A DNA stretch of 45,660 nucleotides from a virus: IMG/VR virus record IMGVR_UViG_3300035688_000013, positions 1 through 45,660 of that record; one strand, 5' to 3'. This document shows, in pieces, positions 1-45,660 of the stretch. The notes below the pieces were generated by a model. It had not been told where the DNA came from and searched no databases. It saw only the letters and a program-made list of their open reading frames with translations. The position numbers and the translations under genes were made by a program. The stretch's first letter is position 1, and every line of letters begins with the position of its first letter.

Positions 1-127
1 CAGCCACCCTGCAACAGCAAACCTAGTCATGTTCTATGCCTCACTGGGTTTTGTGGTTCCGCTTACAGAAAGCAGAAATTCCAACAGAGTCGATTTTCGC
101 CCACGCCACTGCCTTCTGCAGCCAGAA
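1..127. repeat. Terminal direct repeat marking a circular genome
   Basis: The first 127 bases are identical to the last 127 (45534-45660), read base by base. An exact overlap of this size at contig ends is what a short-read assembler leaves when it closes a circular or circularly permuted molecule. Unique length is therefore 45,533 bp. Minus-strand genes run through the join, which supports true circularity. A real terminal redundancy is possible but less likely at exactly 127 bp. Confidence 0.95.
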
Positions 128-148
128 CAACCACACCCAATCATTCAA
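41..148 (-). CDS. Possible 35-residue micro-protein
   Basis: Short reading frame with a TTG start that overlaps the stop of the upstream gene (141-338). The product is Trp-rich at its N-terminus and ends in a Cys/Lys/His-rich tail. It fills the gap between 141-338 and the junction gene 45465-45563 (continuing across the circle). A competing frame from ATG gives a Cys/Arg-rich 36-mer, so the frame choice is uncertain. No family recognised. Confidence 0.4.
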   Translation of the reverse strand: MNDWVWLFWLQKAVAWAKIDSVGISAFCKRNHKTQ

Positions 149-338
149 TATCAACCTCAGAAATCAGTTCAGCCCGGTCTACTCGCACCTTGTAAAAGTC
201 CTTCTTCTGAAATTCAATCGCCTTTTCAATCGCCAAGCTGATAGTGTCAGCTACAACGTCATAGTTAGCCCAGTTTTCCCAGAGGTCAGGTTGCTTCTTG
301 CTTGTAACAACATGAACGTTTATCTTCCAAATTTTCAT
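141..338 (-). CDS. Hypothetical protein, 65 aa
   Basis: Starts at ATG behind a GGTGGTGA-type ribosome site. Alternating hydrophobic and charged residues near the start (MKIWKINVHVVTS) suggest a beta strand followed by one long helix (about residues 30-48), a small alpha/beta fold. The head resembles viral proteins that act on nucleic acid or as anti-host factors, but no family can be named. It sits in the minus-strand micro-protein array. Confidence 0.7.
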   Translation of the reverse strand: MKIWKINVHVVTSKKQPDLWENWANYDVVADTISLAIEKAIEFQKKDFYKVRVDRAELISEVDIE

Positions 339-446
339 TCAATCACCACCTTTCCAGTCGGGGAAAGTGCGGCGCCATGCAGTAAGGAGAAAGGAAAAGG
401 CAATGCTACCTGAAAAAGTCTGCACAGCACCATTACACCCCCTCAT
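339..446 (-). CDS. Possible 35-residue micro-protein
   Basis: ATG-started frame overlapping the 3' end of the CxxC gene 433-567 and ending directly before the ATG of 141-338. The middle is hydrophobic (SIAFSFLLTAW) and the tail basic. A second frame over the same DNA is also open, so only the gap-filling position supports it. Confidence 0.35.
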   Translation of the reverse strand: MRGCNGAVQTFSGSIAFSFLLTAWRRTFPDWKGGD

Positions 447-567
447 TCTTCTTAGGTTTGAAATCCGAACATTTTTCTGGAAAATCAGAATGGTAAAGAC
501 CGCAATAACCATACCATATTGTAGGGTCTTTCCGTTCAAGGCACTTAATACAATCAATAGTGGTCAT
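433..567 (-). CDS. Zinc-binding micro-protein, 44 aa
   Basis: Frame from ATG at 567 to TAA at 433. Cysteines at about residues 6, 9, 22 and 33 (CIKC ... YC ... KC) form a likely four-Cys metal site. A GGAGG-type site precedes the ATG. It belongs to the family of tiny Cys-rich proteins that dominates this arm; such proteins often bind nucleic acid or host factors, but no function is known. Confidence 0.7.
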   Translation of the reverse strand: MTTIDCIKCLERKDPTIWYGYCGLYHSDFPEKCSDFKPKKNEGV

Positions 568-580
568 ATTTTGAGCCTCC

Positions 581-760
581 TCAACCCTCACTCTTCTTTG
601 TCAGAAAACTAATGATGTGGTTTTCTTCATCTATCTCGATAGCTTCAATCTTTTTGGTTTTCCTAACGAGTTTAATGAACTCTATTAGGTCATACTCGCG
701 CCTTGGAATAACATTCATTTGTCCTGCTTGCGCATTTTCTATCCAAAAGACCTCTTTCAT
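581..760 (-). CDS. Hypothetical protein, 59 aa
   Basis: ATG at 760 overlaps the TGA of the upstream coiled-coil gene (ATGA junction), implying translational coupling. The product starts MKEVFWIENA, has a helix around residues 22-40 and an acidic strand near residues 40-50. Compact alpha/beta composition, no Cys pair, no recognised family. Confidence 0.7.
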   Translation of the reverse strand: MKEVFWIENAQAGQMNVIPRREYDLIEFIKLVRKTKKIEAIEIDEENHIISFLTKKSEG

Positions 761-903
761 GGTTTTTTCAGCTCCACAACCTTCCGTTCCGCATCTTTCA
801 TAGTTATCTGCCCCGCAAAAAACTGAACTAGAATTTCTTTCAAATCGGCAAGTTCCTCGCTCACGGCAAGGTACAACTGTTCGATACGGTCAAGACGCTT
901 CAC
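757..903 (-). CDS. Small coiled-coil protein, 48 aa
   Basis: GTG start at 903 behind GGTGAAAGC. Heptad-like leucine spacing (KRLDRIEQLYLAVSEELADL) predicts a helix or coiled coil through residues 3-45, ending KKP with an ATGA overlap to the next gene. Its first 24 codons are closely repeated in the neighbouring gene 935-1009, so the two arose by local duplication. Confidence 0.65.
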   Translation of the reverse strand: MKRLDRIEQLYLAVSEELADLKEILVQFFAGQITMKDAERKVVELKKP

Positions 904-934
904 GCTTTCACCTTCTCCCTTGCTTTCTTGCCTT

Positions 935-1009
935 TCATGGTTTTTTCAGCTCCGCAATTTCCTCGCTCAACAACAGCCATTCTTGCAACTCACGGTCAAG
1001 ACGTTTCAC
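935..1009 (-). CDS. Truncated duplicate of the coiled-coil gene, 24 aa
   Basis: GTG start at 1009, stop at 935. The peptide begins KRLDRELQEWLLLSEEIAEL and ends KKP, matching the start and end of the 48-residue protein at 757-903 with the middle missing. A 12-codon frame rich in Lys lies between the copies. It may be a real micro-protein or a decayed duplicate. Confidence 0.5.
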   Translation of the reverse strand: MKRLDRELQEWLLLSEEIAELKKP

Positions 1010-1143
1010 GCCTTAGCCTCCTCTTCATCATGAATCTCCTCGAAATTATCCCCTGATTCTTCATAATCATAACTTCGAGTGCAATTGTGACACTCCCATC
1101 CACCAGCATTCTTGCATGTTTTCTCAAAATCACAACAGCTCAC
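1006..1143 (-). CDS. Cys-rich acidic micro-protein, 45 aa
   Basis: GTG start at 1143 behind GGTGAAAGC, stop overlapping the next GTG. Five cysteines and one His in the first 21 residues (CC ... C ... CxxC) suggest a zinc site, followed by an Asp/Glu-rich tail ending EEEAKA. An acidic tail on a zinc knuckle could mimic DNA, but that is speculation. Confidence 0.65.
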   Translation of the reverse strand: MSCCDFEKTCKNAGGWECHNCTRSYDYEESGDNFEEIHDEEEAKA

Positions 1144-1298
1144 GCTTTCACCCTCTCCATTTTTTGAACAAATATCTCAGGTGAATCCATTGACGATAGC
1201 AAACTTTCTAATTGTTCAAGGAACCAAGTCTTGTTCGCAACATCCCTATGTTCAAGAATCCATTGAATCCGTTCTCTAATTTGTGCCTTATTTAACAT
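1140..1298 (-). CDS. Hypothetical helical protein, 52 aa
   Basis: The ATG at 1298 is chosen over an in-frame upstream start because GGAGAAGG lies 7 bases before it. Predicted all-helical with amphipathic segments (AQIRERIQWILEH, FLEQLESLLSSM). The last codons (VKA) carry the ribosome site for the next gene. No family recognised. Confidence 0.7.
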   Translation of the reverse strand: MLNKAQIRERIQWILEHRDVANKTWFLEQLESLLSSMDSPEIFVQKMERVKA

Positions 1299-1450
1299 GC
1301 TTTTGCCTTCTCCTTTTTCCAATACTTGCGTTGAGCAAGCCAAATCAAACTAGCCAGCTTGTTGCATTCATCTTGATTCAATCGCATTGCATTGTTACCT
1401 TGATGGATGATAACGCCATTAGGATCTGTTCGAACTTGATAGCCTACCAT
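1292..1450 (-). CDS. Hypothetical protein, 52 aa
   Basis: ATG at 1450, AAGGAGCAG ribosome site upstream, stop overlapping the next gene. N-terminal half reads as a short beta hairpin (MVGYQVRTDPNGVIIHQG), C-terminal half as a helix with a Lys-rich end. No recognised domain. Confidence 0.65.
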   Translation of the reverse strand: MVGYQVRTDPNGVIIHQGNNAMRLNQDECNKLASLIWLAQRKYWKKEKAKAC

Positions 1451-1453
1451 GGT

Positions 1454-1603
1454 TTATCTGCTCCTTACTCCTAGCCAACTGCACGGCTCACGACCATCTG
1501 GCCTGCACTTGCCGTTAGACGGAAAATGATGTTTGCTGCCATCCACTGGGCATAAGCAAAGTTTGGATAAGCCGCATGTGAGGCTGTCGCCAGCGTGAAG
1601 CAA
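1454..1603 (-). CDS. Cys/His-rich micro-protein, 49 aa
   Basis: TTG start at 1603 preceded by AAGGAGGAAAAC, an almost perfect Shine-Dalgarno at good spacing. Five cysteines and two adjacent histidines around GSKHHFPSNGKCRPDG suggest a metal-binding fold. A competing frame on the same strand is open but lacks this ribosome site. Confidence 0.55.
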   Translation of the reverse strand: MLHAGDSLTCGLSKLCLCPVDGSKHHFPSNGKCRPDGREPCSWLGVRSR

Positions 1604-1605
1604 AT

Positions 1606-1782
1606 TTAGTTTTCCTCCTTGAGAAGTTTATAGCAACCAAAGCCAATCGCATAAGAGAACAATTGTATTGCGATAGGAATTGGAAAGTGAAACAGTCCTG
1701 TTATGCTTAAGCCTAAGGCAAAACCTGTACCGATACTATAGAAAAAGAACCAAGCTTTCCATTTGAGAAGCAAAACGCTCAA
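1606..1782 (-). CDS. Small two-span membrane protein, 58 aa
   Basis: TTG start overlapping the TGA of the ParB-like gene (TTGA junction). Two hydrophobic stretches, about residues 10-30 and 35-52, with Lys at both ends, predict a small hairpin in the membrane. Immediately downstream of the partition-like gene, so co-translated with it. Role unknown. Confidence 0.6.
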   Translation of the reverse strand: MSVLLLKWKAWFFFYSIGTGFALGLSITGLFHFPIPIAIQLFSYAIGFGCYKLLKEEN

Positions 1783-2855
1783 GCCTCCATACCTTGCGCG
1801 ATTTCGCCGTAAACCCGTTCAGCTTCCTTCTCGCTGAAAGTGTCATAACTCACAGTTACAACGTGGAAACCATAATATTGCTCAAGTTTCTTGCGGAGTC
1901 GTGCATCGTCATCTCGTTTCCTTCTGTGAACCGCGTTCCCGTCAATGTAAACGGCAACCTTCTTTTCTGGAAAGTACAGATCTGGCACGGTTTTTTGGAT
2001 GCAGAACTCGACGTCTCTAAAGACGGCGTGGTTTTCGGTGCTGAACCTTGTGTAGATTGCGTCTTCCATTTTGCTGTGCATGGGACTCATGTGCGCCTTG
2101 ACTTCTTCCCACTTTTCCTTTGGCTTTTCGGTGGCAGCATGGTTCTGTTCTTTGGCTTTTGGCACCTTGATTTCTATGTCGTAGCACAGGGGGCAAAGGT
2201 CGCGTCCGTTGTGGTTTTTCATTCGGGTGATGTTGAAGGCCATGTGGCAGCGGGCGCATTGGATGTTGTTGTTTATGATTGCGTAGGGTTTCGGTTTGAC
2301 TATGGTATCTTGCGTTACACGATTCGGTACACGCTGTGTAGCGACAATTTCAGCTTTGGCTTCGCCACCTTTCTTGCCAAGATCAGCCATTGGTTGGTCT
2401 TTGAATTCGTCAGGAAGATACTTCACCACAAAACTGTAACTCTTGTGAATATTCTCTGCAATTTCCTTAGCTTTCCATCCTTTCAGTTTTGCTAATTCCG
2501 CAAGCGTGTGGGTTTTGTCTTCTTCCGTGTAATCTTCTCGATGTAGGTTTTCCTCAAGTTGCAGTAAGATAGCCTTGTCATCTGTGACTTCTTTCACATG
2601 AACGGGAACCATTTCTAACTCTGCTTTTTGTGCAGCCTTGACTCTTCGAGTTCCAGCAACGATTTCATAATGTCCTTCTGCGTCATGTAAAGGGCGAGCA
2701 ATAATAGGTTCGAGAACTCCGTTTTGTTTTATGCTTTCAACAAGTTCTTGGAACCTTTCTGGATCTGGTTCTACTATGCGACTTTGGAATTTCATTGGAA
2801 CAAGTTTGGCTATCGGAAGAAGAACTGTCGCAAACATTTTATGTTCTTCGCTCAT
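1779..2855 (-). CDS. ParB-like domain, zinc finger and Vsr-like nuclease fusion
   Basis: Three parts are visible in 358 residues. Residues about 8-100 are a ParB N-terminal domain with the GTRR box (68-71); 110-150 form a helix-turn-helix. Residues 200-224 hold CxxC ... CxxC, a zinc site. Residues about 260-350 look like a Vsr/DUF559 PD-(D/E)XK nuclease: PDLYF (Asp 292), VAVYIDG (Asp 305), then NAVH and a basic helix, ending HVVTVSY. ParB-family proteins load on centromere-like DNA and hydrolyse CTP; Vsr enzymes nick DNA. The fusion suggests a sequence-guided nuclease or a partition protein that cuts. No ParA ATPase is present in the genome. The start ATG at 2855 follows AAGGAGACTTAG. Confidence 0.85.
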   Translation of the reverse strand: MSEEHKMFATVLLPIAKLVPMKFQSRIVEPDPERFQELVESIKQNGVLEPIIARPLHDAEGHYEIVAGTRRVKAAQKAELEMVPVHVKEVTDDKAILLQLEENLHREDYTEEDKTHTLAELAKLKGWKAKEIAENIHKSYSFVVKYLPDEFKDQPMADLGKKGGEAKAEIVATQRVPNRVTQDTIVKPKPYAIINNNIQCARCHMAFNITRMKNHNGRDLCPLCYDIEIKVPKAKEQNHAATEKPKEKWEEVKAHMSPMHSKMEDAIYTRFSTENHAVFRDVEFCIQKTVPDLYFPEKKVAVYIDGNAVHRRKRDDDARLRKKLEQYYGFHVVTVSYDTFSEKEAERVYGEIAQGMEA

Positions 2856-2858
2856 GTT

Positions 2859-2957
2859 CTAAGTCTCCTTGTGTTTTCGCGGAAACTTTATCCCCAAATG
2901 CTTCTCCAAATAGGCGCGAGTGACTGGCACGAGCTCGTCTGGAACGTCTTTCGCCAA
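2859..2957 (-). CDS. Possible 32-residue micro-protein
   Basis: TTG start four bases after the stop of the octapeptide-repeat gene and stop just before the ParB-like ATG. The sequence (AKDVPDELVPVTRAYLEKH) reads like a natural helix with a basic tail, and its 3' end carries the ParB ribosome site. Support is from position and composition only. Confidence 0.45.
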   Translation of the reverse strand: MAKDVPDELVPVTRAYLEKHLGIKFPRKHKET

Positions 2958-2961
2958 ACCC

Positions 2962-3795
2962 TTAAGCCTCCTTAGGATACCCTACCGCATTTTGTTTGAG
3001 TATTTTCGCGTCTGGATGTACGTAGATCGTGTCGTCTTTGATTGCTGTGGCTAGTCTGCCTTTCAGCTCGGCTCTCGAAGAACCACGCAGCTCGGCACTC
3101 GAAGAATCATGCAGCTCGGCACTCGAAGAACCACACAGCAAGGCTCTCGAAGAATCATGCAGCTCGGCACTCGAAGAATCATGCAGCACGGCTCTCGAAG
3201 AATCATACAGCACGGCTCTCGAAGAATCATGCAGCACGGCTCTCGAAGAATCATGCAGCTCGGCACTCGAAGAACCACACAGCAAGGCTCTCGAAGAATC
3301 ATACAGCTCGGCACTCGAAGAACCACACAGCTCGGCACTCGAAGAATCATGCAGCACGGCTCTCGAAGAACCACACAGCAAGGCTCTCGAAGAATCATAC
3401 AGCACGGCTCTCGAAGAATCATGCAGCTCGGCACTCGAAGAATCATGCAGCTTGAGGAAGGTGTCGGTTACTGTAACTGATTCATCGTTGAGGAGTAGGT
3501 TGATTTTGACGCTTTCAGTCCATGCTTTCCAGCACGCTTTTGTTGCTTTTGCGACGTTTTTCTCGTACCACTCGGGGAGTGTTCTTTCGTCGTCGATTTT
3601 GAGTGTCCAGTCGTCTTGGTTTCGTGTTATGTGGGGGCCTTTTGGATTTATTTCTATGCGGATGAAGTCGCGGTCTTGGAGTTTCTTGTCGTCCAGCTTT
3701 GTTGATTCGATTATGGCCTCGTGGTTCATGGGGTTTTGTTTGAGCCAGTGGACGTTGAGGTCGCGGGTTATGATGCAACTAAAATACTCACACAA
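2962..3795 (-). CDS. Octapeptide-repeat protein with pentapeptide-like solenoid
   Basis: The N-terminal 110 or so residues form a globular domain with the segment ERTLPEWYEKN; then come sixteen 8-residue repeats of the form x-D/G-S-S-R/S-A-x-L (3068-3452), then a short tail. Related repeat proteins occur in phages and bacteria and probably fold as a narrow beta solenoid with Ala and Leu facing inward. I place the start at TTG 3795, just after the RHH gene stop, although the frame is open to an ATG at 3843 inside that gene. The 24-bp DNA repeat makes several other frames open; these are shadows. Function unknown; solenoids of this kind can mimic DNA or scaffold partners. Confidence 0.75.
   Translation of the reverse strand: MCEYFSCIITRDLNVHWLKQNPMNHEAIIESTKLDDKKLQDRDFIRIEINPKGPHITRNQDDWTLKIDDERTLPEWYEKNVAKATKACWKAWTESVKINLLLNDESVTVTDTFLKLHDSSSAELHDSSRAVLYDSSRALLCGSSRAVLHDSSSAELCGSSSAELYDSSRALLCGSSSAELHDSSRAVLHDSSRAVLYDSSRAVLHDSSSAELHDSSRALLCGSSSAELHDSSSAELRGSSRAELKGRLATAIKDDTIYVHPDAKILKQNAVGYPKEA
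3068..3452 (-). repeat. Sixteen tandem 24-bp repeats inside a coding region
   Basis: About 385 bp made of 24-bp units that differ at a few fixed positions, so the array stays in frame and encodes an octapeptide solenoid. Nearly identical neighbouring units invite copy-number change by slippage or recombination. Confidence 0.95.
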
Positions 3796-3800
3796 AACCC

Positions 3801-3938
3801 TTAAGCCTCCGTTGCATTTTTGCGGATTATCGTGCGAATCCATGTAGTTGGGTGCTTGAAACCTTCCTTCTTCGCCTTCTTCTCAGATAGTTTCCATTCT
3901 TCCATGCTTATGGTGATACGTTTTTGGTGCTTGTCCAT
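3801..3938 (-). CDS. RHH transcriptional regulator, 45 aa
   Basis: ATG at 3938, TAA at 3801. The layout is strand-helix-helix: KRITISMEEW (strand), then SEKKAKKEGF and TTWIRTIIRKN as helices, the classic Arc/CopG/MetJ fold. Such dimers insert the strand into the DNA major groove. It is transcribed away from a second RHH gene (4071-4238) and from a palindromic operator at 3989-4010, so it probably autoregulates and controls the neighbour. Confidence 0.8.
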   Translation of the reverse strand: MDKHQKRITISMEEWKLSEKKAKKEGFKHPTTWIRTIIRKNATEA

Positions 3939-3956
3939 TTTTTCACACAACTAGAT

Positions 3957-4010
3957 AACAGTTACTTAACCTCTATGAGTATATAAGATTAACTGTTGCG
4001 TAACAGTTAA
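3957..4010. promoter_or_regulatory. Divergent promoter with palindromic operator
   Basis: A 22-bp palindrome at 3989-4010 has arms TTAACTGTT and AACAGTTAA around GCGT. A further half-site AACAGTTA lies at 3957-3964. Between them is AGTATATAAG (3977-3986), a TATA box usable in both directions. The site lies between two divergently oriented RHH genes beside the integrase, as expected for a lysogeny-type switch. Confidence 0.75.
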
Positions 4011-4070
4011 AAGAGAGTTTAACCCTTAAATAAGTGTTGATAAAGATAAACATGAAAACGTGTTCAAATT

Positions 4071-4238
4071 ATGGGACAGAAAAGAGTCTCAATCAACGAT
4101 GCGGAATGGAAAACCGTAGAAGACTACTTTAAGAAACACCAAAAGGAATTATGGGTACTCGGAATCGACAGTCCAACAGCACTTATTCGCTACTGGGTGA
4201 GGCAAGGGGCAATGGGGTCTTACAACCCGCCGAAATAA
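4071..4238 (+). CDS. RHH-like regulator, 55 aa
   Basis: ATG at 4071, TAA at 4236-4238. Strand-helix-helix layout: KRVSINDAEW, helix KTVEDYFKKHQKE, helix SPTALIRYWVRQG. It resembles the RHH protein at 3801-3938 (same K-R-hydrophobic strand and E-W). The TATA-like CTTAAATAAG at 4024-4033 could serve it. The last 56 bases overlap a convergent minus-strand frame (4183-4326), so one of the two 3' ends may be non-functional. Confidence 0.65.
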   Translation: MGQKRVSINDAEWKTVEDYFKKHQKELWVLGIDSPTALIRYWVRQGAMGSYNPPK

Positions 4239-4326
4239 CAATTTCCAGAAGTTCCTCATCAGACTTTCCAAGAAACTTTTGCCTTAATCGCTTCAAATCT
4301 TGCTCGTCAATGCCTATTATATGCAT
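4183..4326 (-). CDS. Possible small helical regulator, 47 aa
   Basis: ATG at 4326, stop at 4183. Sequence begins MHIIGIDEQDLKRLRQKFLG and continues as amphipathic helix (SDEELLEIVIS). On the minus strand a TATA element (AGTATATAATTT, about 4339-4350) lies roughly 20 bp upstream, so the mRNA may be leaderless. It overlaps the 3' end of the plus-strand RHH gene. No family recognised. Confidence 0.5.
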   Translation of the reverse strand: MHIIGIDEQDLKRLRQKFLGKSDEELLEIVISAGCKTPLPLASPSSE

Positions 4327-4400
4327 AGGTCTTCAGCAAATTATATACTTATGCATTGAATATGCTTTTAAATCTATCGAAACGTTTACAAATTGCATAA
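4317..4400. promoter_or_regulatory. AT-rich region with repeated TATGCAT-like sites
   Basis: Contains TATATGCATA, TTATGCATTG, AATATGC and TTGCATAA within 84 bp plus TATA elements. Repeated short palindromes next to the integrase 3' end fit operators or recombinase arm sites. No tRNA-like attachment core was seen. Confidence 0.4.
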
Positions 4401-4431
4401 TCGGAGAGAGAGGTGACTTTAAATGAAAATG

Positions 4432-5559
4432 TTACGGTCGCCGCAACCTCTTCGCCAAATCCTCCCGCATCCAAGGTTTCGCCATCTTCAACATTTCATA
4501 CAGTTCGTGCATTTCCTCCTGCTCCTTCAACCAAGCTGGATCACGCATTTTGTCGCGTATCGCACGATCCTGAGGACTCAAGCCCACTTCACTCAAAAAC
4601 TCGATTTCGTCTAAGGCACGCTTATACGCTTCACGCAACTGCTCTATGGCAGGTCGTGAGTAGGGCGCGTCCTCGCCGCGTACCTTTCTGCCTTTCATCT
4701 TCTGAATCCAATTCCTACTGACCCCGGCACTTTCGAGTGTGGTTTCAAGAATGCGCCTTCCATCATGGCTAGTGCATTTGACCCCGCTTCGCTTGCTCAG
4801 CTCATAGAATATTTTGGTTATCTGATCGATGCCCAAAGGTTTGATTGGCTTGTTGATTCGCAAGAAAACATGGTCGCTAGGAGTCCACGCGACGACAAGA
4901 TGGTTCCGAATCATCCAATCCATCATTTTAACCAAAGCACGTTTCGCTTCGCCACTGATGAAAGTCTCCTGCCTAACGCCCTTGTACTTGCCCTTTCCAT
5001 GACCTTTAATCGATTCCGAACCCAAACTGATATGCGGGGTTTCCACGTTTTGCCAGTTTTCCTCGAAATGGCACCATTTTAAATGCGTCAAGGATTCCTC
5101 TGCCAAACCACTTGAAAAAGCAACCAACACCAAAGCTTGGTCACGAGGATTAAAGCAAGCCTCGTAAAACTTGAAACGTTCCCCTTTCGTAGCCGCACGA
5201 GAATCCTTCTTAGCCACATAATCAACCTTGCCAGCTTCACCCTGCAACTCACGATAGTTCCGTTTGAAGAAGCTACGCACAACCATACTGCAAGCCCATC
5301 TCACGCTATCCGTGAACGGTGCTTCAACCACAAACCTATCTAGCAAATGTTCCGCTTCCAAGTTATTCGCGTCTTTCTTCAACTCTAAAAGTGCATTAGG
5401 ATCCAGCTTTGCCCAATCGCAAAAATAGAACAGTAAAATCGTCTTTTTCTCTGGGAAACTATGGTACGCTTTGCTTAGCCACGTTTGAACGCACTCGAAA
5501 CGCTTAGCCCAGCGCTCGAGTACATCGTCAACCGTGAACTCAAAACGCCTCTCCCGCAC
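4432..5559 (-). CDS. int: Tyrosine recombinase (integrase)
   Basis: The 375-residue product has an N-terminal SAM-like helical part (1-105) and a C-terminal catalytic part. Visible motifs are SHDGRR (His 255, Arg 258), the MKGRK segment near 279 and the nucleophile Tyr 290 (APYSRP). The box I position normally holding Arg in GLRxSE reads GLAEES here (Ala 143), so either another Arg substitutes or the enzyme has reduced activity. The last 85 residues form an extra charged helical tail. GTG start directly follows the TAG of the upstream gene. Role: integration or excision of the genome, or resolution of multimers. No attachment core was identified. Confidence 0.8.
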   Translation of the reverse strand: MRERRFEFTVDDVLERWAKRFECVQTWLSKAYHSFPEKKTILLFYFCDWAKLDPNALLELKKDANNLEAEHLLDRFVVEAPFTDSVRWACSMVVRSFFKRNYRELQGEAGKVDYVAKKDSRAATKGERFKFYEACFNPRDQALVLVAFSSGLAEESLTHLKWCHFEENWQNVETPHISLGSESIKGHGKGKYKGVRQETFISGEAKRALVKMMDWMIRNHLVVAWTPSDHVFLRINKPIKPLGIDQITKIFYELSKRSGVKCTSHDGRRILETTLESAGVSRNWIQKMKGRKVRGEDAPYSRPAIEQLREAYKRALDEIEFLSEVGLSPQDRAIRDKMRDPAWLKEQEEMHELYEMLKMAKPWMREDLAKRLRRP

Positions 5560-5778
5560 CTACTCTTCACCCAAAATCTCATCTTTTATGAATGCCCTAA
5601 GTACATGACACGCATCTCCATTGGAATCAACCAACTTTCGCTTTTGCAACCACGTATTTAGTGCTGTAGGTGAAGAGTAGAAGTTTTCATGTTTCTTCTC
5701 AAAATACTCAAACCATTTGCTCATCTCTCCAAGGTTATTAGACATACATCGCGGTTTGTTTTTCAAGTTGTACCTCAT
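5560..5778 (-). CDS. Hypothetical protein, 72 aa
   Basis: ATG at 5778 overlaps the TGA of the upstream membrane gene; its TAG abuts the integrase GTG. The protein is charged and mostly helical (MSKWFEYFEKKHENF, TALNTWLQKRK), with two Cys. Tight coupling suggests a partner of the integrase, perhaps an N-terminal-like helper or a directionality factor; that is inference. Confidence 0.7.
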   Translation of the reverse strand: MRYNLKNKPRCMSNNLGEMSKWFEYFEKKHENFYSSPTALNTWLQKRKLVDSNGDACHVLRAFIKDEILGEE

Positions 5779-6110
5779 GCTTTCGCCAACCTATCAAAGA
5801 CATCTTGATTTTGCCTACTAACTTTCCATAAAGTCAAAGCATTAACTATTACAGGAGCGTTCAAGGCTAATGCAAAAAACATCAATAGCAGACTGTTATC
5901 ATAGAGAACCAAAAGGCACAACAACATCAAAGAGCCAGTAACGGTTAAGAGACAATGCACATATTTTTCCTCTATTTTTTTGGTGAGAAAATTAAAAACT
6001 CGATTCCGTTCTCTGCAACCCATTTTCAAACCTATTTTTGTTAGCAACTCGTCAACTAGCAATGCAGAAACGCCAATTATGAAACTTAATATAGAAACTA
6101 AGCTAGGCAT
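5775..6110 (-). CDS. DUF5658-like membrane protein, 111 aa
   Basis: Three to four hydrophobic segments (about residues 5-22, 50-70, 72-95). The first loop has the pattern D-E-L-L-T ... G ... G ... E-x-N, seen in archaeal DUF5658-type membrane proteins. Overlaps both neighbours by a few bases. Function in that family is unknown; in a virus it may alter the host membrane or block superinfection. Confidence 0.65.
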   Translation of the reverse strand: MPSLVSILSFIIGVSALLVDELLTKIGLKMGCRERNRVFNFLTKKIEEKYVHCLLTVTGSLMLLCLLVLYDNSLLLMFFALALNAPVIVNALTLWKVSRQNQDVFDRLAKA

Positions 6111-6189
6111 AGGAATCTCTGCTAACCCTCCATTTTTTAAAATGACTTATGAATTCAAGATATAGATAGCCAATATTCTTTCTTTTCAC
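6103..6189 (-). CDS. Possible 28-residue basic micro-protein
   Basis: GTG start with GGTGG 6 bases upstream; the stop overlaps the next ATG. Basic and aromatic-rich (KRKNIGYLYLEF). Fills the gap between two better supported genes. Confidence 0.45.
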   Translation of the reverse strand: MKRKNIGYLYLEFISHFKKWRVSRDSYA

Positions 6190-6202
6190 AGCTCCACCCG
6201 CA

Positions 6203-6391
6203 TCAGCAGAATATGTAGTCAAGCATGTTAATATCAACATCATTCGCCTTGAGGTTAGCAATACATTTCCTACAGGAACACTGGTATGCCAAGCAATCAA
6301 TCCATTGATTGGCCCAGCTTGCTGATGGATCTTCCTTCAAGACTTTGTCTAGCCTTCTCATTGCAAAATGCTCTTTATTCAATATATCCAC
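6203..6391 (-). CDS. Cys-rich protein, 62 aa
   Basis: GTG start at 6391 in the divergent region facing the plus-strand block. Cysteines in DCLAYQCSCRKC (about residues 32-42) could bind metal; helices flank them. First gene of the leftward arm, so expressed from the 6392-6605 region. No family recognised. Confidence 0.65.
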   Translation of the reverse strand: MDILNKEHFAMRRLDKVLKEDPSASWANQWIDCLAYQCSCRKCIANLKANDVDINMLDYIFC

Positions 6392-6551
6392 CCTTTAGCA
6401 TCAATGAGACTTAGGAAGTATTAGAATCTTTCGTTTTGAACAAGAATTCTTATTAGAACACTCACCCAAAAGGTAGGATTAGCCTTCCACAAGTTTCTTT
6501 CAGTGTATTTTTTGTATCTTGGTTCGTTTTTGTCCCCTAGTGTGCTTTCTG

Positions 6552-6566
6552 CAAAGGTTTTAAATA
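6552..6566 (+). promoter_or_regulatory. BRE/TATA promoter for the rightward accessory block
   Basis: CAAAGGTTTTAAATATA (6552-6568) looks like an archaeal BRE followed by TATA, 40 bp before the ATG at 6606, which has GGTGG as ribosome site. The rest of the 214-bp divergent interval 6392-6605 has no frame I can support. Confidence 0.65.
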
Positions 6567-6605
6567 TAGGGTATTACAATCGTAATGTTCAAGGTGGTTT
6601 AGAAT

Positions 6606-7313
6606 ATGGAAAATTCTCTTTTAGAACAACCAATCGAAGAATCTACCAAAGGAACTTATGTAACTCAGCAAGCACGCAAGCTTCAAGCTGAAGCGTCTTT
6701 TGCGACCTACATGGTTAAGGGTACATTGTTTAATATTCATGGGGATTGGGCAAAGCGCGAGATGCAGTTTAACGGAACGGTTTGGCATGTTGTTGACAAG
6801 GAAATCGGTGCGGAAGAGACTCAACGAGGCGACTTTGAATCAAGCCTTCAATCTGGAAAGCAAACAGAAACGAAGAAAACTAGAACTATCACAAAAGAGG
6901 CTCATTGTTTCCCTAGAGAAAACGGCAAACCAGTGATTCCTTTAGGCGGTCCAAGAGGCTACGTTTGTGGCATGTTCCGTGCAGCTGCAAGAACAAGAGG
7001 ATGGAACAAGAAAGGAAACAAGTATTTCGGCGCTCTATCCTTCATTGACAACGGCGGATTCCTAGTTACTCCACAATGGTTCAAAGTGCAAAGTGACGTT
7101 GAAGTCAAACTGAGACCGTTCTTTGTGAAGGAAGCTAAAGGCGAAGTTTTCTTTGAGTATATCGAAGAAGTGCCAATTGACTTCGCCGTTTCTGTAATGA
7201 AGAACGCGATGCCTGAAGACATGCCATTGCAATTACTGGGCGATTTGGAAAGACTTCCGATTGGTCCAAAACGAAGAGGAACACTAAAACTCACAAGCAT
7301 ACAAAAAATCTAA
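6606..7313 (+). CDS. Hypothetical protein, 235 aa
   Basis: ATG at 6606 with a GGTGG ribosome site. Not recognised. The N-terminal 35 residues are polar; then come a strand-rich region, a basic loop (KKTRTITKE, about 90-98) and a Gly-rich segment IPLGGPRGYVCGMFRAAART (about 110-130) followed by basic GWNKKGNKYFG. The Gly-rich loop before a helix recalls RAMP/Cas7-like proteins, where such a loop touches RNA, but the match is weak. It has its own promoter and is followed by a pyrimidine-rich tract, so it is a one-gene unit. Confidence 0.75.
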   Translation: MENSLLEQPIEESTKGTYVTQQARKLQAEASFATYMVKGTLFNIHGDWAKREMQFNGTVWHVVDKEIGAEETQRGDFESSLQSGKQTETKKTRTITKEAHCFPRENGKPVIPLGGPRGYVCGMFRAAARTRGWNKKGNKYFGALSFIDNGGFLVTPQWFKVQSDVEVKLRPFFVKEAKGEVFFEYIEEVPIDFAVSVMKNAMPEDMPLQLLGDLERLPIGPKRRGTLKLTSIQKI

Positions 7314-7319
7314 CCGATC

Positions 7320-7570
7320 TAGGCATATCTTTTCCTATCTTCGCTTCCCCTTACTTCCCTTTTCTTTTTGTGATTGTCTTACCTATACTGGTCTTACCTA
7401 TAATGATCTTTGCTATACTGGTATTGCCTTTCCTAGTCATGTCTTATCTTTTTTGTAATTACCTTATCTCTACTTTCCCTACCTTATCTTCGCCATTCTT
7501 GTCTTCTCTTGGCTATTCTCACCTCACCTATACTTCCCTTCCCTCACCTTTCTGTAATTGTCTTTACTTG
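7320..7570. repeat. Pyrimidine-rich tract with degenerate 15-bp repeats
   Basis: About 250 bp in which the plus strand is strongly C/T-rich. Between about 7370 and 7440 it reads as degenerate 15-bp units related to TATACTGGTCTTACC. An 84-codon plus-strand frame exists but looks like low-complexity coding. Multiple T-tracts could end transcription of the 235-residue gene; alternatively this is an origin or a triplex-forming element. The interval 7571-7659 shows no gene. Confidence 0.7.
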
Positions 7571-7659
7571 ACTTTCACCACCTCAACGGAATTAACTTGC
7601 CTAATCTTGCAGTTACCATTGTAAACCTAGTTTCTTTTCTACACTTGGTTTACTTTTGT

Positions 7660-7675
7660 CGAAGGTTTTATAAGC
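7660..7675 (+). promoter_or_regulatory. BRE/TATA promoter
   Basis: CGAAGGTTTTATAAGC. The same pattern (CGAAGG, one or two bases, TTATA) occurs in front of the minus-strand capsid paralog at 22994-23013. Starts at TTG 7697 or ATG 7709 would be nearly leaderless; the better supported gene starts at 7775. Confidence 0.6.
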
Positions 7676-7774
7676 GTCAACCGTTTAATATGACAATTGC
7701 AATATCCTATGTCCTCTTCGCCGCTAGGGTGGCTATTAACGTTAAAGCATCAACGCAGTCCAGAAAAAACAATA

Positions 7775-8017
7775 ATGCGCAAAGGGCGCCAAGAACAGAA
7801 AGAGTTAGCTCGTAGCATCGTCTTAAACTTTAGCCTTTACTGCAAAGACAATGGTGACAGGGTGTTTGAGGCTGAAATGGAACCAACTGTCCGCGAGAAA
7901 TTGGAATTTGCTTTCGGTTTCATTCCAACTTGGGCTATAAACAAAGAGTATGGCGAGGTTTTGAATCGTTATTCCGTTAGGCTTCATCCTATGACGGTGA
8001 GATGGACAAAGAAGTGA
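7775..8017 (+). CDS. Hypothetical protein, 80 aa
   Basis: Start taken at ATG 7775 (MRKGRQEQKELARS); the frame is open up to TTG 7697, where the extra 26 residues look less protein-like. The core alternates strands and helix (VREKLEFAFGF) and ends basic. First gene of the membrane/GTPase cluster, which is then continuous to 9917. Not recognised. Confidence 0.6.
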   Translation: MRKGRQEQKELARSIVLNFSLYCKDNGDRVFEAEMEPTVREKLEFAFGFIPTWAINKEYGEVLNRYSVRLHPMTVRWTKK

Positions 8018-8019
8018 AA

Positions 8020-8106
8020 ATGAAAAGGTTGGAGGTTGATCGTTTGGTCAAAAAGAAGGTTAAGGTCCGTGGCAAAGACAAAGCCACGGAGGTGAAACAC
8101 AAATGA
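8020..8106 (+). CDS. Basic 28-residue micro-protein
   Basis: ATG at 8020, stop overlapping the next ATG (ATGA). Eleven of 28 residues are Lys or Arg. It may bind nucleic acid or simply couple translation of the following membrane gene, whose GGAGGTGA ribosome site lies in its last codons. Confidence 0.5.
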   Translation: MKRLEVDRLVKKKVKVRGKDKATEVKHK

Positions 8107-8501
8107 ATAAAGTGTTAGCCATAATCCTCGTGATTCTGATATTGACTGTCTGCGGAATCTCAATCGCGTATGGAGCCAACCCAGACTTCAGAGCCTCAGT
8201 GAACGATTTCCTCTTTGGCTTTTTAGGTCCCAGCATTTACGGCGCATTGTCTGGAATCGCAACTGTGATAGCTGCAAATTCATGGTATCAACTTTTGCAT
8301 CCGATTTTGTGGATGGTTGCTGGCGGTTTAGTTGTTGGCATTGTATGGAAAGCTCTTCAACCTCACATGCCAGAGCGACTAGGAGGACCAAAAGCGTCAA
8401 CCGCAGGCAAAACAATCACGATGCAACGTGAACCCGCAGAACCAGAAACTGCGCCGAAAACTGTGGAAGTGATTGAGAAGTCTCAGGAGAAAACCGAGTG
8501 A
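8103..8501 (+). CDS. Membrane protein, 132 aa
   Basis: N-terminal hydrophobic segment (about 3-25, signal anchor), a Gly/Ala-rich middle (about 42-60), and a second span (about 66-86), then a Pro/Glu/Lys-rich cytoplasmic tail. ATGA/GTGA overlaps join it to its neighbours. It is directly before the GTPase, so it may anchor the GTPase at the membrane. The layout recalls viral envelope or pilin-like small membrane proteins, but no family is recognised. Confidence 0.75.
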   Translation: MNKVLAIILVILILTVCGISIAYGANPDFRASVNDFLFGFLGPSIYGALSGIATVIAANSWYQLLHPILWMVAGGLVVGIVWKALQPHMPERLGGPKASTAGKTITMQREPAEPETAPKTVEVIEKSQEKTE

Positions 8502-9478
8502 GTAAATATCTACCTACTTTCTTGAAGCCGAAACCCGTCGATATGATGGGAGACTACACTACAGCCTACAAAGTGAAAACTCGGTTTGGCATGTTAGGTC
8601 CAGTTGCTTCCGGAAAAAGTACCATTTGCGCTGGCATCGCCTATACATGCGAAAGCCTAAGCAGTCTCGTCCCCAACTTTTATTGTCGAGTTCTTCCAAC
8701 AAGCACGCACATTCTCACCGATTCTGCAAATCTGGTGATGGGACGTTTTCCCGAAAAGACAGATCCATACCAGCCGAGGGCGCCAGAAGCAGGCTTTCTA
8801 ATTTGCACAAGAGGTTGGCATGAAAAGAAAGTTCAGGTGCCAATTTGCGACGTAGCAGGCGAAATTACAGATTACATTGCCACAAAATCACAAGGTTATA
8901 CGGCTGGACAAATCATCAAGCAACGAATGCAGAGCGTAAACGCGCAGGTTGTTGAAACTGTCAAAGATTGCCAAGGCTTCATTATTGCGCTGGCAGCTCC
9001 TGACGCATCAATGTTCCGGGAATCCGCGTCAACATTTGATTCCGACGTCTATATCTACACTGTGATGAATGAGATTCTGGAATATAGACGCAGAAACAGA
9101 AGAACAGATCCGCACATTTTAGTCGTTTTGACAAAATGGGATCAAGTGATGAAACGAGCCAAGGAAGTCCAAATGGACGTGTATGATGAAGGTCAAGATG
9201 GGATGGCTAAGTTCATGGCAAACGGTTTCATGGCCACAAATATGCTGTTAAAACCGTTGCGCGACAAGGGGCTTGTTCATTATTTCCGTTCGTGGTTCAA
9301 TATCAAGAAAAACGATGAAGGTGCAGAATGTTACTGGCCGAGCGAGGAGGGTTCGCCTTCCAAAAAACCCGTCATTAACGTCATTGAGCATGAGCAGGAC
9401 TACATTAGGTTTAGGCCTGACTTTAGCCAGCCAGACTACGTTGACATGGTTAATTTGATAGGGTCGTTTGGGCAGTGA
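8498..9478 (+). CDS. P-loop GTPase-like protein, 326 aa
   Basis: G1 loop GPVASGKST (34-42), G3 DVAGE (118-122) and a G4-like TKWD (212-215) mark a TRAFAC-type GTPase; IIALAAPDA (about 162-170) is the strand usually following switch II. GTG start overlaps the previous stop. Many bacterial and archaeal conflict systems contain GTPases of this layout (DO-GTPase type), paired with GAP1-N proteins; the next gene fits that partner. Here it lies in a membrane-protein cluster of a virus. It could energise virion exit, act in superinfection exclusion, or counter host defence. The specific family assignment is inference. Confidence 0.75.
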   Translation: MSKYLPTFLKPKPVDMMGDYTTAYKVKTRFGMLGPVASGKSTICAGIAYTCESLSSLVPNFYCRVLPTSTHILTDSANLVMGRFPEKTDPYQPRAPEAGFLICTRGWHEKKVQVPICDVAGEITDYIATKSQGYTAGQIIKQRMQSVNAQVVETVKDCQGFIIALAAPDASMFRESASTFDSDVYIYTVMNEILEYRRRNRRTDPHILVVLTKWDQVMKRAKEVQMDVYDEGQDGMAKFMANGFMATNMLLKPLRDKGLVHYFRSWFNIKKNDEGAECYWPSEEGSPSKKPVINVIEHEQDYIRFRPDFSQPDYVDMVNLIGSFGQ

Positions 9479-9825
9479 AGATAGAACGGTTTTTCTATGG
9501 TATGATTGACGGCAAAATACGCCAGTTCAAAACAGACTTTCTCAGGGCAGTTTTGTCTGACAAGAATTTCGAAGCATTAAGAAAGGTAACTGAAGAGGAC
9601 AGCGACAAGTACCTGTGGTTTCCTAGCCAACAGTTGGTGGCTTTGCCCCACATAATCACGGTCTCGGACAAGGATGGCAGGACTTGGGTGCAAAACCAAA
9701 CACTTTTCATGGGCATACACGATTACCTTCACATGACACGCCCAAGCAAGTACTTGTCCAAGTTTTTTGTTCCAGAATTGATAGAGATTCCTGAATCTTT
9801 TGAGCCTTTGGAAGTGAACCCATGA
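9475..9825 (+). CDS. GAP1-N-like partner of the GTPase, 116 aa
   Basis: GTG start overlaps the GTPase stop. The beginning ERFFYGMIDGKIRQFKTDF resembles the YGxxDGxxxL motif that opens GTPase-associated protein 1 N-terminal domains, and RTWVQNQTLF (about 76-85) fits their VWTHTLL strand. In bacteria these domains are encoded beside DO-GTPases. Only the N-terminal domain is present here. The similarity is from memory of motif patterns and needs a profile search. Confidence 0.55.
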   Translation: MKIERFFYGMIDGKIRQFKTDFLRAVLSDKNFEALRKVTEEDSDKYLWFPSQQLVALPHIITVSDKDGRTWVQNQTLFMGIHDYLHMTRPSKYLSKFFVPELIEIPESFEPLEVNP

Positions 9826-9917
9826 CTTTGATTGAAGTCATACTTTTATCGAGTGCTGTCAGTATATTGGAAACTACTGTCGTTTATGCGATTCTGAAAC
9901 TTTACTACAAGAAGTGA
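9822..9917 (+). CDS. Single-span membrane micro-protein, 31 aa
   Basis: ATGA overlap with the previous gene. Almost entirely hydrophobic (IEVILLSSAVSILETTVVYAI) with a KLYYKK end, a typical single transmembrane helix with positive-inside tail. Last gene of the GTPase cluster. Confidence 0.6.
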   Translation: MTLIEVILLSSAVSILETTVVYAILKLYYKK

Positions 9918-9921
9918 ACCG

Positions 9922-10044
9922 ATGAACCCTGAAACTAGACTCAAAATCAACTACCTTGCACAATCCGTTTTGGTGCTTTCCGCTTGGACTTTCCGATGTT
10001 GCGTCTTCTCATGGATGATGTCTTGGGTGATAGCAAACGCATGA
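9922..10044 (+). CDS. Possible hydrophobic micro-protein, 40 aa
   Basis: ATG at 9922, stop in an ATGA overlap with ATG 10041. The frame overlaps that of the next gene if the latter starts at 9984, and both frames look partly natural, so at most one is right over 9984-10040. Confidence 0.35.
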   Translation: MNPETRLKINYLAQSVLVLSAWTFRCCVFSWMMSWVIANA

Positions 10045-10244
10045 CTGAGAACGCAAGAAAACAGTACTTCTGCGTTCATTGCGACGCACCCCTTGAAGAA
10101 ACACAAATAGAGATGACAGACTATTTTAGCACAAGCACTATTTCTCAACCAAAAATGAAGGTCAAAACCTACAAGTGTCCTAACCTCAAATGTCCTTCAG
10201 GAGGAATGTTGCATCCAGAAGAAAGTTCGGGGCAACTGAAATGA
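9984..10244 (+). CDS. Zinc-ribbon protein, up to 86 aa
   Basis: CVHC (about residues 30-33 of the long form) and CPNLKC (about 64-69) form a two-pair zinc ribbon around a polar linker. Start is TTG 9984 in the long form; ATG 10041 gives 67 residues and overlaps the stop of 9922-10044. The zinc core is the same either way. Confidence 0.65.
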   Translation: MDFPMLRLLMDDVLGDSKRMTENARKQYFCVHCDAPLEETQIEMTDYFSTSTISQPKMKVKTYKCPNLKCPSGGMLHPEESSGQLK

Positions 10245-10300
10245 CCCGCAAACGCAGACATATCACGGTTTCCGAGTTCGGATACCCACCAGCAAAGTGA
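10241..10300 (+). CDS. Possible 19-residue basic peptide
   Basis: ATGA overlap with the previous gene, sequence MTRKRRHITVSEFGYPPAK. Too short to judge; position only. Confidence 0.3.
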   Translation: MTRKRRHITVSEFGYPPAK

Positions 10301-10306
10301 TCGAGA

Positions 10307-10525
10307 TTGGCTAGCACAACAGCAAATTATCAAGACTATAGGTATGCTAGTTCTAATACTTATGATCTAACATTCGCAAACACGTTTCCTTCATACCATC
10401 TAACCTATTGGTGCGTTTTCTGCAAGTTCTTCATCACAAGTGAAGAAGACAAACTCTTAGAACATTTGAGAGATTGTGAAATGGCAAAAGCTTTCTTCAA
10501 AAAAAGGAAGAAGATTAAACCATGA
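10307..10525 (+). CDS. Zinc-finger protein, 72 aa
   Basis: TTG start. CVFC (36-39) and HLRDC (about 53-57) form a C2HC finger following a Tyr/Ser/Thr-rich N-terminus, with a very basic end (FFKKRKKIKP). Overlaps the next gene by four bases. Probably binds nucleic acid. Confidence 0.65.
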   Translation: MASTTANYQDYRYASSNTYDLTFANTFPSYHLTYWCVFCKFFITSEEDKLLEHLRDCEMAKAFFKKRKKIKP

Positions 10526-11121
10526 GTAAAAAGAAATGGTTCCTCATCGTCCTAGTCGCAACGCTAGCAACAGCCACTTTTCTGTACTACTTCAACATTG
10601 TTCCGCAATTCACAAGCCTAGTGGACTACGGTATTGCCCAATTGCAAGATGGATTCAACGCTAACCCGCTAGGCATAGTTTCAGCAACAGGCGCAGCAAT
10701 CACAACCGTAGCAACAGGCGCTAAACTCTTGTGGAACCGCACTCGAACAAGCTTAGAAGGCACGTACAATCTTGCAGTAGCCGAAAGGGACAGGCAAATC
10801 ACTAGCATAAGTGACGCTTACAATTCTCTCCTCTCAGAGAAAACCGCGTTGGAAACCCAAGTAACAACACTGCAAACTCGGTATGAAGCCACAAGCGCCA
10901 CGCTCACGCAGACCCAAAAGCAACTTGCCGATGCAACAACTCAGATTCAACGCAAGCAAGATGAATACAACGCAATCACTAATGTTAAAGCGGCAGAACT
11001 CAGAATGGAGAAAACCGAAGTTGCGGTTCAAGACATCATAAAAGCAGGTTCCGCTCAAGCCCCCGCGCAGATCAAGCAGGCAATAGAATCTAAACCGTTT
11101 TTGAAGGCGACAGTGCAGTAA
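10522..11121 (+). CDS. Membrane-anchored coiled-coil protein, 199 aa
   Basis: Residues 5-24 are a signal anchor; a second hydrophobic Gly/Ala stretch lies at about 50-66; about 72-170 is a continuous coiled coil (RDRQITSISDAYNSLLSEK..., ALETQVTTLQTRYEA). The end is Ala/Gln-rich. It could span the envelope or form a filament. It is the longest coiled coil in the genome and is too short for a normal tape measure. No family recognised. Confidence 0.75.
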   Translation: MSKKKWFLIVLVATLATATFLYYFNIVPQFTSLVDYGIAQLQDGFNANPLGIVSATGAAITTVATGAKLLWNRTRTSLEGTYNLAVAERDRQITSISDAYNSLLSEKTALETQVTTLQTRYEATSATLTQTQKQLADATTQIQRKQDEYNAITNVKAAELRMEKTEVAVQDIIKAGSAQAPAQIKQAIESKPFLKATVQ

Positions 11122-11122
11122 C

Positions 11123-11269
11123 ATGATACGATTATTTCCAAGGCAAGAAATGAGTTTCCGCGCTTTATTCCTGCTTGTTTTTTTCACGGCAGTAATCTGT
11201 TTCATAGCGGGGTACGCTTTGCACGGTCACATCTGGGACATAATCAATCGGCTTCTAGGACAAGGCTAA
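11123..11269 (+). CDS. Single-span membrane protein, 48 aa
   Basis: ATG directly after the previous stop. Hydrophobic helix at about 13-32 (ALFLLVFFTAVICFIAGYAL), short tail. Small membrane protein of the accessory block, unknown role. Confidence 0.65.
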   Translation: MIRLFPRQEMSFRALFLLVFFTAVICFIAGYALHGHIWDIINRLLGQG

Positions 11270-11272
11270 ACC

Positions 11273-11443
11273 ATGAAATTCTTTGCTACTCATTTCATCT
11301 GGGCTATCGAACATCAACTCTACGGTTCACGTTTTCTCAAGGAACTCAGCGAAGTATGGTATAGATTCTGGATTAAAACTCCAATAGATTGCGATGCCTA
11401 TTGTGTCTTCTGCCAAAAAGACGTAGCGAAGGAACGCATTTAA
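11273..11443 (+). CDS. Hypothetical aromatic-rich protein, 56 aa
   Basis: ATG three bases after the previous stop. Rich in Phe, Trp and Tyr; C-terminal DCDAYCVFCQKD (39-50) holds a CxxC pair and resembles the fingers in neighbouring genes. Helical N-terminus. Confidence 0.6.
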   Translation: MKFFATHFIWAIEHQLYGSRFLKELSEVWYRFWIKTPIDCDAYCVFCQKDVAKERI

Positions 11444-11444
11444 C

Positions 11445-11636
11445 ATGACTAATTGTTCTCAGTGTCAGCGTGAACTCAAACTCTACGAGAAAGACGAACG
11501 TCGCGGCTGGCTCATCATGCGCTGCGACTCGTGCGGCTTAAACTACCATTACAAGAAAGGTTCTTTTGGCGATAAATGGAAACTCGTCAAGACTAGCCAG
11601 CTTTTGTACATGACTGAGAAGGCAGCGCGAACCTAA
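11445..11636 (+). CDS. Zinc-ribbon protein, 63 aa
   Basis: CSQC (4-7) and CDSC (27-30) form a classical two-knuckle ribbon with a basic linker, like archaeal nucleic-acid-binding ribbons. Starts one base after the previous stop. The 3' end touches the first of four repeated motifs. Confidence 0.75.
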   Translation: MTNCSQCQRELKLYEKDERRGWLIMRCDSCGLNYHYKKGSFGDKWKLVKTSQLLYMTEKAART

Positions 11637-11942
11637 AAAAAGTAACTCGCTAGGGGGTGGGAGTAGGCAAGAGCACTATTATGTGCAACCTCAATAAAGA
11701 AGGCAATGAAGAACGCTGAGCCTTCAAAAAAAGTAACACGATTTCACGTTTACCCCCTTTCTCTCCTCTCCCCTAAAAAAGTAACTCGTTTGAAGGTGAC
11801 TGACATGACCACAACCGCATATCCTTGTTCGTACTGTTGCTCAAACTGCTATTATTTCAGAGTTTGCGAGTTTCCATGTTGGTGGCACTGGACCTATAGT
11901 GGCATAAATGGAACAGCGACATATAACCAAAAATAGTAACTC
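11633..11942 (+). repeat. Four spaced copies of an AAAAAAGTAACTCG motif
   Basis: Copies lie near 11636, 11724, 11775 and 11929 (the last reads AAAAATAGTAACTCG). Spacing is irregular (about 90, 50 and 150 bp). Two copies are read in one frame as KKVTR. They may be a DNA-binding site or mRNA element. The 168 bp between 11637 and 11804 otherwise hold only a 12-codon frame. Confidence 0.65.
11805..11936 (+). CDS. Cys- and aromatic-rich micro-protein, 43 aa
   Basis: ATG at 11805 with GAAGGTGAC upstream; the frame is open further to 11706. Six cysteines in 18 residues (PCSYCCSNCYYFRVCEFPC) suggest a metal cluster, followed by WWHW and a polar tail. Convergent with the minus-strand RHH gene at 12024. 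Confidence 0.55.
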   Translation: MTTTAYPCSYCCSNCYYFRVCEFPCWWHWTYSGINGTATYNQK

Positions 11943-12023
11943 GTTTCGCAAGTCTTAGCAGTTTGCTCGCATGTGCGAACAGAAAAAGGGGAAAACGGCA
12001 AAGACCGCACTTGCTGAAAATCG

Positions 12024-12248
12024 CTAAGAAACTTCTGGCTTGCCCTCCAATATTTTCTCCATGTCTTTCACGCAAGTTTTAGCGGGATCCGTTAAAGGCT
12101 CAGAAATCTCAGTTACAACTTCGGGTTTAGGCGCGAACTTTTCCACTATCAACTCACTCACAATCTTGCCCATGTCACCCCTGTGCCTGTTCTGGGCGCG
12201 AAGCAAGTCTTCAGCTTCCCGGGTTATTTCCAGTTGAATCCTACCCAT
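12024..12248 (-). CDS. RHH regulator with acidic tail, 74 aa
   Basis: Start at ATG 12248 behind AGAGGTGAA; the frame is open further upstream. Residues 1-40 give strand GRIQLEITREA and helices EDLLRAQNRHR and MGKIVSELIVEKF, an RHH fold; residues 42-74 form an acidic tail. Last gene of the 12-14 kb island, probably its own regulator. Confidence 0.75.
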   Translation of the reverse strand: MGRIQLEITREAEDLLRAQNRHRGDMGKIVSELIVEKFAPKPEVVTEISEPLTDPAKTCVKDMEKILEGKPEVS

Positions 12249-12298
12249 GTGTGTTTCACCTCTCTTGTGTTTATGCTTATAGTAAGAAAAGAGGAAAA

Positions 12299-12310
12299 GA
12301 ACATATAAAG
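12299..12310 (-). promoter_or_regulatory. TATA-like element for the RHH gene
   Basis: Minus-strand CTTTATATGTTC, about 55 bp before the ATG at 12248; a second candidate (ACTATAAGC) is nearer, at about 12275-12283. Which is used cannot be told. Confidence 0.4.
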
Positions 12311-12317
12311 CTTTCAC

Positions 12318-12566
12318 TCAATCGGTTCTGTCAAGTCCTCGTCGGTTTCGGGTATCATGTAAAAATCCGTCGGATGTTCTACACTTGAGGAATTCCTCAA
12401 TGAAATGAAGAGGATCATCACGCACTAGATTCTCAAAAAGCTTGGGATGTTCTCTATATGCAGGGGAATCAGACTCATAATGTCCGCAAGCCCAGCAGAT
12501 TCGTACTAGCCAGTTTCCACTAACGTATTCACACATTGGGCATTGGCAAATGGAGCAATCGTTCAC
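12318..12566 (-). CDS. Zinc-finger protein, 82 aa
   Basis: CSICQCPMC (4-12) and CWAC (24-27) pairs at the N-terminus make a treble-clef or ribbon, followed by a charged helical region. Overlaps the upstream gene by four bases. Confidence 0.7.
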   Translation of the reverse strand: MNDCSICQCPMCEYVSGNWLVRICWACGHYESDSPAYREHPKLFENLVRDDPLHFIEEFLKCRTSDGFLHDTRNRRGLDRTD

Positions 12567-13060
12567 ATGCCAAGCTCCTGTCTGTGCATGTCTACAAGTT
12601 GCTTAACAAGATCATTGGTTGTGTCCGAACCTTGTTCAAGTCTCTGAAGTCTTTCGTTCATACTACCTGTCGAAAATTGTCCTTCGATTTTGCCTGATGA
12701 GCGATATAATAGAATGTCATTGAACAAAAGCGAAATTGCTTTCCGTTGTTCTTCTGAAGTCGCTCTCCCAGTGCTAGATGCCATCATTATCCTATCTGCG
12801 AATTCAACCTTAAGATTCACCTCTCGCTGTAGAGCCTCTTTATCATCTATTGACTCTTGTCTTTCCTTAGCAAGGTACTTGTGTTCCTCTCTATCTGGAA
12901 AGAGAATTTTGACTTCACCTTGCACCCAAGCCGATACGAATCCTTTAACTATATCTTGGATTTCATCTTCTGAGAATAATACGGATTTTGCCGATTTCTC
13001 GTGGGGTATGCTAGCACTATTGCTGGGTTCTTTTGCATTATTGTCGTTTTGATTTTGCAT
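12563..13060 (-). CDS. Hypothetical helical protein, 165 aa
   Basis: Start taken at ATG 13060, since AGGAGA lies 7 bases before it; an ATG at 13075 is in frame. The N-terminal 25 residues are Asn/Ser-rich and probably disordered. The rest is helical with an aromatic segment (VKGFVSAWVQGEVKI) and a C-terminal amphipathic helix. Not recognised. It lies between RHH genes in the island. Confidence 0.7.
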   Translation of the reverse strand: MQNQNDNNAKEPSNSASIPHEKSAKSVLFSEDEIQDIVKGFVSAWVQGEVKILFPDREEHKYLAKERQESIDDKEALQREVNLKVEFADRIMMASSTGRATSEEQRKAISLLFNDILLYRSSGKIEGQFSTGSMNERLQRLEQGSDTTNDLVKQLVDMHRQELGM

Positions 13061-13232
13061 TGTGCTTCTCCTCATTTTTGTCTGGATGATAAAATTCCAT
13101 CCATTGTTTGATTGCTTCTTCCAACGCTTTGCTAATGTTGCCCTTCTTCATTCCTTTTCTTTCGAATACTGTCTTTCTAAATCTCTGTTCAAGTTCATCT
13201 TTCAAGACTATGTTCATCTTACCCATACGCAT
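13038..13232 (-). CDS. RHH regulator, 64 aa
   Basis: KMNIVLKDELEQRFRK (strand plus helix 1) then NISKALEEAIKQWME (helix 2) is a clear Arc/MetJ-type RHH, with a Lys-rich tail. A minus-strand TATA (13256-13264) lies about 28 bp before the ATG at 13232, so the message is probably leaderless. Inverted repeats in the same interval are likely its operator. Confidence 0.8.
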   Translation of the reverse strand: MRMGKMNIVLKDELEQRFRKTVFERKGMKKGNISKALEEAIKQWMEFYHPDKNEEKHNAKSKRQ

Positions 13233-13320
13233 CGAGATATGCTATAGAGATAGCCACATATAAGCTTTTCGCCATAAACCGATAGCTTTATATTGGTGTA
13301 GAGATATAGAGATATGTGGC
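13231..13320. promoter_or_regulatory. Divergent leaderless promoters with inverted repeats
   Basis: GCCACATAT (13253-13261) and ATATGTGGC (13312-13320) form a widely spaced inverted repeat. TAGAGATA is repeated at about 13244, 13299 and 13306. Two TATA elements point outward: minus-strand TTATATGTGG and plus-strand CTTTATATT (13287-13295), each about 25 bp from a start codon. Confidence 0.65.
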
Positions 13321-13429
13321 GATAAAGATGAGCAACAAACTGCTAACAACAAGGGAAGAACGTGGAAAAGCAATAGCCAAACTTGAAAACCAAATCAGAA
13401 GGATAGGCGAAAACATCTATGAAGTCTTA
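13316..13429 (+). pseudogene. N-terminal remnant of a SWIM-type transposase
   Basis: From GTG 13316 (or ATG 13328) the product reads LLTTREERGKAIAKLENQ, then RRIGENIYEV. This matches the conserved start of archaeal transposases with a SWIM zinc finger (RExRGxxIA ... YxVxSQSG), but stops matching exactly where the SQSG segment should follow. From 13430 the DNA is the antisense of a membrane gene, although the frame stays open to 13516. The promoter looks intact, so a short chimeric peptide may be made. Confidence 0.6.
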
Positions 13430-13540
13430 TCACCTCTTTCGCGTTTTCCCTCTCTTAAACAGCGTCACAAACTTGCCCGCCTCACACACCAAGAAAAGCA
13501 GGCCCAAACAAACTAGAGCAAAGACTTCCACAAGGCTCAT
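13430..13540 (-). CDS. Single-span membrane protein, 36 aa
   Basis: ATG at 13540 with AGAAGGTGAAAGC before it, overlapping the upstream stop. Hydrophobic helix VEVFALVCLGLLFLVCEA then basic KRGKTRKR. Convergent overlap with the transposase remnant suggests an insertion or deletion joined these segments. Confidence 0.65.
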   Translation of the reverse strand: MSLVEVFALVCLGLLFLVCEAGKFVTLFKRGKTRKR

Positions 13541-13698
13541 GCTTTCACCTTCTCTCCCTCTAGTTCCGTCTTATGACCGCAATAAGGACACTTTTTAACT
13601 ATTCCTGAGTACCACTCGCGAAACCGTGATCTTCCGTAGGCTTCGCATTTAGGGTTTGTGCAGATCCAAATTCGGTGAGGATCAAAATTCGGGTTCAT
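13537..13698 (-). CDS. Zinc-ribbon protein, 53 aa
   Basis: Start at ATG 13698, nine bases after the stop of the next upstream gene; a longer frame exists but would overlap that gene. CTNPKC (13-18) and CPYC (37-40) form a rubredoxin-like zinc ribbon with aromatic residues between. Ends KVKA, carrying the next ribosome site. Confidence 0.7.
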   Translation of the reverse strand: MNPNFDPHRIWICTNPKCEAYGRSRFREWYSGIVKKCPYCGHKTELEGEKVKA

Positions 13699-13705
13699 TG
13701 GGTTT

Positions 13706-13846
13706 TCAAGCCTCCAATGCCCATGAACCGTCTGCGTATAGCACCAATCTGTTCCCTTTTTTATCCTTGAAATGTTTAGATTGACTAGCTGTTTGTACGA
13801 GGACAAAGTGCATACCCATCTTGTTTAGTTCATCGAACTTGTTCAT
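13706..13846 (-). CDS. Hypothetical protein, 46 aa
   Basis: ATGA overlap with the upstream zinc gene. Helix at the start (NKFDELNKMG), then strands with a turn (KDKKGNRLVLYADGSWAL). No cysteines. It competes with the long form of 13537; the coupling overlap favours this frame. Confidence 0.6.
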   Translation of the reverse strand: MNKFDELNKMGMHFVLVQTASQSKHFKDKKGNRLVLYADGSWALEA

Positions 13847-14013
13847 TGTTTTGTTTTCCTCCCTTCATCCGCTAACGTGATTAGGTTAGCCGTGCGATAC
13901 CCGCACGCTGGACATTCCAATTCGTGGCTTGCATCATCCGCCTTATCCGCTTCTAACGCTTCAGGCGTCGGCTGAAAAGTAACTCTCGCACCGCATCCAG
14001 GACACTTTGCCAT
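13843..14013 (-). CDS. Zinc-ribbon protein, 56 aa
   Basis: Begins MAKCPGCGARVTF with CxxC at 4-7 and CPAC at about 35-38, a textbook two-knuckle ribbon, then a Thr/Lys end. Start at ATG 14013; the in-frame ATG further upstream would overlap the neighbour. Confidence 0.7.
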   Translation of the reverse strand: MAKCPGCGARVTFQPTPEALEADKADDASHELECPACGYRTANLITLADEGRKTKQ

Positions 14014-14017
14014 TTTG

Positions 14018-14203
14018 CTATGCCCTCCCAAACTTCTCGGCAAACGCCTTAACGCCTTCCATTCCCTTGACTAGCCAGTAAGTGCCATCTGGGGCAATGG
14101 CTGCGTATTCAACGTTTTGCACGTTTAATACTACCCGCTTGTTGTTTGGGCCTAGTCCGTAGGCTTGTGCTTGTTCAGCAGTTAGTTGCTCGAGGTTGTT
14201 CAT
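14018..14203 (-). CDS. Hypothetical protein, 61 aa
   Basis: ATG 14203 preceded by AAGGAGAAAAAC. Helical start (LEQLTAEQAQAYG) and a beta-rich middle (RVVLNVQNVEYAAIAPDG) ending in a helix. First gene of the island from the 14231-14269 promoter. Not recognised. Confidence 0.7.
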   Translation of the reverse strand: MNNLEQLTAEQAQAYGLGPNNKRVVLNVQNVEYAAIAPDGTYWLVKGMEGVKAFAEKFGRA

Positions 14204-14230
14204 TTTTGTTTTTCTCCTTACTACCACTAC

Positions 14231-14269
14231 ACACATACTAGTATAAAAGGTTTGCTACATAACAGTAGC
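14231..14269. promoter_or_regulatory. Bidirectional promoter with GCTAC/GTAGC inverted repeat
   Basis: ACTAGTATAAAAGG (14238-14250) can act as TATA in both directions, serving the minus-strand gene at 14203 and the plus-strand gene at 14302. GCTAC (14254-14258) and GTAGC (14265-14269) flank ATAACA, an operator-like hairpin. Confidence 0.6.
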
Positions 14270-14301
14270 ATACCAAAACATAAACCAAAAGGGTTGATAA
14301 C

Positions 14302-14421
14302 ATGAACTGTCCGCACTGCCAAAAACCCATGACATACACATGGGATCCCTACGGCAAACAGCCGCCGCGCTGGATCTGCAATGAATGCGGCCATACACAG
14401 CTCGGCGAAAGCCAACCTTGA
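14302..14421 (+). CDS. Zinc-ribbon protein, 39 aa
   Basis: CPHC (3-6) and CNEC (26-29) with an aromatic linker; begins MNCPHCQKPM. The 39 residues are essentially just the ribbon. Likely binds nucleic acid or a host polymerase subunit. Confidence 0.65.
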   Translation: MNCPHCQKPMTYTWDPYGKQPPRWICNECGHTQLGESQP

Positions 14422-14441
14422 GTCGCACTAGAAGGGATAAA

Positions 14442-14576
14442 ATGAAAGAAGTTAAAACGAAGATTTGCCTCAATTGCCTAATCGATTTCGTTCCTGAAAA
14501 ACCTAGCTGGGAATATTGCGATGATTGCCAAGAAAATTATGAGCATGCACCAGACTATCGCGCCAGACTACGTTGA
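14442..14576 (+). CDS. Zinc-ribbon protein, 44 aa
   Basis: Start at ATG 14442 near GAAGGGATAA. CLNC (8-11) and CDDC (26-29) form a zinc ribbon; the end is basic. Confidence 0.65.
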   Translation: MKEVKTKICLNCLIDFVPEKPSWEYCDDCQENYEHAPDYRARLR

Positions 14577-14603
14577 AACCCACAAGGAGACACGTAAAAC
14601 ACA

Positions 14604-14618
14604 GAAAAGGCTTTAAAT
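14604..14618 (+). promoter_or_regulatory. BRE/TATA promoter for a leaderless gene
   Basis: GAAAAGGCTTTAAAT ends 22 bp before the ATG at 14641, the spacing expected for a leaderless archaeal message. Confidence 0.65.
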
Positions 14619-14640
14619 TCAATCGAGATCTAGAGAATTC

Positions 14641-14841
14641 ATGGCAGAAGAGAAGAAAGAAACATGGAAATGTCGCTTCTGTGATAAAACAATCATTCTT
14701 AAGTTTAGAATGCAGAACGGCAAACCTACGCTCTGGAATTCTGAAATTATAAGCGAATTCTTTGAACACGCCGAACAAGAACATCCAATAGAGCTACAAC
14801 AAAAAACTTTCTGGGCATCCATTAAAAAAATAAAACCTTAA
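14641..14841 (+). CDS. C2H2-type zinc-finger protein, 66 aa
   Basis: CRFC (11-14) followed by HAEQEH (about 43-48) gives a C2H2 finger. Leaderless start. Codons 61-63 contain seven consecutive A (14824-14830); a -1 slip there would extend the protein into the frame that encodes a membrane helix (to 14993). Confidence 0.75.
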   Translation: MAEEKKETWKCRFCDKTIILKFRMQNGKPTLWNSEIISEFFEHAEQEHPIELQQKTFWASIKKIKP

Positions 14842-14882
14842 GCGAAACCTTTTCTGCACTAGGACAAAGAGGACAGGCAGCT

Positions 14883-14993
14883 TTGATAAGTCAACAAACA
14901 TTCTTTACAGTACTCACAATCATCTTTCTAACTGCTGGCATACTGCTAATACCTTACGAAGCACTCATTCAACGACACATTAAACACAGTTAA
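14883..14993 (+). CDS. Membrane micro-protein or frameshift extension, 36 aa
   Basis: TTG start, single hydrophobic helix (FFTVLTIIFLTAGILLIPY) and a basic tail. The same frame is open from 14829, joined to the zinc-finger gene by a possible -1 slip at AAAAAAA. There is no good ribosome site before the TTG, which leaves both readings open. Confidence 0.5.
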   Translation: MISQQTFFTVLTIIFLTAGILLIPYEALIQRHIKHS

Positions 14994-15519
14994 CCACACA
15001 AACACACACCACAACAACATAACCCGACTAAACAACATAAAACAACATATAGAACCAAAACTACACACCCATGTAACCAAACAACAACCCAATGTAAACA
15101 AATACACAACAACCCAAAGAGCCACCATAAACGTACGCTGTGCCCCTCGCGTAATCGTTTTAAGAATAGGGGTCAGTGGATCAGGGGTAAGTCGCACCTG
15201 CGACTTGTGTAAGTGTTGGAGTTTGCTGGCGCCTCGTTAAATAACCCTCGATAATGTCCATGCGAAGCAGCTGAAGCATGGTGTTAGTCTCATTACTATT
15301 GTAATATGTACGTGCATACGCAAGCATACTCCATATGCATGGCACTATATGTGCTAAAGCATATCTGATATACATGATGCAAATAGTACACACAAACTTC
15401 AACCAAGCCCGTTGGAGTGGTTTTTGTGTTTTTGTGTTGTGGTTTGGTTGAACTTATGGTTACTATTATGGTCATTTCGCGAGAAGACTGTATTGTTTGG
15501 ATAAATGGTGCTGATTGTG
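14994..15519. other. Non-coding region before the terminase genes
   Basis: About 526 bp without a supported gene. From 14991 to about 15130 the plus strand is almost free of G and rich in A/C. Next is a perfect palindrome (15189-15206), then an AT-rich part (about 15300-15390) with repeated GCATA/CATATGC words, then a GT-rich part (15410-15450). A 73-codon minus-strand frame (15181-15402) and a 32-codon plus-strand frame (15456-15554) exist but lack ribosome sites. Position suggests a packaging site, origin or regulatory RNA. Confidence 0.6.
15189..15206. promoter_or_regulatory. Perfect 8-bp palindrome with CC loop
   Basis: AAGTCGCA-CC-TGCGACTT. The strongest short inverted repeat in the non-coding region; could be a protein site, a recombination core or an RNA hairpin. 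It lacks a following T-tract, so it is not a typical terminator. Confidence 0.6.
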
Positions 15520-15972
15520 ATGTTAGAAACAAAAGACCTGAAAGAGTTGGATAGTCGTGACGTTGCAGATGCTCCCAGAGTGATGGCTATGCTGTTTGAA
15601 GGTAAGGAGCATACTGAGATAGCGGATGCTTTAGGGATGGAGCAAGCAAGCATAACGCGGAAGATTCACAGGCTTATGGATACGCGGGAGTTTCAGAACG
15701 CGTTGACGACAGAGTGGATTCGACGTTATGGCGAGATGCAAATTTCTAACCCGAAGGAAGCATTTAAGCATCTTACCCGACTGGTTGCGCAGACTATCAC
15801 CCGTCACTTCGAGAGTAATCAGGAGGTTACGTTGACAGAGAGGCGTGAACTTGTCACAATCGCAATCCGAAATTATGAGGCAGAAACTGAAGCAGAACTT
15901 GATAGAATTCTTCAGGCAAACCGTCTTAGAGAACCAGTGGATTCCACACCCTCCACACCCGAAACAAGCTAG
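15505..15972 (+). CDS. terS: Terminase small subunit, 155 aa
   Basis: Lies directly before the large subunit. The N-terminal half has a helix-turn-helix (HTEIADALGMEQASITRKIH, about 36-55) typical of terminase small subunits that recognise packaging DNA; the C-terminal half is helical for ring formation and ends Thr/Ser/Pro-rich. ATG at 15505 is used; ATG 15520 is possible. Its end overlaps the large subunit by nearly 100 bases in another frame. Confidence 0.75.
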   Translation: MVLIVMLETKDLKELDSRDVADAPRVMAMLFEGKEHTEIADALGMEQASITRKIHRLMDTREFQNALTTEWIRRYGEMQISNPKEAFKHLTRLVAQTITRHFESNQEVTLTERRELVTIAIRNYEAETEAELDRILQANRLREPVDSTPSTPETS

Positions 15973-17158
15973 TTTCCTCATGCTTGACTGCCGCGAAGCA
16001 CTGTATGGCGGCGCAGCAGGCGGAGGCAAAAGCGACGCGCTCTTGATGGCAGCGTTGCAGTTCGTTGACATACCAGAATATTCAGCGATAATCTTCAGAC
16101 GAAGCTTCACCGACCTAGCATTGCCAGGGGCCCTAATGGATAGGTCGCAAGAGTGGCTCGGCGGAACAAAAGCCCGCTATAACAACTTAAACCACATCTG
16201 GACGTTCCCTTCAGGCGCAACACTCGCATTCGGCAACCTAGAACACGAACAAGACAAGTTCCGCTACCAAAGCGCAGAATTCCAGTACATAGGCTTCGAC
16301 GAACTCACCCAATTCCTCGAATCACAATACCGTTACCTCTTCAGCAGACTCAGACGCGCCACCAACAGTCCAATCCCACTCCGCATGAGAGCCGCCAGCA
16401 ACCCCGGCAACATCGGCCACGACTGGGTAAAACAGCGATTCATGCTTGAAGGCTCACAATATGGCCGAATCTTCATCCCCGCAAAACTCGAAGACAACCC
16501 CTCCTTAGACAGAAAAAAATACATCGAAAGCCTAACTGAACTTGACCCCATCACGCGAAGGCAATACCTCAACGGAGAATGGACTGCAAGACACGGCGGC
16601 AACATTTTCCTAAGAGAATGGTTCCAAATCATCAACGAAACGCCTGCAACCGTTCGACTCGCACGATTCTGGGACATGGCAGCCACCGAACCCAAACTCA
16701 ACAGAGACCCAGACTACACGGTAGGCGCATTAGTCGGAGAAACAAAAGGAATCTCCTACATCATAGACATCAAACGAATCAGAAAACCCCCACCCCAAGT
16801 TGAAGCATTGATAAAACAAACCGCCCAAACAGATCCGCCGAACACGAGAACCTACATGGAACAAGAACCAGGAAGCAGTGGAGTCGGACAAATCGACTAC
16901 TACGCTCGACAAGTTCTCCACGGCCACAGTTTCTGGGGAGTCAAAAGCACAGGACCCAAAGCAGAACGCGCCGTACCCGTCTCAAGCGCAGCCGAAGCGG
17001 GAAACGTCAAACTCAAACAGGCACCATGGAACAACACGCTTCTAGACGAATTTGAAGCTTTTCCACAAGGATCACATGACGACCAAGTAGACGCTGTCAG
17101 CGGCGCATTCCAACAGTTGCGCCATCACGGAGACATTCACGCTTGGAGACTCGGATAA
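15875..17158 (+). CDS. terL: Terminase large subunit, 427 aa
   Basis: ATPase and nuclease that packages DNA into the prohead. Walker A GGAAGGGKS at about 45-53, Walker B IGFDEL near 140, motif-III-like SNPGN near 180, then the RNase-H-like nuclease with RFWDMA (about 258-263) and HDDQVDAV near the C-terminus supplying acidic residues. I start at ATG 15875; GTG 15845 is in frame and adds ten residues. The overlap with the small subunit is unusually long. Confidence 0.92.
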   Translation: MRQKLKQNLIEFFRQTVLENQWIPHPPHPKQASFLMLDCREALYGGAAGGGKSDALLMAALQFVDIPEYSAIIFRRSFTDLALPGALMDRSQEWLGGTKARYNNLNHIWTFPSGATLAFGNLEHEQDKFRYQSAEFQYIGFDELTQFLESQYRYLFSRLRRATNSPIPLRMRAASNPGNIGHDWVKQRFMLEGSQYGRIFIPAKLEDNPSLDRKKYIESLTELDPITRRQYLNGEWTARHGGNIFLREWFQIINETPATVRLARFWDMAATEPKLNRDPDYTVGALVGETKGISYIIDIKRIRKPPPQVEALIKQTAQTDPPNTRTYMEQEPGSSGVGQIDYYARQVLHGHSFWGVKSTGPKAERAVPVSSAAEAGNVKLKQAPWNNTLLDEFEAFPQGSHDDQVDAVSGAFQQLRHHGDIHAWRLG

Positions 17159-17186
17159 AAATGAACTATTTTGGAGGTGCATATAA

Positions 17187-17414
17187 ACGAAAATCATCCA
17201 TGTGAAAATACTAGATCCGTTGCATTCCACCAAAGAAGATGTTAATTATGTGGCTAAGATGATAGGTGATACTCTGAAAGAAAAAGACTTGCTTGACGAC
17301 TACGCTTATTTTGTCACTTCAAACATGGAATTATCCATTGACCAAATAGACGATTTTGAAACAAAAATGAAGAACTGGATTAAGGATTTGCGAGAGAGAG
17401 CGATTCACCAATGA
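17187..17414 (+). CDS. Hypothetical protein with likely ACG start, 75 aa
   Basis: The nearest standard start, GTG 17202, lies 23 bases beyond a strong ribosome site (GGAGGTG, 17173-17179). An in-frame ACG at 17187 sits at the right distance, directly after a TAA in the same frame, giving KIIHVKILDPLHSTKED. The product is acidic and helical. Its stop overlaps the next ATG. Not recognised. Confidence 0.65.
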   Translation, partial: TKIIHVKILDPLHSTKEDVNYVAKMIGDTLKEKDLLDDYAYFVTSNMELSIDQIDDFETKMKNWIKDLRERAIHQ

Positions 17415-17677
17415 GTTGGTTCACACGGTATAAACGCAGAAAACATGAACCCACACTCCTAGCCACGCTAGCAGAAGCCAAACAGTTCAAAGACCTCATA
17501 GGCAAACAGTCCTGCACGGCTTGCGGGCAAAACAAACTTGTGCTTGGCAGTTTCAAGAGGAATCCAGTAGGGTGGGAAGCCGAGGTTTCGTGTGGCAACT
17601 GCAATTTTCGCGGAGTAGTCAACAGTGAAGGTTTCGAGTTTAAAGGAGTAAGTAGCAAGGGGAAAGCAAGAGAATGA
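17411..17677 (+). CDS. Zinc-ribbon protein, 88 aa
   Basis: CTAC (35-38) and CGNC (about 60-63) surround a beta-rich segment as in TFIIS-type ribbons. The last codons (GKARE) carry a GGGAAAGCAAGAGAATG junction that is repeated at the end of the next gene. Situated in the late operon between terminase and structural genes. Confidence 0.7.
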   Translation: MSWFTRYKRRKHEPTLLATLAEAKQFKDLIGKQSCTACGQNKLVLGSFKRNPVGWEAEVSCGNCNFRGVVNSEGFEFKGVSSKGKARE

Positions 17678-18051
17678 AAGAAGAAACAAGGTTAATCAAA
17701 AGTCTAGGTCAACAACTTTATGGTTCAAAAGGTAAAACCAAAAAGAAAATCGCTATTGAAAGACGCAAATACCTGCTTTTTGAAACACAGAACAAGCAGA
17801 AACTTGCCTTAGAACATGACCCAATGCGCAGATACCTTAACATATTCAAGGAATCTGACCTTTATGACAGCCCCAGTTACCAGATACCTGAATCCTTCCT
17901 AGAAAATGACTATGAATTTGGCAAATGCCCAACCTGCGGCAATCTCGCCATAACTTCAACACATGGAACTATGTCATCTACTATTTGCATTGAACCACCA
18001 AACTTTCACCGTTTTACGATAGATAATAACAAAGGGAAAGCAAGAGAATGA
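17674..18051 (+). CDS. Hypothetical protein with CxxC, 125 aa
   Basis: ATGA overlap. Lys-rich N-terminus (about 1-45), then an acidic middle and one CPTC pair (about 89-92) with a later Cys. Ends NKGKARE like its neighbour, so the 3' junction was duplicated. No family recognised. Confidence 0.65.
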   Translation: MKEETRLIKSLGQQLYGSKGKTKKKIAIERRKYLLFETQNKQKLALEHDPMRRYLNIFKESDLYDSPSYQIPESFLENDYEFGKCPTCGNLAITSTHGTMSSTICIEPPNFHRFTIDNNKGKARE

Positions 18052-18665
18052 CTGAAAAAACTGAGAATGATGCCCAACGCATTAAACGCCTATTCGACGA
18101 ACGCAAAGCAACACACGCCAGAAAACCCGTTGTCAACTTGGACGCGCCTTTCCAAACCGCATCCACTGATGTTGAGTCGATCAAAGGCAAAGTTGTTGAT
18201 GATTCGCAGATTGGCGACAAAAAAGTCTTAGCCTACAATGCAACCACGGGCAAACTGGGTTATACGCGCATGCACGCTGCTGGAAGCGGAGCAGGATTCA
18301 CTTGGAAAGACCCTCCACTACAATGTTATGAGGACCTCAATAGAGTTGTTGACCTAGCGCTAACAGACATTAACTTGACGACTTACACAGCTACAAACGC
18401 GAAAGCAGCCCTAATCAAAGTTGAACACCAAGCAGTAGTAATGGGCGCAGGCGACTATGTCACATGGCAGTTTAAACAGAAAGACTCTGGCGCAGGCGAA
18501 ATGGTGCAACTAAACATGTTCCATGATCTTGTTCAAACAGCCTTCAGCGACACACATGACGTCATCGTAGGCTTAGACGTAAACCGCATCGTGCAAATGA
18601 GCATCTCGCTGACGGCAGGCTGGACAGTCACCACAAGACTCTTCGTTCTAGGATACTGGACGTAG
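18048..18665 (+). CDS. Virion-associated protein with MTEK-type N-terminus, 205 aa
   Basis: Starts MTEKTENDAQRIKRLFDERK, a peptide shared in outline with 26774-27349 and 31697-31984. Residues about 60-85 form a Gly-rich hinge; the C-terminal half is beta-rich and regular (TAGWTVTTRLFVLGYW), like a decoration or fibre jelly-roll. Directly upstream of the portal gene. Likely a virion component; exact role unknown. Confidence 0.65.
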   Translation: MTEKTENDAQRIKRLFDERKATHARKPVVNLDAPFQTASTDVESIKGKVVDDSQIGDKKVLAYNATTGKLGYTRMHAAGSGAGFTWKDPPLQCYEDLNRVVDLALTDINLTTYTATNAKAALIKVEHQAVVMGAGDYVTWQFKQKDSGAGEMVQLNMFHDLVQTAFSDTHDVIVGLDVNRIVQMSISLTAGWTVTTRLFVLGYWT

Positions 18666-18670
18666 ATCAA

Positions 18671-20068
18671 ATGAGCAACCGTTTTGAACTTAAACACATT
18701 GGGCTAGCCACTGCCATGCCTCGTGGCAGAGCCATGAGCATCCCCCTCTCTGGAACAGAAGGCGGAGGCGAATTCGGCGCATTAATCCTAGATGAAGACC
18801 GCACTTTCGCGGTAACGCGGGAACCCGTAGCGCATCGCATAGTCTTCACGGTTGCACATGACATTTTCGACCATTGGTTCCAACTTTACTTAGAGGGCAG
18901 TGAGCAGGACAAAACCTTCGATACTGCTATCCAGAAGGAACTCACCAGAATCAACGCCAAACCTGAACTCATGCGCATGTCAACGTTTGACCGCGCCTAC
19001 GGCTGGGCAATCATCGTGTTGGGCTATGAAGACGGGGCAGGAAGTCTTGCTGAACCAGCAACAAACCCGCAAGGGTTACATGAGGTGAAAGCGTACAGTC
19101 CCGTGCAGATTACAAAGGTTGATGAAGTCAAAGGCAAGTCTCGTTTAGATGATCCACATTACGGCTTACCCGAATACTATTACGTCAAACGTGGCAATCA
19201 ATTAAGTCCCCTCAAAATCCACTATTCAAGAGTAATCCACTTTGCATCAAGACTGCTAGACCACGATTGGAAAGGCATGAGCACCCTCGATCCCGTGTGG
19301 GATGACATTGTCACGCTACGGAACATCAGGTGGGGCATGGGGCAAACCATGTACCGCTACGGACACGGCTTCCCAGACCTCACGTTTGAGGGCGCAGAGT
19401 TAGCGGACATTGACGCTTGGATTGAGGATGCCAACTTTGCCAACCTGTCAGCTCGCACATACTTTGCGCACAACGAAAAACAGACGATAGAATTCAAGGG
19501 ACTCGCAGGACGCGCCCTTGACCCGATGAACTATTACTTGCCAATCATGGAAAACATCAGCGCAGGCTCAGGCATCCCACTTGCCATTTTACGCGGAGTT
19601 CAAGCTGGAACGTTGACGGGTTCGGAAGTGAACCAGCAAGAGTATTTCGCGCTCATCGGCGACGAAGAAACCTACTATGAAACTGGAATCCGCCAACTCA
19701 TAAACGCAATCCTCCAAACCGTCGGAGAAAGCGAGGTTCAATTCAAGTTCAAGTGGATGGGCGGCTTCCAACTTGACGACCTGAAGCAGGCCCAAATAGA
19801 TCAGGTGAAGGCTCAAACGTTGCAGACAAAGGGCGATTGGCACACTCGGAACGAGTTGCGCAAGATGGAAGACCCAACCTTGAAGGATTTGACTAAAGAG
19901 CAAGGCGGAGACGAACTTCTCAACAAAGGACCTCAGAACCTTTTTGAACCAAACAAGTTTCCAACTGGAAACGCTCCTGAACAGCGCCAGCCAGATACAA
20001 ACCTCAACAAAGACGCAAGTGAAAAGGACGATAAACGGTACACGGTGATTGAGCATAAGCAACGTTGA
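18671..20068 (+). CDS. Portal protein, DUF1073-like, 465 aa
   Basis: Forms the vertex ring through which DNA enters and leaves the head. The segments IHYSRVIHFASRLLDHDWKG, STLDPVWDDIVTLRNI and GMGQTMYRYGHG follow the DUF1073/Mu gp29-like pattern, and a helical stem region (DEETYYETGIRQLINAIL) is near 325-350. Pro/Gln-rich C-terminal tail. Length fits the family. Confidence 0.85.
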   Translation: MSNRFELKHIGLATAMPRGRAMSIPLSGTEGGGEFGALILDEDRTFAVTREPVAHRIVFTVAHDIFDHWFQLYLEGSEQDKTFDTAIQKELTRINAKPELMRMSTFDRAYGWAIIVLGYEDGAGSLAEPATNPQGLHEVKAYSPVQITKVDEVKGKSRLDDPHYGLPEYYYVKRGNQLSPLKIHYSRVIHFASRLLDHDWKGMSTLDPVWDDIVTLRNIRWGMGQTMYRYGHGFPDLTFEGAELADIDAWIEDANFANLSARTYFAHNEKQTIEFKGLAGRALDPMNYYLPIMENISAGSGIPLAILRGVQAGTLTGSEVNQQEYFALIGDEETYYETGIRQLINAILQTVGESEVQFKFKWMGGFQLDDLKQAQIDQVKAQTLQTKGDWHTRNELRKMEDPTLKDLTKEQGGDELLNKGPQNLFEPNKFPTGNAPEQRQPDTNLNKDASEKDDKRYTVIEHKQR

Positions 20069-20243
20069 AGCCCTCCGAAAAGAACTCCGCGAATGCTTGG
20101 GCGAATTCGACAAGTTAAGACCCAAACTTGAAGCCGAAGCACTCCAGAATCCTCAAATCAAGAAATTCCTTGCGTTGGCAGACAAGATTAAAGCTGAAAG
20201 TGCAAAGTTGGAGTCCGCTTCGCTTCCCAAGAAGTCATCTTAG
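20049..20243 (+). CDS. Small coiled-coil protein, 64 aa
   Basis: TTG start overlapping the portal end by 20 bases. Heptad pattern (ALRKELRECLGEFDKLRPKL) across most of the length. May be a portal-associated or scaffold-like factor. Confidence 0.6.
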   Translation: MSISNVEALRKELRECLGEFDKLRPKLEAEALQNPQIKKFLALADKIKAESAKLESASLPKKSS

Positions 20244-20366
20244 GCAAACAGTCTTCCTGCAAAAGACTTTCGCAACCATGAAGGACACGGACTAGCAGTT
20301 TTGAAGCCTTTGAACTTGAAAGGAAGCGAAGGGACAACAATAACCAGTTTATGGTGAAGAATAGGT

Positions 20367-20537
20367 TTGACAAAAAGACCTAGCGGGTTTGACACACAAG
20401 AAGAATACAATACTTACATGCGTGAGTATCGAAAGAGACAAGCGGCAGAAAATGCGTTACAGCGAAATCGTCTTGGTTTCCTAGAACTTGAAGTTGAACG
20501 GTTACAAAAATGCCTAACGGTAGCACTCAACAAATGA
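20367..20537 (+). CDS. Charged helical protein, 56 aa
   Basis: TTG start; frame MTKRPSGFDTQEEYNTYMRE continuing with a Lys/Arg/Glu helix to the stop, which overlaps the next ATG. The motif YMREYRKRQ resembles YVRKYQARN at the start of the minus-strand capsid paralog (22217-22963). The 123 bp before it (20244-20366) show no better frame. Confidence 0.6.
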   Translation: MTKRPSGFDTQEEYNTYMREYRKRQAAENALQRNRLGFLELEVERLQKCLTVALNK

Positions 20538-20812
20538 CATGCCTTCACCACATCGTTGACGCAGTTCAAGTCGTCAAAGCCGTCCAGCAACCCAGCGGCA
20601 CAAGTTGGTACACACACGAAGACATCTGGCTATTCAGACCCGTATTTGACGACAAAGTATGCGACGTCTGCGCTGGCTACGAGGCTGAAGCACAGTGGCA
20701 CGGCGACGAAATCGTACTGGAATTTCCCGATCACATGATCGTTGACGCTGACAGAATCAAAGTCAATATTCATCCCAACTGCAGATGTTATCTGGAACGG
20801 GTCATAATCTGA
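20534..20812 (+). CDS. MuF-like minor head protein, C-terminal part only, 92 aa
   Basis: ATG 20534 in an ATGA overlap. Contains CDVC (about 43-46) and HPNCRC (about 81-86), the metal-binding signature at the end of Mu gpF-like head morphogenesis proteins. These normally exceed 250 residues, so only the terminal domain is present. Placed just after the portal, as usual for MuF. A second protein with the same signature is at 38128-38754. Confidence 0.7.
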   Translation: MTCLHHIVDAVQVVKAVQQPSGTSWYTHEDIWLFRPVFDDKVCDVCAGYEAEAQWHGDEIVLEFPDHMIVDADRIKVNIHPNCRCYLERVII

Positions 20813-21621
20813 TTCAAATATTCATCCCAACTTGGAACAGCGAACGCACAATCAAAGAATGCATTGAATCGCTGAAACAAACCAACTTAGACATCGACAT
20901 TACAGTAGTGGACAACTTTTCCACAGATGCCACCGTCAAGATAGCAAGGTCGGCACGAGCAAAAACCGTCAGTCTCAAAGCCAATGTTGGGCAAGCACGA
21001 ACGTGGATCTGCAGGAACGCAACAACCGACTGGTTTGTGATGGTTGACTCCGACGCCATGGCCTGTGATGGTTGGTTGGAACAACTTTTCACCTTTAAGG
21101 ATTCTTTCAAAGACAGAAGGTTAGCCGCTGTTTGCTGTTCTCCCCTAGAAAGGCAAGTCACAAATGACGTGAAGTTGAAACGGGCATTACAGGCTAACTC
21201 AACCAAATCTGCCAAATACTATTCAAAACCCTTCAAAAATGAAGGAAGATTCGCCGTTAGCCTCTGCCTCGTCAGAACGGATGCCGTCAGAAACTTTGAG
21301 ACAAACCATGCGGTTCTGGAAGACATACTATTCGGATGGTACGTCAACGACCACGGATGGAACTATTACACCGTGCCCATACCGTACTTCCACAAGCCTC
21401 TCTTAACTAAAGGAAACACGGTGAGGCGGGCAAGAATCATGGGCGCATGGATGCGCAAGATACGGTACACGTCACTGCCAGCCCTCCTGTTCAACTTGTT
21501 CCGCGTACCCGCGACCTCTCCTTGTGGCGCCAAAACCCAGAACTTCAAAGTCTACGTCAACCTCATCGTCGGATGGCTAACCCACAGCCGATACACAACC
21601 GACTACCAGTGGGCAAGGTGA
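20785..21621 (+). CDS. Family 2-like glycosyltransferase, 278 aa
   Basis: GT-A fold: IFIPTWNSE at the start, ITVVDNFSTD (nucleotide-sugar binding) and VMVDSDA, whose DSD is the metal-binding DxD. It would transfer sugar from a nucleotide donor, in the cytoplasm. No membrane span. With the following methyltransferase it forms a modification pair between head genes, perhaps decorating virion or host surface glycoprotein. Start ATG 20785 overlaps the MuF-like end. Confidence 0.85.
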   Translation: MLSGTGHNLIQIFIPTWNSERTIKECIESLKQTNLDIDITVVDNFSTDATVKIARSARAKTVSLKANVGQARTWICRNATTDWFVMVDSDAMACDGWLEQLFTFKDSFKDRRLAAVCCSPLERQVTNDVKLKRALQANSTKSAKYYSKPFKNEGRFAVSLCLVRTDAVRNFETNHAVLEDILFGWYVNDHGWNYYTVPIPYFHKPLLTKGNTVRRARIMGAWMRKIRYTSLPALLFNLFRVPATSPCGAKTQNFKVYVNLIVGWLTHSRYTTDYQWAR

Positions 21622-21651
21622 CACCCAATAGAGTTAATCAACAGGAAAACA

Positions 21652-22224
21652 ATGCAAATACGCCACGCCATAGCAAAAGTTCTGGTTCCCGGAGTTTACA
21701 GAGAATACCAAATGCTCAGGAAAGGTTCAGCCGTTCCCAGACCGATGATAAGGTTCCTCAAAAACCAAGGGCGAAACTCGTTAACAGGCATTGAAATAGG
21801 CGTTTTCGAAGGAACCAACGCGCTCAACATCATCCACGAATTAGCCATGAAAAAACTTGTTCTCATCGACCCCTACCAAACTTACTCGGAACAAGGCGAA
21901 AGTGTTAGTTCCATTCACGCCAAAAAGCTTGCGTTAACACGACTCTCAAGATTCAGAAACGTAGAGTTCATCAAGAAAACTTCTGATGAAGCAATCAAGA
22001 GCGTGGTTGATCCGTTGGATTTCGTGTATATCGACGGGAACCACGAGTACCAGCATGTTAGGAAGGACATAAGAAACTATTATCCGCAAGTGAAAAAGGG
22101 CGGCGTTATCGGCGGGCATGATTACTTCTTGCCCTCCGTTATGCGTGCAGTGAACGAGTTTGTTCAAATTTTAGGTGTGCCTAACTTTCACGTTTGCTAT
22201 CCAGATTGGTGGATCGTCAAATAG
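21652..22224 (+). CDS. SAM-dependent methyltransferase, 190 aa
   Basis: Methyltransf_24-like Rossmann fold: GIEIGVFEGTNA (SAM-binding motif I), then KLVLIDPY (motif II acid), DFVYIDGNHEYQHV and KKGGVIGGHDY. Such enzymes often methylate sugars, matching the adjacent glycosyltransferase. Starts 30 bases after it. Its 3' end touches the convergent capsid paralog. Confidence 0.85.
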   Translation: MQIRHAIAKVLVPGVYREYQMLRKGSAVPRPMIRFLKNQGRNSLTGIEIGVFEGTNALNIIHELAMKKLVLIDPYQTYSEQGESVSSIHAKKLALTRLSRFRNVEFIKKTSDEAIKSVVDPLDFVYIDGNHEYQHVRKDIRNYYPQVKKGGVIGGHDYFLPSVMRAVNEFVQILGVPNFHVCYPDWWIVK

Positions 22225-22963
22225 TTTGAACACCTTGAATTTCGCAAATAGCCGTAGCCTCGCAGATGGCAGGGGCAAGGCACTCCCAAAGTCTATAGCC
22301 TATATCCTTCATCCAACAAACAGTTAAGTCTGCACCCATAACCAAAACGAAATTCGTTTCGCTTGGCTTAACAGCCAACATATTATCTTGCTTTCCATTA
22401 CGGGCAAACAAACATGGCGAATGACGAATATATTGAATGCCCATAGGTAATTTTAACGGTATATCCGAGCATTTGGTCTCATCATTTACCACAACATCAT
22501 AGGGTGATTGATGCCCGCACTCTTGCACCCGTCTCGTCGCTTCAAGCAAATCCCTTTCAAAATCGCCACAAGACTTAATCATGCTTCGACCTTTGGCAGT
22601 GGCTAATCCTTCTATTCCCAAGCATGGCCAACCTTTATGCTCTCCTGTCAATAACAATGTATCCTCGTCTTTGACGATTTTCAAAGTTGCCTCTTCAATC
22701 TTTGCTGGGGTAACTGGCAAACTGATGTCGGCTGAAATTATGGGCAGGCTTGAAACTTTGCCTTTAAACTTTTCGCGTAGAACATCATTATTTGGGAGTT
22801 GTTTGATAGAAAATAACTTTCGCCCAACAAGATTGTCACACATAATCTTTATCGCTTGGGCTTCAATCTCTTGCAATTCTTTTAGTTCCTTGAGTTTCTC
22901 GCGGTTCCTAGCTTGATACTTTCGCACATAACCACGCTGTTTTTCCTTATCCTTGAACGGCAT
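22217..22963 (-). CDS. Divergent encapsulin-like capsid paralog, 248 aa
   Basis: Opposite in direction to all late genes. Residues about 45-248 parallel the major capsid protein (25089-26021): EDTLLLTGE ... GIEGLATAKGR against EDRLIITGE ... GIQGLATATGR, and FVLVMGADLT ... ATAICEI against FELIMGADIT ... TAICEI. The N-terminal 45 residues are a new basic helix (QRGYVRKYQARNREKLKEL). The layout equals the HK97/encapsulin fold. A BRE/TATA promoter (22994-23013) and AGAGGTTGAAG ribosome site serve this gene alone. Options: minor capsid subunit, dominant-negative inhibitor of a competing virus, or a captured encapsulin. Confidence 0.8.
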   Translation of the reverse strand: MPFKDKEKQRGYVRKYQARNREKLKELKELQEIEAQAIKIMCDNLVGRKLFSIKQLPNNDVLREKFKGKVSSLPIISADISLPVTPAKIEEATLKIVKDEDTLLLTGEHKGWPCLGIEGLATAKGRSMIKSCGDFERDLLEATRRVQECGHQSPYDVVVNDETKCSDIPLKLPMGIQYIRHSPCLFARNGKQDNMLAVKPSETNFVLVMGADLTVCWMKDIGYRLWECLAPAICEATAICEIQGVQTI

Positions 22964-22993
22964 ACTTCAACCTCTACGGTTTAGTGAACCCTT

Positions 22994-23013
22994 GAGCATA
23001 TAACACCTTCGCC
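22994..23013 (-). promoter_or_regulatory. Promoter of the capsid paralog
   Basis: Minus-strand GGCGAAGGTGTTATATGCTC, closely matching CGAAGGTTTTATAAGC at 7660-7675. It is about 35 bp before the ATG at 22963. Confidence 0.6.
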
Positions 23014-23038
23014 AAAACCAATTCAAAGTGACTGAATA

Positions 23039-24085
23039 ATGAAGAAAATCGGTTACGACAACATGAAATTCGATGCACTCCAAATAGTAGAAGATACTCG
23101 GTGTTGCCTAAAAGTCAACGCCGTCATAACAAAAGAAGGCGTCTACCCATACCCAGACGGCAGAGCCTTAAAGTGCAGAATGGAACTCTTGAAAGCCACT
23201 CACACAGCCCGCAACGCAAAAATCACTATCCTCGACCACCCAGACAGCATGGTAATAATGAGCCAAAACCAGATTCACGGCGTAGTCGAAAAACCATTCT
23301 TTGACCGCGACAAAATACGCGCAATCCTCAATTTTGACAAGGCCGTATGCCCCAAAGACTTCGTGGACAGCGTAAGAAACGGCACAGCAAGCAAAGACGT
23401 GAGCATAGGCTTCTACTATCAACCTGACATGACTCCGGGCAAGTGGGGCGACAGCAACTATGATTACGTGATGCGCGACATCGTCATCGACCACGTTGCC
23501 GTAGGCGTGCTGAAGGGCAGATGCAGTTTTCCAGATTGCGGCATAGGCGTGGACAGTATGATGAAACGGATAGCCTTCAAAGAAGACAAGGTTGTGCAAC
23601 GCGGTAACCAGTGGTGTGTCATTCATTGCCACGGAGAGGAAGAAGGCGAAGTAATCAAGTGTTTTCCCACGAAAGGAGAGGCGGAAGCCATGCACAGGGC
23701 GATTGAAGCCCAGAAAGGTGATGAAATTACAGGAGGTAAGAAAAGTTTGAGTGAAACAAAACCAGACGAGTTTAAAGCGTTTGTTACGCAAAGAATGAAA
23801 GATGGTTACACGCAACTGCAAGCTGAAGAATACTGGCACGAATATGTGACGGGAACCAAACCCGCTGAAACGCCGCCACTTCCACCAGCAACCACGCCAC
23901 CCGCCGAATTGCCTAAAGACCCCGCAAAACCGCTAGAAACCCCGCTACCACCGCCATCTGTTCCGACAACGCCCCCGCCAGAATTGACTGCCGAGCAACT
24001 CATTGACCGCAGCAAAGAACTGTTGAATATGCGAGGACAGAAGGTCATTGAAGAGCGCAGGGTAGACCGCAGGCATCCCGTATAG
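23039..24085 (+). CDS. DUF2213-type prohead protease, 348 aa
   Basis: Matures the head by cutting scaffold and capsid precursors. Seen: ITKEGVYPYPDG (opening strand of DUF2213), ITILDHPDS (His), SKDVSIGFYY (Ser) and VIDHVAVGVLKGRC (His), consistent with a His-Ser-His serine protease. After residue 180 comes a small domain with CVIHCHGEEEGEV, then a Pro-rich linker (about 270-310) and a charged end, possibly an internal scaffold. Confidence 0.75.
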   Translation: MKKIGYDNMKFDALQIVEDTRCCLKVNAVITKEGVYPYPDGRALKCRMELLKATHTARNAKITILDHPDSMVIMSQNQIHGVVEKPFFDRDKIRAILNFDKAVCPKDFVDSVRNGTASKDVSIGFYYQPDMTPGKWGDSNYDYVMRDIVIDHVAVGVLKGRCSFPDCGIGVDSMMKRIAFKEDKVVQRGNQWCVIHCHGEEEGEVIKCFPTKGEAEAMHRAIEAQKGDEITGGKKSLSETKPDEFKAFVTQRMKDGYTQLQAEEYWHEYVTGTKPAETPPLPPATTPPAELPKDPAKPLETPLPPPSVPTTPPPELTAEQLIDRSKELLNMRGQKVIEERRVDRRHPV

Positions 24086-24129
24086 TCATTTTTTGACCCC
24101 GCGAAAGCACGGGTGAAACGCTTTTTCCA

Positions 24130-24178
24130 GTGGGCAACAAGCTGGGCAAATCAAGTGGGTTGCTCACGCCCAACGCAG
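24130..24178 (+). promoter_or_regulatory. Hairpin-rich leader before the scaffold gene
   Basis: GTGGGCAAC (24130-24138) pairs with GTTGCTCAC (24159-24167), and CGCC-CAACGCA-GGCG follows. The 139-bp gap between protease and scaffold genes is long for this operon, so the structure may set processing or expression. Confidence 0.45.
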
Positions 24179-24224
24179 GCGTGGCTAAAGAAATCTGCAA
24201 CAAAAAACGAGGAGACTAAAACTT

Positions 24225-24641
24225 ATGAATGATGAAAAATCAAAGACGGAAACGGCTTTAGATTCAACAGTAAAAGTACAATTAGCTTCAATAACGTTGG
24301 ATAATGCTAGATTAACAAAGGAAAACGCAGTACTCGCAGAAGAAAACAAGGGTTTGAAAGCACAGAACGTGCAGTTGGCAAGCGTCATCGAAACCGACTT
24401 GAAAGCCGACTTGAAACTGAAAATCATGGCTAAAGGCGACTATAAAGATGCAGACTTGGAACCATTGAAGGTTGAGCAGCTGCAACAGATAGATGAGACA
24501 TTGAGCAGGGGCAGAGGCGCAGACAGCGTTTCTTACAAGCCGATCAGGGCAGGAAACGACACCAACACAGGGCGAATGACAATCGGCGACTTGTACGGCA
24601 AGACACCCCAGCAAATCCGCGACATGAAAGGTGACTTCTAA
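24225..24641 (+). CDS. Scaffold-like coiled-coil protein, 138 aa
   Basis: ATG after CGAGGAGACTAAAACTT. Residues 15-62 form a coiled coil (LTKENAVLAEENKGLKAQ), the rest is charged and then Arg/Gly/Thr-rich, ending DMKGDF. Position between protease and decoration/capsid genes fits an assembly scaffold. Confidence 0.65.
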   Translation: MNDEKSKTETALDSTVKVQLASITLDNARLTKENAVLAEENKGLKAQNVQLASVIETDLKADLKLKIMAKGDYKDADLEPLKVEQLQQIDETLSRGRGADSVSYKPIRAGNDTNTGRMTIGDLYGKTPQQIRDMKGDF

Positions 24642-25096
24642 TGCCACAGCATCCAGTACAAGCAACAAACGCCATTCTAGTATCAGGAGAACCTATCATC
24701 GAAGAATACGAAGTTGAAGACTGCACCAACATGTACCCCGGCATGTTCGTCATCACAGGAACAGCAGCGCACCAAGTAAAAGTAGCCACGGACAGTTCCG
24801 ATAAGGTCATAGGCATACTTGACGTTATGGCCGACGAAAACCGAGCAGACATGTACACCGACTCACGCACCTATGTTAACAACCAGCAAGTTCGCGTATT
24901 ACGCGGCGACTGCGTAGTCATGGCACGAGTAGACCATGCAGCAGTCATCACCGTAGGCATGAAAGTAGAAGTTTCAGATGCCACAGGCTCCGTAGCACCA
25001 TACGCAACTGCAAACTGTGACGTAGGAATAGCTGAAGAAGCACATGCGGCAGCCGCGTTAGACGGCTGGCTCATCGTTCACCTCCAGAATGTCTAG
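24641..25096 (+). CDS. Capsid decoration-like protein, 151 aa
   Basis: Beta-rich, Gly/Ala/Val-rich small protein (GMFVITGTAAHQVKVATDSS, VIGILDV, VRVLRGDCVVMAR). Resembles DUF2190-type head decoration or cement proteins and lies directly before the capsid gene with a one-base overlap. Assignment rests on composition and position. Confidence 0.65.
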   Translation: MPQHPVQATNAILVSGEPIIEEYEVEDCTNMYPGMFVITGTAAHQVKVATDSSDKVIGILDVMADENRADMYTDSRTYVNNQQVRVLRGDCVVMARVDHAAVITVGMKVEVSDATGSVAPYATANCDVGIAEEAHAAAALDGWLIVHLQNV

Positions 25097-26021
25097 GCGA
25101 TCACACATGAACACGATGAAACGAATCGGACTCGCAACTGGAACCCTCACAGACTACGAAATCAACTACATCGAACAGCAAATAGTCAAAACTGCAAGAC
25201 CAAGACTCATCGGAAGAACCCTCATGCCCACTCGCATGTTGCCAAGCGCAGGCAGCACGCAATACACGTTCTACACTGAGAATGACATGAGCCAAGCACT
25301 CATTAGCATGACAGGCGAAGAGCAAGACATGGACCTAGTAGACCTCACCGAAAGCCACGTTCACGTTCCAATCTTGAGCAAAGACTACATGCTCCACTGG
25401 CGAGACGTAGTGAAAAGACGCGACGCAGGCGAAGACTTGAACACTCAATTCGCGGAAAACGCTGCCATACAAGTAGGAGAAGAAGAAGATCGGCTTATCA
25501 TCACGGGCGAAAACACCGCTGGCACAGTTGCAGCGTGGAACGCTCTGGGCATTCAGGGATTGGCAACCGCGACAGGCAGAAACACGCAGGCAGGCGGAGA
25601 CTGGGATGCTGCCCCCGCGGCAGCGGCAGGCGCACCCTACTACGTTTCACTCGCCAAACAGGCAATCAGAGCCGACGGTCATAACGGGCCTTGGAGATTG
25701 ATTCTCAGAAGTGCATGGTATGCGCAACTTGAAAACTACGTGGCCAACTTTGACAGAAGCCTTCTGGAATTGACAGGTGACATCGTAGGTGGAGTCGAAA
25801 ACATCTTGATAAGCGACAACCTCTACAGCGCCGCAGGATTGATAACTACCGCAGTGCTAATCAGCATCGAACCAGGCAACTTTGAGTTAATCATGGGTGC
25901 AGACATCACCAACTATCTGGCGCAACTGCCCACAATGAACTATCAAGGCAAAGTCTGGGAAGCCGTAGTCCCTGTGATCAAGAGACCAACCGCGATATGC
26001 GAGATTACAGCTTTAACTTAA
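25089..26021 (+). CDS. Major capsid protein, HK97/encapsulin-like, 310 aa
   Basis: Shell subunit. The order of elements (SAGSTQYTFYTEND extended loop, long spine helix around LNTQFAENAAIQVGEEED, GIQGLATATGR, P-domain GPWRLILRSAWY, then FELIMGADITNYL and a final TAICEI strand) matches the encapsulin-like branch of the HK97 fold. The first ATG is at 25089; ATG 25107 or 25116 are in frame and equally good. A reverse-strand paralog lies 2.1 kb upstream. Confidence 0.85.
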   Translation: MSRRSHMNTMKRIGLATGTLTDYEINYIEQQIVKTARPRLIGRTLMPTRMLPSAGSTQYTFYTENDMSQALISMTGEEQDMDLVDLTESHVHVPILSKDYMLHWRDVVKRRDAGEDLNTQFAENAAIQVGEEEDRLIITGENTAGTVAAWNALGIQGLATATGRNTQAGGDWDAAPAAAAGAPYYVSLAKQAIRADGHNGPWRLILRSAWYAQLENYVANFDRSLLELTGDIVGGVENILISDNLYSAAGLITTAVLISIEPGNFELIMGADITNYLAQLPTMNYQGKVWEAVVPVIKRPTAICEITALT

Positions 26022-26090
26022 ACCCTCTTTTTCTTCAAGGGTTCAAATCCCCCTTTTCTTCAGAATAGCCTTAACGGAGGTGGATGAACA

Positions 26091-26393
26091 ACGAAAGTTA
26101 AAATCTTGCCCAACGTTCACAACTTCAACATTGATAGAGTTCAGTACTTGCCAGGAGACATACTGGATATTCCAGAAGGTCTCTACAGCGCTGGGTTCAT
26201 GCTGAAACTGGATGAAGAGCCAAAGCCCGAAGCGAAACCGATTACTGAGCAAATCAAGGAAGCAGTAACAGAGAAACTGCCAACTGCCACTTATTATCCT
26301 CAGACTCCAGATGCGCCGAAAGACGCACCGAAACTTGAGGATACAGTGAAATCTGAAGAGGCAAAGCCAAAGCCGAGGAGAACGCCGCTATAG
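26091..26393 (+). CDS. Hypothetical protein with likely ACG start, 100 aa
   Basis: Ribosome site GGAGGTG (26076-26082) is followed at 8 bases by an in-frame ACG, giving KVKILPNVHNFNIDRVQYLP. The first standard start (TTG 26106) is 23 bases away. N-terminal half is beta-like with a VQYLPGDILDIPEG loop; C-terminal half is Pro/Lys/Glu-rich and disordered. Located after the capsid gene, so likely a head or neck accessory. Confidence 0.65.
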   Translation, partial: TKVKILPNVHNFNIDRVQYLPGDILDIPEGLYSAGFMLKLDEEPKPEAKPITEQIKEAVTEKLPTATYYPQTPDAPKDAPKLEDTVKSEEAKPKPRRTPL

Positions 26394-26404
26394 ACTTTCT
26401 GAAA

Positions 26405-26761
26405 TTGGCTTGCGCGGGCAAACTGGGCGAATGCCACGCTCGCATTCACCGTTTTCATTCTGGATGCCTCAGCTGCAGGTGGCGACGCAAATACTATGGT
26501 GGATGGGTTGAACCGCCGTACTGGATAGACTACACGATGACATGGAACTTCAGAAATCGCATATTTCTATTCAACCCTAAGACTCGCCAGTTGAAGACTG
26601 TTACGACATGGTGGACAGTGAACATTGACCCGCGAGGACACTTTACCAAGTTCAGGTGTGCGGCGATAATGGTTTTTGACAAAATCTTGAAGAAGATTCA
26701 CAGGTTAGAGAAGCCGCTTATAGAATTTTGCATGTTTCTTGGGTGTTACCCAACATTCTAG
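26405..26761 (+). CDS. Hypothetical Cys/Trp-rich protein, 118 aa
   Basis: TTG start at 26405; the frame is open about 45 bases further up without a standard start. Cys and His early on (ACAGKLGECHARIHRFHSGC) may bind metal; aromatic strands follow (WVEPPYWIDYTMTWNFRNR). The basic C-terminal helix ends CMFLGCYPTF. Unknown; the frame fills an otherwise empty interval. Confidence 0.55.
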   Translation: MACAGKLGECHARIHRFHSGCLSCRWRRKYYGGWVEPPYWIDYTMTWNFRNRIFLFNPKTRQLKTVTTWWTVNIDPRGHFTKFRCAAIMVFDKILKKIHRLEKPLIEFCMFLGCYPTF

Positions 26762-26773
26762 GAAGTTTTGAAT

Positions 26774-27349
26774 TTGACGGAGAAAACTGAAGACCAGATT
26801 GAACGGAATAAGCGCCTTATCGGCTTGTATCAGAATAACGTGCGCTCTGAAGGAAGCAAACTATTCAAGGTACTGCCTCAAGGCGCGAATAGTGGCTTAA
26901 ACGCGGATTTGCTGGACGGTCAACATGCTGAAGAGATCGTTGCGAAGGCTGTGAGTTTAAGCGGCAAACGAAAAGGCGGAGGTGGAGGCGGTGGCGTAGG
27001 CGGTGGGGACATGACCCAAGCAGTCTACGATACGGATACGGACAACGTGGTGGAGTCTGCGGATAATGCTGACACGGTTGACGGCGTACACGCGGCTGAC
27101 ATTGACGCGGACACGGTTGACGGCGTGCATGCCGCTGGCTTTTTTGCTGGAACTTGGGTTACTGGAACATGTACGGGCAGCAATCCCATTACCACGCCAC
27201 ATGGGTTAGGTGGAGTTCCTTCTCTTGTCCTATACGCAATTAACGCGCTTCAACCCTATGCGGCGAGTTATAATGCTGACGTAACGAACATCATATTTTA
27301 CCATAACGCGGCAGCGAGCCTAACAATAAAGTGGGCAGCCCGACTTTGA
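26774..27349 (+). CDS. Tail-fibre-like protein with MTEK-type N-terminus, 191 aa
   Basis: Start TTG 26774 (TEKTEDQIERNKRLIGL) is favoured because two other proteins begin the same way. Residues 45-60 (ADLLDGQHAEE) and the tandem DTVDGVHAA units near 95-120 are phage fibre motifs (D-x-x-D-G-x-H-A). A Gly-rich linker (KGGGGGGGVGGG) separates them. The end is a beta-rich tip. Probably a trimeric fibre. Confidence 0.7.
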   Translation: MTEKTEDQIERNKRLIGLYQNNVRSEGSKLFKVLPQGANSGLNADLLDGQHAEEIVAKAVSLSGKRKGGGGGGGVGGGDMTQAVYDTDTDNVVESADNADTVDGVHAADIDADTVDGVHAAGFFAGTWVTGTCTGSNPITTPHGLGGVPSLVLYAINALQPYAASYNADVTNIIFYHNAAASLTIKWAARL

Positions 27350-27404
27350 GTTCCCTTTCTTTTCAGTTTCATAGTCATCAAAAAACGATGGGAAACGATG
27401 TAAA

Positions 27405-27893
27405 ATGAAAACAGTTAAAATAGATAGGAAATTCGTGGCGGCAATAATCGCCATAATTTTGGTAGGCACAGTAGTATGCACACACCTGACTACCTTGTAT
27501 TTTCCGCAGACTGTAACCATAAAAGCCACAGGCCCAGAGGATCCTCTGGAAGCTTGGAGTGAATCTACCATGATAATGTGGCAGTACAACAGCACCCATT
27601 ACGCAAGTCGAAACATGAGTACCTTAATGGTGGAGGTGTTCTTGACGAATGTGACACATGTTGAAGAATTGAGTATCGGCAACATCACCTTGCTCACGAA
27701 CGGTGGCACCCTATTTCTCAAACAATTGGAACACAACGGAAGCCTTACCGTACCGGCAAATGTGCTTATCATGGAACACTATAACAATGCGTATCATCTG
27801 TGGGGCAAATTCTTGGTCAATGACCAAAACATGACGGGACCAATCGGCTATATCGCCGATCCGTTGAATGGCACATACTTGGATGATCCATGA
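27405..27893 (+). CDS. Membrane-anchored sequon-rich protein, 162 aa
   Basis: Residues 10-30 form a signal anchor, then YFPQTVTIKA, then a beta-rich exterior with many N-x-S/T sequons (NST, NMS, NVT, NIT, NGS, NMT, NGT). The anchor plus PQTxTI motif is shared with 31202-31612 on the other side of the glycosidase gene. It would sit outside the membrane and be N-glycosylated by the host. Role unknown. Confidence 0.75.
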   Translation: MKTVKIDRKFVAAIIAIILVGTVVCTHLTTLYFPQTVTIKATGPEDPLEAWSESTMIMWQYNSTHYASRNMSTLMVEVFLTNVTHVEELSIGNITLLTNGGTLFLKQLEHNGSLTVPANVLIMEHYNNAYHLWGKFLVNDQNMTGPIGYIADPLNGTYLDDP

Positions 27894-27905
27894 GAGGAAT
27901 GAAAA

Positions 27906-30900
27906 GTGAAAACAAATAAATTGTCAGCAGTTCTTTTAGTGGTTCTCATATTCGCCACATCGTTATGGATTAATTGGCAAATCACGATAGTCAACGCAAC
28001 CACGATTTTCGAGGATGACTTTGAACTTGGAAATGGGTTGTGGACTGGCGGGACATCCGTTACTGGTTCATCTACCATTGCAGCAAGCAACCTCAAACCC
28101 TACACTAACACAAATTCCTGCAAAGTCACTGTGATTGGCAGTTACCACGCCTATAATTGGTATCAATTGGCTTCTTCAGAAACCACCCTTCACGTCAGAA
28201 CCTACATGCAATACAATACTACGAGTCCGTCTAACGCTTTCGCATTCGCTTGTATTGCGGATCAAGTGGAAGTAGTCTATAATTTTGGAACTACTAAATG
28301 GGGAATCATGTACCGAAATGACGTTTTCGCAGATGTCACTTCATACGAAGCGGGCACGTCAGCGTTTGCCATTAATACTTGGGTCTGGTACGAAGTTGAC
28401 GGCATCAAAAACAACCCGACATCCAGCATCAACCTCACGATAAACGGCGTCGAAAAACTGAGTCTAACTGGACTGAACGTTTCAAGCACGAACTGGGACC
28501 AGATTGGCGCAGGTGTTGATACCTGCAACGATTGGGGTCACACGACAACATGGTATTTTGACACCTGCAAAGTTTCCAACAGCGCACACGTGGGCGCGTA
28601 CGCGGCAGACTCAGATGCGCCAACTTACTCTGACATTTCCAATTCCACAGATGACGCGGGAGCACTAATCACTTTCGCGTGTTACTGGACTGACACGTTG
28701 GACTTATACCAAGGAATCTTCGGCACCAACAATACGGGCATCTGGGTCAATGATACGGCATATCTGTTCAATTCTAACCCGTCATGGTACAACGTCACAA
28801 AAAACTTGAACGAAACCGTAGGCAATGAAGTACAATATGAGTGGTGGGCTTCTGACAGCGCTGGAAACTGGAATAACACGGGAATCCAAACTGTAGTTGT
28901 GGCTACTGCGCCTGCTGATACTACGGCACCGACGGTTTCGCAGGTATCGGCTTCCAGCACCGTCGCCAGTTCAACCTGCACCTTCACAAGTTACTGGACA
29001 GACGATTTTACATTAGACTATGGCATCTTTGGAACCAATAACACGGGACCATGGATTAACATGACTGCCGTATCCTTCAATTCCACAACGCCTTCATGGT
29101 ATTCGGAAACTAAAACCTTAAACGAAACAGAAGACAACATAGTGCAATACTGTATTTGGGCAAATGACACTAGCGGTAACTGGGCAAACACTACCATCCT
29201 CTCCATAACTATCACCAGCAACGCCGTCTTGAACGCTTCCGCGGGAATGTTGAGCGAAACAAGAGCCGTCTACCTATATAGCACAGACACATACACATAC
29301 AATGCCACACTTTTGATGCTGACCCTAGCAAGTTACGGATTCAACGAAGTCTACTTTGACACTTCACCATGTTTCTACACAGGATACTCATTCCATCACT
29401 TCAGCGACTTGATAACGGCAGCAGAAGCATACGGCATACGAGTCGGCGTCCTGTTCCAGTTTTACGGTTTTGACGAAGCGTACACGGCTGCCAGCGAAGT
29501 TGCTTATCCGCAGTATGGGTTCGGCGGGCATGACGACACGTGGAAAATGGCATACGCCAATGGAACAGCAGTCAACTGGTGCAACTTTGCCAGCACAACC
29601 TTCCAAGCCAGAGTCAAACTTGTCATACAAACACTTGTGACAAACTTCACAGGAATAAGCGACATCTGCTTGGACTACGTAAGATACCCAACTCAAGACT
29701 GCGGATTCAGCGCCACCATCCAAGAACAAATAAGTTATGACACCTATAGTCAAGCCGACTTCGCTACTTGGCTTTCCGCACATGGCAAAACGCAGGGAAC
29801 ATGGCCTAACGACTTCGTTCACGGCGCTTCCCGCTGGGACGATTTTGCTGAGTGGCGATCTGACGAAGTAAGTGAGATGGTTCACAATGTGCGGGATTGG
29901 GCTTTGGCGAAAAGGACGAACATAACAATAGGTGCGGCTACATGGAGCATGTATGGTGGCATAACCGCTGATACATGGAAAGATTATATGGGGCAAGACC
30001 CAGCCACATGGATACATGAAGGTTACATCGACACGTTGAACCCTATGATTTACACTTCTGACACAACTACCTTCGCAACAAAACTCGGCAACGAACCTAC
30101 ATACCACACAGGAAACACGAATGGCGCCGTACCCTTGATTCCGTGGATAACCGTAGGTGGACCAGGAGGTGACGTCACAAGTCCTCTGTCAAACTACACA
30201 TGGTCAACTGAAATCAATAAAATCAGGGAGGCAGGCGGCAACGGCTTCATAGTGTGGCGCTACCGAGGACCGGGATGGGGTGACACTTCATTCACAGATA
30301 ATGAGCCATACATGCAGTTGGTTACTTCTGGCACTGTGAAAGGAGCGTTCACAGTTTTCACTTCTACCCAACCTACAGCGAATAATTCAATCATATCATG
30401 GACAACCAGTGTAACCACCACTGGGAAAGTCGAGTATAATACAACTACCCTATTTAGCGACACAGAACATGAAGGAACCTACTGCACCTACATTGATATA
30501 CATTACATACAAGGAACCAACGCAACTGACTCCAATGTGGCAACCACTCATGCCGTAACATTGCCTATTGAACCACCCTTTTACTTCCGAACCATGAGTA
30601 ACGACGCCTACATCAGCCTAAGCAGTAGCATGTTTTATGTATCTTCATCTTCAGGAGTCGTAGTAATCATCACTTATCCACTCAATACCACCTATACGGC
30701 CAGCACCATCCCAGTTGATTTTGATGCCAGTGGCGGAGTGATAGATGACAAATCGTGGAACTGCAAAAACCAAAGTTCGTGGATTTACCCATCAAACCAG
30801 ACCTATACTTCACCCACTTCCATGACAGGAATCACAATAGACGGAACCTACGTGTTCTATGCCTTCGCAACTAACCAAGAAGGCAACAGCACCTCAGAAA

Positions 30901-31124
30901 CGGTAACCTTCACCGTTTCAATGAGCGGATGGCAAAGTGGCGTCACCTACACTTGTCGAGGACATGCCAAAGACGTGTTCATCAGTGGAGGAACCGTCAC
31001 CGATGTGAAAGTCAATGGCATAACCGTGTTCACATGCACCGACGTTTGGGTTCATCTCGAACCAACATGGACAATCTGCATCACATGGACGAGTGCGCCT
31101 AGCATCAAAGTTTTCGGGGAATAG
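27906..31124 (+). CDS. Secreted GHL10-like glycosidase with Ig-like domains, 1072 aa
   Basis: GTG start. Signal peptide at about 5-32; beta-sandwich (about 35-225, LamG-like ends GLWTGGTS... and WYFDTCKVSN); two Ig-like repeats (about 234-336 and 337-440), each with GxFGTNNTG and YWTD; a barrel domain at about 447-810 with LDYVRYP (near 590), WDDFAEWRSDEV and LNPMIYT (near 711), as in GHL10/DUF187 glycoside hydrolases; then beta domains to the end. Very many sequons. With a signal peptide it should act outside the cell, attacking surface polysaccharide for exit or entry. Confidence 0.8.
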   Translation: MKTNKLSAVLLVVLIFATSLWINWQITIVNATTIFEDDFELGNGLWTGGTSVTGSSTIAASNLKPYTNTNSCKVTVIGSYHAYNWYQLASSETTLHVRTYMQYNTTSPSNAFAFACIADQVEVVYNFGTTKWGIMYRNDVFADVTSYEAGTSAFAINTWVWYEVDGIKNNPTSSINLTINGVEKLSLTGLNVSSTNWDQIGAGVDTCNDWGHTTTWYFDTCKVSNSAHVGAYAADSDAPTYSDISNSTDDAGALITFACYWTDTLDLYQGIFGTNNTGIWVNDTAYLFNSNPSWYNVTKNLNETVGNEVQYEWWASDSAGNWNNTGIQTVVVATAPADTTAPTVSQVSASSTVASSTCTFTSYWTDDFTLDYGIFGTNNTGPWINMTAVSFNSTTPSWYSETKTLNETEDNIVQYCIWANDTSGNWANTTILSITITSNAVLNASAGMLSETRAVYLYSTDTYTYNATLLMLTLASYGFNEVYFDTSPCFYTGYSFHHFSDLITAAEAYGIRVGVLFQFYGFDEAYTAASEVAYPQYGFGGHDDTWKMAYANGTAVNWCNFASTTFQARVKLVIQTLVTNFTGISDICLDYVRYPTQDCGFSATIQEQISYDTYSQADFATWLSAHGKTQGTWPNDFVHGASRWDDFAEWRSDEVSEMVHNVRDWALAKRTNITIGAATWSMYGGITADTWKDYMGQDPATWIHEGYIDTLNPMIYTSDTTTFATKLGNEPTYHTGNTNGAVPLIPWITVGGPGGDVTSPLSNYTWSTEINKIREAGGNGFIVWRYRGPGWGDTSFTDNEPYMQLVTSGTVKGAFTVFTSTQPTANNSIISWTTSVTTTGKVEYNTTTLFSDTEHEGTYCTYIDIHYIQGTNATDSNVATTHAVTLPIEPPFYFRTMSNDAYISLSSSMFYVSSSSGVVVIITYPLNTTYTASTIPVDFDASGGVIDDKSWNCKNQSSWIYPSNQTYTSPTSMTGITIDGTYVFYAFATNQEGNSTSETVTFTVSMSGWQSGVTYTCRGHAKDVFISGGTVTDVKVNGITVFTCTDVWVHLEPTWTICITWTSAPSIKVFGE

Positions 31125-31201
31125 TGTTTCTATCCTTATCCATATCCATCGCAGGAGCCAGCATCACAAACATCATGTTAATCTAATGGGAGGTGAAAAG
31201 A

Positions 31202-31612
31202 ACGAAAAACGGAACAATCGCAATAATCCTAGCCAGTTTGCTATTAATTGGAATCGTAGCCGCAAGCATAATCAGCAACCTCAACTACCCACAAACAGCA
31301 ACAATAGCAGAAGCAGAAGCTTTAGTATTGCTTAACGGTTCAGAATGGGCAAACAACACGAAAATCGAATGGGGCATCATCATACCAAGCGTCGAAAAAA
31401 CTTTTGACTTTGACATCCAAAACATTGGACAAGTACCCTTCACAGCGGTCATGGTGATTTCAAACTTGCCCGAAGGATGGACAGAAACGTACAGTGGCAA
31501 CAATACCCTAATCATTGTAGGCGAAACGTTGGAAGGCACTCTGAGTTTGACCGCTTCAAAAGGCTCAACTGGCACGCACGCATGGGACAGTTGCATAAAC
31601 CTAGATGGATAG
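31202..31612 (+). CDS. Membrane-anchored sequon-rich protein, likely ACG start, 136 aa
   Basis: GGGAGGTG (31188-31195) is too close to the in-frame GTG at 31193 to serve it, but is 6 bases from the in-frame ACG at 31202 (KNGTIAIILASLLLIG). Signal anchor about 3-25, then NYPQTATIAEAE, as in the protein at 27405-27893. The exterior is a beta-sandwich (VEKTFDFDIQNIGQVPFTAV) of the kind seen in archaeal surface proteins. Confidence 0.7.
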   Translation, partial: TKNGTIAIILASLLLIGIVAASIISNLNYPQTATIAEAEALVLLNGSEWANNTKIEWGIIIPSVEKTFDFDIQNIGQVPFTAVMVISNLPEGWTETYSGNNTLIIVGETLEGTLSLTASKGSTGTHAWDSCINLDG

Positions 31613-31696
31613 CAGTGAAGGCAATGGTTTTTCTTTCATTCCTCCTTTCAATTTATAGAAGCATAATTATAGAATAATCTTCTAGAGGCTGTTAAA

Positions 31697-31984
31697 GTGA
31701 CTGAACAACAACTGGAACGAAACAAGCGATTGCTGACACTCAAAGGCGTACCAGCCGAAGAGGAACCATCTAAAGTTGAGGTTGACTCGCAACAGATTCT
31801 GGAACAGTACAAAAAGAAAAAAGATTCTCAACAGAACCCAGAAAAGTTTGACGCTTTAGACTTGAAATGGAATCCAGACTCAACATTAAACCGCATGACC
31901 GCATACAGAAACGGCGGCGTGCTTTACACTTTGGATTTCGTGTGGGACGCTATGGGACAACTTGTTGCGATAAAGAGAACTTGA
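31697..31984 (+). CDS. Virion-region protein with MTEQ N-terminus, 95 aa
   Basis: GTG start behind AGAGGCTGTTAAA. Begins MTEQQLERNKRLLTLKGVPA, the shared N-terminal peptide; the middle is charged and helical and the end beta-like (GGVLYTLDFVWDAMG). Likely virion-associated by this shared peptide. Confidence 0.65.
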   Translation: MTEQQLERNKRLLTLKGVPAEEEPSKVEVDSQQILEQYKKKKDSQQNPEKFDALDLKWNPDSTLNRMTAYRNGGVLYTLDFVWDAMGQLVAIKRT

Positions 31985-32063
31985 ACAGCGAAAAATCAAG
32001 GGAATAAGTGAACAAAACATGTTATTTAACAAACTTGAAAAAGAAGGATTAGGAGACTAAAAC

Positions 32064-32363
32064 GTGCCTTCAGCAATCATACGGCGCATTGAACAGTCAA
32101 GCAACGAAGCCATCCACGTTTGCGTTGAATACCCCGACTTAAACGTTCTCGGCGACGTTCCATCATCATTGACAGATACAACCGCAAAGGTTCAGAGCAA
32201 AATCTCAGTTTCGCCTGCACTTGTCGAACAGTGGTTAACTGAAAACAAAGACGGCAAAATCAATGATTACCTACTCAGCAAGATTCAAGCGGACTACCTT
32301 GCAAAGCAGGGTCTCCTCAAATTCATGGAAACCGTAACGAAAGGACAAACCATAACATGGTAG
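32064..32363 (+). CDS. Hypothetical protein, 99 aa
   Basis: GTG start with TTAGGAGACTAA upstream. Small alpha/beta protein (IRRIEQSSNEAIHVCVEYPD, helical C-terminus). Sits before the Thr/Val-rich fibre-like protein; unknown role. Confidence 0.6.
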   Translation: MPSAIIRRIEQSSNEAIHVCVEYPDLNVLGDVPSSLTDTTAKVQSKISVSPALVEQWLTENKDGKINDYLLSKIQADYLAKQGLLKFMETVTKGQTITW

Positions 32364-32370
32364 ATTCTTT

Positions 32371-33126
32371 ATGGCAGACGACTATGTAGAAGTAACTGAA
32401 GGCGCAGGCAAGAAACTCCGAACCTCAACCAAAGTCGTAGGCGCCAACACCGTACACCAAGAATGGATAATTCCCGTAGACAGTTCCGGAACCGAAATTC
32501 TCCCCGCAACCGAAGCCACTCAAGCCACGGTTCACGGTCACGTTGACAGTATAGACGGCAAAATAACCGAATGCGACACAGGTGCCGTTGTAGTAGCCAG
32601 TGGTGACGTCACTAGCAACGCCCAAAACATCGCCACCCAAACCACCCTAGCAGCAATCAACACGAAATTGGTCACTGGCACAGACATCGGTGACGTAACC
32701 ATCAACAACGCCGCAGGTGCCGCTGCAGTCAACATTCAAGACGGCGGAAACGTAGTCACCGTGGACGGAACCGTAACCGCTATACCTCCCGCCGTCACCG
32801 CACATGACGCACGAATTGACACTGCTACCGCCACAACAAACGTAGAAGTAGTAGCGGCAGCGGGTACTATCATATATGTTGTTGGGTACCAACTTCAAGC
32901 CAAAGGCGACGTTGAAGTCGTCCTTAGAAGCGCCAGCACCGACATAAGCCCCGAGTGGGATTTGAACGCGAGAGAAGGCGCCATTTGCGCCCATATCGCG
33001 CAATGGAATACTACCAAAACGGATCGCTATTTCAAGACGGTAACTAATGAGGCGCTCAACATTTACCTTGACGCAGCGGTAAGGGTAACTGGTAACGTGC
33101 AATATGTGTTAGGCACTGGCGCGTAG
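32371..33126 (+). CDS. Fibre-like beta-rich protein, 251 aa
   Basis: Ala/Thr/Val/Gly-rich throughout with repetitive GDVT-INNAAGAAAVNIQDGGN-VVTVDG segments at about 85-150, typical of beta-fibre shafts, then a globular C-terminus with a Trp (EWDLNAREGAI). Probably a tail or head fibre. Confidence 0.65.
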   Translation: MADDYVEVTEGAGKKLRTSTKVVGANTVHQEWIIPVDSSGTEILPATEATQATVHGHVDSIDGKITECDTGAVVVASGDVTSNAQNIATQTTLAAINTKLVTGTDIGDVTINNAAGAAAVNIQDGGNVVTVDGTVTAIPPAVTAHDARIDTATATTNVEVVAAAGTIIYVVGYQLQAKGDVEVVLRSASTDISPEWDLNAREGAICAHIAQWNTTKTDRYFKTVTNEALNIYLDAAVRVTGNVQYVLGTGA

Positions 33127-33136
33127 GCGAACAATC

Positions 33137-34003
33137 ATGGTTAAGGTTTGCCAGTCATGCGTAGACAAACTTGCAAAGCGGCTCCTAGAGAACCATCCAG
33201 ACCTCTCAGAGAAAGAAGCGGCAAAGCGAGCCGAGCAAGGCTTCAAGCGGATGGCAAAAAGGCAGAAGCGAGAAAAAAAGCAGAACGCTTGGGTTCCTCT
33301 CTGGACAAGATACTATCATGTGCAAAAGGGAATCCCGAAACGAAAAGCCTACCATATGGCAATCCGAATCGTCAGTCGCCTCAACGCGAGTATAACGTCT
33401 AAGAAAGACGAATTGAAGGCAATGGGCTATTTTGACCCCGTAGTGAACTCCGTTTACATACCTGTCAAGATTCTCGATAGGGGCGACATCCCACTCTTCT
33501 ACGGCACTCACAAAGAAACTCGATTCTGGGTTTTCAGAGAAAAACTGTTCCGCTGGGTTTTCCACGGAAACTTGAAAGCGATCATTTACTGGAGTTTTAA
33601 ACTCCGAAAACTCACGTTCATTGGCAATTCGTACAATCCTGACTATACGCAAGCCTGCACGCAATCAACTTGTGCGGAATCTAATTCCTGCTCAAATGTG
33701 GGAGACGCTTGCATAACCGCCGCAAATTGTGACTTTGGTGGGTGCAGTTTTACCGCTGGTTGTGGTTGCCCAGCCCCCTTATCCAACAGTACTTTAACCA
33801 CTAATTGCAGTTCAACCTGCGCTAGCACAGGCGGCGCCTGCGGAACCTGTGTGACCAAAAAATGTACCGCAGACACTTGTACCGTGACAAACTGCACCGT
33901 GGGAACCTGCGGGTACACTTGCGATGTAGGATTCACGTGGAACGGCGTAGCCTGCGTGGCATCAACGAAACTGCAAAGAAACAAAGTAGGCGTGGGACTC
34001 TAA
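33137..34003 (+). CDS. Protein with a cysteine-rich C-terminal domain, 288 aa
   Basis: N-terminal half is basic and helical (CQSCVDKLAKRL at the start, KRQKREKKQ near 45), then a beta region with aromatic residues. From about residue 172 to 275 there are some 26 cysteines in Thr/Ser/Asn-rich sequence (CAESNSCSNVGDAC, CGCPAPL, CDVGFTWNGVACV), like disulfide-knotted extracellular domains. No signal peptide is visible, which is odd for such a domain. A host-binding or sheath role is possible. Confidence 0.65.
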   Translation: MVKVCQSCVDKLAKRLLENHPDLSEKEAAKRAEQGFKRMAKRQKREKKQNAWVPLWTRYYHVQKGIPKRKAYHMAIRIVSRLNASITSKKDELKAMGYFDPVVNSVYIPVKILDRGDIPLFYGTHKETRFWVFREKLFRWVFHGNLKAIIYWSFKLRKLTFIGNSYNPDYTQACTQSTCAESNSCSNVGDACITAANCDFGGCSFTAGCGCPAPLSNSTLTTNCSSTCASTGGACGTCVTKKCTADTCTVTNCTVGTCGYTCDVGFTWNGVACVASTKLQRNKVGVGL

Positions 34004-34004
34004 C

Positions 34005-34181
34005 ATGCCCACGTTAGCCGTAATCGCCACAAACATTTCCACTGGCATAGTACCACCAGTTACAATACCAGTCGGTGGCGGACTCATACCTCACGTTCCC
34101 ACATGCCTCATACTCACATTAGACGGACATCTTCTGCTTAAAATCAACAAGAACAAACCAGAATACATCATGGTAGACTGA
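34005..34181 (+). CDS. Hypothetical beta-rich protein, 58 aa
   Basis: ATG two bases after the previous stop. Hydrophobic Val/Ile/Pro/Thr-rich (GIVPPVTIPVGGGLIPHV) then DGHLLLKINKNKPEY, a small beta domain. Unknown. Confidence 0.55.
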   Translation: MPTLAVIATNISTGIVPPVTIPVGGGLIPHVPTCLILTLDGHLLLKINKNKPEYIMVD

Positions 34182-34198
34182 AAAGGAGAAAAAGAAAC

Positions 34199-34609
34199 AT
34201 GACGTCAGTTCTTTTAGTGGCGCAGCGCATTCTAGACGAAAACAACTACACAGTCGCCGACATCAGCCTGTTAAACTGCGAATATCTTATTCAGAACGCG
34301 ACGTTCTGGATTAACGGGCAAGCAGACACCAGCATAAGCTTCACGCCTGCGGCGGGCGCGGCAACCCTTACGGCAACCGAACTTGAGGTTAGCACGGTGA
34401 AGCTTCTTGGCACGTTGATGGTGAGAGCCTTTCTTGACCGAGGCCCAAACGCTTCAGTGCAGAACGTCACTGTTTCCGCGCTCATAAGTGATCCGCAGTA
34501 CGCGCTTTATACGAGTATGCTTAACAAGAACATTGAAAAGTTGCGGGGTCATGCGGGCATAGCATTTTCGGTTGGACAGGACGACGAGGATCTTGAGGTC
34601 ACTACTTAG
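34199..34609 (+). CDS. Possible neck or connector protein, 136 aa
   Basis: Begins MTSVLLVAQRILDEN, then helical and strand segments, and an acidic tail (GQDDEDLEVTT). Length and helical start fit head-tail connector proteins, but the match is by position only. Confidence 0.6.
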   Translation: MTSVLLVAQRILDENNYTVADISLLNCEYLIQNATFWINGQADTSISFTPAAGAATLTATELEVSTVKLLGTLMVRAFLDRGPNASVQNVTVSALISDPQYALYTSMLNKNIEKLRGHAGIAFSVGQDDEDLEVTT

Positions 34610-34624
34610 GAGTTTCAAGAGAAC

Positions 34625-36118
34625 ATGAAAATCGTAGCAGGCGGAAAAGATACTGTAGGCGACATGCACAGAGTAGTGCAGAGCATTCCAGCGTCATATA
34701 CGATTTGGCTAGATGGGGCAACCTACAGAGCAGAAAGCAACATTGACGGCGGAACAGACTATTCAGGAACAAATCCGACAACTGTAGTTCAACAAGCCAT
34801 AAACATAGGCGGCGACGTGGCGTTTAGAGGAACAATAACGTTTCCGTCGGTTTTAACCCTACACAACAATCTTATTCTTTCAGGCGAAGGCATAGGCGCA
34901 ACAACTCTTAAATTGGCTAACTCGGCAAACTGCATTCTCATCGACGAACCTACAGCTCGAAGCAACATAACATTCCGCAATTTGACTTTTGACTTTAACG
35001 GTCTAAACCAAACTGACGGCGCAAACAGAGAAGACCGCTGTGGAATACGATTACATGACATGACAAACTTGCGGTTCGAGAATGTGCAACTCAAAAACAC
35101 GCGGTCAGGCGCAGCCACTATCCTTAGACGTTGCCAACCAGTCTTCCTTAATAGTTGCCACTATTTAGATAACGAAGCTGCGGGCAGCATCCATATTTGC
35201 GATCACAGTTACATGGAAGAATGCGTCAACGTCAACATTGCAAACGGAGTTTACGACGATTGCACCGACGTAGGTACAGCATTCGACAATTGTCAAGGTG
35301 TAAGCATTGCTGCCACGCACTATAAAGACTGCTATTGCGGCGGCTTCACATGGTGGAACAGAGATGACGATATGATTTATCCGCATGGCTTAACAGTCGA
35401 AGGTAGTTACATTGACGCGCTAAACGCTGAAAAATGCTTCTACACTGGACACGCCGGGACAGAAACGCTTAGACCTGAAGATGTAGACATTATTGGTTGC
35501 CACATGAAAGGTGGCACAGTAATGACTGGTGACTTCAGCGATTTGGTGAAAGGCAAAATTATTGGGGGCAGCATGAAAAGTGGCACCAGTTTAGCCTTAA
35601 ACGTACACAACGTGGATGGTCTGGTATTAGATGGCGTGGAAATTAGCGATGTGACAACGGGTATAGATTTTTCTGCGGCAACAATCCAATTTGTTCGTAT
35701 TAATCGTTGCAATTTCCGTACGGTAACAACGATTCTTGACCATATTAGTAACGTTTCAAACATGACCCTTGACGGAACAGCAAGGACAGTTGATACTGTA
35801 GATCTTTCTGTCGGATCAGCTGTTACGCATACAGTTTTTCACACGGAAGAACCATGCTTTTTAGCCAGAGCTACACTACTCTATACCGAAGCCTCGAGCG
35901 CTGACGCTGGCATAACCCTAGAGATTGGCAAAGAGTCAGATTCTGACTACTACTACACTGGAACAACAGAAACAAACAAAGCCTTATGGTACAGCAAAAA
36001 CTTGACCTTACTAAAGAACGACATAACAGCAGGAGACACCGTCACCCTCTATAACCCAGGGGGCAAAACGGGAACGGGAAATGTCATGCTTATCCTAGAC
36101 TATTTGACAGGTGCGTAA
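34625..36118 (+). CDS. Right-handed beta-helix protein (tailspike-like), 497 aa
   Basis: Residues about 85-385 consist of repeating short strands typical of pectate-lyase-like beta-helices (LILSGEGIGATTLKLA, ITFRNLTFDFNG, VTIEGSYID-like turns, MTLDGTA). The C-terminal 110 residues are a beta-sandwich head (HTEEPCFLARATLLY). Phage homologues bind or cleave surface polysaccharide. No signal peptide, so it should be carried on the virion. No active-site set was recognised. Confidence 0.7.
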   Translation: MKIVAGGKDTVGDMHRVVQSIPASYTIWLDGATYRAESNIDGGTDYSGTNPTTVVQQAINIGGDVAFRGTITFPSVLTLHNNLILSGEGIGATTLKLANSANCILIDEPTARSNITFRNLTFDFNGLNQTDGANREDRCGIRLHDMTNLRFENVQLKNTRSGAATILRRCQPVFLNSCHYLDNEAAGSIHICDHSYMEECVNVNIANGVYDDCTDVGTAFDNCQGVSIAATHYKDCYCGGFTWWNRDDDMIYPHGLTVEGSYIDALNAEKCFYTGHAGTETLRPEDVDIIGCHMKGGTVMTGDFSDLVKGKIIGGSMKSGTSLALNVHNVDGLVLDGVEISDVTTGIDFSAATIQFVRINRCNFRTVTTILDHISNVSNMTLDGTARTVDTVDLSVGSAVTHTVFHTEEPCFLARATLLYTEASSADAGITLEIGKESDSDYYYTGTTETNKALWYSKNLTLLKNDITAGDTVTLYNPGGKTGTGNVMLILDYLTGA

Positions 36119-36124
36119 TCGAAC

Positions 36125-36274
36125 ATGGATAAGGCTATTTGGAGCGTTCCGCGTTGGGGTTACTTCCGCTGGGGCGTCATCAACACGCTTTTTGACAATG
36201 CTATTCCGCAACTTGAAAAGGTTAAAGTCAACACCTTACTTGCCAAGGCGATTGCCCAACTTGAAAAACTATGA
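36125..36274 (+). CDS. Hypothetical helical protein, 49 aa
   Basis: ATG behind no clear ribosome site. Trp/Arg-rich start (WSVPRWGYFRWG) followed by an amphipathic helix pair. Interacts perhaps with membrane or neck; unknown. Confidence 0.55.
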   Translation: MDKAIWSVPRWGYFRWGVINTLFDNAIPQLEKVKVNTLLAKAIAQLEKL

Positions 36275-36317
36275 GTTTGATAGCTAACAGTATTATTGAT
36301 TAAACCTTCAAATCCTG

Positions 36318-37115
36318 ATGACTTCTTTTCTTGTGACCCGTCGTGCCCTGAGCCTCGGCGCTCAAGATGCAATCACCGGATGGTATGCCAAAACCTATAC
36401 TGAAACCGCTAGTTACGACAAAATGGTTATCGTGCCAAAAGGGTTCAACCTATCAGCGTTTGGAATTGGAGGCTACGCGAAGTATGCGATTACTGGGTAT
36501 ATTTGCGCACCACTATCTGAGGGCGACGAAATCATTTCCAACACCAAATACTACGAGGTTATCGCTGTTGAAGACGTAGATTTGGGTGACAGTCACATGT
36601 GGTACATGTGCGAACTGCATGAACTTCAGATGCATTGGGACGAACCAGCTTACGGGACAAGCGCAACCGTTTACGATCCTAGAAGACAAATCAAAATCAT
36701 GCTGGATGCTTACCTTGGCGCCGAAACCTTGCATAAGAACGACGGTACAGACTGTTCTTACATCACCTGCTGGGACGGCGCCCCATACCCTTTAAAGAGG
36801 GTTTTTGATACGAAAGCCGTTGACTTAATCTTTTCCGTCAGTAGAGGAACAAGCAAACCCGAAATTGCCGCTGACAAAACCCCGTATGGATATGTGGAGA
36901 AAGTGCCCGTATTCATTTCAACAGTGAACAAGACGGGTATTTCAGGCGAGAACCTGTGGTGGCAGGGCGAACGGGCGTTCAGGCATATCATGGAATTGTA
37001 CCCGATAGGCTCGGTGAGAACAATTGAAACCATTAATCCGAAGCCCGTGGATCTTGGTTCTCTTAAACTGTTTCAAGGTGAATGTGTGGTTAATTATGTG
37101 AGGGGACTAACATGA
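36318..37115 (+). CDS. Possible neck/tail protein, 265 aa
   Basis: Alpha/beta protein beginning MTSFLVTRRALSLGAQDAI and with a central GxISxNTKYYEV-type segment and a YDPRRQIKIML segment. Precedes the tail proteins, consistent with a head-tail joining or tail terminator role. No family named. Confidence 0.6.
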   Translation: MTSFLVTRRALSLGAQDAITGWYAKTYTETASYDKMVIVPKGFNLSAFGIGGYAKYAITGYICAPLSEGDEIISNTKYYEVIAVEDVDLGDSHMWYMCELHELQMHWDEPAYGTSATVYDPRRQIKIMLDAYLGAETLHKNDGTDCSYITCWDGAPYPLKRVFDTKAVDLIFSVSRGTSKPEIAADKTPYGYVEKVPVFISTVNKTGISGENLWWQGERAFRHIMELYPIGSVRTIETINPKPVDLGSLKLFQGECVVNYVRGLT

Positions 37116-37228
37116 TTGACCCTTTGATTGCCATGCACCTCTCCGCCATAATCGTCTTGCTTAAACTGTACGTTCACCTAGAACCGTTGGACAAACTTGA
37201 ACCGTTGGAGGAGTTGGAACCGCTGTGA
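37112..37228 (+). CDS. Micro-protein with LEPL repeats, 38 aa
   Basis: ATGA overlap with the previous gene. Hydrophobic start (AMHLSAIIVLLKLY) and three near-repeats LEPL(D/E)(K/E). Membrane-associated helix likely; stop overlaps the next GTG. Confidence 0.55.
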   Translation: MIDPLIAMHLSAIIVLLKLYVHLEPLDKLEPLEELEPL

Positions 37229-38127
37229 CCGCACCAACAATCACATACCAACATGGATGGTTACACGATGGCGATGCCACAACAAACTGGTACCACGAAG
37301 ACGGCGCACCAGACCTTACAAGCGGCGCAATAGCAATCTCAAACGGCGACTACTTGGACATTTCATGCACCAACGTAGACCATGATGGCGACTTTTGTTA
37401 TTGGACCTACCTTGACGAAACACCTGCCCCAGACATTGGCATTTCAACCACAACTTACCCGAAACTTTTGATTCGTTACAAAACAGATGTAGCGTCTGCA
37501 GGACTTGGTTTAGCCGTAAAAGCAGTCTACCATGATGGACCTGATACTGCAGAGTGGGTTTTAGGTACTGACACCGCCCCAGTTTATAGTACACTTTGGA
37601 AAGTAGAAACCGCTACCTTAGCTACAGACCATGGAGCCTTAGATCACATTCGACTTTACGGTGCCCTCAAAGGGGGTACGGCTGCGGGTCACATTTACGT
37701 CGATTTCATCTTAGTCTGCCAAGGAATCTGGCCATTCCCGTATGTTTCTGGCGGCGTCGAACTTGAAGGGGCAAACGTTTACGTGGACACGCCGATCCCA
37801 GGCAAAGTCGGACTTGACACTCAATACATAGGCGGCGACGTTTCACCTATACACATCTACGGAGACATTGACGTTGCTACTGGTTGGCATATTTCACCTA
37901 ACACCATAGACCTTGATATACTCTACCGAATACTTCACTATTCATTTCAAGAACCGTGGCAATGGTTCACAAGCAATGTAGGTAACCTCAAAGTCGTCGT
38001 GGACAGAATAAACATCAACCAAGTATCCTCAAATGAAGCTATCTTAGGTTATCATCTCTTGATGCACGAGTACAGATTGGGAAGCGCCAGCGCTGAGCAA
38101 TCTTATGAGCGGTTCGGGCTGATTTAG
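37225..38127 (+). CDS. Probable tail protein, 300 aa
   Basis: GTG start in an overlap. Strand-rich N-terminal domain of about 165 residues (jelly-roll, ends GHIYVDFILVCQ), then a middle GVELEGANVYVD and a C-terminal helical part (LDILYRILHYSFQEPWQW). Fits a virion tail component ahead of the hub-like protein. Confidence 0.6.
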   Translation: MTAPTITYQHGWLHDGDATTNWYHEDGAPDLTSGAIAISNGDYLDISCTNVDHDGDFCYWTYLDETPAPDIGISTTTYPKLLIRYKTDVASAGLGLAVKAVYHDGPDTAEWVLGTDTAPVYSTLWKVETATLATDHGALDHIRLYGALKGGTAAGHIYVDFILVCQGIWPFPYVSGGVELEGANVYVDTPIPGKVGLDTQYIGGDVSPIHIYGDIDVATGWHISPNTIDLDILYRILHYSFQEPWQWFTSNVGNLKVVVDRININQVSSNEAILGYHLLMHEYRLGSASAEQSYERFGLI

Positions 38128-38754
38128 TTGCTTAGTCTCAACACATCCTCACTTATGGAGGATGGCGCAGTAACTTTTGAGTTAACGTGGTCAGCGTTCA
38201 GCGATGCCTGCGAAAAGTGCCGTTTTCTTGAGGGAACCAAATGGACACTAAACGACATTACGGGTTCGTTAACCCATCCGGAATTTGGCGACGTGTACGA
38301 TCTTGATGCCGACATAAGTTTGACACATCCGAACTGTCGGTGCTGGCTTCAAGTTGATGTTAATATTGACCTTGAAAAGTCATTGTTAATCGCCTCTCTT
38401 AAAAACACAATTTATGATTGGAGTCATCACATGCCGAGTAACCTTGCAGAAGCGAAAGAACAAGTACGCGAATTAGACAGTCAGATTCAACTTACTTACA
38501 CGCAGTTCCGCATGTTCGAGCGCATCCTAATTCGCACCTTGCACCTAGCACGCAGAGCTGGGCTTTCAGAAGACATGACGCGGGGAATAGAAGTTATGAC
38601 TCGCGCCATCTGGGTAGCACGAATGCTCACAATAAGCCTTCACGCCCTAATGATTGCCGAGGGTCCACTAGGATGGGCAAACGCTCTCTTAGGCATCACC
38701 ACGGCGGGAGTTATGTGGGGCGACACCATGTACGACGCGCAGAGAGGTTCCTAA
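38128..38754 (+). CDS. MuF-C-like zinc motif with hydrophobic C-terminus, 208 aa
   Basis: TTG start. Residues about 20-80 carry ACEKC ... HPNCRC, the same signature as 20534-20812. After residue 100 it is helical, with a coiled coil (EQVRELDSQIQLTYTQFRMF) and hydrophobic stretches about 165-200. The combination of a MuF-type end with a membrane-like domain is unusual. It may link DNA ejection to the membrane. Confidence 0.6.
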   Translation: MLSLNTSSLMEDGAVTFELTWSAFSDACEKCRFLEGTKWTLNDITGSLTHPEFGDVYDLDADISLTHPNCRCWLQVDVNIDLEKSLLIASLKNTIYDWSHHMPSNLAEAKEQVRELDSQIQLTYTQFRMFERILIRTLHLARRAGLSEDMTRGIEVMTRAIWVARMLTISLHALMIAEGPLGWANALLGITTAGVMWGDTMYDAQRGS

Positions 38755-38755
38755 A

Positions 38756-40585
38756 ATGGTCACATACATGACTATCCCACAGGTCAAAGCAGTCGTCGGA
38801 ACCACAACATATCAAGGCAACGCACTTGTCGGCGGACAAATAATCAGAGTCGAAAACGGGTTTGACACGGCAACAGTCACGTTTGCAGATCGCAAATGTA
38901 TCAACCGCGCAACCATAACCAAAGGTGCCGCCATCAGCATATATTTCAAAGACTATCAAGAAACGGCATGGACCACTGTGTTCACAGGCGTAATCCGGTT
39001 TCTCAGAGAAGAAACAAACCCCACAGAAATTCTTACTGCCAAATGCGATGGTGCAGGTTATCCTTTCCTTAACATGTTATGTGCAAGAGAGTATGGTTCT
39101 CAAGCCCAAGCATCAGATGTCGCTGGCACACTGATGGATTCAATTCAAGAAATCTTGGTTGACGCAAACGATGGCATAATTACCAAATATACCGAGCATG
39201 TTCTCGGTTCAACAAATGATTCAGGATACACCTTTACAGCAACCATTGAACCCATAGCGGGAGAAATCAAATACGTCTACTACCCATACAAACCATGCTC
39301 AAAAGCAATAGAAGACTTATGCGATATAGTGACCGCGATAAAAGCAGGAGGCGCAGGACCACATTGGATAGTATTACCTACAAGTGAGTTTCTACTCACG
39401 ACAGTTGGCGCGCATAGTGTCATAGTTGCCGCGGCGGGATGGCCAACCTACTACGGCGGAACAGCCCTTCTCTCGACACTAATTCAAGGAATAGATTTTG
39501 TGCAGAACAGTTTTGAAAGCCTTGAGAAAGACGCAAATTACGTTGCCTATTACGGTCAATGGCGCAGACCGGGAAACGGCGATTTCTGGACAGAAGAGAA
39601 CGTTGTTTTATGGGGTCATACAGGAGGCGGTGTTCTCGATTTGCTCGACAGTCACACCGCCATCGTTGGTACCCACAGTCTAGTATGTGACTTAATTTCG
39701 GCAGGAGGATACTTCTGGTATCCCCTTGCCCAAAATGCAGCGTGGAATTTCTCTGTTTTCGACAGAAACCACATTCCAACACTGAACTTTTATGCCCGAC
39801 GTTCAGATACACTTACTGCGGTCAATGTTACCTTAAACGAAGATGAAGCCAATTATTGGAACTACAATTTCATCAGTACCATGACCTCACCTAATGAATG
39901 GTATCACTATTCAATTCCCTTCGGGCCATTCTGGACTGTGTTGGAAGGATCTTACTGGGAAAAAGTCGGCGCACCCGTTTGGAACGCGATAGACTATGTA
40001 AAGTTCGGTGTCAGCTACACGGCTGGTGCAGACTTCTTTGTTGACGGTTTATACTTTGGCGATGTACCAATTTGCAGAATAGCCAGAGAACAGTATCCTG
40101 GCGAAGGGGGCACATTGGGGCAAACCGCGAATCCTGTCAAAATGAAGATTATCGTGGATGATGTTGGCAAAGATGATTCCCTCTTGGCGACAGATGATTC
40201 GGGAGTCATGGCGCAAATTGCTTATGCAGAACTTTTGAAAGGCAGAACCACCCCTATGATTGGCACGTTCACAACGAAAATGTTGAAAGACGCTTTGCCA
40301 GGCGAACTATTCCATATTCATGCGAGACCCAATAGTCTAGGTGCTTTTCAGGTTCATGGAGACTTTCGCACTACTAAACTTACGCATATATGGGATAAGC
40401 AGGGTTTTTGGACTCATTATGATGTGACGAGTGACGTGGTGAACCATTCGGCGCGTTCACGCTGGACGGATTTGAACCGTGTTTTGGAGGATGCGCGTCC
40501 AGAGTTTCAAGATAGGCAAGCTTCAAATATTAAGGCGGGAACAGTAGATGTGAGTGCGGTTACGTTTGAACATGAATATATTTAA
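38756..40585 (+). CDS. Hub-like tail protein, 609 aa
   Basis: Residues 5-105 have the gpD/late-control beta fold (AISIYFKDYQETAWTTVFTG, EILTAKCDGAGYP). About 280-450 is a carbohydrate-binding-like beta-sandwich (FVDGLYFGDV at its end). The last 150 residues again look hub-like (IAYAELLKGRTTPMIG). This suggests a baseplate or tail-tip hub with an inserted sugar-binding domain. Confidence 0.65.
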   Translation: MVTYMTIPQVKAVVGTTTYQGNALVGGQIIRVENGFDTATVTFADRKCINRATITKGAAISIYFKDYQETAWTTVFTGVIRFLREETNPTEILTAKCDGAGYPFLNMLCAREYGSQAQASDVAGTLMDSIQEILVDANDGIITKYTEHVLGSTNDSGYTFTATIEPIAGEIKYVYYPYKPCSKAIEDLCDIVTAIKAGGAGPHWIVLPTSEFLLTTVGAHSVIVAAAGWPTYYGGTALLSTLIQGIDFVQNSFESLEKDANYVAYYGQWRRPGNGDFWTEENVVLWGHTGGGVLDLLDSHTAIVGTHSLVCDLISAGGYFWYPLAQNAAWNFSVFDRNHIPTLNFYARRSDTLTAVNVTLNEDEANYWNYNFISTMTSPNEWYHYSIPFGPFWTVLEGSYWEKVGAPVWNAIDYVKFGVSYTAGADFFVDGLYFGDVPICRIAREQYPGEGGTLGQTANPVKMKIIVDDVGKDDSLLATDDSGVMAQIAYAELLKGRTTPMIGTFTTKMLKDALPGELFHIHARPNSLGAFQVHGDFRTTKLTHIWDKQGFWTHYDVTSDVVNHSARSRWTDLNRVLEDARPEFQDRQASNIKAGTVDVSAVTFEHEYI

Positions 40586-40766
40586 GGTAGGCATCTTGGT
40601 TGTATCTGCGTTTTTCTGGCTTTTTGTAAACCCGAATCTAAATCCGCAAACAATCATAGACACCGCAAGCAGGATATTAATTATTTCAACAATCACCATA
40701 CTTACGTTGGTGGATGTGGTGATCATATTGGAATACATGCTTGCCAAATTGATTCGCATTTTTTGA
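40572..40766 (+). CDS. Holin-like membrane protein, 64 aa
   Basis: ATG 40572 overlaps the end of the hub-like gene. Two hydrophobic spans (about 5-22 and 32-56) and short charged ends fit a small holin, and it is the last late gene. No endolysin gene is recognisable nearby, so the lysis role is inference. Confidence 0.6.
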   Translation: MNIFKVGILVVSAFFWLFVNPNLNPQTIIDTASRILIISTITILTLVDVVIILEYMLAKLIRIF

Positions 40767-40815
40767 GTGGTTTACCCTAGCTTTGGGGCTCTCTTTTTAG
40801 GCATTCTTATTTTTT
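40767..40815. terminator. Convergent terminator between late and leftward genes
   Basis: T-tracts CTCTCTTTTT and TTATTTTTTTG follow the holin-like gene; A-tracts on the other strand serve the leftward operon. Short GC segment AGCTTTGGGGCT precedes. Oligo-T ends transcription in archaea. Confidence 0.55.
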
Positions 40816-40903
40816 TGCTGTGCAGTCGCCCTCGCCTAGCCCAAACCACTTCCTGATTTTCTCAGTAACATCCACAAACTGGCTACAATCAACATCTACA
40901 TAG

Positions 40904-41035
40904 TCATGTTTTCATCATCCTTTCCAACGCTTTCGCAATCCGCTCCAGAACGGCAAGTTCCTTATCCATGCGTTCCATCTGCCACTTCCGCCCCTCCAAG
41001 TAAGCCTCAACAAGCACGGTTATCGGATTCCTCAT
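40904..41035 (-). CDS. Helical protein, possibly extended by frameshift, 43 aa
   Basis: ATGA overlap with the upstream gene. Predicted helix (VEAYLEGRKWQMERMDKELA). At the end, ATG ATG AAA ACA TGA, a +1 shift at AAAA would continue for about 34 more residues (KHDYVDVDCSQFVDVTEKIR and on) to TAA at 40807, in a natural-looking sequence with no standard start of its own. Confidence 0.65.
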   Translation of the reverse strand: MRNPITVLVEAYLEGRKWQMERMDKELAVLERIAKALERMMKT

Positions 41036-41385
41036 GTTTTCGCCTTCTTTCGCCTGCCAATGAAATCCTCATTCTGCGCAAGCCAATAAATGAACCCGTC
41101 GCTAAACATTGGACTATTCTTCGTTCTAAGCAAATCCCTCATCTTCTGCCACTCAGGACTCTGCACGTCAACACACTTTTCCCACGGACCCTTCGGATTG
41201 CTAGGCGCGTCTATGGTTTGCCAGTTCAACGTTTGCAGGTTCGGCATCGCAGGACTAGGCTTCCGAGCTTCAGGCGGACTTTTAAACGGATTTGCTCCTA
41301 TGTCTCTTCGCAGTTTCGTGTTGATAGCGTCCAAACCGTCTATCCACATGAGGATAGCTTCTTTCACTTTATCTGACTCACTCAT
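41032..41385 (-). CDS. Hypothetical protein, 117 aa
   Basis: ATG overlapping the previous stop. Helical start (DKVKEAILMWIDGLD), Pro-rich linker (FKSPPEARKPSPAMP, about 34-48), then a Trp-rich segment with KMRDLLRTKN and FIYWLAQNEDFIGRRKK. May be a DNA-binding or replication-associated factor; unrecognised. Confidence 0.7.
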   Translation of the reverse strand: MSESDKVKEAILMWIDGLDAINTKLRRDIGANPFKSPPEARKPSPAMPNLQTLNWQTIDAPSNPKGPWEKCVDVQSPEWQKMRDLLRTKNSPMFSDGFIYWLAQNEDFIGRRKKAKT

Positions 41386-41540
41386 TTTTTATCACCATAA
41401 ACATCTGCCAAATAGCGTTCTATGGTCTCATGGACTTGTGGGGCGCCAACAAAAACAACGTTGCCTTTCACCCAATCTTCAAAGTCCCTTAGGATATGTT
41501 CGGCCAAATTTTTGCGAAGATATAATTTAATTTCACTCAT
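41382..41540 (-). CDS. Hypothetical protein, 52 aa
   Basis: ATG 41540, stop overlapping the next. Begins MSEIKLYLRKNLAEH; helix, strand (NVVFVGAPQ), helix. Small antitoxin- or adaptor-like composition but no family assigned. Confidence 0.65.
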   Translation of the reverse strand: MSEIKLYLRKNLAEHILRDFEDWVKGNVVFVGAPQVHETIERYLADVYGDKK

Positions 41541-41600
41541 TTTTATTTCATCTCATTACTAGGAAAAAAGAAAATGTGTGAGAGAGAGAAGACAAGTCAG

Positions 41601-41933
41601 TCAAAAGAACGCGCCTAATCTCTTCTGTCTAGTGTCTATTTGATGAGGAACCTTAACTTCTAATTCTAATTTACTGATTTTAGAAAGATTGATATGATAG
41701 ATTCCTAGTTCTGGTTGAAGAAGATAATCTAGTTTCCAGAGTAGATTAAACCAGTTATCTCTAGTTCTCTTGTCTCCACCTCGTCTTTCCATGATGGCTT
41801 TATCTATATCTTCTCTGGTATAGAATCCTATTGGTTTGTTTCCCTTAATAAGACTTTCTATGATTTCCTTGATGACTTTTTCTTTAACCAAGTTGTTTCT
41901 CTCCAGTTTGCCGTTCTGACTGCACTCTCTCAC
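41601..41933 (-). CDS. Winged-helix-like protein, 110 aa
   Basis: GTG start at 41933; an inner TTG (LVKEKV) is possible. Helices KVIKEIIESLIKGN and REDIDKAIMERRG, then RDNWFNLLWKLDYLLQ and strands (GIYHINLSKISKLELEVKV), the pattern of a winged helix. Probably binds DNA. Confidence 0.65.
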   Translation of the reverse strand: MRECSQNGKLERNNLVKEKVIKEIIESLIKGNKPIGFYTREDIDKAIMERRGGDKRTRDNWFNLLWKLDYLLQPELGIYHINLSKISKLELEVKVPHQIDTRQKRLGAFF

Positions 41934-41967
41934 ATTTTTTTGATGATTGGAAATAGTGGTGCTTCAT
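41884..41967 (-). CDS. Possible 27-residue micro-protein
   Basis: ATG at 41967 after AGAAGCC. Basic, Gln/Ser-rich, overlapping the start of the 41601 gene. Low support. Confidence 0.35.
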   Translation of the reverse strand: MKHHYFQSSKKCERVQSERQTGEKQLG

Positions 41968-41987
41968 GGCTTCTGCCTCTTCCTCTT

Positions 41988-42056
41988 CTATGCGGGTTCG
42001 CAGAGAGTACAAGCATAATTCATTTTGCCTTCACACGGCCTCTTAGGTTTCCTCAT
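41988..42056 (-). CDS. Zinc-knuckle micro-protein, 22 aa
   Basis: ATGA overlap with the upstream gene. Cys at C ... CTLC spacing with a basic start (MRKPKRPCEG). Confidence 0.45.
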   Translation of the reverse strand: MRKPKRPCEGKMNYACTLCEPA

Positions 42057-42163
42057 GGCTTCTTCTGCTTCCCATAAAACTTTTTGCGTACTGGGCAACG
42101 CTTGAATTTTGGGCATTCTTTACACGTTATTAGAGGTACGTTCAACTTGTTTTCGTTACTCAT
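42053..42163 (-). CDS. Zinc micro-protein, 36 aa
   Basis: CKECPKFKRC (14-23) is a tight three-Cys site; the basic tail (VRKKFYGKQKKP) ends in KKP at an AAACCATGA junction. Confidence 0.6.
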   Translation of the reverse strand: MSNENKLNVPLITCKECPKFKRCPVRKKFYGKQKKP

Positions 42164-42345
42164 GGCTTCTGTCCCCTATAATCATAACCAAAACCTATTC
42201 CCAATTCGCCTCTGACTCTGTGACCATACTTTTTAGCATGGATTTTCGCTATAGCTTGCGCATTCTTGTAACTCTCCGTTCTCCATAAACAATCTTCGCA
42301 TTCAACGATTGCACTAACTACTCCATACCATTCTTTGGCACTCAT
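42160..42345 (-). CDS. Zinc-finger protein, 61 aa
   Basis: ATG 42345, chosen over an upstream in-frame ATG because of the stop overlap. CEDC (15-18) and H-x-x-x-x-x-H (about 35-41) form a C2H2-like finger (CLWRTESYKNAQAIAKIH). Confidence 0.7.
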   Translation of the reverse strand: MSAKEWYGVVSAIVECEDCLWRTESYKNAQAIAKIHAKKYGHRVRGELGIGFGYDYRGQKP

Positions 42346-42512
42346 GGTTTCTGCCTCACTTTGCAGAAAACTGATCCGGTAAAAGTATGACCGTCTTTGC
42401 CCCACTTCTCAGGATGTTTATAGTGATATTCGCAAGATGGCATAAATCCGCGCATTTTGTAGAATGGTCTGAAGCAATTACTGTATCCGCAAAATTCATG
42501 TTTCGTTTTCAT
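42342..42512 (-). CDS. Cys/His-rich protein, 56 aa
   Basis: ATG 42512. Cys at 8, 13, 27 and 50 and several His (CEYHYKHPEKW) suggest a metal site. Ends RQKP at a KP/ATGA junction. Confidence 0.65.
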   Translation of the reverse strand: MKTKHEFCGYSNCFRPFYKMRGFMPSCEYHYKHPEKWGKDGHTFTGSVFCKVRQKP

Positions 42513-42521
42513 GGTTTCTGT

Positions 42522-42830
42522 TCACTCCTGCTCGACACACAACCGCTCCTGTTTCTGTGGCATCAGCACATACAACGCAACCTTAGCACGATTCCTGCTC
42601 GGAACCAAACTTGGAACCCTATCAATTTCGCGTATGAATCCCATGCTCACCAGTTTCGCGCTGAACGTGCCAGCCCTATGCCAAAATTCCATGCCGAAAG
42701 CGTCTTGCATTTCCTTGCGAATCAAATCCATAGTGAAAGCCTTGCCCATGTTCACGGCTACCCTGCGCCGAAGCAAATCCAGCAATTCCACTTCGGGTTT
42801 GGATAGGGACAGCGAAAACGCCTGAGTCAA
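42522..42830 (-). CDS. Winged-helix DNA-binding protein, 102 aa
   Basis: Three helices then a wing: KPEVELLDLLRRRVA, FTMDLIRKEMQDAFG, FWHRAGTFSAKLVSMGFI with a strand IREIDRV and Arg-rich wing. A MarR/ArsR-like layout of typical length. Likely a transcription factor of the leftward arm. Confidence 0.7.
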   Translation of the reverse strand: MTQAFSLSLSKPEVELLDLLRRRVAVNMGKAFTMDLIRKEMQDAFGMEFWHRAGTFSAKLVSMGFIREIDRVPSLVPSRNRAKVALYVLMPQKQERLCVEQE

Positions 42831-43141
42831 GACTTCACATCCAAAAGTTTTCTTTGCTTAGGATCTTTCTTGTGATTGATGTGTTCTCTTGGAATACTGA
42901 AGGCTTGTTTTCCTCCAGCTAGAAAATCATCTCTCAAAATTCTTTCAATCACTCTTTTGGCATTACGGTAGGCATAATAGTTGTCTAACTGAATTTCCTT
43001 TGGATTGTCCTTAAGTTTCTGTAAAATTACAGGATCTATGTCGCTTGTCTGATCCCATTGAAGGAAATAGACGTTTGTTCGCCATCGGTTTTGTCTCCAA
43101 GAATTGATTATGGGTTCTCCACAATTAGGGCAAACTGTCAA
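42827..43141 (-). CDS. Zinc-finger helical protein, 104 aa
   Basis: TTG 43141 overlaps the TGA of the next gene; an ATG at 43162 is also in frame. CPNC (4-7) then basic helices (AYRNAKRVIERILRDDF). Function unknown, possibly nucleic-acid binding. Confidence 0.65.
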   Translation of the reverse strand: MTVCPNCGEPIINSWRQNRWRTNVYFLQWDQTSDIDPVILQKLKDNPKEIQLDNYYAYRNAKRVIERILRDDFLAGGKQAFSIPREHINHKKDPKQRKLLDVKS

Positions 43142-43320
43142 ATGAACATCGCCTCGTAACACGCCTGATGAAACCTTTTCACATGCTCACTTACCTTATG
43201 GCAAACAACCGTCTCGCCAACCACGAAAGGCTTTCTGCACTTTGGATCATGGCAAACTTTTTCGCCGCGATTCAGGATTCGCAAGGTGGAAAGGTTCAGC
43301 AAGTATGTTGATTTGCTCAT
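43138..43320 (-). CDS. Zinc-finger protein, 60 aa
   Basis: CHDPKC (23-28), CHK (about 40) and HVKRFHQAC (45-53) form a treble-clef/LIM-like arrangement. ATG overlaps the upstream stop. Confidence 0.7.
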   Translation of the reverse strand: MSKSTYLLNLSTLRILNRGEKVCHDPKCRKPFVVGETVVCHKVSEHVKRFHQACYEAMFI

Positions 43321-43427
43321 TCAGGGTTTCGCCTCTTTGCCAACTCAACCAACGCGCACGCCAGCGAAGCCAAGAAAATTGACCAGCACAAGAACACCAG
43401 TAGCACGTTCAACATGCGAGATTTCAT
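43317..43427 (-). CDS. Single-span membrane protein, 36 aa
   Basis: Hydrophobic helix (LNVLLVFLCWSIFLASLACAL) and basic end. Resembles the 36-residue membrane proteins elsewhere (13430-13540), suggesting repeated use of such peptides. Confidence 0.65.
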   Translation of the reverse strand: MKSRMLNVLLVFLCWSIFLASLACALVELAKRRNPE

Positions 43428-43630
43428 TGGTACGAACTCCCATGAGGCGGTATCTTCCACCTTTTCCGCAACTTACAATCAATCGCACACCCAAGATTCA
43501 AACGCGGATTATCCCGTTTCGGACACACTTTCAGGCAGTAGTCTAAAGCTCGTTTCTTGGTCTTGATTCCATTACGACTGTCGGGGGGTGAAATGTTTAA
43601 TTGAGAAACCTTAACATTCGTTTCCGTCAT
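43424..43630 (-). CDS. Cys-rich protein, 68 aa
   Basis: ATG 43630. Cys at CLKVCPKRDN ... GCAIDCKLRKR (about 32-55) form four-Cys site with basic residues between. Likely nucleic-acid binding. Confidence 0.65.
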   Translation of the reverse strand: MTETNVKVSQLNISPPDSRNGIKTKKRALDYCLKVCPKRDNPRLNLGCAIDCKLRKRWKIPPHGSSYQ

Positions 43631-43773
43631 GGTTTCGCCTTTCCTTTTGCTTTGCCACGCCAATCAACTATTTTCCGCTTATACTTTCGCACATGATGAC
43701 ATCTAGGACAAAAAAGACTGTTTTTCCTCTGTTGGAGTTTTCCTCCGCAGCGCCAGCAAATAATGAAACTCAT
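43627..43773 (-). CDS. Zinc-ribbon protein, 48 aa
   Basis: CWRC (6-9) and CPRC (22-25), followed by an Arg/Lys/Gly-rich tail (HHVRKYKRKIVDWRGK) that would bind nucleic acid. ATGA overlap. Confidence 0.7.
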   Translation of the reverse strand: MSFIICWRCGGKLQQRKNSLFCPRCHHVRKYKRKIVDWRGKAKGKAKP

Positions 43774-43979
43774 GGCGCTTTCGCCTCTTTCCGCTTCTCA
43801 AGACGCCTAACCATACTCCGAACCTCACTACCATACTGCTTTTTCTTCAACTTCGACTTGTGCCTTGGACAGCACATGGCCCCGTTCTTGTTGAAGACAA
43901 CTTCATTCACGAAAACCCAGTGACCCCACCCGCAACGATAGCGGTAGCCTCCATTTTCAGGATAAACCCCATGATTCAC
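43770..43979 (-). CDS. Zinc-binding protein, 69 aa
   Basis: Aromatic N-terminus (YPENGGYRYRCGWGHW) with Cys/His and a later CCPRH, then a basic coiled helix (KSKLKKKQYGSEVRSMVRRL). ATGA overlap to the radical-SAM-like gene. Confidence 0.65.
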   Translation of the reverse strand: MNHGVYPENGGYRYRCGWGHWVFVNEVVFNKNGAMCCPRHKSKLKKKQYGSEVRSMVRRLEKRKEAKAP

Positions 43980-44641
43980 GCCCTAGCCTCCCTCAACGTT
44001 TTACGGTAAACCTTGATTCCCGCTTGCTCCAAATTCTCTATTAAGCGAAAAGTGTCATGCATAGAAGGTTCAGGCAAGTCACTAGCATAGTTGTTATAGC
44101 CTACGGCGACAAACTCTGGCTTTATCTGCAAAATCTGGTGTGTGAAAGAGTCTAGGTTGAACCTTTGAATCGGCTCTATCGCCAACATTTTTCGCGGATG
44201 ATTGAGAATAGTCATCGCTACTAATCTGTAAGAAGGATATTCCGCTTTCGTGACGTTATGCTCAATATCGCTTTCAACTGTAGCTCCGCATACGCAGTTT
44301 TCAGGAATCTCAAAATGCAAATAGCGACTGGGATTCTTTGTGAGCAACAGAAAGGTTGCGTTCATCATTGAAATTCTGTTAAGTACAGTTCTAATCCAAT
44401 CATACGGAACCCATGAACCAAACAAGTCGCCCATGTCACAGACAAAAACGAAGTCTCTCGACTTGAAACTCTTGTGCAGTTCCTTCTCTATGAATTGCGG
44501 TTTAAACCCGTCTTTGTACCGTTCAGTTCCTTTCAGTTTTGTTTCTGCAAGTTTTCTAGCCCAACAATAAGTGCAGTCATGCTGGCAACCGACAACGGGA
44601 TTCCAAGTGTGAGTTATGAATGGAAACATGCGAGACTTCAT
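43976..44641 (-). CDS. DUF5131/Gp37-like radical-SAM-type protein, 221 aa
   Basis: Starts THTWNPVVGCQHDCTYCWARKLA, the CxxxCxxC iron-sulfur motif at about 19-26 seen in DUF5131 phage proteins. The rest follows that family: DMGDLFGSWVP, LLLTKNPSRY, CGATVES, MLAIEPI, YNNYA. These proteins are common in phages and lack a known reaction. Length fits. Only four bases separate it from the ASCH gene. Confidence 0.8.
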   Translation of the reverse strand: MKSRMFPFITHTWNPVVGCQHDCTYCWARKLAETKLKGTERYKDGFKPQFIEKELHKSFKSRDFVFVCDMGDLFGSWVPYDWIRTVLNRISMMNATFLLLTKNPSRYLHFEIPENCVCGATVESDIEHNVTKAEYPSYRLVAMTILNHPRKMLAIEPIQRFNLDSFTHQILQIKPEFVAVGYNNYASDLPEPSMHDTFRLIENLEQAGIKVYRKTLREARA

Positions 44642-44644
44642 GCC

Positions 44645-44950
44645 TTAAGCCTCCTTGATTTTGTGGAAAACGTGAACGTAGAAGTTTTCCGTCAAATATA
44701 CGGGTCGCCTACGATGAATCTCCTGCCATGTATCTATCAAATCTTGCTTGCAATTGCATCCTTCTTCTTGCCAATGTTCAAGTACAGTTTCCAAGGGCAT
44801 TAGTTCAACTTTGTCAATGAGGAAGTATTCGCCGAAAGCCCCAAAATAATCGCCTCGTTTGCCGAATGGTCTTGTTCTAGTTGTCCAAGTCTTTTTGCCA
44901 GTAACCAATGGTTCTTCAAATCGGGGTTGAAAAGGAATATAGACTTTCAT
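44645..44950 (-). CDS. ASCH-domain protein, 101 aa
   Basis: FEEPLVTGKKTWTTRTRPFG (about 11-30) and GDYF followed by strands are the ASCH hallmark (K-x-T-x-T-x-R). ASCH/PUA-like domains bind RNA or modified bases. Pairing with the DUF5131 gene suggests a nucleic-acid modification module. Confidence 0.75.
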   Translation of the reverse strand: MKVYIPFQPRFEEPLVTGKKTWTTRTRPFGKRGDYFGAFGEYFLIDKVELMPLETVLEHWQEEGCNCKQDLIDTWQEIHRRRPVYLTENFYVHVFHKIKEA

Positions 44951-44953
44951 GGC

Positions 44954-45121
44954 TTAATCCTCCTCGTAATCCTCTTCAAGAAAACAGTCGTCTTCCTCCT
45001 CGTTGCACGGACACCCAACACACAAATCGTCTAAACCTTTACCGGGTTGCGTGCAAACCCAATTCTCGCAGTAGATTCCACAATGCCCATACTCTACTCG
45101 CAGATACTCAGCACAAGTCAC
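44954..45121 (-). CDS. Cys-rich acidic protein, 55 aa
   Basis: GTG 45121 overlapping the upstream stop. Eight or more Cys (CAEY, HCGIYCENWVC, CVGCPC, DC) then an Asp/Glu tail (EEDDCFLEEDYEED). A likely metal-binding micro-protein with an acidic end. Confidence 0.65.
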   Translation of the reverse strand: MTCAEYLRVEYGHCGIYCENWVCTQPGKGLDDLCVGCPCNEEEDDCFLEEDYEED

Positions 45122-45468
45122 GATTTCTTGTCCCCCAAAAAATGCACAAGAACCCAATTCAAAGCTTGAGCGTACCCAGCGTGAAAGTTAAGGGCTTTTA
45201 CCTTAGACCAACTTGCATCTACTTTATCAGAGGCTTTCGCTTGTTTCAATATGATTTCTTCTTTTACAGTGTCAAGTAAGCCCAAAACAACATCAATAGA
45301 AACTACTTGCTTCTTTTTTGTAAGAAAATCGAACCATTCCTCCCTTAAGCTTTCTGCTTCCTCTCTTGTTTTTGCATCTCTTATTTTGTTGAATAAAACA
45401 ACTGCAGAATCACTTACATTTGCAATGGTTACTGTTTTTTCTATGATTTTCTCACGCAAACTACTCAT
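45118..45468 (-). CDS. Hypothetical helical protein, 116 aa
   Basis: ATG 45468 (ATGA overlap). Mostly helical with heptads (LREKIIEKTVTIANVSDSAV, TREEAESLREEWFDFL), ending in GDKKS. No cysteines. Possibly an oligomer or antirestriction-type helical bundle; unknown. Confidence 0.65.
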   Translation of the reverse strand: MSSLREKIIEKTVTIANVSDSAVVLFNKIRDAKTREEAESLREEWFDFLTKKKQVVSIDVVLGLLDTVKEEIILKQAKASDKVDASWSKVKALNFHAGYAQALNWVLVHFLGDKKS

Positions 45469-45563
45469 TTGTTGCACCAATCCCCCCTCTCAACACACCC
45501 ATGCAAATCAGGGCATTCTGCACATGGAGACCGCAGCCACCCTGCAACAGCAAACCTAGTCAT
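45465..45563 (-). CDS. Cys-rich micro-protein across the repeat, 32 aa
   Basis: ATG in the terminal repeat (also at 28-30), stop overlapping the next ATG. Cys in SPCAECPDLHGCVE and WC form a zinc-type site. Continuous across the circular junction, which supports circularity. Confidence 0.65.
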   Translation of the reverse strand: MTRFAVAGWLRSPCAECPDLHGCVERGDWCNK

Positions 45564-45660
45564 GTTCTATGCCTCACTGGGTTTTGTGGTTCCGCTTACA
45601 GAAAGCAGAAATTCCAACAGAGTCGATTTTCGCCCACGCCACTGCCTTCTGCAGCCAGAA
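45534..45660. repeat. Second copy of the 127-bp terminal repeat
   Basis: Exact copy of bases 1-127. The start of the small gene at 45465-45563 and part of the one at 41-148 lie in it, so those genes should be counted once. Confidence 0.95.

Follow-up and report, generated by a model that had tools for sequence, protein, structure and literature searches.

The window, a single virus record of 45,660 bp analysed here in full, carries tailed-virus head genes on the plus strand, and within this region an earlier note had pointed to a reverse-strand relative of the major capsid protein (MCP) that the virus itself encodes. The question raised by the locus is what a second capsid-fold gene, turned against the head genes, does for the virus; the note had proposed a minor shell subunit, an inhibitor poisoning the assembly of related viruses, or a captured encapsulin with cargo. 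The 248-residue reverse-strand product is indeed encoded by an intact ATG open reading frame, which lies between a methyltransferase gene and the gene for a DUF2213 protein (Table 1), the latter probably the head-maturation protease.

Table 1. Positions of the paralog, its parts and its genomic surroundings in the window.
Feature	Position	Strand	Basis
Terminase	15845-17158	+	
Portal	18671-20068	+	Pfam
Methyltransferase gene, pointing towards the paralog and overlapping its end by 8 nt; accessory cargo of the portal-protease interval	21652-22224	+	
Capsid paralog without E-loop (HK97/encapsulin fold), 248 aa	22217-22963	-	ORF, BLASTP, Pfam, fold search, orthologue
Paralog capsid-fold part, residues 29-248, in which the E-loop, a segment of the P domain and pieces of the A domain are missing	22220-22879	-	
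Basic leader not present in the MCP, residues 1-28 (MPFKDKEKQ..Y.RKYQ)	22880-22963	-	
Ribosome-binding-site-like GAGGTT, 5 nt before ATG, within the 28-nt block conserved in L011	22969-22974	-	
13-bp dyad GGTTCACTAAACC, candidate operator between the TATA-like box and the expected start site	22978-22990	-	
TATA-like TTATATG upstream of the dyad	22997-23003	-	By sequence
DUF2213 protein, transcribed away from the paralog, with 75 bp between the two genes	23039-24085	+	Pfam
Cement protein	24641-25096	+	Pfam
MCP, 310 aa, encapsulin-like Linocin_M18 family, with E-loop	25089-26021	+	
MCP E-loop codons 58-90 (58-64 and 73-90 deleted from both paralogs)	25260-25358	+	15-homologue comparison

Glycosyltransferase and methyltransferase genes lie within the head operon (20785-22224), and similar enzymes occur at varying places in related viruses, suggesting modification of the virion or the host surface. 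A scaffold candidate lies at 24225-24641. A weak tyrosine-integrase match suggests a temperate life style. Further features of the virus are a 24-bp unit repeated 16 times in tandem (3064-3452), which lies inside a reverse-strand gene (2962-3843) and encodes 8-residue repeats such as LHDSSSAE/LCGSSRAL, and two late-region proteins without a PHROGs match: one of 1072 aa that combines repeated domains with a signal-like N-terminus (27906-31124), and one whose N-terminal half is rich in lysine and arginine and whose C-terminal half is very rich in cysteine (33137-34003).

Kinship of the paralog with the MCP was confirmed by BLASTP at a level far beyond chance (72.4 bits, E=2e-19), with an alignment spanning almost the full length of both proteins. 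The profile search that the earlier note had called for gave the same answer, Pfam Linocin_M18 (PF04454) matching both the paralog (34.5 bits) and the MCP (64.2 bits) above the cutoff of 24.3, and encapsulins of solved structure matched the paralog by sequence with a best E of 2e-4. The paralog structure predicted with AlphaFold2 (mean pLDDT 70.7, moderate confidence) had encapsulins as its top PDB matches both in Foldseek (E 1.4e-11; best matches, EncA shells) and by VIA (Z 13.6, rmsd 4.9 over 203 residues), and phage MCPs ranked below them; the fold result depends in part on the sequence result because MCP rows were in the alignment behind the model. Prediction of the MCP structure gave no usable model (pLDDT 46.6). 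The proposed HK97/encapsulin fold is thus supported by sequence (BLASTP, Pfam) and, for the predicted model, by fold search. A match between the paralog and MetJ (E=0.4) was attributed to chance. Cysteine content differed among the proteins, with 10 residues in the paralog, 1 in the MCP and 5 in the orthologue described below.

With the MCPs of the same virus and its relatives (L004-L011) the paralog shares an ED..L..GE.....LGI.GL core and the C-terminal strand, but it stands on the opposite strand with its own candidate promoter, lacks the E-loop, falls in a separate clade outside the MCPs and is only about 30% identical to any of them. An MCP would be expected to have a complete HK97 fold with E-loop, to run in the direction of the head genes and to be universal in the virus group, none of which holds for the paralog. 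Scored against 15 full-length homologues, MCP residues 58-64, 73-90, 104-115, 221-226 and 280-283 (47 columns) are deleted in both known paralogs; the gaps at 58-64 and 73-90 take away most of the E-loop, that at 104-115 belongs to the P domain, and pieces of the A domain are gone as well. Accordingly, of the claim that the two proteins share motifs in the same order and spacing only the order stood, since the GIxGLA-to-FxLxMG interval measures 89 residues in the paralog vs. 111 in the MCP and the FxLxMG-to-AICEI interval 33 vs. 37.

The viruses nearest by MCP were L004-L010 in IMG/VR (58-66% identity), and a virus contig in a Bathyarchaeota MAG, L011, has an MCP 57% identical to that of the window virus; from L011 and the MCP relatives in that class we infer from sequence that the uncultured host belongs to the Bathyarchaeia. 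An orthologue of the paralog was found in L011 only (6029-6775, minus strand), where it encodes 248 aa, is 43% identical end to end and has the same deletions and a basic leader. It also lies antisense to head genes and near the MCP gene, between the portal gene and a head-morphogenesis gene. The decaying frame in relatives that had been named as evidence against the capsid-paralog reading was therefore not what we saw, the orthologue having kept both length and architecture. The paralog was absent from seven related viruses in which the same interval is sequenced which leaves two carriers among nine related viruses. In L005 the portal-protease interval is empty, and in other viruses it holds glycosyltransferase, methyltransferase, lectin-like or beta-helix proteins.

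Wider searches returned no third copy. The other 256 of the 257 Bathyarchaeia genomes searched had no short-form paralog, their matches being full-length MCP-like proteins with E-loops or fragments thereof; in one of these genomes (G094) a stop or a change of frame interrupts a second MCP-like copy (L020, 2-805, minus strand). No further copy came from pattern scans of IMG/VR, whether based on the paralog itself, its L011 counterpart, the alignment of the two, the GEHKGWP stretch or the promoter block, and scans of phages and plasmids found no further paralogs, the reach of these scans being close relatives. In a Thermoproteota sample of 398 genomes, full-length MCP/encapsulin-like proteins were found, besides G008, instead of stripped paralogs, together with an encapsulin fused to ferritin in G557 and, in G309, a weak match that is unrelated. 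Ferritin-encapsulin fusions are known for archaeal encapsulins, and a ferritin-like domain, read by eye, is apparently fused ahead of an encapsulin in a Thermoproteota genome (L037, 1495-2631, minus strand).

The claim that the gene has its own promoter gained plausibility from the conservation of its upstream block in front of the orthologue. The 28 nt upstream of the two start codons share 24 identities (alignment score 31), a score reached by none of 5000 random pairs (best 26) and equalled by one of six co-linear late-gene pairs. Because the gene occupies different slots in the two viruses, the 28-nt block has evidently moved with it. The dyad, which like the ribosome-binding-site-like sequence falls inside the block, pairs at five of six arm positions in the window and is perfect in L011 (GGTTTAGTAAACC), perfect 13-bp dyads occurring at 0.011 per 75 nt of window; the TATA-like box of L011 reads TTAAATA, and its spacing to the dyad centre is nearly equal in the two viruses (16 vs. 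17 nt). The dyad lies at a position from which an archaeal repressor might prevent initiation. A search against Rfam gave no RNA element.

In a phylogenetic tree the two paralogs form one clade with 99-100% support, outside the MCP clade and on long branches. This topology rules out a recent in-situ duplication of the MCP gene, and, although the long branches leave the exact placement of the clade unsure, it points to a lineage that separated long ago and changes faster than the MCPs do; divergence of the paralog between the window virus and L011 is about twice the MCP divergence or more. Identities between paralog and orthologue at the three codon positions (0.53/0.65/0.36) follow a purifying pattern with the frame kept, and the orthologue speaks strongly against a pseudogene. 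GC content of the paralog gene is 0.423 vs. 0.512 for the MCP gene, and 0.371 vs. 0.44 in L011, about 7-9 points lower. Because a distant virus carries gene and promoter elsewhere, we regard the paralog as a maintained accessory gene, and the different slots with a travelling block, the lower GC and the sporadic presence together mark it as mobile and apparently separately regulated (a moron); at the level of sequence it has a moron's apparent separate transcription unit, different base composition and sporadic occurrence among relatives. Judged by these comparisons, the paralog is neither a recent MCP duplicate nor a normal encapsulin, and the two genomes show an accessory, stripped capsid subunit with a predicted basic helical leader, maintained together with its upstream block in two divergent viruses.

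The leader replaces the MCP start. The new basic N-terminal helix described in the earlier note was borne out, with a net charge of +6 in the first 30 residues (MCP, +1) and a helix predicted at residues 6-44. The 28-residue leaders of the two paralogs (+6/+7) are 61% identical, a degree of conservation exceeded in the protein only by the GEHKGWPxLGIxGLA stretch (86%). A KD..KQ..Y.R.YQ DNA pattern matched three IMG/VR records, two of them readable as proteins with the motif, one carrying an Endonuclease_7 domain (L041; PF02945, 2.8e-22) and the other short and without a Pfam match (L040). The best leader match among GenBank phages was the leader of an HNH endonuclease, a short match below significance (E=4), and stand-alone basic leader-like proteins of about 50 aa occur in two Bathyarchaeia genomes in uninformative neighbourhoods. 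The likeness to phage HNH/endonuclease VII leaders weakly suggests a nucleic-acid-binding role.

The best mechanism we can offer, tentatively, is that the paralog is a decoy capsid subunit expressed in lysogeny that interferes with the assembly of competing viruses. While the virus is dormant, a repressible promoter belonging to the gene would drive production of the paralog. Retaining part of the MCP interface, this defective subunit would join or titrate the scaffold or capsid protein of a related competitor and block productive shell formation, as a dominant-negative capsid. During late expression of the virus itself, transcription of the head operon would run antisense through the gene and shut it down, which might avoid self-poisoning. 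This model best fits the MCP homology, the loss of assembly parts, the sporadic presence, the separate promoter and the reverse orientation taken together. Precedent comes from Tai, assembly inhibitors that prophages carry and whose autoimmune effect is turned off during the lytic cycle (PMC11364771). Tai of prophages and satellites (PMC11364771) and TcaP of PLE (PMC10945586) are mobile-element proteins that hinder the assembly of another phage, a likeness proposed here for function only, but TcaP is an external scaffold (PMC10945586) and neither is described as a capsid-derived decoy. The paralog had no match in the PADLOC models (2023 library) at E<=0.1. Co-assembly with an MCP is uncertain because of the low identity noted above, and the leader, being among the most conserved parts, may speak for a nucleic-acid role instead of a decoy. 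A fuller version, in which a decoy with a nucleic-acid-binding leader poisons incoming relatives and is silenced by antisense late transcription during the virus's own assembly, seems to us doubtful; such a protein would be a viral counterpart of capsid-derived restriction factors.

Rather unlikely is a nucleic-acid-binding regulator or effector in which the capsid fold would serve as an oligomer platform and the leader would bind DNA or RNA, possibly the dyad of its own promoter. The conservation of the leader, its +6/+7 charge, its similarity to the phage endonuclease leaders, and the dyad that in either copy separates the TATA-like box from the start agree with such a function, but the paralog contains neither an HNH or other catalytic domain nor a DNA-binding Pfam family, and the leader similarity is short and statistically weak.

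We also consider it unlikely that the paralog is a minor virion protein, that is, a divergent capsid copy at a vertex, around the portal or in the head interior, its leader touching packaged DNA. T4 offers a parallel in the vertex protein gp24, which shares about 20% identity with the MCP gp23, probably arose through duplication of that protein's gene and is, like the paralog, a second capsid-fold gene of low MCP identity in a tailed virus (PMC9958956). The basic charge of the leader also fits, and the N-terminal helix of family 1 encapsulins contributes to a pocket for interior cargo (PMC8346489). Yet gp24 has a structural role at the vertex and is essential for viability, whereas the paralog is sporadic, antisense and stripped, and its own candidate promoter and the missing E-loop, an element of neighbour contacts, further weaken the minor shell subunit proposed earlier.

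An encapsulin-like nanocompartment with its own cargo is improbable. The top Pfam, NCBIfam and PDB matches of the paralog are family 1 encapsulins, with which it shares fold and sequence family (PF04454; NCBIfam encap_f1), but its score against the curated family model is below the cutoff (encap_f1, 36.6 bits vs. 100), the full E-loop is missing, the P and A domains are shortened, the P domain by a whole segment, and a basic leader is added. The paralog lies in a virus head region among head genes rather than beside a cargo gene, and since the neighbours differ between the two loci there is no conserved partner, which disfavours the captured encapsulin with cargo. Family 4 A-domain encapsulins are, like the paralog, truncated HK97-fold proteins from archaea, but they are A-domains of about 100 aa beside enzymes (PMC8346489), whereas the paralog retains N-arm, spine helix and C-terminal strands and has instead lost parts of the E-loop; it has 248 aa and matched only PF04454, not DUF1884. 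A degenerating capsid copy without function, to which the long branches and the excess divergence over the MCPs of the same two viruses might point, is very improbable and largely refuted by the orthologue, the distant second virus having the same length and deletions, an intact frame, the promoter block and a purifying codon pattern.

The capsid fold is known from shells, nanocompartments and vertex proteins, and a stripped, mobile accessory subunit suggests a further viral use of it. Should it interfere with assembly, the paralog would count as a restriction factor of archaeal viruses that derives from a capsid protein.
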